From Planotetraspora silvatica (GTDB lineage Bacteria; Actinomycetota; Actinomycetes; Streptosporangiales; Streptosporangiaceae), in assembly GCF_016863315.1 (NCBI RefSeq), contig NZ_BOOQ01000016.1:1-64000 (forward strand): a stretch of 64,000 nt of DNA. The letters run 5' to 3'. Shown one piece after another: positions 1 to 64,000 of this stretch. Position numbers and translations under genes: made by a program. The first letter of the stretch is position 1, and each line of letters begins with the position of its first letter. Below the pieces are notes generated by a model. The model had not been told where the DNA came from, made no database searches, and saw only the letters and a list, made by a program, of their open reading frames with translations.

Positions 1-459
1 CCCCTCTAATCGAAAATCTGTGCTAATCATGTCACAGTCTGTAGTCACACCGCTACGGTTGTCGAACATGATTTCTATCCGGTTCCTTGTTTGGCGTTTT
101 CGACAGAAATGCCAGAGATCTGACCGTGGACAGAGGGGGCCGTAAGCCCACAGGAATTGGGCCCGATGCTCGGTCTAAAGTGGGTGGTATTTCGTCACCG
201 GTGCGATTTGGGGGCGAATTGTGTTGCTATCGCGATTGTGTGCAGAAGTGTGGTCTTCTATGAGAACTGCCTGCTCAGGTGCCATGCAAAACGCGCTACG
301 ATGACCAGATTGTCCGTAAACTGCGAGCGCCGGTTAATTGTGATGAGTTGATCGGCCCCTCAGAGAAAAGACGGAGGCAATAACTGGGAAGAGGTCGGGG
401 CTCCAACTGAATTCTGGGATCGTGGGAACCGCTGACCGGCAAAGAGAAAGGGAACGGCG
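1..459. other. Intergenic region without a convincing gene
   Basis: This stretch is visibly less G+C-rich than the rest of the window. A 64-codon open frame at 157-351 has cysteine-rich, atypical composition and no ribosome binding site, so I do not call it. The only regulatory hint is a weak promoter-like pair, TTGTCC at 310-315 and TTAATT at 334-339 with an 18-bp spacer, which could serve the gene starting at 460. Confidence 0.5.
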
Positions 460-813
460 ATGGCCGCTAAGAACTATGGAGCCGACACTGACGACGGCTA
501 CCGCATTGATGATCCCTCACCGGAGGCGATCGCCGTCCTGATCGCCGAGTTGCATCCCGCCGACAACACCTTCGTCATCATCAGGCCGGATGGAGGCTCG
601 CCGTCCTGGTGCGCTTTGGTGTCCCTGATCGGCGACGACCTCTATGAGATCGAGTATCGGGAGGGTGGAGAGCGCAGCATCACCACGTACGCCGACCCGG
701 ACGAGGTTCTCGACGACGTCCTCCAATGGCTGGACGCACGCAGTGATGACACCTCGTCGCCGGCGCCTCACCGGAGCGTCCCATCACAGGGCGTGCCCGA
801 CCTTGACCTCTGA
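460..813 (+). CDS. Small acidic protein of unknown function
   Basis: This is a 117-residue acidic protein that I do not recognise. It starts at an ATG with a purine-rich AAAGGGAA ribosome binding site about 7 nt upstream. The core reads as a small alpha/beta domain: a strand-rich middle (FVIIRPDGG, YEIEYREGG) followed by an acidic helix (residues about 80-93). The last 20 residues are Ser/Pro-rich and probably disordered. There is no signal peptide or membrane segment. The size and strand-helix layout recall small immunity-type or regulatory proteins, but that is only an impression. Degenerate tandem repeats follow the stop codon. The next gene (ArfB) is convergent, so this is a single-gene unit. 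Confidence 0.65.
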   Translation: MAAKNYGADTDDGYRIDDPSPEAIAVLIAELHPADNTFVIIRPDGGSPSWCALVSLIGDDLYEIEYREGGERSITTYADPDEVLDDVLQWLDARSDDTSSPAPHRSVPSQGVPDLDL

Positions 814-827
814 GGAGCGCCAACGGC

Positions 828-905
828 GCCTCGATCCGGCCCGGCCGCCGATCTGGCCCGGCCGCTCATCTGGCCTGACGGCTCATCCGGCCTGACGGCC
901 CGCCG
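828..905. repeat. Degenerate short tandem repeat after a stop codon
   Basis: Three imperfect units of about 19-20 bp share the pattern CATCTGGCCTGACGG or CATCCGGCCTGACGG. They lie between the stop of the small protein (813) and the end of the convergent arfB gene. They are non-coding as far as I can see. This is one of several repeats of this kind next to stop codons in the window. Confidence 0.6.
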
Positions 906-973
906 GCTCGACTGCACCTCAACCCGGTTCGACGTCGGCGAATCAAGCGGCAGCGGGTCGGACAGGTGCTCCG

Positions 974-1396
974 TCAGTCCTCGGAGCGGCGCAGGCGCTT
1001 GATGTCGGAGCGCTGCTTCTTCGCCGTCAGACGCCTCTCGACGGCCCCTCGGGAAGGCTTGGTCGGACGGCGCTTCCTGGGGGGCGGCGCGATGGCCTCG
1101 CGAATCAGCTGAGCCAGCCGCATCTCCGCGGCTTCGCGATTGCGGAGCTGGGACCGGAACTCGGACGCCGCAATGGTGATCACGCCGTCGACGAGCCGGG
1201 GGCCGAGACGCTCGAGAGCCCGAGCCTTCACCATGGGTTCGAGTGCGGTCGTGGTCTCGACGTTGTAGCTCAGTTCGACCCGGCTGTCAGTCGTGTTGAC
1301 CCCTTGGCCGCCCGGGCCTGAAGAGCGGGAGAACCGCCAGCCGAGCTCCGCCTCGGGTACGACGACCGAGCCGCGGATGTGCAGCGGGCCTGGCAT
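974..1396 (-). CDS. arfB: Peptidyl-tRNA hydrolase ArfB (YaeJ-type ribosome rescue factor)
   Basis: A 140-residue ArfB-type protein. ArfB enters the empty A site of ribosomes stalled on mRNA lacking a stop codon and hydrolyses the peptidyl-tRNA. The catalytic GGQ lies in SSGPGGQGVN near residues 25-33, at the position expected in this family. The codon-recognition domains of true release factors are absent, which fits the short length. The C-terminal tail from about residue 105 is rich in Lys/Arg (PPPRKRRPTKPSRG and onward), as needed to occupy the mRNA channel. The ATG start at 1396 gives a complete domain. The gene stands alone and is convergent with the gene at 460-813. Confidence 0.93.
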   Translation of the reverse strand: MPGPLHIRGSVVVPEAELGWRFSRSSGPGGQGVNTTDSRVELSYNVETTTALEPMVKARALERLGPRLVDGVITIAASEFRSQLRNREAAEMRLAQLIREAIAPPPRKRRPTKPSRGAVERRLTAKKQRSDIKRLRRSED

Positions 1397-1881
1397 GGTT
1401 TCCTCTCCTCACGTGACGTGCTCGCGCATCTTGCTCGCACGTTGTACTCAGCTGTACTCATACGTCTTACTCATGCATCTTGCCGTCGCGGCGCACTTGA
1501 TCGCGACGCACTTGATCGGGGGGCACCTGATCGAAGCCCACCTGATCCGCACTGCCGAGGTGTCCGTCGCGGCGCCTGTCGCGGCGTCTGTCTCAGTCCC
1601 TGCCCCAAAAGTGCTGCCGTGACTTCCTGCAATGGTGTCGTGACGCCGGAACGCCACCGGCTTCCGTGGGACTCAAAGCGTAGCCATCGACCCTCATTCC
1701 CTATCAACTGATTTATCCCCGGAAATCAGGCGTTGCCTTGTCACGATCCACCCCCTCATGCACAGTGTCTCGGGAGCAATGCGGCTCACGCGGCAGCGGC
1801 TCACACCCGCGGGTCAACCCACCCGTGGGTGCAGACAGGTTTTACGCAGGGTTCTACCGAGTGGAGGCGGGCTACCCGGTC
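1397..1881. other. Intergenic region with short repeats, no convincing gene
   Basis: Several overlapping open frames cross this stretch on both strands. None has a ribosome binding site or family-like sequence, and all are explained by base composition and by the 15-bp repeats at 1488-1550. An in-frame extension of the downstream hydrolase back to a TTG at 1738 is unlikely, because the ATG at 1882 has a good ribosome binding site and begins the conserved domain. Confidence 0.55.
1488..1550. repeat. Four 15-bp degenerate tandem repeats
   Basis: Units ending in CACTTGATC or CACCTGATC recur every 15 bp, ending at 1502, 1517, 1532 and 1547. In one frame they would encode an HLIxx pentapeptide repeat, but no complete gene surrounds them. 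They lie between divergent genes (arfB to the left, hydrolase to the right). Confidence 0.7.
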
Positions 1882-2718
1882 ATGACCACGATCGTCGGAG
1901 TCCACGGCATCGGCAAGTACCACTATTACGAGGAGTCCGGCGGCTCTCCCGGCCGCGCTGCGGAGACCATGCGTCTCAAGTGGAACGGCTACCTGCACAA
2001 GGGCCTGGCCGGCCCCGCATTTCAAAACAGCCAAAACTACTTCTCCGAGATCGCCTACTACGCCCACCACCTGCACTCGGGGCCGCCGCGCCCGCCCAAG
2101 CAGATGGACGCTCCGGCGAAGCTGGTCTTCGCCGATTGGGCGGGCCAGCTCGACGGGCGCATCCGCAGTGCCGCGGGGGAGTCGCTCACCGGCATCGCCC
2201 ATCGGCTGGCCGAATGGCTGCTGGCCAGGCTCGGCCCCAACGCCGTGAAGTTCGCGCAGGACTTCTGCCCCGAGGTGGCTACCTATCTCGGCGGTGGTGA
2301 CCTGCGCGTCCGCGCCCGCGACACGGTCGCGGACGTGATCCGCAGAAGGCAGCCCCGTGTGGTGATCGCCCACTCCCTTGGCAGCGTGGTCACGTACGAG
2401 GCGTTCTGGGCCAACGCCGACCTGTCCACCGAGTTGCTCATCACGCTCGGAAGCCCCCTCGGCATGCGGAACGTCGTCTTCGAACGGCTCTCGCCGGTTC
2501 CCCTCCACGGCCGAGGCGCCCGCCCGCCAGGCGTCAAGCGCTGGATCAACATCGCCGACAAGGACGACATCGCCGCCATCCCGCCAGATCTTCAGGCCTT
2601 CTTCGACGGGATCGAGCGCGACGTCGCCTGCAACATCGACTGGCTCGACTTCCACACGGTCCGCAACTACCTGGGCTGCGGCGCCGTGAACGAGTACCTC
2701 AAGCCTTACCTGGCCTGA
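1882..2718 (+). CDS. Alpha/beta hydrolase (lipase/esterase-like)
   Basis: A 278-residue cytoplasmic alpha/beta-fold protein. It begins with strand beta-1 and an oxyanion-type loop (TTIVGVHGIGKY). The nucleophile elbow is VVIAHSLGS, with serine in an H-S-L-G context (GxSxG-like with Ala first), near residue 165. A later Asp (NIADKDDIAA) and a His near the C-terminus (DWLDFHTVRNYL) could complete the triad. I chose the ATG at 1882 because GGAGGCGGG lies about 11 nt upstream and the first residues already form the first strand. The substrate is unknown. Similar proteins are usually annotated only as serine hydrolases. The HAD gene follows 50 bp downstream in the same direction but appears to have its own promoter. 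Confidence 0.75.
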   Translation: MTTIVGVHGIGKYHYYEESGGSPGRAAETMRLKWNGYLHKGLAGPAFQNSQNYFSEIAYYAHHLHSGPPRPPKQMDAPAKLVFADWAGQLDGRIRSAAGESLTGIAHRLAEWLLARLGPNAVKFAQDFCPEVATYLGGGDLRVRARDTVADVIRRRQPRVVIAHSLGSVVTYEAFWANADLSTELLITLGSPLGMRNVVFERLSPVPLHGRGARPPGVKRWINIADKDDIAAIPPDLQAFFDGIERDVACNIDWLDFHTVRNYLGCGAVNEYLKPYLA

Positions 2719-2734
2719 CGGTACCTGGTCCGAC

Positions 2735-2759
2735 GTTCGTAACGAACATCCTCTATGCT
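2735..2759 (+). promoter_or_regulatory. Putative operator and -10 element for the HAD gene
   Basis: An inverted repeat GTTCG-TAA-CGAAC (2735-2747) is followed by TATGCT (2754-2759), only 9 nt before the ATG at 2769. No ribosome binding site fits between them. This suggests a leaderless transcript controlled by a dimeric repressor, perhaps TetR-like. The regulator is not identifiable here. Confidence 0.4.
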
Positions 2760-2768
2760 CATTCAATC

Positions 2769-3344
2769 ATGAAGCATGTTCTTTTCGATTACGGCAATGT
2801 CATCTGTCTTCCCCAGTCCGAGGCGGACGCCGCCCGGCTGGCCCAGGGAATCCCCGGATTCGAGGAGCGGTACTGGGAGCTGCGCCTCGACTTCGACCGG
2901 GGCACGCTGGACGACGCCGCGTACTGGTCCGCCGTGTACGGCCGGCCGGTCGCGGGCGCCGAGCTCGACCAGGTCATCGCGCTCGACGTGGCCAGCTGGT
3001 CGCGCCCCAATGAGGAGACGCTGGCGATCGTCGACGAGCTCGCGGCGGGAGGGGTCCCGATGGCGTTGTTGTCCAACGCCCCCGTGAGCATCGCGGACGG
3101 CGTCGACCTGCTGCCCTTCATGGCACCGATCCGGCCGCGGTTCTTCAGCGGCCGCATGGGCCTGGTGAAGCCGGACCAGGAGATCTATCTCCGCGTCGCG
3201 GACGGCATGGGCGTCGCCCCGGGCGACATCGTCTTCGTCGACGACCGGCTGGAGAACATCGAGGGAGCGGAGCGGGCAGGCATGACCGGCGTGCACTTCC
3301 GTGACGCCGCGACGCTGCGCGACGATCTCAAGCTCGCCCTCTGA
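2769..3344 (+). CDS. HAD-superfamily hydrolase (YihX-like phosphatase)
   Basis: A 191-residue HAD subfamily IA enzyme, probably a phosphatase on a small phosphorylated metabolite. Motif I is FDYGNV near residue 8: the nucleophile Asp is present, but the usual second Asp two residues on is Gly, as in the YihX-type D-x-G-N-V group. Motif II is LLSNAP, motif III Lys is in GLVKPD, and motif IV is IVFVDDR. The cap is a small helical insert between motifs I and II. There is no signal peptide. It is probably expressed from a leaderless message (see 2735-2759). The substrate cannot be deduced from sequence. Confidence 0.88.
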   Translation: MKHVLFDYGNVICLPQSEADAARLAQGIPGFEERYWELRLDFDRGTLDDAAYWSAVYGRPVAGAELDQVIALDVASWSRPNEETLAIVDELAAGGVPMALLSNAPVSIADGVDLLPFMAPIRPRFFSGRMGLVKPDQEIYLRVADGMGVAPGDIVFVDDRLENIEGAERAGMTGVHFRDAATLRDDLKLAL

Positions 3345-3356
3345 ACGGCGTGACGC

Positions 3357-3470
3357 GGGTCCCGAAACGGTTCCCGATACGGGTTCCCAAACGGTTTTCC
3401 CAAAACGGTTCCCGATACAGGCGCCAATTCAGGTTCCCGATACGCGTTCCCGATACGCCTTCCTGATGCG
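3357..3470. repeat. Degenerate tandem repeat, core GGTTCCCGATAC
   Basis: Eight or so imperfect copies of a 12-13 bp unit begin about 12 bp after the HAD stop codon, with spacing of roughly 11-16 bp and some copies mutated (GGTTTTCCCAAAA). There is no open frame of interest. It fills much of the 274-bp gap before phoD. Confidence 0.75.
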
Positions 3471-3618
3471 GAGATGAACGCCGATTAACGCGCCCGAGCC
3501 TTCCGCTTCAGCTGCCGTTCAGCAAAGATGGGCAGTCAAAAGCACTGTTCATCATGGGTTTCTTCGCCCGCCACGGTTGTAAAGGGCGCGCGTTAACCGC
3601 GGCCGCTGGACTGGCAGC

Positions 3619-5184
3619 GTGCAGACGAATGCGTCACGAAGAGTGTTCCTGTCCGCTGCGGCCGCCGGTGCGGGCGGCCTGCTCCTGTCGGGGTCCGCCC
3701 TCCCGGAACGCCTGCCGTACGGCGGGGCGCTCAAGAGGGATCCGTTCACTCTCGGCGTCGCGTCGGGAGACCCCACTCCCGACGGCGTCGTGTTGTGGAC
3801 CCGGCTCGCTCTTGAGCCCACGGCGCCCGACGGACTCGGCGGCATGCCCAGCGGCTCCTACGACGTCGACTGGCAACTCGCGGCCGACGAACGGTTCTCC
3901 AAGATCGTCAGATCGGGTACGGCGACGGCCCGGGCGGCGCAGGCGCACAGCGTCCACATCGAGGTGGACGGCCTCCAGCCCGGCCGGGAGTACTTCTACC
4001 GCTTCCGCGTCGACGGCCACGTGTCTCCGGCGGGCCGTACGCGGACCACGCCCGCGGGGCTCTCGCCGCTGAAATTCGCGATGGCGGCGTGCGCCCACTG
4101 GGAACACGGCTACTACACGGCCTACCGCCGGATCTCGGAACAGGACCCGGACCTCGTCGTGCACCTCGGGGACTACATTTACGAGTACGCCCCCAGCGGC
4201 TACACCGCGGTGAGCGGCGTCGTCCGCCGCCACGCGGGGCGCAAGTGCCAGTCGCTGGGCGACTACCGGCTCAGGCTGGCCCAGTACAAGAGCGATCCCG
4301 ACCTGCAGGCTGCCCACCAGGTGGCCCCCTGGCTGGTCGTCTTCGACGACCACGAGGTGGAGAACAACTGGGCGGGCCCGGTGTCCTCGGTGTCCGGCAC
4401 CGGCGCCGCGGCCTTCGCCCGGCGCAAGGCCGCCGCGTTCCAGGCCTACTACGAGAACATGCCGCTGCGCCGGGGGAACCTCCCCAAGGGAGGCTCGATC
4501 CGGATCAACCGGCGGATCGACTGGGGCACGATGGCGACCTTCCACCTGCTCGACACGCGGCAGTTCCGTGACGACCAGGCCTGTGACGACGGTGAGCGCT
4601 CCGGCTGCGACGACCGGCTCGACGCGGGCCGCTCGATCCTCGGCGCGGACCAGCGCGGCTGGCTCCTCGACGGGCTCGGCAGGTCCGAGGCCCGGTGGAA
4701 CCTCATCGGCCAGCAGGTCATCATGGCGCAGCGCGACGGCAGGACCGGCCCGGGCGTCGACGTCAACATGGACAGCTGGGACGGGTACGCGGCCGACCGC
4801 ACCCGGCTCCTCGAAGGGATCAAGGCGTCCGGGGCGGCCAACCCCGTCGTCCTCACCGGCGACGCCCACACGCACTACGCCGCGACCCTGAAGCCGGACT
4901 TCGCCGACCCCGACTCGCCCCAGGTGGCGGTCGAACTCGTCACCTCGTCGGTGTCGAGCGATGGCGACGGGTACCGTGACGCGGCCGGCATCGCGGAGAC
5001 CATGCGGGAGAACCCGCACTTCTCCTTCATCGACCAGCGCCGCGGCTACATCGTCTGCTCGGTGTCACAGGACGAGATGCGGGCCGAGTTCCGCACGCTC
5101 GACTACATCACCCGGCGCGGAGCGCCCGCCAAGACCGCGGCCCGCTTCACGATCCCCTCGGGCCACGCTCAGCTCAGCGCGTAG
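3619..5184 (+). CDS. phoD: Tat-exported alkaline phosphatase D (PhoD) family protein
   Basis: A 521-residue secreted phosphodiesterase/phosphatase of the PhoD family. It begins with a twin-arginine signal (SRRVFLS near residue 6, then an Ala/Gly-rich segment), so it is exported folded with its metals. An N-terminal beta-sandwich domain (about 40-145) precedes the metallophosphatase domain. Metal-binding motifs visible are HLGDYIYEY, VFDDHEVENNW and LTGDAHTHY. Length is normal for the family. The start is a GTG at 3619, chosen because it places the Tat motif near the N-terminus; the ribosome binding site is weak. The last 16 bp overlap the end of the convergent FG-GAP gene. PhoD enzymes are often phosphate-starvation induced, but I see no convincing Pho box here. 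Confidence 0.93.
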   Translation: MQTNASRRVFLSAAAAGAGGLLLSGSALPERLPYGGALKRDPFTLGVASGDPTPDGVVLWTRLALEPTAPDGLGGMPSGSYDVDWQLAADERFSKIVRSGTATARAAQAHSVHIEVDGLQPGREYFYRFRVDGHVSPAGRTRTTPAGLSPLKFAMAACAHWEHGYYTAYRRISEQDPDLVVHLGDYIYEYAPSGYTAVSGVVRRHAGRKCQSLGDYRLRLAQYKSDPDLQAAHQVAPWLVVFDDHEVENNWAGPVSSVSGTGAAAFARRKAAAFQAYYENMPLRRGNLPKGGSIRINRRIDWGTMATFHLLDTRQFRDDQACDDGERSGCDDRLDAGRSILGADQRGWLLDGLGRSEARWNLIGQQVIMAQRDGRTGPGVDVNMDSWDGYAADRTRLLEGIKASGAANPVVLTGDAHTHYAATLKPDFADPDSPQVAVELVTSSVSSDGDGYRDAAGIAETMRENPHFSFIDQRRGYIVCSVSQDEMRAEFRTLDYITRRGAPAKTAARFTIPSGHAQLSA

Positions 5185-6626
5185 CCGTACAGGTCGTCCC
5201 GACCGCCCGTGCGCACCACGCGGGCGGTCCCGGGGACGGCGCCCGGGTAGGAGCCCTTCTTCACCTTGGTGCTCACCACGGTCAGGCGGCCGGAGCCCGG
5301 CGAGGCGATCAGCAGCTTCCCGCCCTCGGCCAGGACCGACGACCCGAAGGCCCCCGTCCGGTCGCCGGTCAGCAGGAGGTTGTGGTTGCGGGTGAGCCCG
5401 CCGCTGCGTGTCCCGGGGATCACCTGGACGGCGCCCTCGCCCGGGGCACCCACGATCAGCTCGTCGTCCTTGTCGCCGTTGAGGTCCCCGGTCGCGAGCG
5501 ACGAGCCGAACCTGTCGTAGTAACGCGGGATGCCCGCCAGGATCGTCTGCGTCCACATCTCGTTGTGGGCCGCGGTCAGGCCGCGGGCCGAGCCGTACAG
5601 GACGTTGACCGCGCCGTCGCCGTAGTCCATCCCGCGGGTGAGGGTGGAGGAGACGTCCTCGCCGGGAACGCCGATCGCGAGGTCGTCGCGCCCATCGGCG
5701 TTGAAGTCGCCGGTGGCCAGATCGGAGCCGAAGGCGTCCCACCGCTCGGCGGAGCCGAGCACGTTCCGGCTGTTCTGCGTGTAGGCGCTCGCGTGCCGCT
5801 TCCGCGGATCGATGATCGTGACGACGCCCGAGCCCGGCGCCTTGGTCCCGCCGTCGCCCGGTGCGCCGACCGCGACCTCGTCCTTGCCGTCTCCGTTGAA
5901 GTCGCCCGCCGCCAGCGTCTCGCCGAACAGGTCGGTCTGTCCCCGGCCCTGATGGACCCAGCTCGTGGCCTGAGTGACCAGCGTGCCCTTGCCGTACGGC
6001 GAGCGGTGGTTCATGCCGAAGACGCCGACGCCTCCGCCGCCCGTCATGCCGGGCGCTCCGACGATCAGCTCGTCGTCGCCGTCCCCGTCGAGGTCGCCGG
6101 CGGCGAGGGCCGCGCCGAACCTGTCGGTGCCGTGCTTGCGGCCGAGCTTGGTGACGTCGATCGACCTGACCGTGCCGGACCCGCTTCGCGTGCCGAAGAG
6201 GATGTGGACGACGCCGTTGCCGTCGGCTCCGGGAACACGGGAGCCGAAGAACTCCTCAGAGACGCCGATCGCCAGGTCGGTGCAGCCGTCGCCGTTGAAG
6301 TCGCCCTGGGCGATCGCCGATCCGAACGAGTCGTTGAGCTCCGGCGACCCCCCGATGCCGCCGGCGCCCTGGTGCAGGGTCTTCTGCGGGATGAGACCGT
6401 TTCGCGCGCTCCCGTACAGGGTGACCGCTCCCGCGCGGGCCTTCCCGTTCACCGTCGCGTACGGCGAGGCCACGGCGACGAACGCCGGGCAGCCCTTGGC
6501 CACGATGGGCGCGGTGCGCGCAACGGCGAGAGCGGAGGCGGGAGAGGCCGTCAGAAGGGAGGGAAGCGCCACCACGGGAGTGGCCAGAGCCACCGCGAGC
6601 AGGGCGGACGTGCGCGAAACGCTCAT
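5169..6626 (-). CDS. Secreted FG-GAP repeat (integrin-type beta-propeller) protein
   Basis: A 485-residue exported protein. A signal peptide (about residues 1-33, ending at ASA-LA) is followed by at least six FG-GAP blades. The calcium-binding type loops are clear: GDFNGDGCTDLAIG, GDLDGDGDDELIVGAPG, GDFNGDGKDEVAVGAPG, GDFNADGRDDLAIGVPGE and GDLNGDKDDELIVGAPG. The blades should form a seven-bladed propeller on the cell surface or in the medium. No enzymatic domain is attached, so binding or adhesion is the likeliest role. It is convergent with phoD with a 16-bp overlap and is followed upstream by the MFS gene in the same direction (88-bp gap). Confidence 0.9.
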   Translation of the reverse strand: MSVSRTSALLAVALATPVVALPSLLTASPASALAVARTAPIVAKGCPAFVAVASPYATVNGKARAGAVTLYGSARNGLIPQKTLHQGAGGIGGSPELNDSFGSAIAQGDFNGDGCTDLAIGVSEEFFGSRVPGADGNGVVHILFGTRSGSGTVRSIDVTKLGRKHGTDRFGAALAAGDLDGDGDDELIVGAPGMTGGGGVGVFGMNHRSPYGKGTLVTQATSWVHQGRGQTDLFGETLAAGDFNGDGKDEVAVGAPGDGGTKAPGSGVVTIIDPRKRHASAYTQNSRNVLGSAERWDAFGSDLATGDFNADGRDDLAIGVPGEDVSSTLTRGMDYGDGAVNVLYGSARGLTAAHNEMWTQTILAGIPRYYDRFGSSLATGDLNGDKDDELIVGAPGEGAVQVIPGTRSGGLTRNHNLLLTGDRTGAFGSSVLAEGGKLLIASPGSGRLTVVSTKVKKGSYPGAVPGTARVVRTGGRDDLYGYALS

Positions 6627-6714
6627 GTGCCGGATCGTCTCCGGCTATCTGGACACGAGGCCCACCAGCACATGAACCGCCCACGTCGGCTGTCTTAACT
6701 CGGCGCTGTAAGGC

Positions 6715-8181
6715 TCAGGACTTGACCTCGCCCTCGATGGGCGGCGCGTCGAGCGAGCAGTGGATCTTGCGCTCGGGCTCGGGGGCGTCGGCCAGCACGT
6801 TCCCCCGGATCGTGAAGAAGGTGGTCACGGCGGCGGCGGCCAGCATGGCGGCGCTGATCAGCATCGCGGTGTGGAAGCCGTGGGTGAAGGCGGCCGGTGA
6901 GTTGTAGGCGTCCCCGGTCAGGCCCACCAGGGGCGGGACGGCCGCGACGGCGAGCAGGCCGCCGGTCCGGGCGAGGGCGTTGTTGACCCCGCTCGCGACC
7001 CCCGCGTAGCGCTCCTCGGCCGTGGCCAGCACCGTGGCGGTCAGAGGGGCGACGGCGGTGCTCAGGCCCAGGCCGAAGACGACCGCCGCGGGCAGCACGT
7101 CGACGATGTAGGAGGCGCCGGGCCCGATCCTGCTCATGAGGACGAGGCCCGCCGCGCAGGCGAGGATGCCGCCGGTCATGGGGATCCGGGGGCCGATGCG
7201 TTTGGCGAGCTCTCCCGAACGGGCCGACAGCAGCAACATCAGGATCGTCACCGGAAGCATCGCGGAACCCGCCGCGATCGGGGAGAACCCGGCCGACACC
7301 TGGAGTTGGACGACGAGTAGGAAGAACACGACGCCCATCGCCGCGTACATGATCAGCGTCACGACGTTGACCGCGGTGAAGACCCGGGACCTGAAGATCC
7401 CCACCGGGACGAGGGCGTCGGGGGAGCGCCGCATCTCGACGACGACGAAGGACGCGGCGAGCACCAGCCCCGCGACCAGGGGAAAGATCCCCGCGCCGGC
7501 GAGGATCAGGCCGTACGTGACGCCCGCCAGAGCCAGCGCGGCCAGAGCCGCGCCGAGCACGTCGAACCTGCCGTGCGCCGCGGTGTCCCTGGTCTCCGGG
7601 ACGTGCCGTGCGGCCACCGTGAGGACGACGGCCGCGAGAGGGAGGTTCAGCAGGAAGACCCAGCGCCAACCGGCCGTCTCCACCAGCCATCCGCCCAGGA
7701 GGGGCCCGACCGCCGACGCGACTCCGCCGAGACCCGACCAGGCGCCGACCGCGCGGGGGCGGTCCTCATGGACGAAGCTCGCCTGGATGATCGCCAGCGA
7801 GCCGGGGGTGAGCAGCGCCCCTCCGATGCCCTGGAGCGCACGGGCGAGGACGAGCACCTCGATGTTCGGGGCGAGGCCGCACAGAGCGGAAGCGGAGGCG
7901 AACCACACGACACCGATCATGAAGATCTTGCGCCGGCCGTACCGGTCGCCGAGGGAACCGCCGAGCAGGATCAGCCCGGCGAGCGTCAGCGTGTACGCGT
8001 TGATCGTCCACTGCAGCCCCGACATGCCCGTGCCGAGATCGCGGGCGAGGGCGGGCAGGGCCACGTTGACCACGGTGCCGTCCAGCATCGCCATGCCGGA
8101 TCCGAGGACCGTCGTGAGAAGGACCCAACGTCCGGGGATCGAGCTGAGCCGGATTTGGCCTGATTCCATAGGGGCCATCAT
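6715..8181 (-). CDS. MFS drug exporter, DHA2 family (14 TM)
   Basis: A 488-residue major facilitator protein of the DHA2 (EmrB/QacA) type, which exports drugs or other amphiphiles using proton motive force. Signatures visible: motif D1 (MLDGTVVNVALPAL) in TM1, motif A (GSLGDRYGRRKI) between TM2 and TM3, and antiporter motif C (GVASAVGPLLGGWL) in TM5. About fourteen hydrophobic segments can be counted. The C-terminal tail is short and acidic. The start has two adjacent ATG codons; the second may be used. No TetR or MarR regulator is adjacent, so its control is unknown. The gene is divergent from the STM4013-like gene across 270 bp of repeat-containing DNA. Confidence 0.92.
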   Translation of the reverse strand: MMAPMESGQIRLSSIPGRWVLLTTVLGSGMAMLDGTVVNVALPALARDLGTGMSGLQWTINAYTLTLAGLILLGGSLGDRYGRRKIFMIGVVWFASASALCGLAPNIEVLVLARALQGIGGALLTPGSLAIIQASFVHEDRPRAVGAWSGLGGVASAVGPLLGGWLVETAGWRWVFLLNLPLAAVVLTVAARHVPETRDTAAHGRFDVLGAALAALALAGVTYGLILAGAGIFPLVAGLVLAASFVVVEMRRSPDALVPVGIFRSRVFTAVNVVTLIMYAAMGVVFFLLVVQLQVSAGFSPIAAGSAMLPVTILMLLLSARSGELAKRIGPRIPMTGGILACAAGLVLMSRIGPGASYIVDVLPAAVVFGLGLSTAVAPLTATVLATAEERYAGVASGVNNALARTGGLLAVAAVPPLVGLTGDAYNSPAAFTHGFHTAMLISAAMLAAAAVTTFFTIRGNVLADAPEPERKIHCSLDAPPIEGEVKS

Positions 8182-8339
8182 GGTCTGTTGTCGTCGCGTG
8201 CCGCATCAGGAGGTCCACTCAACGGGCCCGCCGGGGCTCGAGGCGTTCGACGACCTGTCGTCGGGCAGACCGGCCTGTCCGCCGGTCCGGGAAGAGGGCC
8301 TGGACATCGACGCCGCGCGGATCGCGGCTGTGTCGCGGG

Positions 8340-8445
8340 GATGGTGACCGGGCATGCACTCCCGGGGCATCCGAGGCGGGGCTCCAGGCGACACCCGAGG
8401 CGATGTCCGGGGTCGTGGCCAGGGCGGTATCCGAGGCGAGGGAGA
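8340..8445. repeat. Degenerate tandem repeat upstream of the STM4013-like gene
   Basis: Loose repeats of CGAGGCG and CCAGG-type blocks (for example CCCGAGGCGATG and TCCGAGGCGAGG) occur every 20-40 bp just before the start codon at 8452. The 270-bp gap between the MFS gene and this gene otherwise shows nothing recognisable. Confidence 0.4.
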
Positions 8446-8451
8446 GACGTC

Positions 8452-9315
8452 ATGCGCGACATGAACACCGTGGTGGGCACCCACGACATCCTGCTGGTGA
8501 CGCTCGGGACGCTGCGTTACGACGTGGCGGCCGAGCTCATGGAGGCGGGCAGGCTGCCCAACCTGGCCCGCGTGCTGCCGGAAGGGAGGTGGGAGCGCCG
8601 GCACAGCCCGGGAAGCTTCACCTACGCCGCCCACGCCGCGATGTTCGCGGGCTTCCTGCCCACGCCGGTCGAACCGGGAGCGCACGCACGCCCGTTCGCC
8701 GCGCGGTTCCCCGGAAGCGAGACGACCGCCGACGGCACCTGGGTGTTCGACGCGCCGGATCTGCCGACGGGCCTGGCCAAGGCGGGTTACCACACGGTGT
8801 GCGTGGGAGGCGTCGGCTCCTTCAACAAGGAGACCCCGCTCGGATCCGCCCTGCCCGGCCTGTTCGCGGAGAGCCACTGGTCGCCCGAGTTCGGCGCCAC
8901 CTGCCGCCACTCGCTGGAGCGGCAGATCGACCAGGCCGAGCGGGTGGTGCGGGACAGGGACGAGCCGGTGTTCCTGTTCGTCAACGTTTCGGCCCTGCAC
9001 CAGCCCAACTGGTTCCATCTGCCGGGCGGAGCGCGGGAGGACGGCGACACGCTGGAGAGCCACGCCGCCGCCCTGGAGTACGTGGACAGGCACATCGGAC
9101 GCCTGTTCGCCCTCATGACCAGGCGCAGGCCGTGCTTCACGATCATCTGCTCCGACCACGGCACCGCGTACGGCGAGGGCGGGCACACCGGCCATCGGAT
9201 CGGCCATGAGGTCGTCTGGACGGTTCCGTACGCCGAGTTCGTGCTGGAGCGGGCGCAGGCCAGGCCGCGGCCGCAGTGGGGACGCTCGCGCGCGTGGGAC
9301 CGGATCAGCGGATGA
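8452..9315 (+). CDS. STM4013/SEN3800-like hydrolase (alkaline phosphatase superfamily)
   Basis: A 287-residue protein of the sulfatase/phosphodiesterase-like STM4013 family, recognised from the N-terminal VGTHDILLVTL...TLRYDV pattern, the SFTYAAHAAMFAGFLP segment and the C-terminal SDHGTAYGEGGHTGHR metal-site motif. The family position normally holding Asp in L-D-T-L-R-Y-D reads Gly here (VTLGTLRYD), so one metal ligand may be missing. The sulfatase CxPSR motif is absent, as expected for this family. Its usual neighbours (radical SAM STM4011/4012 and ATP-grasp STM4014) are not present. I chose the ATG at 8452 because GGGAGAG precedes it by about 5 nt; the open frame extends further upstream without coding features. 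Confidence 0.75.
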   Translation: MRDMNTVVGTHDILLVTLGTLRYDVAAELMEAGRLPNLARVLPEGRWERRHSPGSFTYAAHAAMFAGFLPTPVEPGAHARPFAARFPGSETTADGTWVFDAPDLPTGLAKAGYHTVCVGGVGSFNKETPLGSALPGLFAESHWSPEFGATCRHSLERQIDQAERVVRDRDEPVFLFVNVSALHQPNWFHLPGGAREDGDTLESHAAALEYVDRHIGRLFALMTRRRPCFTIICSDHGTAYGEGGHTGHRIGHEVVWTVPYAEFVLERAQARPRPQWGRSRAWDRISG

Positions 9316-9421
9316 GCCTGTACGCCCCGATGAGACCCCCCTTCCGACCGGGGTGATTACAGAATTACGATCGCTCACAGCGAACTGGCGCAAAACTGGG
9401 AACAGTGACGGGCTCCTGTTA

Positions 9422-9442
9422 GTTGAGTCGGCATAACTCAAC
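9422..9442 (+). promoter_or_regulatory. HAIR operator (HspR binding site) upstream of lon
   Basis: A perfect inverted repeat GTTGAGT-N7-ACTCAAC ends 13 bp before the lon ATG. It matches the HspR-associated inverted repeat (consensus CTTGAGT-N7-ACTCAAG) in arm sequence and in the 7-bp spacer. HspR represses dnaK, clpB and lon in Streptomyces, so heat-shock derepression of lon is expected here. The hspR gene is not in the window. Confidence 0.9.
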
Positions 9443-9455
9443 CTTGGGAGTACGC

Positions 9456-11819
<2,364 letters not shown>

Positions 11820-11825
11820 CCCACC

Positions 11826-11870
11826 GCGTACGGCTCGCGCTCCCATGTCCCGGGAGTGCGAGCCGTACGC
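11826..11870 (+). terminator. Strong terminator after lon
   Basis: Two 19-nt arms, 11826-11844 and 11852-11870, pair with one G-T type mismatch around a 7-nt loop. The stem begins 7 bp after the lon stop codon. There is no U-tract, as is usual in high-GC actinobacteria. Confidence 0.85.
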
Positions 11871-11933
11871 ATGCGTGTGCGGCCTGGTGAGAGGATCTTC
11901 CGCCGGATCCGGGTGCCCGAGTAATGTTCTGTT

Positions 11934-13469
11934 ATGCATCCGGGAGCCATCGCGGCCGAGACGCCAGACAAGCCGGCGGTGATCATGGCGGGCTCCGGCC
12001 GCGTGGTCACGTACCGGGAACTCGACGAGGAGTCCAACCGCCTGGCCCACCTGTTCCGGGCCACCGGGCTCCAGCCGGGCGACCACATCGCCTTCATGCT
12101 GGAGAACCATCCCCTCTTCCTGACCATCGCCTGGGCCGCCCACCGTGCCGGGCTGTACTACACGGCGATCAGCTCCCGCCTCCAGGCCGAGGAGCTCGCC
12201 TACATCCTGAACAACTGCGGTGCCCGGGCCTTCATCTCCTCGGCGAAGCTGGCGGCCGTCGCCACCTCCGTGACCGGCGAGACGCCGGGGGTCGAGGTGC
12301 GGCTGATGCTCGACGGCACCGCGCCCGGCTTCACGTCCTACGAGGAGGCGACGGCCACGTGGCCGGTGACGCCCATCGCGGACGAGTGCCAGGGCGTGGA
12401 CATGCTGTACTCGTCGGGCACCACCGGGCGGCCCAAGGGGGTCAAACCCACGCTGAGCAAGGCGCCGCTCGACTCTCCCGGACCGCTGCTGCAGCTCATC
12501 CAGTTCCTGTTCGCCCCGACCCCTGAGAGCGTGTACCTGTCGCCCGCCCCGCTCTACCATGCCGCCCCGCTGCGGTACTGCATGAACTTCCAGCGGGCCG
12601 GGGCGACCATCGTCGTGATGGAACGGTTCGACCCCGAGGAGGCGCTCCAGCTCATCGAGAGGTACCGCGTCACGCACTCGCAGTGGGTGCCGACGATGTT
12701 CATCAAGCTGCTGAAGCTGCCGCCCGAGGTCAGGTCGCGTTACGAGCTGTCCTCGCTGAGGTGCGCCATCCACGCCGCCGCTCCCTGCCCCGTCCCCGTC
12801 AAGGAGCAGATGATCGAGTGGTGGGGGCCGATCATCCACGAGTACTACGCGGGCACCGAGGGCAACGGCTTCCTCTACGTCGGCTCGGAGGAGTGGCTGA
12901 AGCACAAGGGCACGGTGGGCCGGCCGCTGCTCGGGGTCGTGCACATCTGCGACGAGGAGGGTGATGAACTGCCTCCGGGCGAGCACGGAACGGTCTATTT
13001 CGCCGACGGCCCCCGGTTCGTCTACCACGGGGACCCGGACAAGACCCGCTCCGCGCAGGACCCGCTGGGCAGGGGCTGGACCACGCTCGGTGATATCGGC
13101 TACGTCGACGAGGAGGGCTTCCTCTACCTCACCGACCGCCGCTCCTACATGATCATCTCGGGCGGGGTGAACGTCTATCCCCAGGAGGCCGAGAACGTGT
13201 TGTCGGTCCACCCCAAGGTGGCCGACGTGGCCGTCTTCGGCGTGCCGGACGAGGACATGGGCGAGCAGGTGAAGGCCGTCGTGCAGCCCGTCGTCCCGGA
13301 GGAGGCGGGCCCGGAGCTCGCGGCCGAGCTCATCGAGTACTGCCGGGCACGCCTCGCCCATTACAAATGCCCGAAGTCGGTGGACTTCCGCGACGAACTC
13401 CCGAGACACCCGACGGGCAAGTTGTACAAGCGCCTGTTGCGCGATGAATACTGGCCCCCGACGTCGTGA
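11934..13469 (+). CDS. Acyl-CoA synthetase (AMP-forming, FadD-like)
   Basis: A 511-residue member of the ANL superfamily that activates a carboxylic acid as acyl-AMP and transfers it to CoA. Visible motifs: P-loop DMLYSSGTTGRPKGV (about 160-175), the Y-x-G-T-E motif in YYAGTEGNGF, the hinge/A8 region RRSYMIISGGVNVYPQE, and the catalytic C-terminal Lys in PTGKLYKR. Full length for the family. The A3 loop starts with S-S-G-T-T-G. The substrate is probably a fatty or aromatic acid; sequence does not discriminate. Start at the ATG at 11934, about 60 bp beyond the lon terminator, so it has its own promoter. It stands alone, and htrA follows 134 bp later. Confidence 0.92.
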   Translation: MHPGAIAAETPDKPAVIMAGSGRVVTYRELDEESNRLAHLFRATGLQPGDHIAFMLENHPLFLTIAWAAHRAGLYYTAISSRLQAEELAYILNNCGARAFISSAKLAAVATSVTGETPGVEVRLMLDGTAPGFTSYEEATATWPVTPIADECQGVDMLYSSGTTGRPKGVKPTLSKAPLDSPGPLLQLIQFLFAPTPESVYLSPAPLYHAAPLRYCMNFQRAGATIVVMERFDPEEALQLIERYRVTHSQWVPTMFIKLLKLPPEVRSRYELSSLRCAIHAAAPCPVPVKEQMIEWWGPIIHEYYAGTEGNGFLYVGSEEWLKHKGTVGRPLLGVVHICDEEGDELPPGEHGTVYFADGPRFVYHGDPDKTRSAQDPLGRGWTTLGDIGYVDEEGFLYLTDRRSYMIISGGVNVYPQEAENVLSVHPKVADVAVFGVPDEDMGEQVKAVVQPVVPEEAGPELAAELIEYCRARLAHYKCPKSVDFRDELPRHPTGKLYKRLLRDEYWPPTS

Positions 13470-13603
13470 TATAAGAGCCGCGTGCGGCATCCGCCGGTAG
13501 GAACCGCTGATCGCTTAGCGTGACCTTATCGAGGATTTGCCATCGTAGTGGTTGTACCGGCGGAGAGCCGGATCACCGGCAGATCCAATTGAGGGGGATG
13601 GCG

Positions 13604-14896
13604 ATGAGCTCAGACGAGCAGGGTCGCGGCAACGACACCGAGGTGCTCCCCGGTCACGGCTGGAGCCAGTTCGGCAGGACTCCGCCACAGCAGGGCCAGT
13701 ACGGCGGAGGCTATGGCGGTTATGGCAGCCAGGGGCCGTACGACACCTCGCCGTACGGCGGGCCGCCGCAGCGGCAGAAGACCGGGATGACCGGCAGGCA
13801 GAAAGTGATCACGGGCCTCGCGCTCGCCGTCGTGGCGATCGGCGGCGGAGCCACGGGGGCCCTCGTCGCCAACGCGACGCACGACGGCCAGACCGTGATC
13901 TCCAGCCCGCTCGTGAACCCCGCGTCGAACACCTCGGTCAACACCATCGCGGAGGTGGCCAAGGCCATCCAGCCTTCCGTGGTGTCGATCAGGATCACGA
14001 CGCAGAACGGCGGCGGTGAGGGGTCCGGCGTGATCCTGTCGGCCGACGGCCTGATCCTGACCAACAACCACGTGGTCGCCGAGCTCGGCCAGGGCGGCGG
14101 CGACGTCAAGGTCAAGTTCAGTGACGGTAAGACGGCCTCGGCCACGGTCAAGGGCACCGACCCGACGACCGACCTCGCCGTGATCCAGGCGCAGGGCGTT
14201 TCCGGCCTGACGCCCGCCTCGCTCGGCGACAGCGACAAGCTCCAGGTCGGCGACGCGGTGCTCGCCATCGGAAGCCCGCTGGGCCTGGAAGGCTCGGTCA
14301 CGTCGGGCATCGTGAGCGCGCTCGACCGCACCCTCACCGAGGGGGGCGAGGACCAGCAGCAGCAGCCGTTCCCGTTCGGCCAGCAGCAGCAACAGCAGCA
14401 GCAGGGCACGACGATCGGCGGCATGGTCCAGACGGACGCGGCGATCAACCCGGGCAACTCGGGCGGCGCCCTGGTCAACGCGGCAGGCCAGGTCATCGGC
14501 ATCAACACCGCCATCGCGACCTCCGGGCAGAGCTCGGGCAACATCGGCGTGGGCTTCGCGATCCCGATCAACACCGCCCGGCAGGTCGCCGACCAGCTCA
14601 TCAAGAGCGGCAAGGCGACGCACGCCTTCCTCGGCGTGAGCCTGGCCGACGCCACCGGTGACGCCGAAGGCGCCGTGATCAGCTCGATCACGGCGGGCAG
14701 CCCGGCGGACAAGGCCGGTCTCGAGGACGGGGACCTCGTCACCAAGGTGAACGACAAGGTGGTCGACAGCGCGGAGACGCTCGTCGGCGAGATCCGCAGT
14801 TCCCGTCCCGGCGACAAGGTCACCATCACCTACTCGCGGAACGGCAAGGTCTCGACGGCGTCGATCACGCTCGCGGAGCAGGCGGCGAACAGCTGA
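13604..14896 (+). CDS. HtrA/DegP-like membrane-anchored serine protease with PDZ domain
   Basis: A 430-residue envelope quality-control protease. The N-terminal cytoplasmic part (1-60) is Gln/Gly/Tyr-rich, followed by one membrane anchor (about 67-92, KVITGLALAVVAIGGGATGA). The trypsin-like domain shows His in LTNNHVVAE, Asp in TDLAVIQ and Ser in NPGNSGGALVN. An unusual Gln-rich loop (two runs, around residues 250-268) sits before the catalytic Ser. One PDZ domain (about 340-425) completes the chain, ending in TYSRNGKVSTASITL. I prefer the ATG at 13604 because GAGGGGG lies 7-13 nt upstream; the ATG at 13598 overlaps that site. A GGAAC element at 13500 hints at an ECF (SigE-type) promoter. Confidence 0.93.
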   Translation: MSSDEQGRGNDTEVLPGHGWSQFGRTPPQQGQYGGGYGGYGSQGPYDTSPYGGPPQRQKTGMTGRQKVITGLALAVVAIGGGATGALVANATHDGQTVISSPLVNPASNTSVNTIAEVAKAIQPSVVSIRITTQNGGGEGSGVILSADGLILTNNHVVAELGQGGGDVKVKFSDGKTASATVKGTDPTTDLAVIQAQGVSGLTPASLGDSDKLQVGDAVLAIGSPLGLEGSVTSGIVSALDRTLTEGGEDQQQQPFPFGQQQQQQQQGTTIGGMVQTDAAINPGNSGGALVNAAGQVIGINTAIATSGQSSGNIGVGFAIPINTARQVADQLIKSGKATHAFLGVSLADATGDAEGAVISSITAGSPADKAGLEDGDLVTKVNDKVVDSAETLVGEIRSSRPGDKVTITYSRNGKVSTASITLAEQAANS

Positions 14897-14972
14897 GCCC
14901 CCCGGAACGCCCCTGGCAACTCCCCGGGTCATCCCCGGCGAGTCCCCCGGAAGCGTCTTCGAGACCGTCCCC

Positions 14973-15000
14973 AGCCGGCGGCCCCCAGCGGCCGCCGGCT
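14973..15000. terminator. Bidirectional terminator between htrA and cydC
   Basis: Perfect 11-bp arms AGCCGGCGGCC (14973-14983) and GGCCGCCGGCT (14990-15000) flank a 6-nt loop. The position serves both the rightward htrA transcript and the leftward cyd operon, whose last stop codon is at 15011. Confidence 0.7.
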
Positions 15001-15010
15001 CGACGTCGCG

Positions 15011-16729
15011 TCAGCGACGCGTGAGCACCTCGGACTCCCACAGGTCCCGGTAATAGCCGGGAGTGGCGACCAGGGCGTCGTGCGGCCCGCGCTGCACGAC
15101 CCGTCCGCCCTCCAGGACGATGATCTCGTCCACCTGCTCGAGCCCGCGAAGACGGTGGGTGACCAGCACCGTCGTCCGGCCTCTTGTTGCGTCCAGCAGG
15201 TCGGCCAGCAGGGCGTCCGCCGTCTCCTCGTCGACGGCCTCCGCCGGCTCGTCCAGCAGGAGCACCTGCGGATCGAAAAGCAGGGCGCGGGCCAGGGCGA
15301 GGCGCTGGAGTTGCCCGCCGGACACCGTCCGCCCGTCCTCGCCGAGCGTCGTGTCCCATCCGGTCCGGTCAGTCCAGCCGTCCAGGCGGGCCTGCCGTAC
15401 GGCATGGGCGAGGTCCTCGTCGGAGGACTCCGGGCCGGCGAGCCGGAGGTTGTCGCGGAGAGTGGCCTGGAAGACGTAGGGATCCTGGGTGAGCCCGGTG
15501 ATCCTGGCACGGACGTCGTCGGAGGCGTACCGCCGGATGTCCACCCCATCGATCCTGATATTTCCGGATTCGAAGTCGACGGTCCGCATGAGTGCGGCCA
15601 GCAGGGTGCTCTTCCCGGCGCCGCTCGGCCCGACGATCGCCACCCGGTCGCCGGGCGCCAGCCTCATGCTCACCCCGTTGAGCGCGGGTTCCCTGTCCCC
15701 GTGGCGGACCACCAGATCCTCGATCTCGACGGTCGGCGGCGTTTCCGGCAACGTGAGGGGATCGCCTGGCTCGGCCACCGCCGGCGGTGTCGCGCCGATC
15801 TCCCGCAACCTCCGCAGGGCGGCGAGCACGCCGGCGAACCGTTCGCCCGCGGCCCCGAGCGGCAGCACGGGCTCGAAGGAGACCAGCGAGGTCAGGGCGA
15901 GGACGGCCGTCGCGACGCCGTCCAGATCCGCGGAACGGGCCGCGAGCACGACGGCCACCACGGTCAGCCCCTGCACGAGCACGCCGAGCCCGAGTGCCGC
16001 CGCGTTGACCCGCGACTGGCCGCGTTCGAGCTTCGCGAGCCGGGCGTCCGCGTCCATCCCGGCGGAGAGGGCCTGGTCCCGGGCGCCGTACGCCGCGAGG
16101 TCGGCCGCACCATGGACGAGGTCGGCCACGCGCGCGGCCAGTTCGGCCCTGGCCGGTGCGATCCGGGCGGACCATCTCCGCGCGGCCGCGGCCGTACCGG
16201 CAGGCAGGGCGACGCCCGCCACCAGCAGGCCCAGGGCCAGCAGGAGCGCCGCGAAGGGCAGGATGAACGCGGTGAGGACCACGGCGGCCGTCCCGGCGAG
16301 GAGCGCGGCGAGGGCGGGCAGCAGACACCGGACGAGCAGGTCCTGGACCGCGTCGGTGTCGTCCACCATCCGGCTGAGCAGGTCGGCGCCGCGCCGCGGC
16401 AGCGGCCCGGTGGGGACGAGCGCCTGGTAGAGGCGTTCGCGCGTGCCCGCCTGGGCGCGGAGGGCGACGTCGTGGCCGGACAGCCGCTCGCCGTACCTGA
16501 AGATCCCGCGGGTGGTGGCGAAGGCCCGCACCGCCACGATGGCGACGGAGAGCGCGGCCAGCGGAGGCTGCTCGGCCGCCCTCGTGATCATCCACGCGGC
16601 CGCCGCGATCAGCGCGATCCCCGCGAGGTCGGCGGCCGCCCCCGCGAGTGTCGCGAGGATCAGCCTTCGGGGCATCCCGGGCGCGAGAAGCCGCAGAGGT
16701 GTGCCGGATTCGGTGGCCATGCCGGTCAT
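15011..16729 (-). CDS. cydC: ABC transporter CydC (cytochrome bd assembly)
   Basis: A 572-residue half-transporter with an N-terminal six-helix membrane domain (about 20-310) and a C-terminal ATPase. Walker A is GPSGAGKST, the signature is VSGGQLQRLALARALL, Walker B is VLLLDEPAEAVDEE, and the switch is VTHRLRG. CydC pairs with CydD to form a heterodimer needed for maturation of cytochrome bd, probably by exporting thiols or handling heme. The start ATG overlaps the cydD stop (ATGA), so translation is coupled; a second ATG three codons later is an alternative. It is the last gene of cydABDC. Confidence 0.92.
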   Translation of the reverse strand: MTGMATESGTPLRLLAPGMPRRLILATLAGAAADLAGIALIAAAAWMITRAAEQPPLAALSVAIVAVRAFATTRGIFRYGERLSGHDVALRAQAGTRERLYQALVPTGPLPRRGADLLSRMVDDTDAVQDLLVRCLLPALAALLAGTAAVVLTAFILPFAALLLALGLLVAGVALPAGTAAAARRWSARIAPARAELAARVADLVHGAADLAAYGARDQALSAGMDADARLAKLERGQSRVNAAALGLGVLVQGLTVVAVVLAARSADLDGVATAVLALTSLVSFEPVLPLGAAGERFAGVLAALRRLREIGATPPAVAEPGDPLTLPETPPTVEIEDLVVRHGDREPALNGVSMRLAPGDRVAIVGPSGAGKSTLLAALMRTVDFESGNIRIDGVDIRRYASDDVRARITGLTQDPYVFQATLRDNLRLAGPESSDEDLAHAVRQARLDGWTDRTGWDTTLGEDGRTVSGGQLQRLALARALLFDPQVLLLDEPAEAVDEETADALLADLLDATRGRTTVLVTHRLRGLEQVDEIIVLEGGRVVQRGPHDALVATPGYYRDLWESEVLTRR

Positions 16730-18435
16730 GCGGCTCCTCTCTGCGCGTGGTCGTGCAGGCGGACGACCCGGTCGGCCAGTTCGATCATGGCGGGGCGATG
16801 GGCGACGATGATCGAGGTCCTTCCCTCGGACAGCCTCCGCGTGGCCTCGACGACCGCGGCTTCGCTCCTGCCGTCCAGGCGTGCCGTCGGCTCGTCGAGC
16901 AGGAGCACCTCGGCCGACGGGCGGCAGAACGCGCGGGCGAGCGCGACCCGCTGGCGCTGGCCCGCCGACAGGTTCGCGCCGCGTTCGCCGAGCTCCGTCT
17001 CATAGCCGTACGGCAGGGCCTCGACGAACTCGGCCGCCTGTGCGGCCGCGGCAGCCGTACGGACCTCGTCCGGCGAGGCGTCGGAACCCAGGGAGATGTT
17101 GGCGGCGACCGTCGCGGCGAAGAGGTGGGGACGCTGGGGCACGAAGGCGAGCCGGCGCCGCCACTCGTCGCGGTCCAGTCCGGAGAGGTCGGCGCCGTCG
17201 ATCAGCACCCGGCCCTCGGACGGCGTGACGAACCCGAGCAGGGCGTGGAGCAGCGTGCTCTTGCCGGCTCCGCTCGGGCCCACGATCGCCACCCTCTCGC
17301 CCGGCGAGATCCGCAGGGTGACGGCGTCGAGCGCGTTCTCCTCGCGGCCGGGGTACCGGACGGTCACCCCCTCGAACCGGATCTCTGGCGGTGCATGATC
17401 ACGACCGGAAATCCGCAGGCCGGGGGCTTGAATGCGAATCTGTGCATGATTACGGGCAGGTTTGGGCAGGTCAGCGGGCTGTTCGCGAACCTGTGCATGA
17501 TCACGGGCGATCGTGGGGGTGATGAGGGAGAAGGCCTGGTCGGCGGCGGCCACTCCTTCCATGGCGGCGTGGAACGTCGTGCCCATCGCCCGCAGGGGGA
17601 TGTAGGCCTCCGGGGCCAGGAGCAGCACCAGCAACGCCGTATGGAGGTCGAGCGACCCCGACAGCAGTCGCAGGCCGACGGGGACTGCGACCAGGGCGAG
17701 CGAGAGCGACGCCACGAGTTCCAGGACCAGCGACGACAGGAACGCCACCCGCAGCGTCCGCATCGTCGCGGTCCGGTGGGCCGCGGCGACCTGCTGGATC
17801 ACCGACGCCTGGTGGCGTGCCCGGCCGAAGGCCCGCAGGGTCGGGAGGCCGCGGACGACGTCGAGGAAGTGGCCGCCGAGCCTGGTCAGCGCCTCCCATT
17901 GCTGCTGCGTGACCGCCCGGGTGGTCCAGCCGACCAGCGCCCCGAAGATCGGGATGAGCGGCAGCGTGAGCAGGACGATGACAGCGGTCTCGAGGTCGGC
18001 CACGAAGAGCCGCACGACGACCGCGATCGGGATGACCCCCGCCACGGCGACCGCCGGCAGGTAGCCGGTCAGGTAGGCGTCCAGGGCGTCCAGACCGCGT
18101 CCCGCGAGTGTGACGAGCTCGCCGGATCGCTGGGAGCCGGCGGTGTCCGGCTCCTGGAAACGCGACAGCAGTCGGCGACGCAGCGCGGACTTCAGCGCCG
18201 TGGCGGTGCGACCGGCGAAGACGCCCCGCCCCCAGCCGAGCAGCCCCCGCGCCGCCACGACGAGTGCCAGCGGGAGCAGGACGGCCACGGCGAACCGGCC
18301 GGAGAGCACTCCTGCCAGCAGTTCCGCCTGCACGAGCACGAGGACCCCGGCCGCCACGGCGGCGGCCAGGCAGGCGGCGAGGTGCGGCCGCACGGTCCGT
18401 TCGGATCGTGCGAGCCGCAGGAGATCCTTGTGCAA
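16726..18435 (-). CDS. cydD: ABC transporter CydD with in-frame 17-residue repeats
   Basis: A 569-residue half-transporter, partner of CydC. The membrane domain spans about 15-305 and the ATPase about 350-560, with Walker A GPSGAGKST, signature LSAGQRQRVALARAF and Walker B VLLLDEP. Between the two domains (about residues 310-350) lies an insertion made of a 17-residue repeat beginning RDHAQ or RNHAQ. It is encoded by DNA that repeats exactly every 51 bp and is unlike the rest of the gene. The start is a TTG, 33 bp after cydB. Otherwise the family features and length are normal, so the protein is probably active. Confidence 0.92.
   Translation of the reverse strand: MHKDLLRLARSERTVRPHLAACLAAAVAAGVLVLVQAELLAGVLSGRFAVAVLLPLALVVAARGLLGWGRGVFAGRTATALKSALRRRLLSRFQEPDTAGSQRSGELVTLAGRGLDALDAYLTGYLPAVAVAGVIPIAVVVRLFVADLETAVIVLLTLPLIPIFGALVGWTTRAVTQQQWEALTRLGGHFLDVVRGLPTLRAFGRARHQASVIQQVAAAHRTATMRTLRVAFLSSLVLELVASLSLALVAVPVGLRLLSGSLDLHTALLVLLLAPEAYIPLRAMGTTFHAAMEGVAAADQAFSLITPTIARDHAQVREQPADLPKPARNHAQIRIQAPGLRISGRDHAPPEIRFEGVTVRYPGREENALDAVTLRISPGERVAIVGPSGAGKSTLLHALLGFVTPSEGRVLIDGADLSGLDRDEWRRRLAFVPQRPHLFAATVAANISLGSDASPDEVRTAAAAAQAAEFVEALPYGYETELGERGANLSAGQRQRVALARAFCRPSAEVLLLDEPTARLDGRSEAAVVEATRRLSEGRTSIIVAHRPAMIELADRVVRLHDHAQRGAA
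17391..17508. repeat. 51-bp in-frame tandem repeat inside cydD
   Basis: The octamer TGCATGAT occurs at 17392, 17443 and 17494, exactly 51 bp apart. Flanking bases are partly conserved: on the gene strand, cores of the type CGTGATCATGCACAGGTTCG. The period is 17 codons, so the cydD frame is kept. The composition is more A+T-rich than the flanks, which suggests inserted repeat DNA rather than duplicated transporter sequence. Confidence 0.85.
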
Positions 18436-18468
18436 CGGAGGCCCAATCGGACGACGGCCGGCAGACGG

Positions 18469-19230
18469 TCAGAAGAACGTGGGCAGCGCACCCCTGCTGA
18501 AGGTGCGCCACACCCATACTTGCGCGCCCACGAGGATCGGGACGCACGGCAACACAATGGCACCCAGGGTGGTCAGTGTCTCCGGCGGGGCGGCGTGGTC
18601 GATGAGGGCGGAGGCAACGACGGCGACGGCCAGGGCGGCGGGGATCGCGGCCGTCAGAGCCGTCAGCAGCAGGGCCCTCCCGGTGCGCCGCGCTCCGCGG
18701 ACCGCGGGGTCGCCGGGGAGTCGCCACGCCGCGAAGGTCCAGCCGTGGACGCAGAACGCCAGCGCGACCACGATCCCCCCGGCGACGCCTGCCGGGCCGA
18801 GGAGGGGAGCCGACATTCCGCGGGCCAGCGCCACCAGCGTCATGCCCCAGGTCAGGGCCAGCCCGGCCGAGCCGAGGCAGATGGCGCCGTCCCACACCCT
18901 CCGCCAGGCGGCGCCGTCGGCGCGGCGGCGGAACCACAGGCCGGCGTCGCGTGTGATCCACGTCAGGAGCAGAGCCACGACCAGGGGGTACAGCCCGCTG
19001 AGCACCTCGCCTTCCAGGGTGGAGAAGGCGCCGAACAGGACGCCGACCAGCGCGACCAGCCAGACCTCGCCCGCGAGCACGAACGGCGCCATGGCCCCGA
19101 CGAGCCTGTCGCGATCTCCCTGAGACCGGCCGAGTACGGGCAGCAGGATGCCGAGCCCGATGTCGAAGCCCTCCAGGGCGAAGTAGCCGAGTAAGAGGAC
19201 GGCGAGGGCGCCGAACCAGATGATCTCCAT
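18469..19230 (-). CDS. cydB: Compact cytochrome bd oxidase subunit II (CydB-like)
   Basis: A 253-residue polytopic membrane protein. It begins like CydB (IIWFGALAVLLLGYFALEGFDIGLG) and ends with the family-type last helix (VPILVGAQVWVWRTF). It is about 80-120 residues shorter than usual CydB (roughly 330-380), with at least one helix pair missing in the C-terminal half. The conserved W-D-G-N-Q-V-W motif after helix 2 reads VLAGEVW, so the Asp (E. coli D58) linked to proton uptake is absent. It lies 11 bp after cydA and 33 bp before cydD in a cydABDC order, which supports the assignment. It could belong to a divergent bd-like group rather than a classical quinol oxidase. Confidence 0.82.
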   Translation of the reverse strand: MEIIWFGALAVLLLGYFALEGFDIGLGILLPVLGRSQGDRDRLVGAMAPFVLAGEVWLVALVGVLFGAFSTLEGEVLSGLYPLVVALLLTWITRDAGLWFRRRADGAAWRRVWDGAICLGSAGLALTWGMTLVALARGMSAPLLGPAGVAGGIVVALAFCVHGWTFAAWRLPGDPAVRGARRTGRALLLTALTAAIPAALAVAVVASALIDHAAPPETLTTLGAIVLPCVPILVGAQVWVWRTFSRGALPTFF

Positions 19231-19241
19231 GGTCGTGGTCC

Positions 19242-20426
19242 TCAGAGCGAGTGGGCGGGCTGGGGAACGGGGTCGGCCGGCCGGTCCGGCATGCCGAGGG
19301 ACACCTGACCGGGCCCACGGCGTACGGCACGGGCGATCAGCAGGTAGTCGATGATCGCGAGCAGGCCGAGCAGGCCCGCGAAGCCGACGAACGACCCGGT
19401 GATCGCGGCCTTGGAGAGCCCCGGCGTCATGGCGTCGGCGACGGAGAGCTTTCCGTACACCAGCCACGGCTGGCGGCCCATCTCCCGCACGAGCCATCCG
19501 GCGATCGCCGCGACGAACGGCAGCGGCGTGATGAGCATCAGCAGCGGATGCAGCCACCGCCACCGGGCGAGCAGGTTCTTGATCAGCAGAGGCAGCAGGA
19601 CGAACATCACCCCGAACTGGAGGAGCTGCCCGATCCCGATCATGAGGCCGAGCGCGGACTCCGGGGCGGCGTCGAACTTGCCGGGCTGGGTGGACTCGAT
19701 CACGCCGAACTGGGCGTATCCGAATCCGACGGTGAGCGCGGAGCCGACGGTCGCAGTCACCACACCCATCCGGAGCGACCGGGTGAAGAACTCCCGCTCG
19801 GCCGTCCGCCGGAACAGGTGGTACGCGCTGGCTCCCATGACGACGAACCCGCCGGTCCACAGGCCGGCGCTGATCACGTGGGGGAGCGCGAAGACCAGGT
19901 TCGGGTTGGTGAGCAGCGCTCCGAAGTCGCGCAGCACCAGGCGGCCGCCCTGCTCGACGGAGCCGACCGGGTGCTGGAGGAACGAGTTCGCCACCATGAT
20001 CCAGAAGGCCGAGGCGTAGGCGGTCAGCGTCACCAGCCAGATGCAGGTCACGTGAAGCGCCCGGGGCAGGCGATGCCAGCCGAAGATCCACAAGCCGAGG
20101 AACGTGGACTCGAGGAAGAAGGCCACCAGGGTCTCGATGGCGAGCGGCGCGCCGAAGACGTCGCCCGCGTATCGGGACAGGCCGCTCCAGCTCAGCCCGA
20201 ACTGGAACTCCATGACCAGGCCGGTGAAGATGCCGAGCGCGTAGTTGATCACATAGATCTGCCCCCAGAAGCGGGTCATCCGCTCGTGGAGGGGATCACC
20301 GGTGATCGCGTAGCGCGTGTGCATGATCGCCACGAGGGGGGCAAGGCCGAGGGTCAGTACGACGAACAGGAAGTGCAGGCTGCCGGTAACGGCGAACTGC
20401 GCCCTCGCGAGGTCGACGATGTCCAA
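19242..20426 (-). CDS. cydA: Compact cytochrome bd oxidase subunit I (CydA-like)
   Basis: A 394-residue heme-bearing subunit. Heme ligands are retained: His in SLHFLFVVLTLGL (E. coli H19), Glu in FFLESTFLGLW region (E99/E107), His in NSFLQHPVG (H186) and Met in REMGRQPWLVYG (M393). The quinol-binding Q-loop is almost gone: the sequence runs from STQPGKFDAAPES straight into the next helix (GLMIGIGQLLQFG), whereas typical CydA has about 60 or more extra residues including the conserved Pro-Pro segment. The start is a TTG preceded by GAGGAG. The gene heads cydABDC and is divergent from padR across a triple operator. Confidence 0.87.
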   Translation of the reverse strand: MDIVDLARAQFAVTGSLHFLFVVLTLGLAPLVAIMHTRYAITGDPLHERMTRFWGQIYVINYALGIFTGLVMEFQFGLSWSGLSRYAGDVFGAPLAIETLVAFFLESTFLGLWIFGWHRLPRALHVTCIWLVTLTAYASAFWIMVANSFLQHPVGSVEQGGRLVLRDFGALLTNPNLVFALPHVISAGLWTGGFVVMGASAYHLFRRTAEREFFTRSLRMGVVTATVGSALTVGFGYAQFGVIESTQPGKFDAAPESALGLMIGIGQLLQFGVMFVLLPLLIKNLLARWRWLHPLLMLITPLPFVAAIAGWLVREMGRQPWLVYGKLSVADAMTPGLSKAAITGSFVGFAGLLGLLAIIDYLLIARAVRRGPGQVSLGMPDRPADPVPQPAHSL

Positions 20427-20450
20427 GGGGGGCTCCTCAATAAATAGGGA

Positions 20451-20492
20451 GTCTACATATAGACAGCCTACATGTAGACTCGCTACATGTGG
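20451..20492. promoter_or_regulatory. Triple operator between cydA and padR
   Basis: Three decamers, CTACATATAG (20453-20462), CTACATGTAG (20468-20477) and CTACATGTGG (20483-20492), are spaced exactly 15 bp apart. The second is a perfect palindrome, and the first is embedded in GTCTA-CATA-TAGAC. ACAT/ATGT cores are typical of PadR-family operators. The array lies between the cydA TTG start (20426) and the padR GTG start (20513), so it could control both genes. Confidence 0.75.
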
Positions 20493-20512
20493 AACCGGGA
20501 TAAGCTGCGGCC

Positions 20513-20836
20513 GTGAACCCCGACACGCTGCGAGGGCACATGGATGCCCTGTTGCTCTCCGTGGTGGAGCGTGAGCCTCTGCACGGCTACGCCATCATCG
20601 AGGCGCTGCGCGAGCGCAGCGACGGCGCGCTCGACGTCCCCACGGGGACGGTCTATCCGGCCCTGCGCAGGCTGGAGCGGGCCGGCTACCTGGCGGGTGA
20701 GTGGGCCGTGGCGGGCGGGCGCAAGCGGCGCACCTACCGCCTGACGGACTCGGGCCGCGCGGCGCTCGCGGGGGAGCGGTCGGCCTGGAAGTCGTTCACG
20801 ACGGCGATCGGGAGCGTGCTCGACCCCTCACGGTGA
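20513..20836 (+). CDS. PadR-family transcriptional regulator
   Basis: A 107-residue winged-helix regulator of the PadR family. The HTH region is MDALLLSVVEREPLHGYAII with the following ...TGTVYPALRRLERAGYL, the hallmark PadR pattern, and the wing is GGRKRRTYRLTDSGRAAL. The dimerisation helix is short (PadR-s2 type). The start is a GTG with TAAGCT (20501-20506) as a possible -10, so the message may be leaderless. Its binding site is probably the triple repeat at 20451-20492, which would make it autoregulatory and the regulator of cydABDC. The inducer is unknown. Its 3' end overlaps the convergent membrane-protein gene by 103 bp. Confidence 0.92.
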   Translation: MNPDTLRGHMDALLLSVVEREPLHGYAIIEALRERSDGALDVPTGTVYPALRRLERAGYLAGEWAVAGGRKRRTYRLTDSGRAALAGERSAWKSFTTAIGSVLDPSR

Positions 20837-21501
20837 ACGAACACCCGGCTGTGGTGGACGCAGAGCACCGCGCTGACGAACTGCCATGTTCCCAGCGCGT
20901 AGGTGAGCAGGGAGACGGCCACGCCGGGGGCGTAGTCGCCGAACCCCGGAGGGCCGTCGGCGCCCCGGACGAGGGCCATGCTCATCACGACTCTGACCGG
21001 GATCTGCGCCAGCACGAGGAGCCCCAGCGCGCGCGTCAGGATCCTGGGGCGCCGTAGCACCCGCAACCCCCGGCCGAGGGCGAGCAGGGCGACGCCGCCC
21101 AGGACGCCGGTCGCGAACTGCGTGTAGTCCAGGAGCCTGCTGACCGTCCAGAACCACTGCGGCGGAACGGGCGCGGCCGGCGAGTGGGGGAAGAACTCCC
21201 AGACCAGGCTCCACATCAACGCGGTGACCGGCACGCTGACGAACAGGAGCGCCGCGGTCCTGCGCCCCTGGCCCACCGCGAGCTCCTCCTGGAAGCCGGG
21301 GGCGATGTCGGTGACGGGCCCGAAGTCCGCGATCGCCAGCCGCTCGGCCTCGGCCCTGACGTGGCCCTCGGCCTCGTACGCCTCGGCCGCGTCGACCAGG
21401 CCGTCCCGTGCCTCGGCGAGCAGGTCCCGCCTGGCGCGGACCGGGCCATGGAGAAGACGGCGGAGCCCGGCCACGTAGTCGTCGATCGGACTCGTCGGCA
21501 C
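20734..21501 (-). CDS. Permease prefix domain-type membrane protein
   Basis: A 255-residue protein. The N-terminal 75 residues form a soluble helical domain (PIDDYVAGLRRLLHGPVRAR, then ...AYEAEGHVRAEAERLAIADFG) of the type called permease prefix domain, common next to PadR regulators in actinobacteria. Four or five membrane helices follow (about 85-230). The start is a GTG with GAGGAGGG upstream; the open frame extends further but without coding features. The last 34 codons overlap the 3' end of padR in antisense. Unlike the usual arrangement, the two genes are convergent rather than in one operon. The function of such proteins is unknown; a membrane sensor partner of PadR is a guess. Confidence 0.75.
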   Translation of the reverse strand: MPTSPIDDYVAGLRRLLHGPVRARRDLLAEARDGLVDAAEAYEAEGHVRAEAERLAIADFGPVTDIAPGFQEELAVGQGRRTAALLFVSVPVTALMWSLVWEFFPHSPAAPVPPQWFWTVSRLLDYTQFATGVLGGVALLALGRGLRVLRRPRILTRALGLLVLAQIPVRVVMSMALVRGADGPPGFGDYAPGVAVSLLTYALGTWQFVSAVLCVHHSRVFVHREGSSTLPIAVVNDFQADRSPASAARPESVRR

Positions 21502-21702
21502 CGTCTTCCCTCCTCTGCGGCCTCCGGAACTCCCGGAATGCCCGCCAGCGTATTGGCCGTCTCCACAACCCGCCATCGGGGTCAACCCTGACCCGACCCC
21601 GGAGGTCATGCCGTCGACGATTTTGTCTTTCTGACGTTTCGCCCCGGCAACACCTGATTAATCCTGGTAGGAGAGACTTGGGGCGGAGAGCGAGGCGGGA
21701 TT

Positions 21703-22179
21703 GTGAATCAGGCGAAGATCGTGGTGGGTATCAGCGGCTCGGCGGCGTCGTCGGCCGCGCTTCGTTGGGCCGCGGCCGAGGGCCGCCTGCGCGGCGCGAA
21801 CGTCGAGGCGGTGTACGCCTGGGAATGGTCGGGCGGGCTCCACGCCCCGTACGCGCCCCTGGCCGGCCGGAGTTCGCGTGAGGACGAGCGTGGTGCCGCC
21901 GCTGAGATGGCCAGGCTGGTCGTCGACGAACTCGGTGAGGACCACGTGGAACCCGCCGTCGTCGAGGGATCGCCCGCGCGGGTACTGCTGCACGCCGCCG
22001 CCGACGCGGATCTGCTGGTGCTCGGAGCCGACGAGGCCGCCGCGGAGCCGTACCCGGTCATCAACCCGATCGTGGCCGCCTGCCTGCTCAGAGCGCACTG
22101 CCCGGTCGTGGTCGTACTGCCGGGGATGCTGCACGGTCGTCGTTCCGTGGGCGGAATGCTCGCCGGGACCGTTTCCTAG
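21703..22179 (+). CDS. Universal stress protein (UspA family), single domain
   Basis: A 158-residue Usp-fold protein. It starts with the family strand-loop KIVVGISGSAASSAALRWAA and ends with the strand CPVVVVLP. The usual ATP-binding signature G-2x-G-9x-G-S is degenerate: after LLVLGADEAAAEPYPVINP the glycines are missing. It may therefore belong to the non-nucleotide-binding Usp class. Most actinobacterial Usp proteins respond to hypoxia or stationary phase, which would fit the nearby cyd genes, but no promoter evidence is seen. The start is a GTG with GAGGCGGG about 4 nt upstream. It is a single-gene unit. Confidence 0.88.
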   Translation: MNQAKIVVGISGSAASSAALRWAAAEGRLRGANVEAVYAWEWSGGLHAPYAPLAGRSSREDERGAAAEMARLVVDELGEDHVEPAVVEGSPARVLLHAAADADLLVLGADEAAAEPYPVINPIVAACLLRAHCPVVVVLPGMLHGRRSVGGMLAGTVS

Positions 22180-22385
22180 CCCTTCATTTCCGAGTCTCGT
22201 GCCCGGATTCCGTTTTCTGAGTGCCGTCTGAAGGCGACATGAGGAATCGGTGTGTAAACGCTGTGGAGCGCAACGGCATGACCCATACGTCCCGAGACTC
22301 CGCTGATTGGCAAGTTCATACGATTTCATTCTGTAGTCACCCGTAGGGCCGACCGGCACGGTCATATCCTCATAAAGTCCGGGTC

Positions 22386-24827
22386 ATGCTCCCTTTATCC
22401 CGTGCTTATGACCATGCCCGTGGTCGCCTCCGGTCCGTGCCGAGAAAGGTTGTGCGCGCCGCCGCCGCGCTCGTGGCCGTCGGCCTCGTGGTGGCCGGTG
22501 TCACCACCCTCTCGCTGACCCCCGCGTCGGCGGACCCCGGCACCGTGGTGATCAGCCAGGTGTACGGCGGAGGCGGCAACAGCGGCGCCCCGCTGACCAA
22601 TGACTACGTCGAACTGTTCAACCGGAGTGCCGCGACGGTCTCCGTCAACGGCTGGTCGGTCCAGTACGCCAGCGCCACCGGCACCGGACCGTTCTCCTCC
22701 AACAAGGTGGACCTCGCCGGCTCTCTCGCTCCGGGGCAGTACCACCTCGTCCAGCTCGCGGCGGGCACGACCCCGAGTGGACCGCTCCCGACCCCGGACA
22801 CCACGGGGAACCTCGCCCTGAGCGGTACCGCGGGGAAGGTCGCGCTGGTCCGGTCCGCCACGGGCCTGGCCTGCAACGGCGGCTCCATCCCGTGCACGCC
22901 CGAGCAGACCGCCGACATCGCCGACCTGGTCGGCTACGGCACCGCCAACTACTTCGAGGGCGCCGCGGCCCCCGCGCTGACCAACAGCACCGCCGCGCTG
23001 CGCAAGGACGGCGGCTGCGCCGACACCGACAGCAACGCCGCGGACTTCGAGGCCGGGGCGCCGGCCCCGCGCAACACCGCGTCCGCCGCGGCCCCGTGCG
23101 GGGGGAGCACCCCGAGCCCCACCCCCTCGGACACGCCGACGCCCACTCCCACGCCGTCGGACTCGCCGAGCCCGACTCCCACCCCGACCCCCACGGCTCC
23201 GTCCTCCTGCGCCGTTCCGGTGACGCATCAGATCGCCGACGTCCAGGGCGCCGGCGACGCCTCGCCTCTCACCGGGCAGGCGGTCCGGGTCGAGGGAGTG
23301 GTGACCGCGGACTTCCAGGGCACGAACCAGCTGAGCGGCTTCTACGTCCAGGACCCGACGCCTGACGCCGACCCGGCCACCTCCGACGCGGTGTTCGTGT
23401 TCACCCCCAGGCCCGCCGCCATCGGTGACAAGGTGCGGGTCACCGGCACCGTCGCCGAGTTCAACGGCCTCACTGAGCTGTCCCCGGTCTCCGCCGTGGA
23501 CGTCTGCGGCACCGGAACGGTCAAGACCGCCACGGTGAGGCTGCCGCTCGCCTCCGGCGGGACCCTCGAATCGCTGGAGGGCGTGCTCGTCACGTTCCCC
23601 CAGGAGCTCACCGTCTCCGAGGTCTTCAACCTGGGCCGCTTCGGTGAGCTGACGCTGTCCGCGAATGGCCGGCTCTTCCAGCCGACCGACCGCGACAACG
23701 TCGACCCGGCCGCGAACCAGGCCCGCCGGATCCTGCTGGACGACGCGTCCAACGTGCAGAACCCGCCGGTCCTGCCGTACCACACGAACGGCTCGAACAC
23801 CGTGCGCGTGGGTGACGGGACCACCGGGCTGACCGGCATCCTGACCTACGGCTTCGACCTCTACCGGGTGGAGCCGACCTCGCCCGTGGTCTTCGCCGCC
23901 GACAACCCCCGTCCGTCCAAGCCGGCCAAGGTGGGCGGCGACGTCCAGGTGGCGAGCCTCAACACGCTCAACTGGTTCACCACGCTGAACAAGCGCGGCG
24001 CCAACACCGACGAGGAGCGGCAGCGCCAGCTCGCCAAGCTCGTCGCGACGCTGAAGGGCCTGGACCCGGACGTGGCGGGCCTCATGGAGGTCGAGAACAA
24101 CGGGACCACCGCGCTGAACACCCTGGTGAACGCGCTGAACGCCGAGGTCGGCGCGGGCACCTACAAGGGGATCACCTCCCCGGTCCCCGGAACCGACGAG
24201 ATCCAGGTGGCCTTGATCTACAAGCCCGCCGTGGTGAAGCCCGTGGGCGCCGCCCAGTCCTCCACCGACCCGGTCTTCCGCCGGCCGCCGCTGATCCAGA
24301 TGTTCCAGCGCACCAGGGACGACGACGACGGCCGGATCTTCACCATGATCGTCAACCACTTCAAGTCGAAGGGCTGCGACGGCGCGACCGGAGCCGACCT
24401 CGACCAGGGCGACGGCCAGAGCTGCTTCAACGCCGAGCGCGTCCGCCAGGCGCAGGCGGTGCTCGGGCTGATCGACACGTTCAACCTGCCCAACCCCGTC
24501 GTGGCGGGCGACCTCAACGCCTACGGCGAGGAGGACCCGATCCACACGCTGGAGGCCGGGAAGCTCACGAGCCTGAGCAAGAAGTTCCTCGACAAGCAGG
24601 ACCGCTACAGCTACGTCTTCGACAGCCTGTCCGGCGAGCTGGACCACGTGATGGTCGGCAAGCAACTCCTCAAGCGGGTGACCGGGGCGACGATCTGGCA
24701 CATCAACGCGGATGAGGGCCGGTTCATGGACTACAACACCGAGTTCAACCCGCCGGCGCTGTACTCGCCCGGCGCGTTCCGCTCGTCCGACCACGACCCG
24801 CTGCTGTTCGGTCTCGACCTGGGCTGA
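22386..24827 (+). CDS. Secreted ExeM/NucH-type extracellular endonuclease
   Basis: An 813-residue exported DNase. A long signal peptide (about 1-50, cleavage near ASA-DP) is followed by a lamin-tail domain (about 52-225; VISQVYGGGGNSGAPLTNDY, YVELFN). Next come a Pro/Thr/Ser linker of TPTP repeats (about 238-274), an OB-like domain (about 280-500) and an endonuclease/exonuclease/phosphatase domain (about 515-812). The active-site motifs are VASLNTLNWF, GLMEVENNG, MIVNHFKSKG, VVAGDLNAYGEEDP and RSSDHDPLLFG. It probably digests extracellular DNA for phosphate and nucleosides. Full length for the family. Convergent with ctaD, with only 5 bp between the stop codons. Confidence 0.93.
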   Translation: MLPLSRAYDHARGRLRSVPRKVVRAAAALVAVGLVVAGVTTLSLTPASADPGTVVISQVYGGGGNSGAPLTNDYVELFNRSAATVSVNGWSVQYASATGTGPFSSNKVDLAGSLAPGQYHLVQLAAGTTPSGPLPTPDTTGNLALSGTAGKVALVRSATGLACNGGSIPCTPEQTADIADLVGYGTANYFEGAAAPALTNSTAALRKDGGCADTDSNAADFEAGAPAPRNTASAAAPCGGSTPSPTPSDTPTPTPTPSDSPSPTPTPTPTAPSSCAVPVTHQIADVQGAGDASPLTGQAVRVEGVVTADFQGTNQLSGFYVQDPTPDADPATSDAVFVFTPRPAAIGDKVRVTGTVAEFNGLTELSPVSAVDVCGTGTVKTATVRLPLASGGTLESLEGVLVTFPQELTVSEVFNLGRFGELTLSANGRLFQPTDRDNVDPAANQARRILLDDASNVQNPPVLPYHTNGSNTVRVGDGTTGLTGILTYGFDLYRVEPTSPVVFAADNPRPSKPAKVGGDVQVASLNTLNWFTTLNKRGANTDEERQRQLAKLVATLKGLDPDVAGLMEVENNGTTALNTLVNALNAEVGAGTYKGITSPVPGTDEIQVALIYKPAVVKPVGAAQSSTDPVFRRPPLIQMFQRTRDDDDGRIFTMIVNHFKSKGCDGATGADLDQGDGQSCFNAERVRQAQAVLGLIDTFNLPNPVVAGDLNAYGEEDPIHTLEAGKLTSLSKKFLDKQDRYSYVFDSLSGELDHVMVGKQLLKRVTGATIWHINADEGRFMDYNTEFNPPALYSPGAFRSSDHDPLLFGLDLG

Positions 24828-24832
24828 GCGAC

Positions 24833-26515
24833 CTAGTCCCCCAACGGGTCGATCGCGTCGCGCTTCCCGGCGGGGGGCTCTCCCGGCATTCCCCCCGTCC
24901 TCGGGTAGCGCAGGTCGAAGGCGGGCCGCTCGGACCGGATCGGCGGGAGATATGTGAAGTTATGGCGCGGCGGCGGGCACGTGGTGACCCACTCCAGCGA
25001 ATTGCCGGAGCCCCAGGGGTCGTTCACGGTGACCCGCTCGCCGCGCCTCGCCGTATGCCAGACGTTGTACAGGAACGGCAGCGTCGAGGCGCCAAGCAGG
25101 AACGCGCCCACGCTGGAGATCTCGTTGAGCCGGGTGAAGCCGTCGACGGGGGAGTAGTCGCCGTAGCGCCGCGGCATCCCGATGACGCCGAGCAGGTGCT
25201 GGACCAGGAACGTCATGTGGAACCCGATGAACAGCATCCAGAAGTGGATCTTTCCGAGGGTCTCGTTCAGCATGGTTCCGGTGAACTTGGGCCACCAGAA
25301 GTAGAACCCGCCGAACATCGCGAACACCACCGTGCCGAACACCACATAGTGGAAGTGGGCCACCACGAAGTAACTGTCGGTCACGTGGAAGTCGAGCGGC
25401 GGTGACGCGAGGATCACCCCGGTGAGCCCGCCGAACAGGAACGTCACCAGGAACCCCACCGCGAACAACATCGGTGTCTCGAACGTCAGATGGCCGCGCC
25501 ACATGGTGCCGGTCCAGTTGAAGAACTTCACCCCGGTCGGAATCGCGATCAGGAACGACATGAGGGAGAAGAACGGCAGCAGCACCTGGCCGGTGGCGAA
25601 CATGTGGTGCGCCCACACGGTCATCGACAGTCCGGTGATCGCCATGGTCGCCCCGACCATGCCGATGTACCCGAACAGCGGCTTGCGGCTGAACACCGGA
25701 ATGATCTCGGTGATGATGCCGAAGAACGGCAGCGCGATGATGTAGACCTCGGGATGGCCGAAGAACCAGAACAGGTGCTGCCAGATCATGGGCCCGCCGG
25801 TCGCGGCGTCGAAGACGTGCGCTCCGAGCTTGCGGTCGGCCTCCAGCACGAGCAGCGCCGCGGCCAGCACCGGGAAGGCCAGCAGCACCAGGATCGACGT
25901 GAACAGCACGTTCCACGTGAAGATCGGCATCCGGAACATGTGCATGCCCGGCGCCCGCATCGTGATGATCGTGGTGATGAAGTTGACGGAGCCCAGGATC
26001 GTGCCGAGGCCGGACAGCGCCAGGCCCATGATCCACAGGTCGCCGCCCGGCGAGGGGGTGAACTCCGCGCCGGACAGCGGGGAGTAGGCCGTCCAGCCGA
26101 AGGCGGGCGCGCCCCCCACCACGAAGCCGGAGACCACCATGAGACCGCCGAAGAGGAACATCCAGTAGCTGACCATGTTGAGCCGGGGGAAGGCCACGTC
26201 GGGCGCGCCGATCTGGAGCGGCATGATCTCGTTGGCGAACCCGGCGAACAGCGGCGTCGCGAACAGCAGCAGCATGATCGTGCCGTGGAGGGTGAACATC
26301 TCGTTGTAGCGCTGCAGGCTGACGAACTGCAGACCGGGCTCGAGCAACTCGGCCCTGATCACCATCGCCATGAGGCCGCCGACCAGGAAGAAGCCGAAGG
26401 TGGTGATCAGGTAGAGGTGCCCGATCACCTTGTGGTCGGTGCTCGACAACCAGGAGGCCAGGACGGTGCCCAGCCGTTGTCGTTCGGGAACTGGCCTCAC
26501 GGCTTGAGTGGTCAT
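24833..26515 (-). CDS. ctaD: Cytochrome c oxidase subunit I
   Basis: A 560-residue, 12-helix catalytic subunit of an aa3-type heme-copper oxidase. Ligands are visible: heme a His in [10 protein letters not shown], CuB His and the cross-linked Tyr in [13 protein letters not shown], the CuB His pair in TVWAHHMF, and the heme His pair in [11 protein letters not shown]. The D-channel Asp is in [12 protein letters not shown] prefer the ATG at 26515 because AAAGGAG lies 8 nt upstream; the frame could start six codons earlier. No other cta genes are adjacent, so this is an orphan or extra copy, which actinomycetes often have. It is divergent from a thioredoxin gene across about 120 bp. Confidence 0.95.
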
Positions 26516-26633
26516 CCGGTGGCTCCTTTTCACGAAGGAGGTCCCGTGTGCTGATACCCGGCGCCGTGCGGTGGAATGCTGAGATCAGGTGTGTGGTTGT
26601 CCAAGTGACGGAACGGATGAAAGGAGTCGCCCC

Positions 26634-27002
26634 GTGGCGACCATTGAGGTGACCGAGAAGAACTTCAACGACATCGCCGACAGCGGTATCGTCCTGCTGG
26701 ACTTCTGGGCGTCATGGTGTGGCCCCTGCCGCACATTCGCACCCATTTTCGAGAAGGCGTCGCAGGAGCACGACGACATCACGTTCGGCAAGATCGACAC
26801 CGAGGCCCAGCCCGCGCTGTCCCAGGGGTTCGAGATCACGGCGATTCCCACGATCATGGCGATCCGGGACGGGATCGTGGTGTTCTCGCAGCCCGGCGCG
26901 CTTCCCGCGCCCGCGCTCACGGACCTGATCGGCCAGCTTCGCGCTCTCGACATGGACGCCATCCGCGCCGAGATCGCGGCCGAGACGACCCCGCAGAGCT
27001 GA
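26634..27002 (+). CDS. trx: Thioredoxin
   Basis: A 122-residue thioredoxin with the classical WASWCGPCR active site near residue 31 and the cis-Pro loop EITAIPTIMAI. It reduces protein disulfides in the cytoplasm. The C-terminal ten residues extend slightly beyond the fold. I chose the GTG at 26634, preceded by GAAAGGAG, over an upstream frame-open TTG or GTG, because the domain begins immediately (ATIEVTEKNF). No thioredoxin reductase is adjacent. A hairpin follows the stop. Confidence 0.95.
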   Translation: MATIEVTEKNFNDIADSGIVLLDFWASWCGPCRTFAPIFEKASQEHDDITFGKIDTEAQPALSQGFEITAIPTIMAIRDGIVVFSQPGALPAPALTDLIGQLRALDMDAIRAEIAAETTPQS

Positions 27003-27003
27003 C

Positions 27004-27026
27004 GCGGAGCGGGCGGCCCGCCCCGC
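27004..27026. terminator. Hairpin between convergent trx and methyltransferase genes
   Basis: GCGGAGCGGG (27004-27013) pairs with CCCGCCCCGC (27017-27026) with one A-C type mismatch and a 3-nt loop. It could end both transcripts. Confidence 0.5.
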
Positions 27027-27035
27027 GCCGGTGGC

Positions 27036-27830
27036 TCAGGGTTTGCGGCCCACGCCGCTGAAGCCGGCCGACGGCGCCTGTTCGAGCCTCGGCTCGTCGG
27101 GGTCGGGTCGCCAGTCCTCCGGGTAGACGAGCCCCGGCTCGAGCAGCTCGTATCCATCGAAGAACCGGGCGATCTCCTCGTGCGACCGCACCGCCAGTGC
27201 CGCGGTCGCCCGGTTGTAGACCTCGAGGGCCTCGGGCGTGAGTTCGGGCCTCGCGTCGCGCCCGTGGGAGATCGCCAGGTAACTCCCCGGAGCGCTCATG
27301 TCGCGCAGCCGGCCCACCAGTTCATGCGGCTTGGCGGAGTCGGGGACGAAGTGCAGCACGGCGAACAGCAGGAACGCGACCGGGCGGCCGAAATCGACCA
27401 GCCCGTCGAGCTTGTCCAGCAGGTCGTCGGCCTCCCGGAGATCCGCTCGCACGACCGACACGTTCGGGTCGCCGCCGAGGATCGCCCGGGCGTGCGAGCA
27501 CACCACCGGGTCGTAGTCGACGTAGGTCACCCGCGTGTCGGGCGCCGTCTGATGCGCGATCTCGTGCACGTTGCCCTGGGTGGGCAGCCCGGAGCCGATG
27601 TCGACGATCTGGCGGACGCCGGCCTCCACCAGCGTCCGTACGGCTCTGGCCAGGAAGGCGCGGCCCTCGATGGCCGACGACCGGGTCTCGGGGAACGTCG
27701 CCAGGATGCTCTGGGCGGCCGCTCTGTCCGCGGCGAAGTTGTTCTTGCCGCCCAGGAAGTAGTCGTACATCCGGGCGACGTTGGGGGTGTTCGGGTCCAC
27801 GCCCTCGGGGGCTGGCCGGGGATCCGTCAT
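27036..27830 (-). CDS. SAM-dependent methyltransferase (DUF574 type)
   Basis: A 264-residue protein of the actinobacterial DUF574/Methyltransf_19 group. Family hallmarks: the N-terminal DPNTPNVARMYDYFLGGKNN and the SAM-binding motif I IVDIGSGLPTQGNVHEI, followed by the acidic strand YVDYDPVV and a later VRADLRE. The substrate of this large group is not known. The ATG at 27830 has a purine-rich GAAAGAGACGAAG immediately upstream. It follows the DAHP synthase gene in the same direction after 58 bp and may be cotranscribed. Confidence 0.9.
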   Translation of the reverse strand: MTDPRPAPEGVDPNTPNVARMYDYFLGGKNNFAADRAAAQSILATFPETRSSAIEGRAFLARAVRTLVEAGVRQIVDIGSGLPTQGNVHEIAHQTAPDTRVTYVDYDPVVCSHARAILGGDPNVSVVRADLREADDLLDKLDGLVDFGRPVAFLLFAVLHFVPDSAKPHELVGRLRDMSAPGSYLAISHGRDARPELTPEALEVYNRATAALAVRSHEEIARFFDGYELLEPGLVYPEDWRPDPDEPRLEQAPSAGFSGVGRKP

Positions 27831-27888
27831 CTTCGTCTCTTTCGGGGCTCGCGGGGCGTCGCGTGGGGGGTGCGCGGCGTTCGGCGGG

Positions 27889-29223
27889 TCAGGTGGAACG
27901 GTAGAGCTCGGCCACCCGGAACGCCAGGTCAAGGGACTGTCCGCGGTTGAGCCGAGGGTCGCACGCCGTCTCGTAACGCAGCGCCAGATCCTCTTCCGCG
28001 ATCTCGTGGCCGCCGCCGACGCACTCGGTGACGTCGTCGCCGGTGAACTCGATGTGGACCCCGCCCGGGTGCGTGCCCAGGGCGTGGTGCACCTCGAAGA
28101 AGCCCGCGACCTCGTCGAGCACGTCGTCGACGCGGCGGGTCTTGTGACCGCTCGGCGCCTCGAAGGTGTTGCCGTGCATCGGGTCGCAGATCCACGCCAC
28201 CGTGGCGCCGCTCGCCCGCACCTTGTCGACCAGGGTCGGAAGCGCGTCGCGGACCCGGTTCGCCCCCATGCGGCTGATGAACGTCAGCCGGCCCGGCTCG
28301 TTGTCCGGGTTCAGCTTCTCGATCAGCGCGATCGCCTCTTCCGGCGTCGTGGTCGGGCCGAGCTTCACGCCGATGGGGTTGCGGATCTTGCTGAAGAACT
28401 CCACGTGCGCGCCGTCGAGCTGGCGCGTGCGCTCGCCGATCCAGACCATGTGGGCCGACACGTCGTACGGCAGGCCCGTCCGGGAGTCGATCCTCGTGAG
28501 CGCCCGGTCGTAGTCGAGGATCAGCGCCTCGTGCGAGGAGTAGAACTCAACGGTGTGGAACTCCTCGGGCTCCGCCCCGCAGGCGCGCATGAATGCCAGA
28601 GCCTGGTCGATCTCCCTGGCCAGCTTCTCGTAGCGGCGCCCCGCGGGCGACTCGGCGACGAAGTCCTGGTTCCAGGCGTGCACCTGCCGCAGGTCGGCGT
28701 AACCGCCCTTGGTGAAGGCCCGGGCGAGGTTCAGGGTGACCGCGGAGGAGTGGTAAGCCCGCAGCAGGCGGCCGGGATCGGGGCGCCGCGCCTCGGGGGT
28801 GAAGTCGAATCCGTTGACCATGTCACCGCGGTAGGCGGGCAGTTCCACGCCGTCGCGGATCTCCGTGTCCTTGGACCGGGGCTTGGCGAACTGCCCGGCG
28901 ACCCGGCCGATCTTGACCACGGGAACGCGGCCGGCGTAGGTGAGCACGATCGCCATCTGCAGCAGCGTCTTGAGCTTGTTGCGGACGTTCTCAGCGGTCG
29001 CGCCCGCGAACGTCTCCGCGCAGTCGCCGCCCTGGAGCACGAAGGCCTCGCCCCTGGCCACGGCCGCGAGGCTCTGCTTCAGCTGGTCGCACTCGCCCGC
29101 GAACACCAGGGGCGGCAGCCCCTTGAGCTCGTCGACGACCCGCGCGAGCTCGCCGCGGTCGGGCCAGTCCGGTTGCTGGGCGACGGGCAGGTCACGCCAC
29201 GTATCGAGATGGATAGCGCTCAC
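27889..29223 (-). CDS. aroG: Class II 3-deoxy-7-phosphoheptulonate synthase
   Basis: A 444-residue plant-type (class II) DAHP synthase, which condenses phosphoenolpyruvate and erythrose 4-phosphate in the first step of the shikimate pathway. The metal Cys is in LQGGDCAETF, and further metal ligands are in ICDPMHGNT, HIEFTGDD and CDPRLNRGQ. Phosphate-binding residues appear in KIGRVAGQFAKPRS. Length matches the family. The start is a GTG with no clear ribosome binding site; TAACCT lies about 7 nt upstream, so the transcript could be leaderless. Its product would also feed aromatic amino acids to the NRPS locus, though the genes are not linked. Confidence 0.96.
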   Translation of the reverse strand: MSAIHLDTWRDLPVAQQPDWPDRGELARVVDELKGLPPLVFAGECDQLKQSLAAVARGEAFVLQGGDCAETFAGATAENVRNKLKTLLQMAIVLTYAGRVPVVKIGRVAGQFAKPRSKDTEIRDGVELPAYRGDMVNGFDFTPEARRPDPGRLLRAYHSSAVTLNLARAFTKGGYADLRQVHAWNQDFVAESPAGRRYEKLAREIDQALAFMRACGAEPEEFHTVEFYSSHEALILDYDRALTRIDSRTGLPYDVSAHMVWIGERTRQLDGAHVEFFSKIRNPIGVKLGPTTTPEEAIALIEKLNPDNEPGRLTFISRMGANRVRDALPTLVDKVRASGATVAWICDPMHGNTFEAPSGHKTRRVDDVLDEVAGFFEVHHALGTHPGGVHIEFTGDDVTECVGGGHEIAEEDLALRYETACDPRLNRGQSLDLAFRVAELYRST

Positions 29224-29294
29224 GACACACTAGGTTATTGCACCTGGCAAGCTCCGGCCCGCCCGGCGTCCGCCCAGTGAGATCACTTTTGGCC

Positions 29295-30491
29295 TCACTT
29301 TGGCGACAGCCGTACGTGCTCGGGAAGGACGCCGAGGCCGATGAAGCGCCGCGCGAGCCTGTTGAGGCCCGGCAGGCGCGACAGGGCGCGCGGCGGCGAG
29401 ACGGGTTCGGCGGCCAGAGTGGGGCTGATCAGGCGGTTCTGCACGGCCCGCTGGGCGGCCTGGGTGACCACCGTCGGGATCATCCTGCGGCGCTCCACCC
29501 TGGCCAGCAGGGACTCCGGCGCCTCGCCCCGCAGAAGGGCGGGACCCACGATGTTGGCGGTGGCCACGGCGTCCTGGACCGCGAGGTTGATGCCGACGCC
29601 GAAGACCGGCGACATGGCGTGGGCGGCGTCCCCGATGAGCAGCAGCCCCGGCAGGTGCCAGCGGCGGAGCCTGTTCAGCGCCACCCGCAAAACGCTGACG
29701 TCGTCGAAGCCGCCGAGCCCGTCCACCCGCCCCCCGAGGTACGGCAGGAGCCGCCCGATGGTGGCGCGCAGAACCTCGATGCCCTCGGACTGCAGCTCGT
29801 CGAAGCCGCCCTTCGGGATCACGTAGGCGAGTTGCCAGTGCGTCCCCCGGTTGATCGCCACCATCAGATGGCCGGCCGACGCGCGCAGGAAGGGCTGGTC
29901 GGGGTCGCCGTCATCCCGCGGCAGGCGGAACCACACGACGTCCATCGGCGCGCCGAACTCCCGGGGGACCAGGCCCGCGGCCCGGCGGACGTCGGAGCCC
30001 CGCCCGTCCGCGCCGACGGTGAGCGTGGCGTGGATCTCGTGCTCCTCGCCCGCCTGGTCGCGGTAGCGGAGTCCGCGGATCGCGCCGCCCTCCCGGATGA
30101 GGTCGGTGACCTGGGAGTCCATCAGCAGGTGGAAGTTCGGGTGCTTGGCGGCCTCGGCCGTGATGAGGGTGAGGAAGTCCCACTGCGGCACGAAGGCGAT
30201 GTAGTCGTACCTGCCGGGAAGCCCGCGCAGATCGGCCATGGGGATGGTGCCCTCGTCGGTGACCATCGACAGGGAGTGCACCTTGCGGTGGGGGAGCCGG
30301 TGGAACTCCTCGGCCAGGCCGAGTTCGTCGAGGACCTGGAGTGTCGACGGGTGGATCGTGTCCCCGCGGAAGTCGCGGAGGAAGTCGCTGTGCTTCTCCA
30401 GCAGCGTCACCTCGACGCCCGCCCGGGCGAGGAGGAGGGCGAGGACGGCTCCCGCCGGCCCTCCGCCCGCGATCGCACATGTCGTCCGCAT
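29295..30491 (-). CDS. FAD-dependent monooxygenase (PHBH fold)
   Basis: A 398-residue flavoprotein of the aromatic hydroxylase type. The dinucleotide-binding GGGPAG motif lies at residues 9-14, the DG motif is TVGADGRGSDVRRAAGL, and the second FAD motif is GDAAHAMSPVFGVGINLAVQDA. No thioredoxin-like C-terminal domain is present, so it is the short form. It probably hydroxylates or epoxidises a small aromatic or isoprenoid compound. Similar genes are often annotated only as FAD-dependent oxidoreductase. The start is an ATG at the beginning of the first strand. It sits between DAHP synthase and the phosphotransferase gene, all leftward, with gaps of 71 and 93 bp. Confidence 0.9.
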   Translation of the reverse strand: MRTTCAIAGGGPAGAVLALLLARAGVEVTLLEKHSDFLRDFRGDTIHPSTLQVLDELGLAEEFHRLPHRKVHSLSMVTDEGTIPMADLRGLPGRYDYIAFVPQWDFLTLITAEAAKHPNFHLLMDSQVTDLIREGGAIRGLRYRDQAGEEHEIHATLTVGADGRGSDVRRAAGLVPREFGAPMDVVWFRLPRDDGDPDQPFLRASAGHLMVAINRGTHWQLAYVIPKGGFDELQSEGIEVLRATIGRLLPYLGGRVDGLGGFDDVSVLRVALNRLRRWHLPGLLLIGDAAHAMSPVFGVGINLAVQDAVATANIVGPALLRGEAPESLLARVERRRMIPTVVTQAAQRAVQNRLISPTLAAEPVSPPRALSRLPGLNRLARRFIGLGVLPEHVRLSPK

Positions 30492-30584
30492 AATTCATCA
30501 CCCCATGAAATTGTCGCACGACGCCACCGTGCGGACCTACCCACCGGAGGCGGGGAACTCCCGCGAGCCACACCGCGGGGCCGG

Positions 30585-31577
30585 CTACGGGACGCGCAAC
30601 GCGTCGAGGCTCCGCACGAGGGACGAGGTGGCAAGGTCGCGGAGCCGCGCGTAGGCCTCCTCGGGATACTGCCGCGGGCCGTTCTCCACGAGGAGGATCA
30701 GGTACAGGTACGCCCGGTAGAGGTCGGCGCGCACCTGGGCGCCGGGGGTGATCGGGAGCGTGCCGCCCGCCTCGCGGTAGCCGGTTACCAGCGGGTCGTC
30801 CTCCCTGATCTCCTCGAAGATCGTCGGCGTGATGAAGTCGGCCAGCGGATCGCCCCAGAAGGCCCTCTCGTGGTCGATCAGCGCCTGGATCCGCCTGTCC
30901 CGGCCCTCACCGGTCAGGAACACGTTCCCGGGCCAGATGTCGAAGTGGACGAGCGACGGCGTGACGACCTCGTCCAGAGCCGGCGCGGCGGCGGTGATCA
31001 GCGCGGTGATCTCCTCGACGGGCGCGGGGAGCACGGTGCCGTAGTGGACGGCGTCGTCGAGTAGGGCGCCGACGATGACGAGGAAGGCCTCCCGCCAGCT
31101 CGGGCCGGTGAGACCGGCGAAGGGATAGCCGAAGACCCCGGTGCCGGGGATCGTGTGCAGGCGGGCCAGGTGGCGGCCGAGCTCGTGCCGGAGCGGGGCC
31201 TCCTCGGCCGGGCTGAGCGAGACCTGGTTCCAGGGGACGCCGTCGAGCGCCGACAAGATGAGGTGGTCGCCGCCGAGGACGGGGTCGTCGAACGCCGCGT
31301 GCAGCAGAGACGGCAGAGGCAGCCCCGCCGGCTCGGCCAGCCGGTACACCATGGCCTCCGTGCGCAGGAGGTGACGTTCGTAGGTCAGCAGGCGCAGGCC
31401 GGGGGGAGGGCCGACCTTGAGCACGACCTGGCGGCCGTCCTCGAGGTCGAGCCGCCACACGGCGTTGGCGAAGCCGTCGGCCAGTTCCTCCGAGGACCGC
31501 ACCCCGGTGCCCAGTGCGCCGCGGACCAGCGCGTCGAGCTCGGCGGCCGACAACCGCCGCTTGGTCCTGCTCTCCAT
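30585..31577 (-). CDS. APH-type phosphotransferase
   Basis: A 330-residue kinase-like protein of the aminoglycoside/choline/fructosamine kinase group. The nucleotide-binding Lys is in QVVLKVGPP. The catalytic loop is LVHFDIWPGNVFL (HxDxxxxN), and the metal-binding motif is LIDHERAFWGDPLADF, giving D-H-E where most relatives have D-W/F-E. The full kinase fold is present. The substrate is unknown; its gene starts 4 bp after the aldose epimerase stop, so a sugar or sugar amine is plausible. Start at ATG 31577. Confidence 0.88.
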   Translation of the reverse strand: MESRTKRRLSAAELDALVRGALGTGVRSSEELADGFANAVWRLDLEDGRQVVLKVGPPPGLRLLTYERHLLRTEAMVYRLAEPAGLPLPSLLHAAFDDPVLGGDHLILSALDGVPWNQVSLSPAEEAPLRHELGRHLARLHTIPGTGVFGYPFAGLTGPSWREAFLVIVGALLDDAVHYGTVLPAPVEEITALITAAAPALDEVVTPSLVHFDIWPGNVFLTGEGRDRRIQALIDHERAFWGDPLADFITPTIFEEIREDDPLVTGYREAGGTLPITPGAQVRADLYRAYLYLILLVENGPRQYPEEAYARLRDLATSSLVRSLDALRVP

Positions 31578-31581
31578 CGGC

Positions 31582-32472
31582 CTACCCCTCCGGAGCGAAG
31601 GCGGCGATGGTCCAGCCCGCCTCGTGCGTGTCTCCCGGCTTCAGCACGATCAGATCGGTGCCCGAGTTGAAGGCGTCGGGCGGGCAGGTCATCGGCTCGA
31701 CGGCCAGTCCGTGGTGGGCGAGGCCCGTGCCGGTGCAGACCTGGACCCAGGGCATCTCCGCGGGGTTCCAGGAGACCTCCACCCCGCCGTCCGGTCCGCG
31801 AAGCCGTACCCGGCCGTCGGTGAGGCCCGTGAAGGCGTGGTCGACGGCGGTGTCCCCGGCCGCGCGGGGCACCCGGAAGTCGTACGGCGTCGCGGCCACG
31901 TCCTCCAGGGTGCGGGGGGCGAGCACCTCGTCGGTGAGGAGGACCTGCCCGGCGGGCAGGTCGAGTTCGTACTCCTGCACGCGGGGCCCGGCGAGTAGCC
32001 ACGGATGCGGCCCGCAGCCGTAGGGCGCGGCCTCCTCACCCACGTTGTGGGCGGTCAGCGTCGTCGTGAGGCCCCTGTCGGAGACGGCGTACCGGACCTC
32101 GAGCGCGATCCGGAACGGATAGCCGGCGGTCGGCTCGATCGTGTGCGTCAGCCGGACGAAGCCGTGGTCGTCCTCGACGTCGAGAACCTCGGCACAGGTC
32201 CAGATCCGGTCGCTGACCAGGCCGTGCAGCGCGTGTCCCCGGTCGGGTTCGGTGATGGGCAGGTCGTGGCGGACGCCTTCGAACGTGTACGTGCCGCCGA
32301 CGACCCGGTTGGGCCAGGGAGCGAGGACGGTGCCGCTGAAGTAGGGGATCGGCCCCTCCTCGGGCCAGCTCGTCACGAGGTCGCGGCCGTGGTGGCGCAG
32401 GGCGCGGAGGGCTCCGCCCCTTTCGCTGATCACCGCTTCGTAGCCGCCGCCGATGATGGTGAAGTCGGGCAC
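31582..32472 (-). CDS. Aldose 1-epimerase family protein
   Basis: A 296-residue galactose-mutarotase-like beta-sandwich enzyme that interconverts alpha and beta anomers of aldoses. The general acid His pattern is visible in DRGHALHGLVSDR and YGCGPHPWL, and the catalytic Glu in AVEPMTCPPDAFNSG. I chose the GTG at 32472, preceded by GAGAGGAC, because the domain starts directly after (PDFTIIGGG). The open frame upstream is not coding-like. It lies between a beta-glucosidase gene (124 bp upstream) and the phosphotransferase gene, so it is probably transcribed with them under the CebR box at 33962 and mutarotates the glucose released. Confidence 0.9.
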   Translation of the reverse strand: MPDFTIIGGGYEAVISERGGALRALRHHGRDLVTSWPEEGPIPYFSGTVLAPWPNRVVGGTYTFEGVRHDLPITEPDRGHALHGLVSDRIWTCAEVLDVEDDHGFVRLTHTIEPTAGYPFRIALEVRYAVSDRGLTTTLTAHNVGEEAAPYGCGPHPWLLAGPRVQEYELDLPAGQVLLTDEVLAPRTLEDVAATPYDFRVPRAAGDTAVDHAFTGLTDGRVRLRGPDGGVEVSWNPAEMPWVQVCTGTGLAHHGLAVEPMTCPPDAFNSGTDLIVLKPGDTHEAGWTIAAFAPEG

Positions 32473-32596
32473 GGGGAGTCCTCTCGCTGACGCCACGTCA
32501 ACAACGACCTGGTCACGTAATCGTATGCCGGTAATCATCCCAGTTCGGAGGGGTTGATCCCGCATCAGGGGAGAGCGATGGAACGTCGTGCCCGGA

Positions 32597-33916
32597 TCAG
32601 CGCAGTTCGCCGTTCTTGATGACGTCGCGATACCAGAGCGCGCTGTCCTTGGGGATTCTGCGCAGGGTCGGGTAGTCGACGTACACGATGCCGAAGCGCT
32701 GGCCGTACCCCTCCGCCCACTCGTAATTGTCGAGCAGCGACCAGACGTGGTAGCCCTCGACGCGGGCCCCCTCCTCGATCGCCCGGTGCATGGCCAGGAG
32801 ATGGTCGCGCAGGAAGGTGATCCGGTCGTCGTCACGGACCCGGCCGTCGGGGCCGGGCCGGTCGAGGGCCGGCATCCCGTTCTCGGTGACGACCAGCGGC
32901 ACGCCGGGGTGGTCGTCCCTCAGCCGCACGAGAAGGTCGTGGAGCCCTTCCGGATAGATCTCCAGCCACTCGGCCTGCGCCTTCGGGTGCAGGAACACGC
33001 GCTCGCCGGCGCCGTTCACGAAGACGGGCGTGTAGTACTGCACGCCGAGCAGGTCGACGGGCTCGCTGATGATCGCGAGGTCGCCGTCGAGGATGTGCTC
33101 CTTGATCGGGCCGCGCTCGGCCAGCCACCGCAGGGTGTCCTCCGGATAGCGGCCCTTGAAGATCGGGTCGAGATAGAGGCGGTTCTCCAGCCCGTCGCGG
33201 TGCCGGGCCGCCTCCCTGGCCTCGGGGGTGTCGTCCGCGGGATAGGTGGGATGCAGGTTCAGTGCGGGGCCGATCCGCGCGTCCGGGCGCAGGGCGTGCA
33301 GGGCCTGGGAGGCCAGGCCGTGGGCGAGCAGCAGGTGGTGGCAGGCGACGTAGGCGCGCGCGTCGTCCTTGATGCCCGGCGCGTGGACCCCGAAGCGGTA
33401 GCCGCTCTCGACGACGGTCTTGGGCTCGTTGATCGTCAGCCAGTCGCCGATCTCCAGGGCCTCGAAGACGATCGAGGCGTAGTCGGCGAACCGTGCGGCG
33501 GTGTCCCTGTTCTCCCAGCCGCCCAGGTACTGGAGGTCCTGGGGCAGGTCCCAGTGGAAGAGCGTGGCCATCGGGCGGATGCCGCGCTCGGCCAGGCCCG
33601 CGACCAGGCGGCGGTAGAAGTCGAGCCCCTTCTGGTTGGGGGCGCCCGACCCGGAGGGCTGGATCCGCGGCCAGGCGATCGAGAAGCGGTAACTGTGCAG
33701 CCCGAGGTCCGCCATGAGGTCGAGATCCTCGGCGTAGCGGTGGTAGTGGCCGGCCCCGGGATCACCGGACTCGCCGTTCTCGACGTTGCCGGGGACGGCG
33801 GCGAAGATGTCCCAGACGGACTCGCCTCGCCCGTCCTCCGTGGTCGCCCCCTCCACCTGATAGGCCGAGGTGGCGGCCCCCCACACGAAGCCGTCAGGGA
33901 ACCGCAGGCCGTCCAT
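32597..33916 (-). CDS. GH1 beta-glucosidase (second copy, CebR-box controlled)
   Basis: A 439-residue cytoplasmic GH1 retaining beta-glucosidase. The general acid/base Glu is in DWLTINEPKTVV and the nucleophile Glu in LVVTENGMPA. The N-terminal signature FPDGFVWGAATSAYQVEG is typical. There is no signal peptide, so it cleaves imported cellobiose or short beta-glucosides. The ATG at 33916 is preceded by GAGGAGAG. A near-consensus promoter with a perfect CebR operator lies just upstream. It is paralogous to the glucosidase at 36886-38319, with much shorter loops. The epimerase and phosphotransferase genes follow. Confidence 0.93.
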   Translation of the reverse strand: MDGLRFPDGFVWGAATSAYQVEGATTEDGRGESVWDIFAAVPGNVENGESGDPGAGHYHRYAEDLDLMADLGLHSYRFSIAWPRIQPSGSGAPNQKGLDFYRRLVAGLAERGIRPMATLFHWDLPQDLQYLGGWENRDTAARFADYASIVFEALEIGDWLTINEPKTVVESGYRFGVHAPGIKDDARAYVACHHLLLAHGLASQALHALRPDARIGPALNLHPTYPADDTPEAREAARHRDGLENRLYLDPIFKGRYPEDTLRWLAERGPIKEHILDGDLAIISEPVDLLGVQYYTPVFVNGAGERVFLHPKAQAEWLEIYPEGLHDLLVRLRDDHPGVPLVVTENGMPALDRPGPDGRVRDDDRITFLRDHLLAMHRAIEEGARVEGYHVWSLLDNYEWAEGYGQRFGIVYVDYPTLRRIPKDSALWYRDVIKNGELR

Positions 33917-33961
33917 GTCTCTCCTCGTCGAGGTCTCCCTCGGGGCCTCGGAACAGCCTTG

Positions 33962-33975
33962 TGGGAGCGCTCCCA
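33962..33975 (-). promoter_or_regulatory. CebR operator TGGGAGCGCTCCCA
   Basis: A perfect 14-bp palindrome identical to the CebR box known from Streptomyces cellobiose regulons. It begins 2 bp downstream of the -10 hexamer of the glucosidase promoter, so bound repressor would block transcription initiation. The same sequence occurs twice upstream of cebE. Confidence 0.92.
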
Positions 33976-33977
33976 GG

Positions 33978-34006
33978 AGTCTAAGAAACGGAATGGCCAT
34001 TGTCAA
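33978..34006 (-). promoter_or_regulatory. Promoter of the GH1 gene
   Basis: On the minus strand TTGACA (34006-34001) and TAGACT (33983-33978) are separated by exactly 17 bp, close to the housekeeping sigma consensus. The CebR box overlaps the expected transcription start. Confidence 0.75.
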
Positions 34007-34093
34007 CGGCCGGGCCTGTCATTAATTGTGTTGTTAATATGCGGAAATGGCCGTTCAAGAATGTCGAAATAGTAAGGAAATAACGCATACATC

Positions 34094-34123
34094 TTGACGC
34101 GAGCCAGTCATAATCCCTAGCCT
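34094..34123 (+). promoter_or_regulatory. Possible promoter for the stand-alone condensation gene
   Basis: TTGACG and TAGCCT are separated by 18 bp. The predicted start near 34130 would leave a leader of about 270 nt before the GTG at 34404. The leader contains the 45-codon frame at 34270-34407. Confidence 0.35.
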
Positions 34124-34269
34124 GATCGCGAATGAAGCGCTTTTCCCGTTGAGACTCGCGGGCTCACCTGCCGCGACCACCTCGGTGTTTCCGGCCGGAC
34201 GGTGGGACGTCGCGCGACACGAGACGTGGCGGGGCCCGGCTCGCGAGAAACACACGAGATACGCACGAG

Positions 34270-34407
34270 ATGACCACGGAAGCGACTCGCCGTTTGACAG
34301 GGGTTACCGAACGAATGGCTCAGGACGCCGCGACCTCCTCGGAATCGGACCGCATCACCGCTCGGCGACGAGAGCGCTTCCCCGCACCAGGCCGGGCGGC
34401 GCGGTGA
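34270..34407 (+). CDS. Possible small leader peptide coupled to the condensation gene
   Basis: A 45-codon frame starting at ATG 34270 (a second in-frame ATG is at 34315) ends in TGA that overlaps the GTG start of the next gene (GTGA). It would encode a basic, Arg-rich peptide with no recognisable family. Third-position G+C is clearly lower than in neighbouring genes (about two thirds by my count) and the ribosome binding site is poor. It could be a translational-coupling leader, or chance. Confidence 0.25.
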   Translation: MTTEATRRLTGVTERMAQDAATSSESDRITARRRERFPAPGRAAR

Positions 34408-35714
34408 TCCGGGCGGGATTCCGGGCGGACGATCCCGAGTGGACGGGTCCCCTCGCCTGGGGGCAGCGGTCCATCTGGGAGGCCATGCGGCTCGTCGGCG
34501 CCCCCGGTGACCGCTACTTCAACTTCACGCGGACGGTGGCCGTGCCGCGCGCCGCGGGATCGCCCGGCCCCGAGACGGTCGCCCGCGCTCTGGCCATGGT
34601 CGTGGAACGGCACGACTCCCTGCGCACGCGGGTCAGGATCGGCCCGGACGGCGAGCCGTACCAGGTCGTGGGCGTCAGCGGCGGCATCGCGGCCGAGGTG
34701 GGGGCGGACCTGGTCGCGGACGCCGTGGCGGAGGACAGGTTCGACCCGGCGGAGGACTGGCCGGTCCGCGCGGGCCTGGTCATCCGTGACGGGGTCGTGG
34801 AGCAGGTGATCCTCGCGTTCTGCCACACGGCCGCGGACGGCTACGCGGGGGACATCGTCGCCCGCGACCTGCGGGTGGCCCTGCTCAGAAGGGCGCTGCC
34901 CGGCCCGTCCGAGCGACTTCGCGATCTCGTGAGCAGGCAGGAGGGCGCCGACGCCGCCCGCGGCGAGCGCTCGGTCGCGTTCTGGGAGCGCCGGATGGCG
35001 GAACTCGGCGGGCCGGTGTTCGAGCCGTCGAGGGAGGCGGTCGCCGCCACACCCCGATACCAGCGCCTCACGATGGTCTCGCCCGCTCTCGACCGTGCGA
35101 GCCGGGCGCTCTCCGTGCGTTACGGCGTGAGCACCTCGACCGTCCTGCTGGCCGCCGCCTGCGTGGAGGTCGCACGCATCGCCGGGCGGCCGGGCGCCGC
35201 CATGACGCCGCTGGTCAACAACCGGTTCGGGCGACAAGACAGGGACCTGGTGACCTCGCTCGGGCAACTCGGCCTGTTCGTCCTCCCGCCCGGAGACGGC
35301 CGCGATGAGGGCGCGGGCGTCAGCCGTGGGCGGGAAGGCTTCCACGAGCTGATGGGGTCGGCGAGGGCGGCGGCGTTGCGGGCCTACCGGCACGCCTACT
35401 ACGACCCGGCGGAGCTGAACCGCCGGCTGGGCGGGGCCGACCCGCTCTGCTGCTTCAACGACCAAAGGCCCGTCGAGGCCGTCACCCCGGTGGGGGAGGT
35501 GCCGGACGAGGGCGAGATCCGCTCGGCCCTCGCACTCACGGAGATCGTCCCCCAGAGCGGGCTCGAGGAGCTCAACTGCAGGTTCTGCGTGCACGTGACG
35601 GGGGAGCCCGACCGGCTCCGCGTTCTGGTCACGGCCGACTCCCTGCACGTCGCCCCTCGCGACCTGGAGACCTTTCTCCGGGGGATGGAGGCCCTGGTCG
35701 TCGGGGGCGTCTGA
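34404..35714 (+). CDS. Stand-alone NRPS condensation-domain protein
   Basis: A 436-residue protein made of one condensation (chloramphenicol acetyltransferase-like) fold. The first half shows the C-domain start LAWGQRSIWEAMRL, then RHDSLRTRV, and the active-site motif AFCHTAADGYA (HxxxDG) near residue 150. The second half contains PLVNNRFGRQ, AYRHAYYDPAEL and CCFNDQRP segments that are also present, in the same order, in the protein at 51660-53348. No carrier or adenylation domain is present. It could acylate a carrier-bound substrate or a free acceptor. I take GTG 34404 as the start; the ribosome binding site is weak and translation may depend on coupling. It is divergent from the CebR-controlled glucosidase. 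Confidence 0.8.
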   Translation: MIRAGFRADDPEWTGPLAWGQRSIWEAMRLVGAPGDRYFNFTRTVAVPRAAGSPGPETVARALAMVVERHDSLRTRVRIGPDGEPYQVVGVSGGIAAEVGADLVADAVAEDRFDPAEDWPVRAGLVIRDGVVEQVILAFCHTAADGYAGDIVARDLRVALLRRALPGPSERLRDLVSRQEGADAARGERSVAFWERRMAELGGPVFEPSREAVAATPRYQRLTMVSPALDRASRALSVRYGVSTSTVLLAAACVEVARIAGRPGAAMTPLVNNRFGRQDRDLVTSLGQLGLFVLPPGDGRDEGAGVSRGREGFHELMGSARAAALRAYRHAYYDPAELNRRLGGADPLCCFNDQRPVEAVTPVGEVPDEGEIRSALALTEIVPQSGLEELNCRFCVHVTGEPDRLRVLVTADSLHVAPRDLETFLRGMEALVVGGV

Positions 35715-35781
35715 GTCCGCCTGCCCGACCCGGCCCGCCCCGGCTCGGCTCGGCCAGGACGCGGGCGCTCAGACCGGGCAT

Positions 35782-35820
35782 TGAGGCCGGGTGCTGAGGC
35801 CGGGTGCTGAGGCCGGGTGC
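35782..35820. repeat. Perfect 13-bp tandem repeat x3 next to the cebR stop
   Basis: TGAGGCCGGGTGC occurs three times without mismatch at 35782, 35795 and 35808. A mutated partial copy precedes it (near 35770), and the array ends directly at the cebR stop codon (35821-35823). Such perfect copies suggest a recent expansion. Confidence 0.9.
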
Positions 35821-36840
35821 TCAGGCGGAGGCGCGGATGACCAGGTGCGTGTCGAGGATGACGACGGGCTGCTGCAGGGACTCCCCGTTGATCCGCGCGA
35901 GCAGCAGTCGCACCATCTGCCGGCCCATGGCCTCCGTCGGCTGGTGCACGCTCGTGAGCGGCGGATCGGTGTGCAGGGCGACCTTCGAGTCCTCGAAACC
36001 GATGACCGCCACGTCACCCGGCACGGACCTGCCCCGTTCCCGCAACACGCGCAGCGCCCCGGCGGCCATCGGATCAGAGGCCGTGAAGACGGCGTCGAGA
36101 CCCGGATGCCGCTCCAGCAACTCCCGCATCGCCGCCTCGCCGCTCTCTTCGGAGAAGTCGCCGTAGGAGACCAGTTCGGTCATGCCGGTGGCGAGCAGCG
36201 CGTCACGATATCCGGCGAGCCTGTCGACGCCCACGCCCATGTCCTGGGGGCCGGCGATGGTGGCGATGCGGGTCCGGCCCTTGGAGACCAGGTACTTGAC
36301 CGCCTGGCGGGCGCCGGCCCGGTTGTCCATGTCGACGTAGCTGTACGGGTTCAGCGCCACCGGGCGGCCGCCGAGGACGGTGGGCACGCCCAGCTCCTCG
36401 AGCCGGCCCGGCAGCGGATCGGCCCCGTGAACCGACGTGAGCAGCACGCCGTCGACGTGCTGCCCGGTCAGATAGCCCTCCAGGCGGTCGTGCTCCTGGC
36501 GGTTCTGCGCCATCGTGAGGATCAGCTGCAGGCCGGTCTCCGACAGGGCCGAGCCGATCCCGCGGATCAGCCCGGCGAAGTACGGCTCGTCGAAGACGCG
36601 CTGCTCCGACTCCGACACCACCAGGGCGATGGTGTCGGTCCGGTTGGTGACCAGGGTGCGCGCCGCCCGGTTGGGCACGTAGCCCAGCTCCTCGATCGCG
36701 AGCAGCACCGCGCCCCGGGCCTTCTCGCTCACCTTCGACGAGCCGTTGATGACCCGCGAAACGGTGCCGCGGCCCACTCCGGCGCGAGCGGCGACCGCCT
36801 CAAGGGTCGGTCGCGCTCCCACGCGGCGATCCCCGTTCAT
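35821..36840 (-). CDS. cebR: LacI-family repressor, CebR-like
   Basis: A 339-residue LacI-type regulator. The HTH (about 12-32) reads TLEAVAARAGVGRGTVSRVI, followed by the hinge helix YVPNRAARTLV and a periplasmic-binding-protein-like effector domain (about 68-335). Family-typical GYxDAL (AGYRDALLATG) and FEDSKVALHTDPPLTSVHQP segments are present. It closes an operon with sugar uptake genes and a beta-glucosidase that has CebR boxes, so it probably represses them and is released by cellobiose or a cello-oligosaccharide. It starts 45 bp after bglC, and no separate operator is seen in that gap. Confidence 0.92.
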   Translation of the reverse strand: MNGDRRVGARPTLEAVAARAGVGRGTVSRVINGSSKVSEKARGAVLLAIEELGYVPNRAARTLVTNRTDTIALVVSESEQRVFDEPYFAGLIRGIGSALSETGLQLILTMAQNRQEHDRLEGYLTGQHVDGVLLTSVHGADPLPGRLEELGVPTVLGGRPVALNPYSYVDMDNRAGARQAVKYLVSKGRTRIATIAGPQDMGVGVDRLAGYRDALLATGMTELVSYGDFSEESGEAAMRELLERHPGLDAVFTASDPMAAGALRVLRERGRSVPGDVAVIGFEDSKVALHTDPPLTSVHQPTEAMGRQMVRLLLARINGESLQQPVVILDTHLVIRASA

Positions 36841-36885
36841 CTCCGGCGCCCCCTCGTCTGCACGTACCGCTGATCGCGAACGCGT

Positions 36886-38319
36886 TCATTCTGCCGGACT
36901 CGGCAGGCCGCCGCGCCTGATGGTGTCGGCATACCACAACGCGCTGGACTTGGCCGTCCTGAGCTGTGTCTCGTAGTCCACGTACACGAGCCCGAAACGC
37001 TTGCCGTACCCCCACGCCCACTCGAAGTTGTCCATCAGCGACCACGCGAAGTATCCCTGGAGGGGCAGCCCGGCCTCGATCGCGGCATGGCAGACCCGCA
37101 GATGCGCCTCGATGTACGCCGCACGGTCGGGGTCGTGGACCGCGCCGTCGTCGACCACGTCGTCGAAGGCGGCCCCGTTCTCCGAGATCACCAGGGGGAT
37201 GGGGGGGTACTCCTCGTGCACCCGCATGAGGATCTCGTACAGCCCGGCGTCGTCGATCTCCCAGCCCATTCCGGTCACGGGCCTGCCGCCGTTCACGAAC
37301 CCGACGTGCTCGCTGCCCACCCAGGGAGAGCCGGAGTCGGTCGGCGCCGCGGCGGCCGACAACGCGCCTCCGGGCGCCCCGGACACGGTGAACCGGCTGT
37401 AGTAGTTGATCAGCAGCATGTCGAGTGGCGCGGAGATCGTGGCCATGTCGCCGTCTTGGATGAACCCTCCCTCGGTCAGGTGGGCGACATCGGCCAGCAC
37501 GTCCTCCGGGTAGGCGCCCTTGAGCAGGGCGTCGAGGAAGAACCGGTTCTGCAGGCCGTCGATGCGGCGGGCCGCGTCCAGGTCGGCGTCGCTCCCGGTC
37601 GCGGGGGAGATCGCGTAGAGGTTCACGCACCCCCCGATCCGCGAGGCCGGGTCCTGGGCGCGCATCGCCTGGGTGGCCAGGCCGTGCGCGAGGTTCAGGT
37701 GATGCGCCGCCCGGATGGCCGCTCCCGGCTCCCGGCGTCCCGGGGCGTGCTCTCCCGAGGCGTACCCCAGGAAGGCCGCGCACCAGGGCTCGTTTACCGT
37801 GCTCCAGTTCCGCACCCGGTCGCTCAGCTCGGCGTGCACGGCGGCCGCGTAGTCGGCGAAGCGCTTCGACGTGTCACGCGCGGGCCAGCCGCCCGCGTCC
37901 TCGAGGGCCTGGGGGAGGTCCCAGTGGTACAGCGTCACCCAGGGGTCGATGCCGTGGCCGAGCAACTCGTCGACGAGGCGCTTGTAGAAGTCGAGCCCGC
38001 GGGCGTTGATCGCTCCCGCGCCGTCGGGCTGGACGCGGGGCCAGGAGACGGAGAAACGGTACGCCGTCAGGCCGAGGTCGGCCATGAGGGCGACGTCGTC
38101 CCGGTAGCGGTTGTAGTGGTCGATCGCGACGTCGGCGTTCTGGCCGCCCACGATCCGGCCCGGCTGACGGCAGAAGGTGTCCCAGACGGAGGTCCCGCGC
38201 CCGTCGGCGGTGACCGCCCCCTCGATCTGGTAGGCCGAGGTGGCGGCGCCCCAGACGAACCCGGTGGGGAACGTCAGGCCAGGTGTCTCGGTTTCTGGTC
38301 GTGTGCCTTGCGTGGTCAC
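36886..38319 (-). CDS. bglC: GH1 beta-glucosidase in the ceb operon
   Basis: A 477-residue intracellular GH1 enzyme. The acid/base Glu is in NWSTVNEPWCAAF and the nucleophile Glu in LVISENGAAFDD; the N-terminal motif is FPTGFVWGAATSAYQIEG. Compared with the other GH1 gene in this window, it has an inserted Ala/Pro/Ser-rich loop after NYYSRFTVSG. The start GTG overlaps the cebG stop (GTGA). It hydrolyses the disaccharide imported by CebEFG, and this gene order (transporter then bglC) is that of the Streptomyces ceb cluster. Confidence 0.94.
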   Translation of the reverse strand: MTTQGTRPETETPGLTFPTGFVWGAATSAYQIEGAVTADGRGTSVWDTFCRQPGRIVGGQNADVAIDHYNRYRDDVALMADLGLTAYRFSVSWPRVQPDGAGAINARGLDFYKRLVDELLGHGIDPWVTLYHWDLPQALEDAGGWPARDTSKRFADYAAAVHAELSDRVRNWSTVNEPWCAAFLGYASGEHAPGRREPGAAIRAAHHLNLAHGLATQAMRAQDPASRIGGCVNLYAISPATGSDADLDAARRIDGLQNRFFLDALLKGAYPEDVLADVAHLTEGGFIQDGDMATISAPLDMLLINYYSRFTVSGAPGGALSAAAAPTDSGSPWVGSEHVGFVNGGRPVTGMGWEIDDAGLYEILMRVHEEYPPIPLVISENGAAFDDVVDDGAVHDPDRAAYIEAHLRVCHAAIEAGLPLQGYFAWSLMDNFEWAWGYGKRFGLVYVDYETQLRTAKSSALWYADTIRRGGLPSPAE

Positions 38320-39206
38320 GCTTTGACTGCGCCTTCCATGAGTCCGCCGATGATCTGTCGGCCGAACACGACGAAAACGATGATGAGCGGCAGGACGGAC
38401 AGGGCGGTCCCACTGAAGATGAGGACGTAGTCCGTGCCGTACTTCGCGTTGAGGGAGTTGATGGCGACCTGGACCGTCGGGTTGTCCGGAGTCAGCACGA
38501 TCAGCGGCCACAGGAAGTCGTTCCAGGTCAGCATGAACGTGTTGATCCCCAGCACCGCCATGCCCGGCCGTACGGCGGGCAGGATGACGTTCCACCAGAT
38601 CCGCAGGGTCGACGCGCCGTCGACGCGCGCCGCCTCGACCAGTTCGTTCGGCACGGCCTGCTCGGTGTACTGCGTCATCAGGAAGACGCCGAAACCGTTC
38701 AGCAGGTACGGCAGGATCACGGCCTTGAGCGTGCCGATCCATTCGAGGCTGACCATCATCCGGTAGAGGGGCACCATGCCCATCTGCTGCAGCGGGACCA
38801 TCATCGTCACCAGCACGAGCAGCAGCAGGATCCGGCCGCCCTTGAATCGCAGCCGGGCGAAGGCGAAGCCGGCGAAGGTGGAGATCAGCACCACGGAGAT
38901 CGTCACGGTCGACGCGATGATCACCGAGTTGGTCAGGCCGGCCAGGTAGTGCGCGTCCTCGTTGGTGAGCACCCGCTGGATGTTCTGCCCGAGGTTGCCG
39001 CCCGGCAGGAACGGCGGCGGGATGTCGGTGGCCTCGCGGTTGGACCGGGAGGCGATGACGACCATCCAGTAGATCGGAAAGGCCGAGACGATGATCGTGA
39101 CGGCCAGCACGATCTTGGTGAGGGGAGTGGCCTTCCAGAGGTCGGGACGCCCGGTCGCCTTCGCGCGGCGGGCCCGGGCCTCCGCGGGCGCGAAGAGCGT
39201 GGTCAC
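38316..39206 (-). CDS. cebG: Sugar ABC transporter permease CebG
   Basis: A 296-residue inner-membrane permease of the carbohydrate uptake type 1 (MalG-like) family, with six predicted helices. The EAA loop that contacts the ATPase is LVEAARVDGASTLRIWWNVI. No ATPase gene is in the operon; CebEFG systems in Streptomyces use the shared MsiK ATPase, which is encoded elsewhere. The GTG start overlaps the cebF stop, and the stop overlaps the bglC start. Confidence 0.93.
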   Translation of the reverse strand: MTTLFAPAEARARRAKATGRPDLWKATPLTKIVLAVTIIVSAFPIYWMVVIASRSNREATDIPPPFLPGGNLGQNIQRVLTNEDAHYLAGLTNSVIIASTVTISVVLISTFAGFAFARLRFKGGRILLLLVLVTMMVPLQQMGMVPLYRMMVSLEWIGTLKAVILPYLLNGFGVFLMTQYTEQAVPNELVEAARVDGASTLRIWWNVILPAVRPGMAVLGINTFMLTWNDFLWPLIVLTPDNPTVQVAINSLNAKYGTDYVLIFSGTALSVLPLIIVFVVFGRQIIGGLMEGAVKA

Positions 39207-40177
39207 TTGTTGCCCCCGATCCGGCGGATGAGCAGGAAGTTGATGAGGGATCCGATGAGGATCATGATGAAGAGCAGCCAGGCCGCGCCGGCCGCGTAGC
39301 CGTAGTCGAACTCCCGGAAGCCCTGTTCCACGATGAACATGGACACGGTCTGGAACTGGCTGTTGCTGCCGCCGTGGACGTTCCCGCCGTAGAAGGTGGT
39401 GGGCTCCGCGAACAGCGTCAGGCCGCCGATCGTGGAGTTCAGCACCACGAAGATCATGGTCGGCCGGAGCATGGGGATGGTGATCTGCCAGAACTGGCGG
39501 CGCCGGGACGCGCCGTCGATGGCCGCGGCCTCGTAGAGGTCCTTCGGGACCGTCTGCATCGCGGCCAGGAAGATGATCGCGTTGTAGCCGGTCCACCGCC
39601 AGTCGATCATGGTGGAGATCGCCAGCCAGGACGGCAGCCGCTCGGCCTTCCAGTCGACGGGATCGACGCCCACCGATCCCAGGATCCAGTTGAAAAGTCC
39701 CCAGTCGCGTCCGTACAGCTGGGTGAACACCACGGCCACCGCGACGACCGAGGTGACCAGGGGGAGCAGGACGCCCAGCCGGACGAACAGCCGGCCCCTG
39801 ATCCGCTTGTTCAGCGCGTTGGCCAGAAGCAGCGCCAGGAGGATCTGCGGGACGGTCGCGATGACGAACATCCCGAGCGTGTTGACGACGGCGTTCCAGA
39901 ACGCCGAGTCGGCGAGCAGCGCGCTGTAGTTGCCCAGCCCGGTCCACTTCACCGTCCCCGCGAGGTCGTAGTCGTAGAGCGAGTACCACAGGGTGAAGCC
40001 GAGCGGGAAGATCCCGAAGAGGAGGAACAGCAGGTAGTACGGCGAGATGAGGAAGTACGGCGCGGCCTTCATGTCCAGCCAGGACAGGAAGGTCCGCCCC
40101 GACCCCGGTCGCCCGTGCCTCCTCGAAGGCGGGACCGGCGCCCGAGTGGACGGTCCCGAGTCGACGTGCAGGCTCAT
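39203..40177 (-). CDS. cebF: Sugar ABC transporter permease CebF
   Basis: A 324-residue MalF-like permease with a cytoplasmic N-terminal tail (about 1-38) and six helices. The EAA motif is YEAAAIDGASRRRQFWQI. It forms the membrane channel together with CebG. The ATG at 40177 lies 87 bp after cebE, and the gap holds a strong stem-loop. Overlaps cebG by 4 bp (GTGA). Confidence 0.93.
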   Translation of the reverse strand: MSLHVDSGPSTRAPVPPSRRHGRPGSGRTFLSWLDMKAAPYFLISPYYLLFLLFGIFPLGFTLWYSLYDYDLAGTVKWTGLGNYSALLADSAFWNAVVNTLGMFVIATVPQILLALLLANALNKRIRGRLFVRLGVLLPLVTSVVAVAVVFTQLYGRDWGLFNWILGSVGVDPVDWKAERLPSWLAISTMIDWRWTGYNAIIFLAAMQTVPKDLYEAAAIDGASRRRQFWQITIPMLRPTMIFVVLNSTIGGLTLFAEPTTFYGGNVHGGSNSQFQTVSMFIVEQGFREFDYGYAAGAAWLLFIMILIGSLINFLLIRRIGGNK

Positions 40178-40203
40178 GGGTTACCTTTCAGCGGAAGCAG
40201 GCG

Positions 40204-40242
40204 ACCGGCCCGCCCGGCGGTGTGCAGCCGCGGCGGGCCGGT
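40204..40242 (-). other. Stem-loop between cebE and cebF
   Basis: ACCGGCCCGCC (40204-40214) pairs perfectly with GGCGGGCCGGT (40232-40242), and the loop can form a further CGGC/GCCG stem. Such a structure after a binding-protein gene usually stabilises its mRNA or stops part of the transcripts, giving excess binding protein over permease. Confidence 0.7.
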
Positions 40243-40264
40243 GCTCAGATGACGGGCGGACGGA

Positions 40265-41602
40265 TCAGCCCGCTGCCTTCACCGCGTCGTCGACCAGCTT
40301 CTGCCACGCCTGGTCGTACGGCACCGAGCCGTCGTCCAGCGCCGAGATGACCGACTCCACCGCGTTCTTCACCTGGGCGTGCTTGACGCCGAGGAAGACG
40401 GGCTGGAGCGTGGACGCCGACTTGGCGAAGATGTCGCCGACCGGGGCGTTGTTGAAGTACTCGTTCTTGGCGCCCTGAACGGCGGGGTCCTGCTGGGCCT
40501 GGGTGTTGCTCGGCATGTTCCCGCTGTAGGTGAACACGCTGACCTCGGCCTCCTTGCCGGTCAGGTAGTCGGCGACCGCCGCCGCCTCCTTCGGGTGCTT
40601 GGACTGCTTGGGCACCGCGAGCCAGGAGCCGCCCCAGTTGCCGCCGCCGCCCGGCACCGCCGCGACGTCCCACTTGCCGGAGAACTCCGGTCCCGCGCCG
40701 TCGTCACCGCTGACCGCGCCGAGCATCCACGAGGGGCAGCCGAGCGTCGCGAACTGCGACTTCTTCATGCCGGTGTTCCACTCGGGGGTGAAGTTGCGCA
40801 GCTTGGCCGTCAGGCCGTCCTGGCTGATCTTCACCGCGAAGTCGTAGGCGGACTTGACCGCGGGGTTCTTGTCGACGATGAGAGTGTTGCTCTTGTCGAA
40901 GTAGGAGACGCCCCCGTTCTTGGCGGCCTCCTGCACGAGCAGCACGTTGTACAGCGTGTTGGTGCCGTCGACGAACTTGGTGTCCTTCACCTTGTCCTGG
41001 AACTTCTGGCCGACCTTGATGAAGTCGTCCCACGTCGGCCACAGCGCGCTGACCGCGTCACGGTCGCCCGGCAGGCCCGCCTTCTCGAACAGGTCGCGGC
41101 GGTAGCACAGGCTCATGCCGCCGAGGTCGGTGCCGAGGCCGAACAGCTTGCCGTCGGCGGAGAGGCCGCCGTCCCACTTCCACGGGGCGAAGTCGCCCTG
41201 GCGGTTCGACAGGCCGTACTCGCCGAGGTCGGCCCACCACTCGGGGTGCGCCTTGGCCAGGCCCATGCCGCCCTCGTCGATGCCGACGACGTCACCGGCC
41301 CCCGAGCCGGCCTGCAGCCACTGGATCATCTGCGGCCAGTAGACCTGCTCGAACTGGTCGGTGAGGTGCTCCTCCTGGATCTTGATGTCGGTGTGGGAGG
41401 CGTTCCACTTGTCGATCGCCTCCTTGTATCCGAAGTTCTTGCCGCCGCCGAACGTCTGGACCTTGACGGTGACCGGCGCCGCGGCCGAGGACCCGCCTGA
41501 CGTTGGCTCACTGCCACTGCCACAGGCCGCTGTGACGCCGAGGGCGAGGGCCGTGGCCGCTGCGGCCGCGAGCATCCTGCCGCGGCGCGATCTGTCAATC
41601 AT
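40265..41602 (-). CDS. cebE: Cellobiose-type sugar-binding lipoprotein CebE
   Basis: A 445-residue extracellular solute-binding lipoprotein of the carbohydrate family 1 group. The lipobox is GVTAAC with the lipidated Cys at residue 27; a Gly/Ser linker follows, then the two-lobed binding domain (PVTVKVQTFGGG onward). Aromatic residues typical for sugar stacking are frequent (YWPQMIQWL, HPEWWADL, PWKWDGG). It captures the sugar for CebFG. ATG start with GAGAGGGG upstream. Two perfect CebR boxes and a promoter lie upstream. Confidence 0.93.
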   Translation of the reverse strand: MIDRSRRGRMLAAAAATALALGVTAACGSGSEPTSGGSSAAAPVTVKVQTFGGGKNFGYKEAIDKWNASHTDIKIQEEHLTDQFEQVYWPQMIQWLQAGSGAGDVVGIDEGGMGLAKAHPEWWADLGEYGLSNRQGDFAPWKWDGGLSADGKLFGLGTDLGGMSLCYRRDLFEKAGLPGDRDAVSALWPTWDDFIKVGQKFQDKVKDTKFVDGTNTLYNVLLVQEAAKNGGVSYFDKSNTLIVDKNPAVKSAYDFAVKISQDGLTAKLRNFTPEWNTGMKKSQFATLGCPSWMLGAVSGDDGAGPEFSGKWDVAAVPGGGGNWGGSWLAVPKQSKHPKEAAAVADYLTGKEAEVSVFTYSGNMPSNTQAQQDPAVQGAKNEYFNNAPVGDIFAKSASTLQPVFLGVKHAQVKNAVESVISALDDGSVPYDQAWQKLVDDAVKAAG

Positions 41603-41679
41603 TCCGGACCCCTCTCAGGTGGTATCCCGAATCTCGTGGGGAGGTCGCATCCCTCGGCCGGTCCCCGACATCGGCATTT

Positions 41680-41693
41680 TGGGAGCGCTCCCA
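41680..41693 (-). promoter_or_regulatory. CebR operator 1 of cebE
   Basis: A perfect TGGGAGCGCTCCCA palindrome 78 bp upstream of the cebE start. It lies just downstream of a TTGACG (41726-41721) and AGGACT (41704-41699) pair spaced by 16 bp, so it overlaps the expected transcription start. Confidence 0.92.
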
Positions 41694-41698
41694 CGAAG

Positions 41699-41726
41699 AG
41701 TCCTCCATGAGCAACGCGAACGTCAA
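41699..41726 (-). promoter_or_regulatory. Promoter of the cebEFG-bglC-cebR operon
   Basis: Minus-strand hexamers TTGACG and AGGACT with a 16-bp spacer. The arrangement relative to the CebR box matches that of the GH1 promoter at 33978-34006. Confidence 0.6.
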
Positions 41727-41800
41727 TATGCTGAAACCCAACTGTTACTCCGGGCCGGGTTGGATCGGCCGAAAAGCCCATATGCGGGCACAATGCGGAA

Positions 41801-41814
41801 TGGGAGCGCTCCCA
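41801..41814 (-). promoter_or_regulatory. CebR operator 2 of cebE
   Basis: A second perfect TGGGAGCGCTCCCA, 121 bp upstream of operator 1 and upstream of the promoter. Two sites at this distance could allow a repression loop. The rest of the gap 41603-42017 holds no gene. Confidence 0.88.
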
Positions 41815-41940
41815 GCCTTATACGGGCAGAAACCATGAGACAGGCCCTCCGGAGGCTTACAGAGTGCCGATCGTCCCTCGCGCGGGCCGGTGCGGGCGTG
41901 CCGAGGGCGTGTCGCGCCGTGGTGTGCGATGGAAACGAGG

Positions 41941-41972
41941 AGCGGCCACCGCCCGGACGGGCGGTGGCCGCT
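41941..41972 (-). terminator. Terminator after the sulfatase gene
   Basis: Perfect 15-bp arms (41941-41955 and 41958-41972) with a 2-nt centre, extremely G+C-rich. It separates the leftward sulfatase gene from the leftward ceb operon promoter. Confidence 0.85.
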
Positions 41973-42017
41973 GGTGATGGATCAGGCGGACGGGTCGCGG
42001 GAGGGTCACGCGGCCGG

Positions 42018-43526
42018 TCACGCGAAAGGCTGGGCGCCCCCGCCCCGCGCGGGGGGCGCCCTGGCCAGGCGTACCGCGGACTGAGCTGAGGAGTCCGCGA
42101 TGCGGCAGGTCTCGCCGCTGCACGCGTGCAGTGCGGCCAGTCGTGCCGACAGTGTGGCGACGAGCTGGGGATCGGCCGTCGCCGCGATGTTGTGCATCTC
42201 GTTCGGATCGGCGTACAGGTCGTAGAGCTGCCGTTCTCCGGTCTCGTACTCCACGTAGGCGTACTGCGCGGTGCGCAGCGCGTTGTAGGTGGGCGGGCAC
42301 AGCGGCGAGTAGGCCGCGTGCACGAACTCGACCAGCGCCGCGTCGCGCCACGGGACCTTGCGCCCCTGCAGCAGCGGGACGAGCGAGCGGCCCTCGGCGA
42401 ACGGCGGAGCCGAGGCTTTTCCCAGCTCGGTGAACGTGGGGGACAGGTCGACGGTCGAGGACAGCTGGTCGATCGTGCTGCCGGGGGCGATGCCGGGACC
42501 CCTGACGATCATGGGGATCCGGATGTCCTCCTCGAACGGCGTGGTCTTGCCGGGCTCCAGCCGGTGCTGGCCCAGATGGAAGCCGTTGTCGGAGGCGAAG
42601 AAGATGTAGGTGTTGTCGAGCTGCCCCGACTGCTGGAGCGACGTGACGAGCTTGCCGACCATGTCGTCCACGCCGAGCATCGCCCGTGCGCGGTTCTGAT
42701 AGATCGTGTCGATCTGCCGCACGTCCCTGGCGGTTAGCGGCGGCCGCTGCTGCAGCCAGAGCGGCTCGGCCGACAGGTCCTGCTGATCGAACGAGAGCGT
42801 CCGGGGCGCGGGCTCACCCGCGAAGGCCAGGTCGTGACGGGGGGCGTGGTTGGCCGGCAAGTGGGGGGCGACGGGCGCGAGATAGAGGAAGAAGGGGTTC
42901 TCGCCGCTCTGTGAGACGAACCTGTCGGCCTTCGCGCTGATCACGTCTTCGAGGTAGTCCTCGGAGGTGTTGCCGTACTGGAAGATCGACCCGTTCTCGT
43001 TGAGCGCGTAGCCGTACTCCTGGTAGAGGCGGGTGACGGGCACCGCCCACTGGTCCCAGCCGGGCGGGACGTACGACCAGGAGGCACCCAGGGGGTACTG
43101 GTTGAGGTACTTGCCGAGCAGTCCGGTGCGATATCCCGCATCGTGCATCCAGGTCCCGACGGTGGACTCCTCCATCGGCCGGAACCTCGCGAAACCACCT
43201 GTCGGCAGCCGGTTGCTCACCACTCCGTGGCTGTGCACGTATTGCGAGCGGAGAATCGACGACCGGGACGGGCAGCACCACGGGTTGGTGACGAAGAAGT
43301 GCGAGAACGACGCCCCCTGCCGGACGAGCAGATTCCAGATGTTGGGAAATCTCTGCAGGTCGGTCGTGTTCAGGTCATCAGTCAGGATGAAGACGATGTT
43401 CGGCCGCTGAGATGGCGCTGGTTCGCCGTGAGCGGCGCTGGAGAACGCCGTACACAAGACGAGTGCGCCGGCGAGCCAGGGCCACCATCCTCTGGATCTC
43501 TTCGTAAGGGGCACGGCGTAGAACAT
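42018..43526 (-). CDS. Secreted formylglycine-dependent sulfatase
   Basis: An exported type I sulfatase of about 502 residues. After a basic start and a hydrophobic signal segment (WWPWLAGALVLCTAF), the catalytic domain begins with the metal-binding PNIVFILTDDLNTTD. The sequence NPWCCPSRSSIL contains the C-x-P-S-R motif whose Cys is converted to formylglycine. C-terminal metal ligands are in FFASDNGFHLGQHRL. It resembles N-acetylglucosamine-6-sulfatase and aryl-sulfatase groups; the substrate is probably a sulfated glycan. Start uncertain: I take the ATG at 43526, but the frame is open to 43598. A strong terminator follows. Confidence 0.9.
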   Translation of the reverse strand: MFYAVPLTKRSRGWWPWLAGALVLCTAFSSAAHGEPAPSQRPNIVFILTDDLNTTDLQRFPNIWNLLVRQGASFSHFFVTNPWCCPSRSSILRSQYVHSHGVVSNRLPTGGFARFRPMEESTVGTWMHDAGYRTGLLGKYLNQYPLGASWSYVPPGWDQWAVPVTRLYQEYGYALNENGSIFQYGNTSEDYLEDVISAKADRFVSQSGENPFFLYLAPVAPHLPANHAPRHDLAFAGEPAPRTLSFDQQDLSAEPLWLQQRPPLTARDVRQIDTIYQNRARAMLGVDDMVGKLVTSLQQSGQLDNTYIFFASDNGFHLGQHRLEPGKTTPFEEDIRIPMIVRGPGIAPGSTIDQLSSTVDLSPTFTELGKASAPPFAEGRSLVPLLQGRKVPWRDAALVEFVHAAYSPLCPPTYNALRTAQYAYVEYETGERQLYDLYADPNEMHNIAATADPQLVATLSARLAALHACSGETCRIADSSAQSAVRLARAPPARGGGAQPFA

Positions 43527-43774
43527 TGCCAACGACCCACCAGGAAAAACGCACGTCCTGTAATCGAATGAGTACACAACGTTCGCATATACGGACAAAC
43601 CGTATTATTCGGATGCCTGGCGATGTCACGAGTCGATGACGGCGGGCGGGCCATGCCCAGTCGGCATGGACGGCGAGGAATGAAGATCCTTTCAACCTCC
43701 GTTCACCGCATGTTCCTGCCGCTGTAGCATTGGCTGGCTATTCTGGACAGGTCGTGAATGGGTCATTACGGGGC

Positions 43775-44887
43775 GTGGATATCGAGGGTCGCCACCACGT
43801 CGATGAGCAAGGGTCGGCCGTCGCGTGGGTGGAATCCCCACTGCAGCTCCTGTGTGTGGTGGAAGCCCACCATGCGGGGCTCCTCGGGGCTGAGACCCGC
43901 GTCGTGCCGCGTGCGGGGCTGCCCGCATTGAGGCTCACCCGTAGAGCGCTCAACGGCCTTCGACTTCCCGAGGGGCTCGCGTTCGAGGAGCCGTCGGGCC
44001 GCATGCCGCGGCCGGGCCGTACCTGGGCCGTCGGCGACGCCTTCTCCGGGCGGGTCCAGTTCGCGCTCGTCACCTCGATCCCCGGCCGCACGATTCTGGT
44101 CGACGACGGTCTCGCCACCATCCACCTGCTGGAGTTGCTCAGCTCACGCCGGCCGCTGCTGCGGGCCAGAGGCAAGGCGAGCTTCGGCCGGTCGGTGCTC
44201 GGGGCGACCGCGGGGTTCCGCCTCCGGAGCCGGAAACTCACCGTCTTCACCGCGTTACCCGTCCCCGACGACCTCGCCCAGGCCGTGCGGAAGACCGGCA
44301 CCCGGCTCGTCATGCACGACTTCGCCTGGCTGCGGTCCCAGCCCAGCGAGCGGCCGCCGCAGGAGCGCACGATCGTGCTCGGCACCTCCCTCGTCCGGAA
44401 CGGCCTGATCCACCGGGACCGCTACCTCGCCTGGCTGGAGAGCATCGGCGAGCCCATCGCGTATTACCCGCACCGGCGTGAGGACCCCCGTGACCTCGAG
44501 CGGGTGAGCAAGATCCCCGGCCTCACCATCAACGACGTCGGCATCCCCGTGGAGATGACCCTGCGGGACCTCGGTCCCGACCAGCGTGTGCTGAGCATGC
44601 CGTCCACCGCGGTGACCTCCTTGCGCGTGCTGCTCGCGGCCCGCGGCGTGCCCGTGGAGACCGTCGAGGTGCCCGACGACTGGTGGACGGCCTCGGCCGG
44701 ACCATCGCTGCGCACCCATCTGCAGCAGTTCGCCCACCACGGCTCTCCGGAAGCCGAGCCAGGCTCCGGCAGGCCGCAGCCGGGGGAGACCCCGGGCTCC
44801 GGCAATGTCGTTCATCCGGGGACGGCTCCTGACCCCGGCAGTGTTCGTCCGGGGACGACCCCGGACCCCGGAAAGGTTGCTTCTTGA
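43775..44887 (+). CDS. Glycopolymer-locus protein, polysialyltransferase-like fold (tentative)
   Basis: A protein of about 370 residues found next to sialic-acid-type glycopolymer genes. The pattern VAWVESPLQLLCVVEAHH at the start, ILVDDGLATIHLLELL in the middle, YYPHRRED and LSMPSTAVTSLRVLL further on matches the D-D/E-G, H-P and S-S/T order of polysialyltransferase and related glycosyltransferases. I therefore infer a glycosyltransferase role, without assigning a substrate. The last 45 residues are a Pro/Gly repeat tail encoded by tandem-repeat DNA. The start is uncertain (GTG 43775 preferred; GTG 43754 and TTG 43730 possible). Its stop overlaps the TTG start of the next gene (TTGA). Confidence 0.65.
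   Translation: MDIEGRHHVDEQGSAVAWVESPLQLLCVVEAHHAGLLGAETRVVPRAGLPALRLTRRALNGLRLPEGLAFEEPSGRMPRPGRTWAVGDAFSGRVQFALVTSIPGRTILVDDGLATIHLLELLSSRRPLLRARGKASFGRSVLGATAGFRLRSRKLTVFTALPVPDDLAQAVRKTGTRLVMHDFAWLRSQPSERPPQERTIVLGTSLVRNGLIHRDRYLAWLESIGEPIAYYPHRREDPRDLERVSKIPGLTINDVGIPVEMTLRDLGPDQRVLSMPSTAVTSLRVLLAARGVPVETVEVPDDWWTASAGPSLRTHLQQFAHHGSPEAEPGSGRPQPGETPGSGNVVHPGTAPDPGSVRPGTTPDPGKVAS
44795..44880. repeat. Tandem repeat encoding a Pro/Gly tail
   Basis: Imperfect units of about 30-40 bp containing CCCCGG and CGTCCGGGGACG recur up to the stop codon at 44887. They encode PGTxPDPGxV-type repeats in the C-terminal tail of the upstream gene product. Confidence 0.7.
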
Positions 44888-46104
44888 CCCGCGTGCTCGC
44901 CGTCGCCGACGCTGATTCCTATCTGAAGTGGGCCGCGGGCCTGCTCGACACGCTTCCAGCGTCGTGGCCGACCGAAATGGCGGTCGTCCGGACCCCCATC
45001 GCTCCTTCGGAGAGTCAGATCGCCGCCGCCGTGAGCGGCACCAGGGTCGCCGGGACCGGGGAGGGGACGCTCCCCGCGGTCGTCTCGTCGAGGCAGTTGC
45101 GCAAGAACGCCGAGCGGTTCCGCCCCGACGTCGTCCTGCTCGCCTGCACCGGCCCCGTCGTCGACGTACTCGCCGCGGAGATCCTCGCCGGCCTGCGCCC
45201 CCGCCCGGTGTTCGTGTCGGGGCTGCCCGGCATCTCGGTCCCCGCGACGGAGAAGGCCTGGCTGTTCCGCAGCGGCTGCGACCTGTTCGTGGTCCACAGC
45301 GGCCGGGAGGTCGCCGAGTTCTCCGCGATCGGCCGTGAGCTCGGCGGAGGCGGCGGGGTGGCGCTGGCCCGCCTGCCGTACCTGGACCTCGGAGCGCCCG
45401 CCCCGCAGGGCGCCCGCGACCGCGTTATCTTCGCGACCCAGGCCAAGGTGCCGCGGCGCCGCGAGGAGCGCGAGCAGGTGCTGCTCGCCCTCGCCGCCCT
45501 GGCCGCGAACCGGCCCGACCTCGACGTCGTGGTCAAGCTGCGGGCCCGCGACTCGGAACGGCAGACGCACAACGAGCGCCACCACTACGAGCGGCTCTGG
45601 ACGTCGATGGTGGCGGAGGGGCGGGTACGCGAGGACGCCGTCCGTTTCGCCGCCGGTCCGATGCACGAGCATCTGACCCACGCCGCGGGCTTCGTCACGG
45701 TCAGCTCGACCGCCGCACTCGAGGCGATCGCCCAGCGGGTGCCGCTGCTCGTGTTGTCCGACTTCGGGGTCAGCGCGGAAATGATCAACCTCGTCTTCGA
45801 GGGCAGCGGCTCCCTCGGCACCATGGAGGACCTGGCCAAGGCCGACTTCCGGATGCCGACGGAGGCGTGGTGCGAGGCCAACTACTTCCATGACGCCTCG
45901 GCCAGCGACTGGGTCGATCGGGTGTCCGGGCTGGTGGCGGCCGCCCAGGCCGGCACCCTCGTCCCGGCCCGCTCTGTGCTCGACGGACCTGAGCACGCCA
46001 CGGCCCGCCGCCGCGCCCGCCTCCGCCTGGAGGTCCCGCCCAAGGTGCTCCGGTACGGCTATCGCGCCAAGCGGCGGATGCGCCGCTACCTCAAGGCGTT
46101 CTGA
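44884..46104 (+). CDS. Putative glycosyltransferase (DUF6716-like)
   Basis: A 406-residue protein with two Rossmann-like halves. The first begins TRVLAVADADSYLKWAAGLL; the second contains RVIFATQAKVPRRREER, LDVVVKLRARDSE and the donor-site-like VSSTAALEAIAQRVPLLVLS. This resembles GT-B enzymes of the polysialyltransferase/CDP-glycerol transferase type and the DUF6716 family found with actinobacterial sialate synthase genes. It is probably involved in making or transferring a nonulosonate polymer. The TTG start overlaps the previous stop, so the two plus-strand genes are coupled. The C-terminus is basic (RRMRRYLKAF), as for a peripheral membrane enzyme. Confidence 0.72.
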   Translation: MTRVLAVADADSYLKWAAGLLDTLPASWPTEMAVVRTPIAPSESQIAAAVSGTRVAGTGEGTLPAVVSSRQLRKNAERFRPDVVLLACTGPVVDVLAAEILAGLRPRPVFVSGLPGISVPATEKAWLFRSGCDLFVVHSGREVAEFSAIGRELGGGGGVALARLPYLDLGAPAPQGARDRVIFATQAKVPRRREEREQVLLALAALAANRPDLDVVVKLRARDSERQTHNERHHYERLWTSMVAEGRVREDAVRFAAGPMHEHLTHAAGFVTVSSTAALEAIAQRVPLLVLSDFGVSAEMINLVFEGSGSLGTMEDLAKADFRMPTEAWCEANYFHDASASDWVDRVSGLVAAAQAGTLVPARSVLDGPEHATARRRARLRLEVPPKVLRYGYRAKRRMRRYLKAF

Positions 46105-46127
46105 AGCTCCGAACTGAAGCTCCGAAA

Positions 46128-46174
46128 AGCAGACCCGCGTCCCGCCGGAAACCATGGCGGGACGCGGGTCTGCT
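46128..46174. terminator. Bidirectional terminator between convergent glycopolymer operons
   Basis: Perfect 19-bp arms (46128-46146 and 46156-46174) with a 9-nt loop, flanked by AAAA on the left and CTTTGT on the right. It lies between the plus-strand gene ending at 46104 and the minus-strand gene ending at 46236. Two direct copies of CTGAAGCTCCGAA precede it. Confidence 0.9.
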
Positions 46175-46235
46175 CTTTGTGGCGGTCGCCGGACCAGATG
46201 CGCCGGATCAGGTGACGTCGGCGCGAGCCGAACCG

Positions 46236-47504
46236 CTAACGGCCGATGAGGCGGCGCAGCCGCGACGCGGGTTCCGGCTCGGGCTCAGGCTCGGGAACCA
46301 GGTCCAGGGCTTCGAGCCGCCGCATCTTGAAATACCGCGCGCTGCCGTTCGCCTTGACGTACGCCCGGGCGGCTTCCCGGAGACCGGCATGGCGATCACT
46401 CTGCATGCAGTACGCGACCGCGTCGGTCAGAGCCTTCACATCGACGGGAGGCGGCTCCGTGAGGGAGCCGTCGGCGGCGAGCCTGGGCACGCTCGCGTCG
46501 ACGATCGTGACGGGTATTCGGTTGCTGTTCTCGTACGGTGCGAGCCGCTCCAGCAGCAGATCGGTCCCCATGGTCGCCACCGGCAGGCCGAAGAACTGGC
46601 GCGCGGTCGCCAGCGCGGTGGAGAAGCAGCTCACGACCAGCGCGGGCCGCAGTCTGGCGAACAGAGCCTCGGCGGGGGTGTGCTCGCCCGCCGACACGAG
46701 CCGCATGCCCAGCTCGTCGGCGACGTGCTTGAGCCGCATGCTCTGGCGGCGCCCCGCTGCGGGATGAGGCTTGAACACCACCGTGCGATGTCCCCGGGCC
46801 TTGAGCGCACCGAGCATCGCCGCGTGCAGATCGGCTTCCTCGTCCGTCGTGAGGATGCCCAGCGACGAGAGGTACTGCCCGAGGATCACCGCGTCCCCTT
46901 CGACCTCGCCGGTCTCCGTGGCGGCGACCTGCTCGACGACCCGGCGGAAGGCCGCGGCGGGCAGCGCCTCGGGGGGCACGCCGTGCTCGCTCAGGAGCAG
47001 CGGGGTCAGCCCGGGGAGCAGGTCGAGATGGATCAGCCGCGTGATGCGCGCGGAGATCTCCGCCGGCAGCGGGTCACGGGTCGGACTGTGCGCCATGAGG
47101 CCGTCGGCGTAGATCGTGAGCCGGCAGTCCTTGAACAGTCCGGGCAGCGTGCGGGCGGGGGAGACGATCACTGATTCGAGCACCAGCTCGTCGAGCGTGT
47201 CGATGCCCAGATGGGACTCGAGCAGCCGTCCGAACAGGGGGGCCTCCACCGCCCTGGCCTTCCAGTCGGACGGGTGCAGGGGCGCGATGATCTCGTTCCA
47301 GGAGTAGATCGCGTCGAACCGGTCCCGCAACGCGGCGAAACCGGGGGTCTTGTCGAGGGGGAGCGTGATCTCCGGGATGTCGGCGTTGTTCGACACGAGC
47401 AGCACCCGCCGCTGGCCGGCGGCGGGCCCGAACGCGCCCGCGTCGATCGCGGCGGCCAGCGTCATCGCTCCGAAGAACCGCGATGCGTGGAACACCTGGG
47501 TCAC
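46236..47504 (-). CDS. Polysialyltransferase family glycosyltransferase
   Basis: A 422-residue cytoplasmic or membrane-associated protein of the bacterial alpha-2,8-polysialyltransferase family. Motifs in order: IYADGLMAHSPTRDPLP (D-G region), VVFKPHPAAGRR (H-P motif) and VVSCFSTALATARQF (S-T motif). These residues bind the CMP-sugar in characterised members. It probably polymerises a nonulosonic acid activated by the product of the gene at 48459. The C-terminal tail has a Glu-Pro repeat followed by Arg residues (ASRLRRLIGR). The GTG start overlaps the stop of the GT2 gene by 4 bp. Confidence 0.85.
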   Translation of the reverse strand: MTQVFHASRFFGAMTLAAAIDAGAFGPAAGQRRVLLVSNNADIPEITLPLDKTPGFAALRDRFDAIYSWNEIIAPLHPSDWKARAVEAPLFGRLLESHLGIDTLDELVLESVIVSPARTLPGLFKDCRLTIYADGLMAHSPTRDPLPAEISARITRLIHLDLLPGLTPLLLSEHGVPPEALPAAAFRRVVEQVAATETGEVEGDAVILGQYLSSLGILTTDEEADLHAAMLGALKARGHRTVVFKPHPAAGRRQSMRLKHVADELGMRLVSAGEHTPAEALFARLRPALVVSCFSTALATARQFFGLPVATMGTDLLLERLAPYENSNRIPVTIVDASVPRLAADGSLTEPPPVDVKALTDAVAYCMQSDRHAGLREAARAYVKANGSARYFKMRRLEALDLVPEPEPEPEPASRLRRLIGR

Positions 47505-48445
47505 GATTCCTCCTCCCTCAGGCGGAGCAGCATAGTCTGCCGGGCAGGCTCGAAGCTCGCGATCGCGTCGTCGACCAGATCGGCGGGAAGCCGGGTGAGC
47601 GTGGCCCCGCCCCTGCCTTCGAATTGGTCCGCGATTTCCTGGGTGAACCGGCTGCCGTTCTCCAGATGATTGGCCAGGAGCGCGCAGAACATCCGGATGG
47701 CCTTGGGCTGGAACTCCTTCTCCACCTCCGCCAGCACCAGGTCGAAGGCGTCGAAGAAGTGCAGTTGCCGCTCGTCACCGATCTGGGTGAGCGAGGCGGC
47801 CAGGCCCCGCCGGTAGAACACCCCCGCGAGCGAGACCATGGCGTACGACCGCGCCCGCTGGTGGAGCCGCCAGATCCACGGGCGGTCCTCCGCCGTGTGC
47901 AGTCCGCTCGGGAAGGCGAGCAGCTCGCCCAGCTCGCGCCGGTAGATCCCGGCCCAGGCGAAGGCGTAGTCGACCATCGTCTTGCCGTCGGTGGGGAGGA
48001 TCGAGTCGCGGGGGCTCAGCACGACGTTGCGCCGTGCCTCCGGCGCGCGGAAGGTCTCCCGCTTCCTGCCGTCCGCCCGGACGTGGTCGACCCGGAGGAA
48101 GTCGCAACCGAGCCCGTCGATCGCCGACACCAGTTGGGCCAGGTAACCGGGCGCCAGCCAGTCGTCGCCGTCGAGGAAGGTCACGTATCGGCCGGTGGCC
48201 AGCTTCAGGCCGAGGTTCCGGGCGTCCGCCAGCCCGACGGGAGCAGGGTTCGTGATGACGGAGAGCCCCGGCAACTCGCCCCGGAAGTCGTCGATGACTT
48301 CCGGGGTGGCGTCGACCGATCCGTCGTCGACCACGATGACCTCGGTCCGGAACGTGTCGGAGACGTTGCGGACCAGCGAGGTCAGGGCGTCGGCGATGTA
48401 CGGGTCCCCGTCACGGACCGGTACGACGACCGAAAGTGTGATCAC
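47501..48445 (-). CDS. Family 2 glycosyltransferase
   Basis: A 314-residue GT-A fold enzyme. The N-terminus has LSVVVPVRDGDPYIADAL and VIVVDDGSVDATPEVI, followed by the DxD-type motif FLDGDDWLAPGYL. The acceptor part contains AEDRPWIWRLHQRA. No membrane helix is evident. It could add a hexose or hexosamine to the wall polymer or to its linkage unit. The GTG start lies 13 bp after the trifunctional gene, and the stop overlaps the next gene. Confidence 0.9.
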   Translation of the reverse strand: MITLSVVVPVRDGDPYIADALTSLVRNVSDTFRTEVIVVDDGSVDATPEVIDDFRGELPGLSVITNPAPVGLADARNLGLKLATGRYVTFLDGDDWLAPGYLAQLVSAIDGLGCDFLRVDHVRADGRKRETFRAPEARRNVVLSPRDSILPTDGKTMVDYAFAWAGIYRRELGELLAFPSGLHTAEDRPWIWRLHQRARSYAMVSLAGVFYRRGLAASLTQIGDERQLHFFDAFDLVLAEVEKEFQPKAIRMFCALLANHLENGSRFTQEIADQFEGRGGATLTRLPADLVDDAIASFEPARQTMLLRLREEES

Positions 48446-48458
48446 AAGCCCTCCGCGA

Positions 48459-50516
48459 TCAGGCGGTGGTGCGGCGCAGACGGGCGCGAGGAGCCTCCTC
48501 GCCGGGGAAGACGCGCTTCACGCCGTCGCCGAGCGCGCTCTCGATGATGCGGATGTCCCGGACGAGGTGCTCCAGGCCGCTCGGCTCGAGCGACGCGGCG
48601 TGGTCCGAACCCCACATGGTGCGGTCGAGCGTGATGTGCCGCTCGACGGTGACCGCGCCGAGCGTGACCGCCGCGAGCGAGATCTGCAGGCCGCGCTCGT
48701 GACCCGAGTACCCGACCGGCACGCCGTACCTCTCCTGGAGGGTGACGATCGTGCGGAGGTTCGCCTCCTCAGGAGGCAGCGGGTAGGTCGAGGTGGCGTG
48801 CATCATCACGAGCCTGGAGGTGCCGAGGATCTCGACCGCCTTGTCGATCTCCTCCAGCGTCGACATGCCGGTGGACAGGATGATCGGCTTGCCGGTGCTC
48901 GCGAGGGCCCGGAGCAGCTCGTGGTCGGTGATCGAGGCGGACGCGACCTTGTGCGTGGGAACGTCCATCGCCTCGAGGAACTCGACCGAGGGGACGTCCC
49001 AGGGGGAGGCGAACCAGGCGAGCCCGCGCTCCTCGGAGTGCTTGGCGATCTGCGAGTACTCGTCGTAGCCGAACTCGGTCCGGATCTTGTACTCCATGTA
49101 GGTCATCTCGCCCCACGGAGTCTGCCGGATCTGGCTGCGCTGCTCCATGGGCACGCAGATCTCGGGAGTCCGCTTCTGGAACTTGACGGCCTGGCAGCCG
49201 GCGTCGGCCGCGACGTCGATCAGCCTGCGGGCGATGTCGACGTCGCCGTTGTGGTTGATGCCGATCTCAGCGATCATGTAGACCGGCTGGCCGGCGCCGA
49301 CGAGCGCGTCGCCGATCTGCACCGGCTTGGGCTGGGTCCGCGGCGTGACCGAGGAGACCGTCGCGGTCGCGACGGGGGCGGCCTCGGGCCGGGCGGCGAG
49401 CACACGGTCGGACAGTTCGCGGACGGCTCCCGCGCCACCCGGGGTCGACAGCACGACGCGCGCGGCGGCGCGGACCCGGGGGTGGGCGTCGGGCACGGTC
49501 ACCGGCCAGCCGACGAGGGACATCGCGGCGAGATCGTTGACGTCGTTGCCGATGTAGGCGACCCGCTCGGGGTCGAGGCCCTCGCTCGCGATCCACTCGC
49601 TGAGCGCCTCGTGCTTGGTGGTCAGGCCCTGGACGACGGGCACGCCGAGCTTGGCGGCGCGGGCGGCGACCACGGGGTTCTGCTCGGACGACAACACCAG
49701 GAGCTTGACGCCGGCCCGCTTGAGGAGCGAGACGCCCATGCCGTCGGCGCGGCTGACGGCGACGAGCTCGCGGCCCTCGGAGTCGACGAACGCGCGGTCG
49801 TCGGTGTGCACACCGTCGAAGTCGGTCACCACGGCGTCGACGTCGATCGGCAGCGGCCGGTCCACGACGGGGGCGAGAGCGCGGACGATCTTCAGGTCCT
49901 CGGGGGTGTCCACCTCGACCGCGTGCTCCGCCGGCACCTGCTGGACGGCGATCCGGCCGAAGAAGCGGTGCCCGTGCTCACGCAGGCCGGCCGTGCGCAT
50001 GACGTAGAACGCGCCGGTCTCGCGGAACTGGGCCTCGCGGTCCTGGCGGCGGGGACGGGTCGCGGGGTCGTGGTTGACACCCTGACCGTCGCCGGTCCAG
50101 ACGAACTCGTAGGTCTCGGTACCGGCGAACACGGAGTCGGCCTCGCCCGCGACGACCTTCGCGATGGCCGCGTCGAGGTCCGCCGGGTCGATGAAGGCGC
50201 TGGTGCACTGCACCAGGAGCACGATCTCCGGGTCCTCGCCGAGCCCCTCGGACAGGGCGTGCAGGACGGCCGACTCGCTGGAGGCCGTCGAGCCGCTGAT
50301 GTCGGCCGGGCGGTGCACGACGCGTGCGCCCGCGTTCGCGGCCACTTCGGCGATGCGGTCGTTGTCGGTGCTGACGACGACCTCGTCGATGAGCTCTGCC
50401 TGCAGACACGCGGCGACAGCTCGCGCGACCAGTGGTGTGCCTCCCACCTTCTCCAGGTTCTTCAGCGGGACGCCCACCGAACCTCCACGGGCGGGGACAA
50501 CAGCCAGCACTCGCAC
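48459..50516 (-). CDS. Trifunctional nonulosonate enzyme: CMP-sugar synthetase - HAD phosphatase - NeuB-like synthase
   Basis: A 685-residue fusion. Residues 2-215 are an NeuA-type cytidylyltransferase (VPARGGSVGVPLKNL; QCTSAF; FRETGAFYV). Residues 227-375 are a KdsC-like HAD phosphatase (VVTDFDGVHTDD; LSSEQN; KHEALSEW; YIGNDVNDLAAM). A Pro/Ala/Thr-rich linker leads to an NeuB-like aldolase barrel at about 400-680 (MIAEIGINHNGDVDIARRLI; AVKFQKRTP; ILSTGMSTLEE; GYSGHERGLQI). The usual C-terminal antifreeze-like (SAF) domain of NeuB is absent. One protein could thus condense a 9-phosphate nonulosonate, dephosphorylate it and activate it with CTP; a Kdn-type sugar is the likeliest. I chose GTG 50516, since AAGGAG lies 7 nt upstream, inside the longer open frame. 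Confidence 0.87.
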   Translation of the reverse strand: MRVLAVVPARGGSVGVPLKNLEKVGGTPLVARAVAACLQAELIDEVVVSTDNDRIAEVAANAGARVVHRPADISGSTASSESAVLHALSEGLGEDPEIVLLVQCTSAFIDPADLDAAIAKVVAGEADSVFAGTETYEFVWTGDGQGVNHDPATRPRRQDREAQFRETGAFYVMRTAGLREHGHRFFGRIAVQQVPAEHAVEVDTPEDLKIVRALAPVVDRPLPIDVDAVVTDFDGVHTDDRAFVDSEGRELVAVSRADGMGVSLLKRAGVKLLVLSSEQNPVVAARAAKLGVPVVQGLTTKHEALSEWIASEGLDPERVAYIGNDVNDLAAMSLVGWPVTVPDAHPRVRAAARVVLSTPGGAGAVRELSDRVLAARPEAAPVATATVSSVTPRTQPKPVQIGDALVGAGQPVYMIAEIGINHNGDVDIARRLIDVAADAGCQAVKFQKRTPEICVPMEQRSQIRQTPWGEMTYMEYKIRTEFGYDEYSQIAKHSEERGLAWFASPWDVPSVEFLEAMDVPTHKVASASITDHELLRALASTGKPIILSTGMSTLEEIDKAVEILGTSRLVMMHATSTYPLPPEEANLRTIVTLQERYGVPVGYSGHERGLQISLAAVTLGAVTVERHITLDRTMWGSDHAASLEPSGLEHLVRDIRIIESALGDGVKRVFPGEEAPRARLRRTTA

Positions 50517-50681
50517 GAGTGACTCCTTCTGCATGCGACGAGAGTCCCCCCAGATTGGGGGTGCCCCGAAACCTAGCCAGTGGGAGGGCTGGTTGGGCGT
50601 GAGTCAGCTGAACAGGTATAGGCCGCATGTTTAACTTTGGGTGACGTCGAGGCGGGCGATCACGGTTACAGGAGGCACGGA

Positions 50682-51620
50682 ATGCGCCGGATCTTCGCTG
50701 CTCTGACCTTGCTCGCCGCATTGGCGGCCTGCGCAGGGGCGCCGGGAACGACGACGGAACGTATCGGAGCGGATGGGACTCCCGGGCCGCGGGTCACGGC
50801 CGTCGAGGGGCTGAGCACCAGGGTGGACCGCCTGTCGATCCAGTCGCCCGCGCTCGGCAGGGAGGGCTCGGTCTGGGTGCTCAAACCGAAGGGCTGGACG
50901 CAGGGGTCGACGGGATGGCCGGTTCTCTACCTGTTGCACGGCTGCTGCGTCAGCAGGGGAGACGCGTGGCTGGTGTACGGCGACGCCGAGCGGATTACGG
51001 CCGGCCTGAAAGCCGTCGTGGTAGTCCCGGAGGGTGGCTCCATGAGCTGGTATTCCAACTGGCTCCACGGGCCTGCGTGGGAGACGTTCCACATGGACGA
51101 GGTGCGGCCCCTCGTGGAGAGACGGTACGGCATCGGTGATCATCGCGTGATCGCGGGAGCCTCCATGGGCGGGTTCGGCGCGCTCTCCTACGCGGCCAGG
51201 CACCCGGGTGTGTTCCGGGCGGCGGCGTCCTTCTCCGGCGTGATCGACACCGGATACGACCCCGGAGGGCTCGAAGGACTCATGCGCGAGTACGGCGTGG
51301 ACCCGCGTGACCTGTGGGGGAGCGCCGGCGAGCGGCCTGAGGTGTGGAGGGCGCACAACCCGGCGGACCTGGCCGGAGACCTCGGGGACGTCCGGGTCTA
51401 CCTCTCCTGCGGGGACGGCAGGCCCGGCCCGTTCGACACTCCGGGTCAGGCCGTGGACACGGGCGAGCGTTCGATCCTCGAGCGGAACCGGCGCTTCGTC
51501 ACCGCGGCGAAGGCCGCCGGAGTGTCCGTCACCACGGACTTCTACGGCGCCGGCGCACATGAGTGGCGGTACTGGAGCCGCGAGCTCGAAGAGGTGCTGC
51601 CCGCGCTGTTCCCCGCCTAG
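50682..51620 (+). CDS. Secreted esterase-family lipoprotein (antigen 85/esterase D-like)
   Basis: A 312-residue alpha/beta hydrolase with a lipoprotein signal (TLLAALAAC, Cys at about residue 17). The catalytic domain shows VLYLLHGCCVSRGDAW, the nucleophile elbow VIAGASMGGFGALSYAARHP and a C-terminal GAHEWRYW with the triad His. It resembles Est/antigen-85-like esterases that act on acyl esters at the cell surface. ATG 50682 is preceded by AGGAGG. It is convergent with the NRPS operon, only 39 bp from the stop of the condensation-like gene, and divergent from the nonulosonate operon; a link to either pathway is unproven. Confidence 0.88.
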   Translation: MRRIFAALTLLAALAACAGAPGTTTERIGADGTPGPRVTAVEGLSTRVDRLSIQSPALGREGSVWVLKPKGWTQGSTGWPVLYLLHGCCVSRGDAWLVYGDAERITAGLKAVVVVPEGGSMSWYSNWLHGPAWETFHMDEVRPLVERRYGIGDHRVIAGASMGGFGALSYAARHPGVFRAAASFSGVIDTGYDPGGLEGLMREYGVDPRDLWGSAGERPEVWRAHNPADLAGDLGDVRVYLSCGDGRPGPFDTPGQAVDTGERSILERNRRFVTAAKAAGVSVTTDFYGAGAHEWRYWSRELEEVLPALFPA

Positions 51621-51647
51621 CAGGCCGCACCCGGCCGGGCGGGGTCC

Positions 51648-51675
51648 AGCGTCCCGGGCCTAGCGTCCCGGGCCT
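51648..51675. repeat. 14-bp perfect duplication across a stop codon
   Basis: AGCGTCCCGGGCCT occurs twice in tandem (51648-51661 and 51662-51675). The minus-strand stop TAG of the condensation-like gene (51662-51660) is formed exactly at the junction of the two copies. Confidence 0.9.
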
Positions 51676-53348
51676 TCGGTCAGGGCCCGATCGCGCCACG
51701 CCCGCACGGAGCCGAGATCTGCGGGGGCGGACGAGCAGATCACGTAATGATGTGGGGCGATGGCCGACATCCGTCCCGGCGACATCGCCAGGCAGGCCGA
51801 GTGGGCGTCGTGGGGCGTGGTCTCCGCGTTCAGGTAACACACGAGCCGGTGACCCAGCCGTTCGTCCGGAACCGGCACGACGAGACCGGGCCCGTCGACG
51901 GCGTCCGCGACGAGCCGCCGCACCGCTGCCAGGTCGACCCAGCACGAGTCGACGGTCAGCCACCCCTCTCCCCGCTTCTCGGGGGTGATCCCCGTCAGGG
52001 CGGACAACTCGGTGAGGCCGACGTCCCTGCCGCCCGCCTCGATGAGCAGCCGCATGACGCCCTCGCCGAGGGCCTGCGCGTCCGCCCTGGGCAGGCATCG
52101 GGGATCCGCCCAGAGGGTGACGTCGACCTCGCCTTCCAGGCGGTGGACCCAGAGCGAGACGCGCGCGGGCAAGGTCGCCTCGGGAAGCCATGCCGACCGG
52201 ATGTCGGGTGGCGTGCCGTCCGGGCCCGTACGGCCGGGCCGCCCGGGAACGCTCATGTCGTTGAACACGATGTCCCTGGCGAAGAAGACGCCCCTGGAAC
52301 GGGACACCTCCTCCATGATCTGGACGAGTGACGCCGAGTCGAACCGGCTGTTCTGGTAGGCCGCGAGGGAGGCCGCCCGCGCCGCCAGGAGCACGCCGTC
52401 GAAGGACGGTTCGGTGAGGTCGATCGGGATCAGCGCGTCCTGGGCGAGCGGACCCACGTAGTCGCGCAACTCCGGCCGGAAGCGGTTGGCCGAGATGGAG
52501 ATGATCGGGCAGGCCGGCTGCCCGTTCCGCAGGCCCGCGAGCGCGCCCAGCGCCGCGAGTACGGCCGCCGAACGGCTGACCCCGGTCCGCGCGCCGATCA
52601 GACCGAGCGCGCGGGCCGCCGAGATCGAGCGGACCCGCAGGCGGGGCAACATCCAGTCCGTCCGGCTGTCGTCCACGGTGACGGTGAGCGTCGAGCGGGG
52701 GATCCGCCGGAGCTGGGTCTCCCAGTAGCGCAGCGCGGCACCGGCCCGGCGCACGCTCGCGGGCGAGCGCTCGGCCTCGGCGACGTCGAGAGGCTGGGGA
52801 GCCGTGACGGGCTCCGGCGGCTTGCCGTCGATGATGGAGTCCCAGTCCGCGAGCAGGACGGCGAGGCCCACGGCGTCGGCCGTGCTGTGGGTGGTGACGA
52901 AGACCACCTGGCGGGGGACGTCCCCCTCGGTGATCACCGCGACCCGCAGCGGCGGCTCGGCCGACAGGTCGAAGCGCCGCGCGTGCAGGCTCGCCGCCGC
53001 CTGTTCCGCGAGGTCCACGGCGCCCTGGTGGGGGGCCCGGCGCACCTCGATGAGGAGTTCGCCTTCGGCGGTGACACGTTGGACCGCGCCCGCCGGGCCG
53101 TCCGCCGCGGCCTCCACTCCCTCGAACGTCGTCCGGAGCGACTCGTGCCGTGAGACCAGCAGCCCCACGGCCTCGGCGACGTCCCGCAGGGTCGTGTCCG
53201 GGGGCAGGTCACGGATGATCCGATAGTTCATGTGCTCGGGCGGATCCGTGAGCACGCAGCGGACCATGTTGGCCTGCGCCATGGTCAGAGGGCCGACCCG
53301 CGGCCGCCCGCCCCCGAAACGCGCGGTGACGTGACGGACGTCGCTCAC
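51660..53348 (-). CDS. Condensation-like protein with C-terminal adenylation-subdomain remnant
   Basis: A 562-residue protein coupled to the NRPS operon. Residues about 15-430 form a condensation fold: [21 protein letters not shown], then the active-site region [11 protein letters not shown], where H and D of HxxxDG are kept but the final Gly is Ala. The part [18 protein letters not shown] ... [12 protein letters not shown] ... VFNDMSVPG parallels the protein at 34404-35714. The last 120 residues ([37 protein letters not shown]) resemble the small C-terminal subdomain of adenylation domains, but the catalytic Lys position is not conserved. GTG start overlaps the mbtH stop. Confidence 0.8.
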
Positions 53349-53560
53349 CGCGCGCTCTTGGGCCGCATGTCGGTCCACACGCGCTCGATGTGGGCGAGGC
53401 ACTCCTCTTTGCTGCCCGCCGTGCCCTCCGCCAGCCAGCCGTCGGGCGGGGAGCCGTTCGCCGGCCAGATCGAGTACTGCTCCTCGTCGTTGACCACGAC
53501 CTGGTAGGCGAGGTGACCGCCCACGCGCTCGCCGTCCTGGTCACTCGTCGGGCTGCTCAC
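53345..53560 (-). CDS. mbtH: MbtH-like protein
   Basis: A 71-residue MbtH-family protein with the complete signature: [37 protein letters not shown]. MbtH proteins bind adenylation domains and are needed for their solubility or activity. The GTG start overlaps the NRPS stop, and the TGA overlaps the start of the condensation-like gene (GTGA at both ends), so it is made in step with both. It probably serves the adenylation domains of both synthetases in this locus. Confidence 0.96.
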
Positions 53561-56500
53561 ATGACCTCCATCGCCAGTCGGGCGGCTTCCTCGTCGGAGA
53601 GCTCTGTCAGTTCCGCGACCACCAGGTCCTCGACGGTCCTGGCGAGCCGTTCCACGGTGGTGCCTTCGAAGACCGCCCTGATCGGCACGGTCACGCCGGT
53701 GATGGCGGTGAGCCTCGCGGTCACCCGGGCGGCGAGGAGCGAGTGGCCGCCGATCGCGAAGAAGTCGTCGAGCGCCCCCACCCCCTCGACGCCGAGGACC
53801 TCGCCGAAGACGTCGGCGACGAGGTGCTCGGCGTCCGTGCGCGGCGGGGTCGGCGTGCCCGCGGTCGCAGGTCCCGGAGCGGGCAGCGCCGCCCTGTCCA
53901 CCTTGCCGTGCCGGGTGAGGGGCAGGACGTCGAGGAAGACCCAGGCCGACGGCACCATGTAGGGCGGAAGGGCCGAGGCGGCGAACTGCGCCAGCGTCGG
54001 CCCGTCCGGCCCGTCCACGGCCGCGTCGGTGACGACGTATCCGGTGAGGACGTCGCCGTAGGCCGCCACCGCCGCCTGCCGTACGAGGGGGTGGGTGACC
54101 AGCAGGGCCTCGACCTCGCCCGGCTCGACGCGGAACCCCCGCACCTTGATCTGGTCGTCCATCCGGCCGAGGAATTCGAGCCGGCCGTCCCGGCGCCACC
54201 GGGCGCGGTCGCCCGTGCGGTAGAGCCGGGCGCCGGGAGGCCCCCACGGGTCCGGCACGAACCGCTCCGCGGTCAGACCCGGACGGCGGAGGTATCCCCT
54301 GGCCACTCCGGCGCCGCCGAGGCACAGCTCACCCGGTGCCCCCGGAGGCACCGGCGTTCCGTGTTCCGACAACACGACCGCACGGGTGCCGCTGATGGGC
54401 CGCCCGATCGGGGGCGTGAGGTCGTCCGGCTCGCCGGTCAGGTCCGCGGCGGTCGCGATGATCGTCGCCTCGGTGGGGCCGTAGGTGTTGACCAGCCGGA
54501 CGCGGCCTCCGAACCGCTGACGCCAGCGGGTCACGGCCTCCGCGCCGACCTGTTCCCCGCCGAGGACGACCAGGCGGAGCGACGGCGGCCAGGCGATCTC
54601 GTCGATCCGGGCCACCAGGTGATGCCAGTAAGCCGTGGGCAGGTCGAGTACGGTGACCCGCTGCCCGTCGGGCGAATCGAGCAGGTCGGGCAGTGTCGCC
54701 GCCCCATCCGGGAGGAGCTCCAGCCGGGCTCCGGCGGCGAGGGCCGGATAGATCTCCTCGGCGTGCGTGTCGAAACTCAACGCCGCGAACTGCACGACCC
54801 GGTCGTCCGGCCCGAGGGCGTAGGCGTCCATCATCCACGCGACCCGGCCGGCGAGGCTTTCGTGGTCGACCACCACTCCCTTGGGCGTGCCGGAGGAACC
54901 CGACGTGTAGATGACGTAGGCGGCGCCGTCCACGGTGAGGTCTGCCACCTCGGACGTCATCAGGTCCCGGCGCCGCTGGGGAAGCTCCGGGTCGACCGGC
55001 AGATATGCCGCCCCCGCCTTCCACGCCCCGAGCAGCGCCGCGACGCTCTCCGGCGACCTTCCCGCCGTCACCTCCACGACGCCGCCCGGGCGACCGGTGG
55101 GCACGGCCAGCGCGTCGAGCTCCCGGTAGGTGACCGTCCGTCCCGCGCAGCCGATCGCCACCGCCTCCGGATGGGTCCGTACGGCTCGCGCGAACATCTC
55201 GGGCACCGACGGGGTCGCCGGCGGTGCGGCGGGCCCTTCGCGGACCGCGTCCAGGAACGCCCGGTCGTCCTCGGTGAGCAGGGGGATCGCCGACAGCGGG
55301 CGGTCGGGATCGGCGGAGACCTCACGCAGCACCGTTTTCAGACGCGCCGCGAGTCCCCGGACGGTCGCGGCGTCGAAGAGGCCGGAGTCGTACTCCAGCT
55401 CGACCAGCAGGTCGCCGCCGTCGTGCCGCGCCTCCAGCATGAGCTCGAACTTGGCGCGGTCGTGACCCCCGGGGAACTGCCCGGCCGTCAGTCCCCGGAA
55501 CGATCCGGGGACCCGGCCGGAGTCCTGGGTGTGGAGGATCGCCATCGTCTGGAAGACGGGGGTCCGGCTCAGGTCGCGCTCGAGCCCGAGCGAGGCCACG
55601 AGCCGCTCGAACGGGATGCCCTGGTGGGCGAAGGCGGCGAGGACCCGCGTCCGGGTGGCGGCCAGCAACTCGGTGAAGGTGGGATCCGCGCCGAGGTCGC
55701 CGCGCAGGACGAGCACGTCGGTGAGGTACCCGACCACCGACTCGAGCTCGACGGTGTCCCGGCCCGCGACGGACGTGCCGACGAGGATGTCCGGTTGCCC
55801 GGTGTGCCGGGCGAGCACCGCCTGGTAGGCCGCGACCAGTGTCATGAACAGCGTCGCACCCCGCCGGCGGCCCATGGCGGCGAGCGTGTCGGCCTCGACC
55901 GCGTCCAGCCGGAACTCGATCCGCTCGGCGCGGCCGGCGCGGTGACCCGACAGGTCTTCCGAACCCGGGTCCGCCGTCCGCCGCCGCGGCCGGTCCGTCG
56001 GCAGCTCCAGGGGAGTGGGGGCCGCGAGCTCGTCACGCCAGTAGGCCAGCGGGCCGTCGAGATCGCGCTCGCGCTGCCAGACGGCGACGTCGCCGAACTG
56101 GAGGGGGACCGGCGCGAGCAAGCGGCCCGAGTACGCGTCGGCGAGCTCGTCGAGCAGCAGGTTCAGCGACCAGCCGTCGCCGATGATGTGGTGCATCACC
56201 ACGCACAGCACATGGTCGTCCCGGCCCTGCCGGATCAGCGCCACGCGGATCGGCGGGCGGTCCGCCAGGTCGAAGGGAGTGTTCACCCGATCGGCGACGA
56301 GCCGCTCAGCCGGGGGATCTCCGGCCGTGAGGTGCTCGATCGTCACCGGGCCCGGCGGGTCGATCACCACCACGGGCTCGCCGTCGGCGTCGGGGAACCG
56401 GGTGCGCAGGCTCTCATGCCGCGCCGTCACGGTGGCGAACGCCCGCTCCAGCGCCTCCACGTCGAGCGGCCCGCGCAGCCGGCGGACCAGCCACATGTTG

Positions 56501-59500
56501 AACGCGGCGCCGTCCTGCGGATCCATGCGGGTGAGGAACCACAACCGCTCCTGGCCGAACGACAGCGGCGGTGCGGTCCCCTCCGGGCGGCGGACCGGCC
56601 CGTCGCCGAGTCCCGGTGCCAGGGTGTCGACGAGCGCCGCCAGCTCCGCCACCGTGGGCCGGGCGAACAGCTCCCGCACGGGTATCCGCCCCGGCAACCG
56701 CGCGGTGACCATCGTCGCGAGCAGCGAGTGGCCTCCGAGTGCGAAGAAGTCGTCGTGCGCGCCGATCTCGAGGGGACGCTGCCCCTCACCGCTCTGTCTC
56801 GTCTGTCCGCCGGTCGCGCCGTCGCGTGCTCCGCCGAGCACCTCGGCGAACACGGCCGCGACCAGGCGCTCGGTCTCGGTGCGCGGCGGTGTCCGCTCCC
56901 CGGGCCCGCCGGCGGGCCCGTCCGCCCCGGCATCTCGACGGGAGGACGCGAGCGGAGATCCCGGCCGCGGGATCCGGACGAGCGCCGTGCGGTCGACCTT
57001 GCCGTTGGGCGTAAGCGGCAGCGCGTCCAGCGGGATGATCGATGTCGGCACCATGTAAACGGGAAGCTCGGCCGCCGTGTGCTCACGCAGCCCGCCGATG
57101 TCGCCGTCCGCGATGACGAAGGCGGTCAGCGCCTCGTCCCGGAGGACGACGACCGCCTGCCGTACGGCGGGGTGGGTTTCCAGGACGGCCTCGACCTCGC
57201 CGAGCTCGACGCGGTGTCCCCGGACCTTGACCTGATGGTCGTTCCGCCCGAGGAACTCGATGACGCCGTCCGGGCGCCGGCGCGCCAGATCACCCGTGCG
57301 ATAGAGCCGTGAGCCCGCCGGGCCGTACGGATCGGGCACGAAGCGCTCGGCGGTCAACGCCGGCCTGGCCAGGTAGCCGATGGCGACTCCGATCCCCCCG
57401 ATGACCAGCTCGCCCGGCACCCCGATCGGCGCGAGGGCGCCTGACGGGTCGAGCACGTGGACGGTCGTGCCCGCCACCGGCCGCCCGATCATCACCTCGT
57501 ACGGCTCGGCGGGGACGTCCCACGCGGTGGAGTAGATCGTCGTCTCCGTCGGACCGTACCCGTTGATCAGGCGTGTGGTCCTCGCCCGGAGCTCGCGGGC
57601 GAGCTGGAGGGGGAGGGCCTCACCGCCGACGACGGCCGTCACCCGGCGAAGGCCTCGCACGTGGAGGTCGCCCGCGAGCAGGATCCGCCAGCCTGAGGGA
57701 GTCGCCTGGACGTGGGTGACGCCCTGCTCGCGGATCAGTTCGGCGAGCGCGCGGCCGTCACGGGCGTCCGCGGCCACGACGACCCGGCCGCCGGTGATCA
57801 GCGGCAGGAAGACCTCGACGGCCGAGATGTCGAACGCGAGCGAGGTCAGCGCGAGCCAGGTGTGCCCGGGGCCGTCCCCGATCAGGGAGCGCATGGCGAG
57901 CAGCAGGTTGGCGAGCGCGCCGTGGGAGACGATGACGCCCTTCGGCCGGCCGGTGGAGCCCGAGGTGTAGAGAACGTACGCCGGGTCGTCAGGCCGCGGC
58001 CGGGGGAGCCCGCCGGTGGCGGGTCGCCCGGTGGTGACGTCCGCCGAGGTCAGGACCAGTGCGGCCCCGGAGTCCTCGATCACGTGGTCGACGCGGGCCT
58101 GCGGATGATCGGGGTCCACGGGGAGGTAGGCCGCACCCGACATGGCCACGCCGAGGAGGGCGACCAGCATGCCGGGGCCGCGCTCGAGCCGCAGGGCCAC
58201 GAGTGATCCCGGCCCGATGCCCCGGCTCCTGAGGCCTGCGGCGAGGTCGCGGGCTCGGGCGGCCAGTTCGGCGTAGGTGAGCTCCTCGCGGAATCCGTCG
58301 CCGGCCTCGTTCCCGGCGGAGCCGCCGCGGGAATCCCCGCCGGTCCCCCTGCCGGCGTTCACGTCACCGGCGACGACGGCCACGGCGTCCGGCCGCGCGG
58401 CGACCTGGTCGAGGAAGAGGTCGACCAGGGTCACGCCCGATGCCGCGGCGGGACTCGCGGGAGGAGGGGCGCCGGGCGAGCTTCGGGCGAGCAGGCTCCG
58501 CCGTTCGGCGGCGGGGAGCATGTCGAGCGACGCCACCGGCCGGCCGGGGGCGTCGAGCGCGGAACGCAGCAGCGTCTCGAACCTGAGCGCGATCCTGACC
58601 GCCGTCTCCCGGTCGAACAGGTCGGAGCTGTAGATCAGGACGCCGAGGAACCCGCCGTCCTCGTCCGGCCACAGGTCGAGCGACAGGTCGGTGCGGGCGG
58701 CCACCCACCCCGGCGGGAACGGCGTCGCGCGCAGCCCGGGCAGCGGGCCTTCGCTGACGTCGCCGCTCTGGGTGTGCACGCCGAACATGGTCTGGAAGAG
58801 CGGCGTCCTGCTCAGGTCACGTTCGATGTCGAGCGCACCGAGCAGGCGCTCCACCGCGATGTCCGCGTGCCCCATGGCCTCGATGACGGTCCTGCGGGTG
58901 CGCTTGAGCACGTCCGCGAAGGTGGGCTCGCCCGACAGGTCGGCACGCAGCATCAGCATGCTCGACAGGAAGCCGATCATGGGTTCCAACTCGGTGCGGT
59001 CGCGGCCCGCGACGGGTGCGCCCACGCAGAAGTCCGCCTGGCCGCTGTGCCGGCCGAGCAGCACCTGGTAGGCCGCGAGCAGCACCATGAACGGGGTGCA
59101 CCGCCGCTCGCGGGCCAGCCCGGCCACCCGCTCCGCCAGTTCGGCGGGAAGGGTGAACCTGACCTCCCCGCCGTCGCCCGTCCTGTGCGGCGGCCGCAGC
59201 CGGTCGGCGGGCAGTTCGAGCACGGGCACGCCGGCCAGGCGTTCCGTCCAGTACGCGAGGTCGGCGCCCCCGTCCTTGGAGCGTTCCGACCTGGCGTACT
59301 CGCCGTATCGCAGAGGAAGCGGCGGAAGGGGCGCACCGCCCGCGTAGTGATGGGCGAGTTCGTCTCGCAGGATGTTCGTGGACAGGCCGTCGGCGATGAT
59401 GTGGTGCAGTGCCACGGCGAGCACGTGGTCGTCCGGGCCCAGCCGCACGAGTGTGACCCGCATGAGCGGGGCCGCGGACAGGTCGAAGGGGGCGTTGGCC

Positions 59501-59796
59501 CGCTGCGCGACCAGCCGCCGGGCGTCGTCCTCGTTCGCCGCCTCGAAGCGGTCCACGACGACGGGTTCCGGCGGGAGGACGACGGCGGCCGGCCGGCCGC
59601 CCACCTCCTCGAACCGGGTGCGCAGCGTCTCGTGCCGGGCGGCGACGGCGGTGAACGCCGCCTCGAGCGCCGCCACGTCGAGATCGCCGTGCAACCGGTA
59701 GGCGTGACCGGTGTTGTAGGAGTGGTCGAGAGGGTCGAGCCGGTGGAGGAACCAGAGCCGTTCCTGGCCGTGAGAAAGCGGCTGAGATTGTTCCAC
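53557..59796 (-). CDS. Non-ribosomal peptide synthetase, C-A-T-C-A-T
   Basis: A 2079-residue two-module synthetase. C1 has HHIIADG (131-137). A1 has [14 protein letters not shown] (about 604); its pocket residues read D-I-V-Q-V-G-G-I-Y, nearest to the glycine code DILQLGLIWK. T1 has [12 protein letters not shown] (Ser about 1022). C2 has HHIIGDG (about 1202). A2 has [14 protein letters not shown] (about 1629); its pocket residues D-T-E-D-V-L-T-I-I include acidic side chains, suggesting a basic residue such as Orn, Lys or Dab. T2 has [12 protein letters not shown] (about 2017). There is no epimerase or thioesterase; the acidic tail [15 protein letters not shown] may dock to a partner. GTG start. 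A2 lacks about 25-30 residues between its A1-like motif and the P-loop. It is divergent from the C-A-T-TE synthetase. Confidence 0.95.
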
Positions 59797-59978
59797 GAAT
59801 GACCGCCCAATTGAAAAGTTTATTTACAGTGAGCGCGAACGGCGTCAGTGAATCACGCGAAAGGGCAGGCCGACAAGCCCCTTTCGCGCCTGTCGGTCGT
59901 GTGTAAGACTCGCGGTCGACCGGCAACTGTAAAGACACTTGCCAGTTAAAAACTCTACACAGTTGGTGGAGGCGCGCA
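59797..59978. promoter_or_regulatory. Divergent NRPS promoter region
   Basis: A 182-bp gap, A+T-rich at both ends, shared by two divergent synthetase genes. TTTACAGT (59823-59830) and ACTGTAAA (59926-59933) are exact inverted copies, one toward each gene. CAACTGT (59924-59930) and ACAGTTG (59959-59965) form another inverted pair before the plus-strand start. A CGCGAAAGGG/CCCTTTCGCG hairpin (59856-59865 with 59879-59888) has a loop segment GGCCGACA (59868-59875) that can pair with TGTCGGTC (59891-59898). No iron box (DmdR/IdeR type) is seen. Confidence 0.55.
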
Positions 59979-62900
59979 TTGACCACGCTGTCGGCCGACA
60001 AGAAAGCCCTATTGGCGCAGCGCCTGCGGCGCCGTACCGGTTCCGCCTCCATCACGCCGCGACCCCCCGGTTCGGTTCCGCCGCTCTCGCATGCCCAGGA
60101 GCGGTTGTGGTTCCTCGAGCAGTACGCGCCGGGAACCACCGTCTACACGGTCCCCGTCACCCTCCGCATCGAGGGCGAGCTGGACGAGACGGCCGTGGAA
60201 CCGGCTCTGCTGGAGGTCGTCCGCCGGCACGAGGCGCTGCGCATGCGCTTCCACACCACCGGCGAGGGCCTTCCCGTCGTGGAGATTGACGCGGAGCCCC
60301 GGGCGGGCTTCCGGCTGGAGACCGCGGAGGGGCCGGACGAGGCGCGCGACCTGATCGAGCGGGAGCTGTCCAGGCCGTTCGACCTGGACGAGGGGCCACT
60401 GGTCCGTGCCCTGCTCGTACGGTTGACGCCCGTCGACCACGTGCTGATGCTGGCGGCTCACCACCTCGTGACCGACGGCTGGTCGTTCGACGTCATCCTG
60501 CGCGAGCTCTTCGCGTTCATCAGGGGACAGAGCCCGGACCCGCCGGTCGTCCAGTACGGCGACTACGCGGTCTGGCAGCGGGACCGCGAGTACGGGCGGG
60601 AGGTGGCCTACTGGCGCGAGCGTCTCGCGGGCGTGCCCGTGCTCGACCTGCCCACCGACGAACCGCGACCTCGGGAGATGTGCCACGCGGGCGCCGTGCA
60701 CCACTTCGCGCTCGACGTCGACCTGTCCGCCACGGCGCACGCCCACGCGGCCACGCCGTACATGGTGCTGCTCTCGGCCTTCCAGATCCTGCTGTCCCGC
60801 TACTCCGGCCAGCACGACTTCGCGGTGGGCACGCCGATCGCCGGTCGCGGGCTGCCGGAACTCGACGGCGTCGCCGGCATGTTCGTCAACACGCTCGCGA
60901 TGCGCGCCGACCTCGGCGGCGACCCCACGTTCGAGACCTTCCTGGCCCGCACCCGCGAGTCCGCGCTCGACGCCTACGCCCACCAGGAGTTGCCGTTCGA
61001 CCGTCTGGTCACCGAGCTGAACGTCCAGCGGGACGTCAGCAGGTCCCCCGTCGTCCAGGCGACGCTGGCCCTGCAGAACTTCGCGGCGGGAGTGGGCTCC
61101 GGCGACCTGACGTTGTCGGCCTTCGCCGCCGAGGCGGGCACGGCCAGATTCGACCTGTCGCTGCACCTGTTCGAGAAGCCCGGCGGATTCAGCGGGCAGC
61201 TCACCTACAACACCGCTCTGTTCGGCCCTGACACGATCGGGCGGATGGCCGCGCACTTCGAGGTGCTGCTGCGCGCCGTCGTCGCCGATCCGTCGCGGCG
61301 CCTGTCGGAGCTGCCGATGCTCGCCGCGGGCGAGCGCGAGCGGGTGCTGGAGTTCTCCCGGTCACCCGAACCGCGGCCCACGGGGCACACTCTGCTCCAC
61401 GACGTCGTCGCGGGGCCGCCGGACCGGGTGGCCGTGACCTGCGGGGACGCGTCCCTCACCTATGCGGGGTTGGCCTGCCGCTCGGACGCGCTCGCCGTCC
61501 ACCTGCGGACCCTCGGAGTGACACGGGGCTCGCGGGTCGGCGTCAGCCTGGAGCAGTCGGTCGATCTGGCCGTCGCCGTGCTGGGGGTCCTGAAGGCGGG
61601 CGGAGCCTACGTGCCGCTGGACCCGGCCCAGCCCGCCGCGCGGCTGGCCGCGATGACCGCCGACGCCGGGGTGCGCGTGACCGTCACGGCCGAGTTCCTG
61701 GCCGCGATGCCCGCAGGCCCGGCCGGTTCACCGGCAGATCCGGGCCTGACCGGCACGGATCTGGCCTACGTCATCTACACCTCCGGCACGACGGGGCGGC
61801 CCAAGGGCGTCGCCGTGCAGCACCGCGAGGTCCTCACCTACCTGGCCGGGGTCCGGGAACGGCTGGAGGTCGAGCCGGGAGGAACGTACGCGCTGATGCA
61901 GTCGTTGTCCTTCGACTTCGGCGTGACCGTCTTCTACCTGTCGCTGATGAGCGGGGGAACGCTCCACCTGCTCAACCCGCGGCTCCCCGTCGCCGAACTG
62001 GCCGAGACGTTGCGCCGCACGGACCACCTCAAGATCACGCCGTCGCACCTCGCCTCGCTGCTGCCCCAGGCGGCCGATCCGTCCGACGTCCTGCCGCGCA
62101 GGCTGCTGATCCTGGGCGGCGAGGCGTCGACGTCGGCCTGGGCCGGGACGCTGCGGGGTCCCCGGGTCGTCAACCACTACGGGCCCACCGAGGCCACCGT
62201 GGGGGTCACCACGCACGAGGTGACGGGGCGGGAGCGGACACAGGCGCTGCCGATCGGCCGTCCTCTCCCCGGAGCCAGGGCGTACGTGCTGGACGAGCGG
62301 GCGGAGCCCGTCCCGATCGGGGTGATCGGCGAGATCCACCTGGGCGGCGACCGCCTCGCCCGCGGCTACCTCGGCATGCCGGGCCTGACCGCCGAGCGCT
62401 TCCTGCCCGACCCGTACGGCACGCCGGGGTCGCGCATGTACCGGACGGGCGACCTCGGCAGGTGGCTGCCCTCGGGCGAGTTGCAGTTCCTCGGCCGGCG
62501 GGACCTCCAGGTCAAGGTGCGGGGTTACCGGGTCGAGCTCAGCGAGATCGAGGAGGCGCTGGCGGGGCACGCCGCGGTGGCGCAGGCCGTCGTGGACCTC
62601 CGGAGCGACCGTCTCGTGGCCTACCTGCTGGGGGAGCGGGTGCCCACCCGGGACCTGCGGGCCCACCTCACCGACCGCCTGCCCGAGTACATGATCCCCG
62701 CGCGGTACGTGTGGCTGGACCGGCTGCCGCTGAAGTCGCACGGCAAGGTCGACCGGGCCGCGCTGCCCGAACCCGCGGCCGAGCGGGAGCAGGACGGGTA
62801 CGTCCCGCCGGAGTCCCCGCTGGAGACGGCCATCGCCGTCGTGTGGGCCAAGGTGCTCGAGCTCGACCGGGTCGGAGCGGAGGACGACTTCTTCGAACTG

Positions 62901-64000
62901 GGAGGTCACTCGCTGCTCGCCGCCCAGGTGGTCGCCCGGCTGCGCCGGATCCCCGCTGACGCGGGCGCGGTCTCCACGATCACGATCATGGATGTGTTCA
63001 GGCACCGGACGGTCCGGGCCCTCGCGGCGACGGCGTCGGTCGCGGACGACGGGCCCCGTCGGCTCCTGCACCGGCTGACCCCCGCGGGGCCCGTCGTCTC
63101 CACGCTGGTCTGCGTGCCGTACGGCGGGGGCAGCGCGGCCATCTACCAGCCACTCGCCGACGCGATGCCCGACGGCTGGGCGTTGTGGTCCGTCGCCGTG
63201 CCGGGGCAGGAATGGGGCCTCGACGAGGAGACCCGTCCGATCGGCGAGGTCGCCGAGACCTGCGCGGAAGAGATCCTCGCGGCCGCGCGGGGACCGATCT
63301 CCCTCTACGGGCACTGCGGTCTCGGCGTCATGCTGACCGTGGAGATCGCGCGACGGCTGGAGGCGGCCGGCGTGGAGATCGAGGCGATCCACCTGGGCGG
63401 CATCTTCCCCTTCGCCCGGCCGAGGACGGTCCTGACGCCTCTGCGGGACCTGGGCGAACGGCTGCGCAGCGACCGGGTCTGGGCGAACGGCCTGATCGCC
63501 GCCGGGCTCGACATCGAGGAGCTCGACCCCGAGCAGGTCAGGGCGATCATCCGCAACCGCCGGCAGGGCACCCGGGAGGCCGAGGAGTACTTCACCCGCC
63601 TCTACGGGGACAGCTCCGATCCTCTTCAGGCGCCGATCATCTCGGTCGTGGGGGAGCGGGATCCCGCGACCGAGTTCTACCAGGAGCGATATCGCGAGTG
63701 GCACCACCTCACCGGTGAGACGGCCCTGGTCGTGCTCGACGAGGCCGGCCATTTCTATCTCAAGCACAGAGCCGCCGAACTGGCCAAGATCGTCACCCGG
63801 ACACGCCAGGCCATCGTGTCCGGTGACACGGAGACGATCGAGGACAGGGACAGGTCGTGGTGGCTGCACGCCACGTCACGGATCGACCACGGCGCCGCGG
63901 AGCCGGCGGCGGGACCCGCGGCCGCGGAACGGCCCCCTCCCGGGCCAGGGGGCGGAGCGGGCAGGGGATCCGGGACGGACGCCGGCCCGGAGGCCGGGGC
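59979..64000 (+). CDS. Non-ribosomal peptide synthetase, C-A-T-TE, continuing beyond the window
   Basis: The frame opens at TTG 59979 (GGTGGAGG upstream) and stays open for 1340 codons to the window end. The C domain has AAHHLVTDGWS (about 161). The A domain has YVIYTSGTTGRPKG (about 596); pocket residues D-F-T-K-I-G-H-V-G closely match the aspartate code DLTKVGHIG. The T domain has DDFFELGGHSLL (about 977). The thioesterase begins near PYGGGSAAIYQPLA (about 1046), with nucleophile motif LYGHCGLGV, where Cys1113 replaces the usual Ser, and the His in EAGHFYL (about 1255). After the TE comes a Pro/Gly/Ala-rich linker, so a further C-terminal domain is likely. It probably releases the peptide made jointly with the divergent synthetase. 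Confidence 0.93.
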   Translation, partial: MTTLSADKKALLAQRLRRRTGSASITPRPPGSVPPLSHAQERLWFLEQYAPGTTVYTVPVTLRIEGELDETAVEPALLEVVRRHEALRMRFHTTGEGLPVVEIDAEPRAGFRLETAEGPDEARDLIERELSRPFDLDEGPLVRALLVRLTPVDHVLMLAAHHLVTDGWSFDVILRELFAFIRGQSPDPPVVQYGDYAVWQRDREYGREVAYWRERLAGVPVLDLPTDEPRPREMCHAGAVHHFALDVDLSATAHAHAATPYMVLLSAFQILLSRYSGQHDFAVGTPIAGRGLPELDGVAGMFVNTLAMRADLGGDPTFETFLARTRESALDAYAHQELPFDRLVTELNVQRDVSRSPVVQATLALQNFAAGVGSGDLTLSAFAAEAGTARFDLSLHLFEKPGGFSGQLTYNTALFGPDTIGRMAAHFEVLLRAVVADPSRRLSELPMLAAGERERVLEFSRSPEPRPTGHTLLHDVVAGPPDRVAVTCGDASLTYAGLACRSDALAVHLRTLGVTRGSRVGVSLEQSVDLAVAVLGVLKAGGAYVPLDPAQPAARLAAMTADAGVRVTVTAEFLAAMPAGPAGSPADPGLTGTDLAYVIYTSGTTGRPKGVAVQHREVLTYLAGVRERLEVEPGGTYALMQSLSFDFGVTVFYLSLMSGGTLHLLNPRLPVAELAETLRRTDHLKITPSHLASLLPQAADPSDVLPRRLLILGGEASTSAWAGTLRGPRVVNHYGPTEATVGVTTHEVTGRERTQALPIGRPLPGARAYVLDERAEPVPIGVIGEIHLGGDRLARGYLGMPGLTAERFLPDPYGTPGSRMYRTGDLGRWLPSGELQFLGRRDLQVKVRGYRVELSEIEEALAGHAAVAQAVVDLRSDRLVAYLLGERVPTRDLRAHLTDRLPEYMIPARYVWLDRLPLKSHGKVDRAALPEPAAEREQDGYVPPESPLETAIAVVWAKVLELDRVGAEDDFFELGGHSLLAAQVVARLRRIPADAGAVSTITIMDVFRHRTVRALAATASVADDGPRRLLHRLTPAGPVVSTLVCVPYGGGSAAIYQPLADAMPDGWALWSVAVPGQEWGLDEETRPIGEVAETCAEEILAAARGPISLYGHCGLGVMLTVEIARRLEAAGVEIEAIHLGGIFPFARPRTVLTPLRDLGERLRSDRVWANGLIAAGLDIEELDPEQVRAIIRNRRQGTREAEEYFTRLYGDSSDPLQAPIISVVGERDPATEFYQERYREWHHLTGETALVVLDEAGHFYLKHRAAELAKIVTRTRQAIVSGDTETIEDRDRSWWLHATSRIDHGAAEPAAGPAAAERPPPGPGGGAGRGSGTDAGPEAG

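Follow-up and report, generated by a model that had tools for sequence, protein, structure and literature searches.

Comparison with known bd oxidases

The nearest described relatives of the oxidase analyzed here are the short-Q-loop menaquinol bd oxidases of actinobacteria (qOR1), represented by structures from Mycobacterium tuberculosis (7nkz), Mycobacterium smegmatis (7d5i) and Corynebacterium glutamicum (8b4o), which form the tree branch closest to its clade. In CydA, Arg391 (E. coli numbering) stabilizes the reduced haems and is required for quinol oxidation. OR-C enzymes are defined by carrying a CXXCH motif that binds haem c.

In the M. tuberculosis enzyme (PMC8413341), a helix bearing Lys258 and Glu263 lies over haem b558 and coordinates propionate A of this haem, Glu396 links a string of water molecules to the b558 propionates, Trp9 frames a menaquinone near haem b595, and CydB consists of nine helices. 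This feature was later argued to be structural (PMC11786768). Other papers describe, for E. coli bd, a water chain from D119A, K57A, K109B, D105B and Y379B to D58B (PMC6853902); further, the residues K53A, K57A, D105B, D58B, E107A and E74A (PMC13189123); and for M. smegmatis, a CydA route through H125, Q36, E106, S107 and S139 to E98, together with a CydB route (PMC8324918), where the suffixes A and B denote CydA and CydB. The OR-N and OR-C families of Murali et al. 2021, as cited in PMC13189123 and PMC10839748, resemble the enzyme described below in lacking the canonical quinol site, and OR-N enzymes are thought, although this is unproven, to draw electrons from cytochrome c rather than from quinol (PMC10839748). 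E. coli bd mutants with an altered Q-loop also have a shortened or changed loop, but these are laboratory constructs that, according to the titles of the reports, lost assembly or function, whereas the state described here is natural and conserved. A literature search, with most subscription papers beyond its reach, returned no description of a clade without a Q-loop within the quinol-type CydAs.

Locus and operon organization

The window, a stretch of 64,000 nucleotides from Planotetraspora silvatica, is part of contig C16 of an 8.66-Mb genome. It carries an operon with the order cydA-cydB-cydD-cydC on the minus strand, from position 20426 to 15011, with a divergent regulator gene upstream. 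The features discussed below are:

19242..20426, minus strand: cydA, compact, 394 residues; TTG start at 20426 with GAGGAG upstream
18469..19230, minus strand: cydB, compact, 253 residues; ATG start at 19230 within a longer open frame; seven predicted long helices
16726..18435, minus strand: cydD, one subunit of CydDC, the ABC exporter pair for bd assembly; TIGR02857, 601 bits (cut-off 435)
15011..16729, minus strand: cydC, partner of CydD; TIGR02868, 489 bits (cut-off 329)
20513..20836, plus strand: PadR-family regulator, divergent from cydA; homologue in the flanks of 76 of 80 relatives
20449..20490, no strand: CTACAT/ATGTAG repeats 5' of cydA; possible PadR operator
20734..21609, minus strand: HAAS-domain membrane protein; neighbor of the PadR gene in 70 of 80 relatives
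19662..19688, minus strand: Q-loop remnant of CydA, Q247-P-G-K250 to A255, joining helices 6 and 7; K250 corresponds to E. coli K252
19485..19487, minus strand: CydA R314 (E. coli A444), new Arg in 44 of 44 clade rows; adjoins E315 (E. coli E445)
19060..19080, minus strand: CydB VLAGEVW, residues 51–57, replacing E. coli WDGNQVW; L52 corresponds to D58
18934..18936, minus strand: CydB W99, in the position of D105, the second channel acid of E. coli
19012..19014, minus strand: CydB E73 (E. coli Y79), acidic residue new to the clade (43 of 44 rows)

CydA matches PF01654 with an E-value of 4.7e-110 in two stretches, the best of which ends at position 248 of the 418-position profile, and CydB matches PF02322 with an E-value of 4.4e-45, the best stretch covering profile positions 1–212 of 302. 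Both subunits score above the Pfam cut-offs, yet below the NCBIfam cut-offs for the standard subunits (for CydB, 85.3 bits against a TIGR00203 cut-off of 117.3). CydD and CydC exceed their own NCBIfam cut-offs, in agreement with the original prediction, made from the window alone, that CydDC accompanies the oxidase. The pair belongs to the cytochrome bd superfamily by its CydA and CydB families, its fold and its ligands for haems b558, b595 and d, and it shares the fold, the haem ligands, the proton-route residues of CydA and the cydABDC gene set with the actinobacterial short-Q-loop enzymes.

The PadR and HAAS genes lie on opposite strands, and their open frames share about 100 bp at their 3' ends (20734..20836). 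A ctaD-like frame (cytochrome c oxidase subunit I) lies at 24833..26533, 4.4 kb from cydA, with homologues in the flanks of 13 of the 80 relatives.

CydA lacks the Q-loop

Nearly the whole Q-loop had been predicted to be missing from a CydA that keeps its haem-ligand motifs, and both statements are borne out. Residues 256–384 of E. coli CydA, the Q-loop past its first lysine, have no counterpart in the aligned window protein. Only 7 residues separate the Q-loop lysine from helix 7 in this alignment, compared to 68 in the canonical CydA of the same genome, and the distance from QPxK to GRQPW is 70 residues, as against 133–148 in the 26 full-length actinobacterial rows in which the motif was found. 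The AlphaFold model (35 sequences, pLDDT 91.3) contains a 9-residue link between helix 211–246 and helix 256–277, and superposes on E. coli bd-II CydA (7ose_A) with a Z-score of 48.5 and 1.8 Å for 372 residues. The qOR-2 enzyme of M. smegmatis (9r2g, Z 40.8) also shares the fold, with about 24% identity over that superposition; the counterpart of 9r2g in this genome is the bd of contig C6 rather than that of the window. The ligands of haems b558, b595 and d are retained in the window protein (H18, E98, H183, M262 and E315).

Distribution and evolution of the short form

A contig scan identified 436 relatives, and the 80 best-scoring among them were used. These 80 share the architecture, with CydA of 381–416 residues and CydB of 206–335 residues (window included, measured from the aligned start), which rules out a frameshift or an assembly loss as the origin of the missing Q-loop. 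The nearest to the window CydA among the best 80 of the 436 are from Planotetraspora species (93–97% identity). For wider searches, a profile was built from 25 truncated CydAs. Within the window's family it matched 75 of 150 genomes at an E-value of 1e-130 or better, and within its class 44 of 394 at the same threshold; both counts are probably lower bounds, as the family also yields matches near 404–425 bits, each spanning some 1.2 kb, that may represent deeper short forms. Only three matches above 500 bits were found in a phylum sample of 396 genomes, the next scoring 421. All 28 class-search loci that were read individually (L131–L158) encode a CydA of 386–435 residues.

Both genes are under purifying selection, and neither is broken. 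Nei-Gojobori dN/dS ratios against three congeners are 0.095, 0.223 and 0.172 for cydA and 0.191, 0.161 and 0.157 for cydB; against four more distant relatives they are 0.21–0.32 and 0.32–0.43, respectively, increasing with distance.

A CydA tree of 71 rows was calculated with the Q-loop columns removed. It comprises the window, 20 of the best 80 relatives and loci from the phylum and class searches, with 19 near-duplicates, L101 (the window's own locus) and L091 omitted. All 44 short forms, 29 essentially loop-free and 15 with a loop stub, form one clade (SH-aLRT 99). In a more careful tree of 52 rows, obtained by removing 19 further rows, the 30 short rows again form one clade (support 100/99, stem 0.50), which is nested in the E. 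coli-type (qOR1-like) branch (100/99) and adjoins the canonical enzymes of Priestia and actinobacteria (99/95). Placement among the bd subfamilies, proposed originally as a check, is thus given within a set of quinol-type references, OR-N and OR-C being absent from the tree. Nesting of the clade within the qOR1-like branch, next to actinobacterial quinol oxidases, makes the loss of the Q-loop look independent of OR-N and OR-C, as far as a tree of quinol-type CydAs can show. The loop-free state requires four changes on the 71-row tree; therefore, complete loss from a stub has probably recurred.

One plasmid of Streptomyces sp. NBC_00536 (L095:3001-4731) encodes a Q-loop-truncated CydA of 576 residues, with a long Gly/Pro/Gln-rich insert between helices 7 and 8, a long tree branch and the Q-loop lysine present.

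Haem core and quinol-site residues of CydA

Residues were compared between the 44 clade rows and the canonical rows, 23 for CydA and 22 for CydB (Priestia has no CydB row); four distant quinol-type rows (the genome's own C6 enzyme, Haloterrigena, Rhizobium and Trichormus) were excluded from the canonical counts, and the canonical CydB rows L110 and L112 are short, apparently ended by contig ends. In E. coli numbering, H19, H186, M393, E74, E99, E107, S108, S140, H126, W441, E445, R448 and Q449 are invariant in 44/44 clade CydAs. Among the window and the best 80 of its 436 relatives, H19, E74, E99, E107, H186, E445 and R448 are likewise conserved in 81/81, and M393 is Met in 79 and Leu in two.

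The quinol-site residues behave differently from those of the canonical enzymes, whose Q-loop carries both Lys and Glu. Glu257, Phe390 and Arg391 are each present in 23/23 canonical rows, whereas they occur in 4, 2 and 0 of the 44 clade rows; in the window protein, Glu257 is absent and Phe390 and Arg391 are replaced by L259 and G260. The four rows with Glu257 are L147, L148 and two Streptomyces plasmid copies, and in these four the stub is aligned with some uncertainty. Trp9, the residue of the proposed second menaquinone site in M. tuberculosis, is found in none of the clade rows, compared to 14 of 23 canonical rows. These aligned residues support a loss of the canonical quinol site from the window clade at residue level, beyond mere shortening. 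Lys252 is present in 43/44 clade CydAs (the exception is L156), which argues against a complete loss of the site, and its retention would be explained if, as in the Lys258 helix of M. tuberculosis, it coordinates a propionate of haem b558.

Several residues are new in the clade. Y58, Y62, G82, T99, A136 and R314 are found in 44/44 CydAs, T135 in 43/44 and Y137 in 42/44.

Compared to the described types, the window enzyme has the tree placement of qOR1, but only the lysine of the Lys252–Glu257 pair and neither F390 nor R391. The absence of a quinol site that characterizes OR-N is found in window CydA; the clade differs from both OR-N and OR-C in lying within the qOR1-like branch, in having a true CydB partner and in lacking a haem-c motif. 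No CXXCH was found in window CydA or CydB, and assignment to OR-C is ruled out. Of the originally suggested links to an altered quinol site and to the OR types, the former is thus upheld at residue level and the tie to OR-C is not. Retention of Lys252, the loss of F390 and R391 on helix 7 and the loss of a second CydB acid, described next, extend the original prediction.

CydB lacks two helices and the channel acids

Coordinates, frames and alignment agree on a CydB of 253 residues in which V51-L52-A53-G54-E55-V56-W57 aligns with W57-D58-G59-N60-Q61-V62-W63 of E. coli, as first reported. The predicted absence of a helix pair also holds. Residues 196–279 of E. coli CydB, along with smaller pieces, have no counterpart in the alignment, and seven long helices are seen in the AlphaFold model (29 sequences, pLDDT 91.5), as compared to nine in M. 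tuberculosis and the other solved actinobacterial structures. The model superposes on C. glutamicum CydB (8b4o_B, 330 residues in the structure) with a Z-score of 28.3 and 2.3 Å for 251 of its 253 residues.

The position of D58 is occupied by Leu (43) or Phe (1) in the 44 clade rows, and by Asp (21) or Asn (1) in the 22 canonical rows. At D105 the clade has Trp (31) or Gln (13), whereas the canonical rows have Glu (20) or Asp (2). W57 is present in 22/22 canonical rows and in 0/44 clade rows. D58 and E105 are also present in the three distant quinol-type CydBs from Rhizobium, Haloterrigena and Trichormus. A new acid of the clade, E73 (43/44), would lie on the outer side, judging by topology. 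Three Streptomyces plasmids encode a stub CydA of 433–437 residues with a full-length CydB of 343–348 residues that already lacks the acids, which suggests that the acids were lost before the CydB helices.

The proton-route residues borne by CydA (H126, E107, S108, S140 and E99) are intact in 44/44 clade rows; the Gln36 position varies in the clade, as it does in canonical enzymes. Judged from the alignment, the clade has lost the CydB proton route and kept that of CydA. The missing proton-channel Asp of the original prediction is real and accompanied by loss of D105, but loss of cytoplasmic proton uptake does not follow from it, because the CydA route is intact.

Genomic context, other oxidases and possible donors

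Twelve window genes were compared to the cydA flanks of the 80 relatives, some of whose loci end at contig ends. Homologues were found for PadR in 76, CydD in 75, HAAS in 70, CydC in 66, a thioredoxin-like protein in 46 and a nuclease-like protein in 42, and for the other neighbors in fewer; CydC and CydD are alike, and some of the CydC matches may be CydD. CydDC was not found in the examined flank of five of the 80 (L025, L027, L076, L083 and L086). Of 81 upstream stretches, 78 contain the hexamer CTACAT/ATGTAG, whereas base-shuffled copies give a mean of 3.4, in a set of relatives that are not independent of one another. At 12 further loci, whose frames were read by eye, the neighbors differ (response regulator, LysR, PadR).

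No electron-carrier gene is present in the operon, and none is constant among the neighbors of the 80 relatives or of the 12 loci read by eye, a comparison that would miss carriers encoded elsewhere in the genome. A dedicated donor gene within the operon is thus ruled out. The thioredoxin-like gene lies 6 kb away. Only one frame of the whole genome matches PF00034 and PF13442, a 307-codon frame with two CXXCH motifs that is QcrC-like by its setting.

Full-length CydA (PF01654, from positions 1–2 to 417–418) was found in 20 of 20 genomes chosen for carrying the short form. The window genome has two further bd loci, a canonical one on C15 and a third on C6. The canonical cydAB (L088, G000:C15:64000-80000) adjoins frames that by eye are CO-dehydrogenase-like (CoxM-type), which would fit a CO-tolerant oxidase. 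The CydA of the third locus (G000:C6:50469-52735) is closest to the qOR-2 structure 9r2g. The main text of an omics paper on Planobispora rosea (PMC4514598) mentions neither cytochrome, oxidase, respiratory nor menaquinone, and thus offers no expression evidence.

On three Streptomyces plasmids (L092, L093 and L094), a stub-loop cydABDC has as neighbors a LysR gene in divergent orientation and a second gene that carries a 2Fe-2S protein annotation. A Fer2 domain was confirmed in the 2Fe-2S gene of L092, and a hemerythrin gene is near two of the three copies, a possible donor or stress module. The 324-bp gene annotated as 2Fe-2S at L094:4373-4696 also bears a predicted tet(W/32/O) label at 100% identity, which looks like a mislabel. 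A Fer2 ferredoxin like that of the plasmid copies was not found near the window operon.

Proposed mechanism and alternatives

The preferred reading, to which we assign a probability of roughly 0.4, is that the window encodes a bd paralogue that reduces O2 and receives its electrons at a haem b558 without cover, probably from menaquinol in a lidless mode, with protons supplied through CydA. O2 would still be reduced at haem d. Electrons would enter at haem b558, uncovered on the outer face, without the chemistry of a Q-loop lid, and the donor, most likely menaquinol, would reach the open side of helices 6 and 7 from the membrane. Protons would pass to haem d along the route that CydA still has (H126, E107, S108, S140 and E99). 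The new R314, next to E445, may substitute for the charge of the missing R391, since the M. tuberculosis counterpart of E445, E396, is joined to the b558 propionates by a string of water molecules. PadR would control the operon, adding an extra oxidase beside the canonical bd. The conserved haem core (44/44), the superpositions, the presence of cydDC in the operon, purifying selection, Lys252 (43/44), the CydA proton-route residues (44/44) and the full-length CydA alongside (20/20 genomes) support this reading, and with no carrier gene at the operon and a single, QcrC-like PF00034/PF13442 gene in the genome, the menaquinol pool is the simplest donor. Against menaquinol at the old b558 site stands the loss of F390 and R391, both kept in all canonical rows, and of Trp9. 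The five of 80 relatives in whose flanks cydDC was not found also speak against the preferred reading.

The same haem core could instead receive electrons from a non-quinol donor, either QcrC of the bcc complex, another carrier protein or a small reductant reaching the exposed b558 from the outer face. By analogy with OR-N, a different donor may well serve a bd core that has no quinol site, and direct handover of electrons to b558 has been supposed for OR-N and OR-C enzymes. R391, Trp9 and CydB D58 and D105 are absent from the entire clade, E257 and F390 nearly so, and the Q-loop seems to have eroded further repeatedly (four changes), as if a quinol lid were no longer selected. Such a donor is nonetheless somewhat doubtful, given that no carrier gene lies in the operon or constantly beside it (even the thioredoxin-like homologues reach only 46/80), that the one c-type cytochrome gene found with PF00034 and PF13442 is itself QcrC-like and that the plasmid-type ferredoxin is not found near the window operon.

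A slow scavenger of O2, NO or peroxide, or a haem-based sensor, serving in stress rather than mainly in respiration, is unlikely. The full-length CydA alongside it in 20/20 genomes, the loss of the CydB acids, regulators that differ by subclade (PadR, LysR or response regulator) and the hemerythrin-domain gene near two of the three plasmid copies would fit such a role, but the haem-d pocket and the proton residues of CydA are invariant, and CydDC and a full catalytic set are unexpected for a sensor.

Also improbable is a rebuilt coupling, in which both halves of the energy-coupling machinery would have been remade on one evolutionary branch: a non-quinol donor at b558 would be combined with proton uptake through new conserved groups (Y58, Y62, T99, Y137 and R314 of CydA, and E73 of CydB, on the outer side by topology) instead of the CydB channel, so that O2 would be reduced with little or no proton-motive force. 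That the protein is an ordinary menaquinol oxidase with an intact quinol site, its loss being an artefact of alignment or assembly, is very improbable despite the nesting among quinol oxidases and the retained K252, given the shared architecture of the best 80 of 436 relatives, the unbroken frames, the confident loop-less model and the loss of the helix-7 residues.

The clade is a natural deletion experiment, in which the haem core is kept while the acids of CydB and the two quinol sites that have been proposed are missing. The position of the quinol in short-loop bd oxidases and the identity of the proton-carrying residues are debated points relevant to bd-targeting drugs. If the enzyme turns over menaquinol, the Q-loop would be dispensable in this lineage; if it does not, another donor would await discovery in common filamentous soil bacteria.
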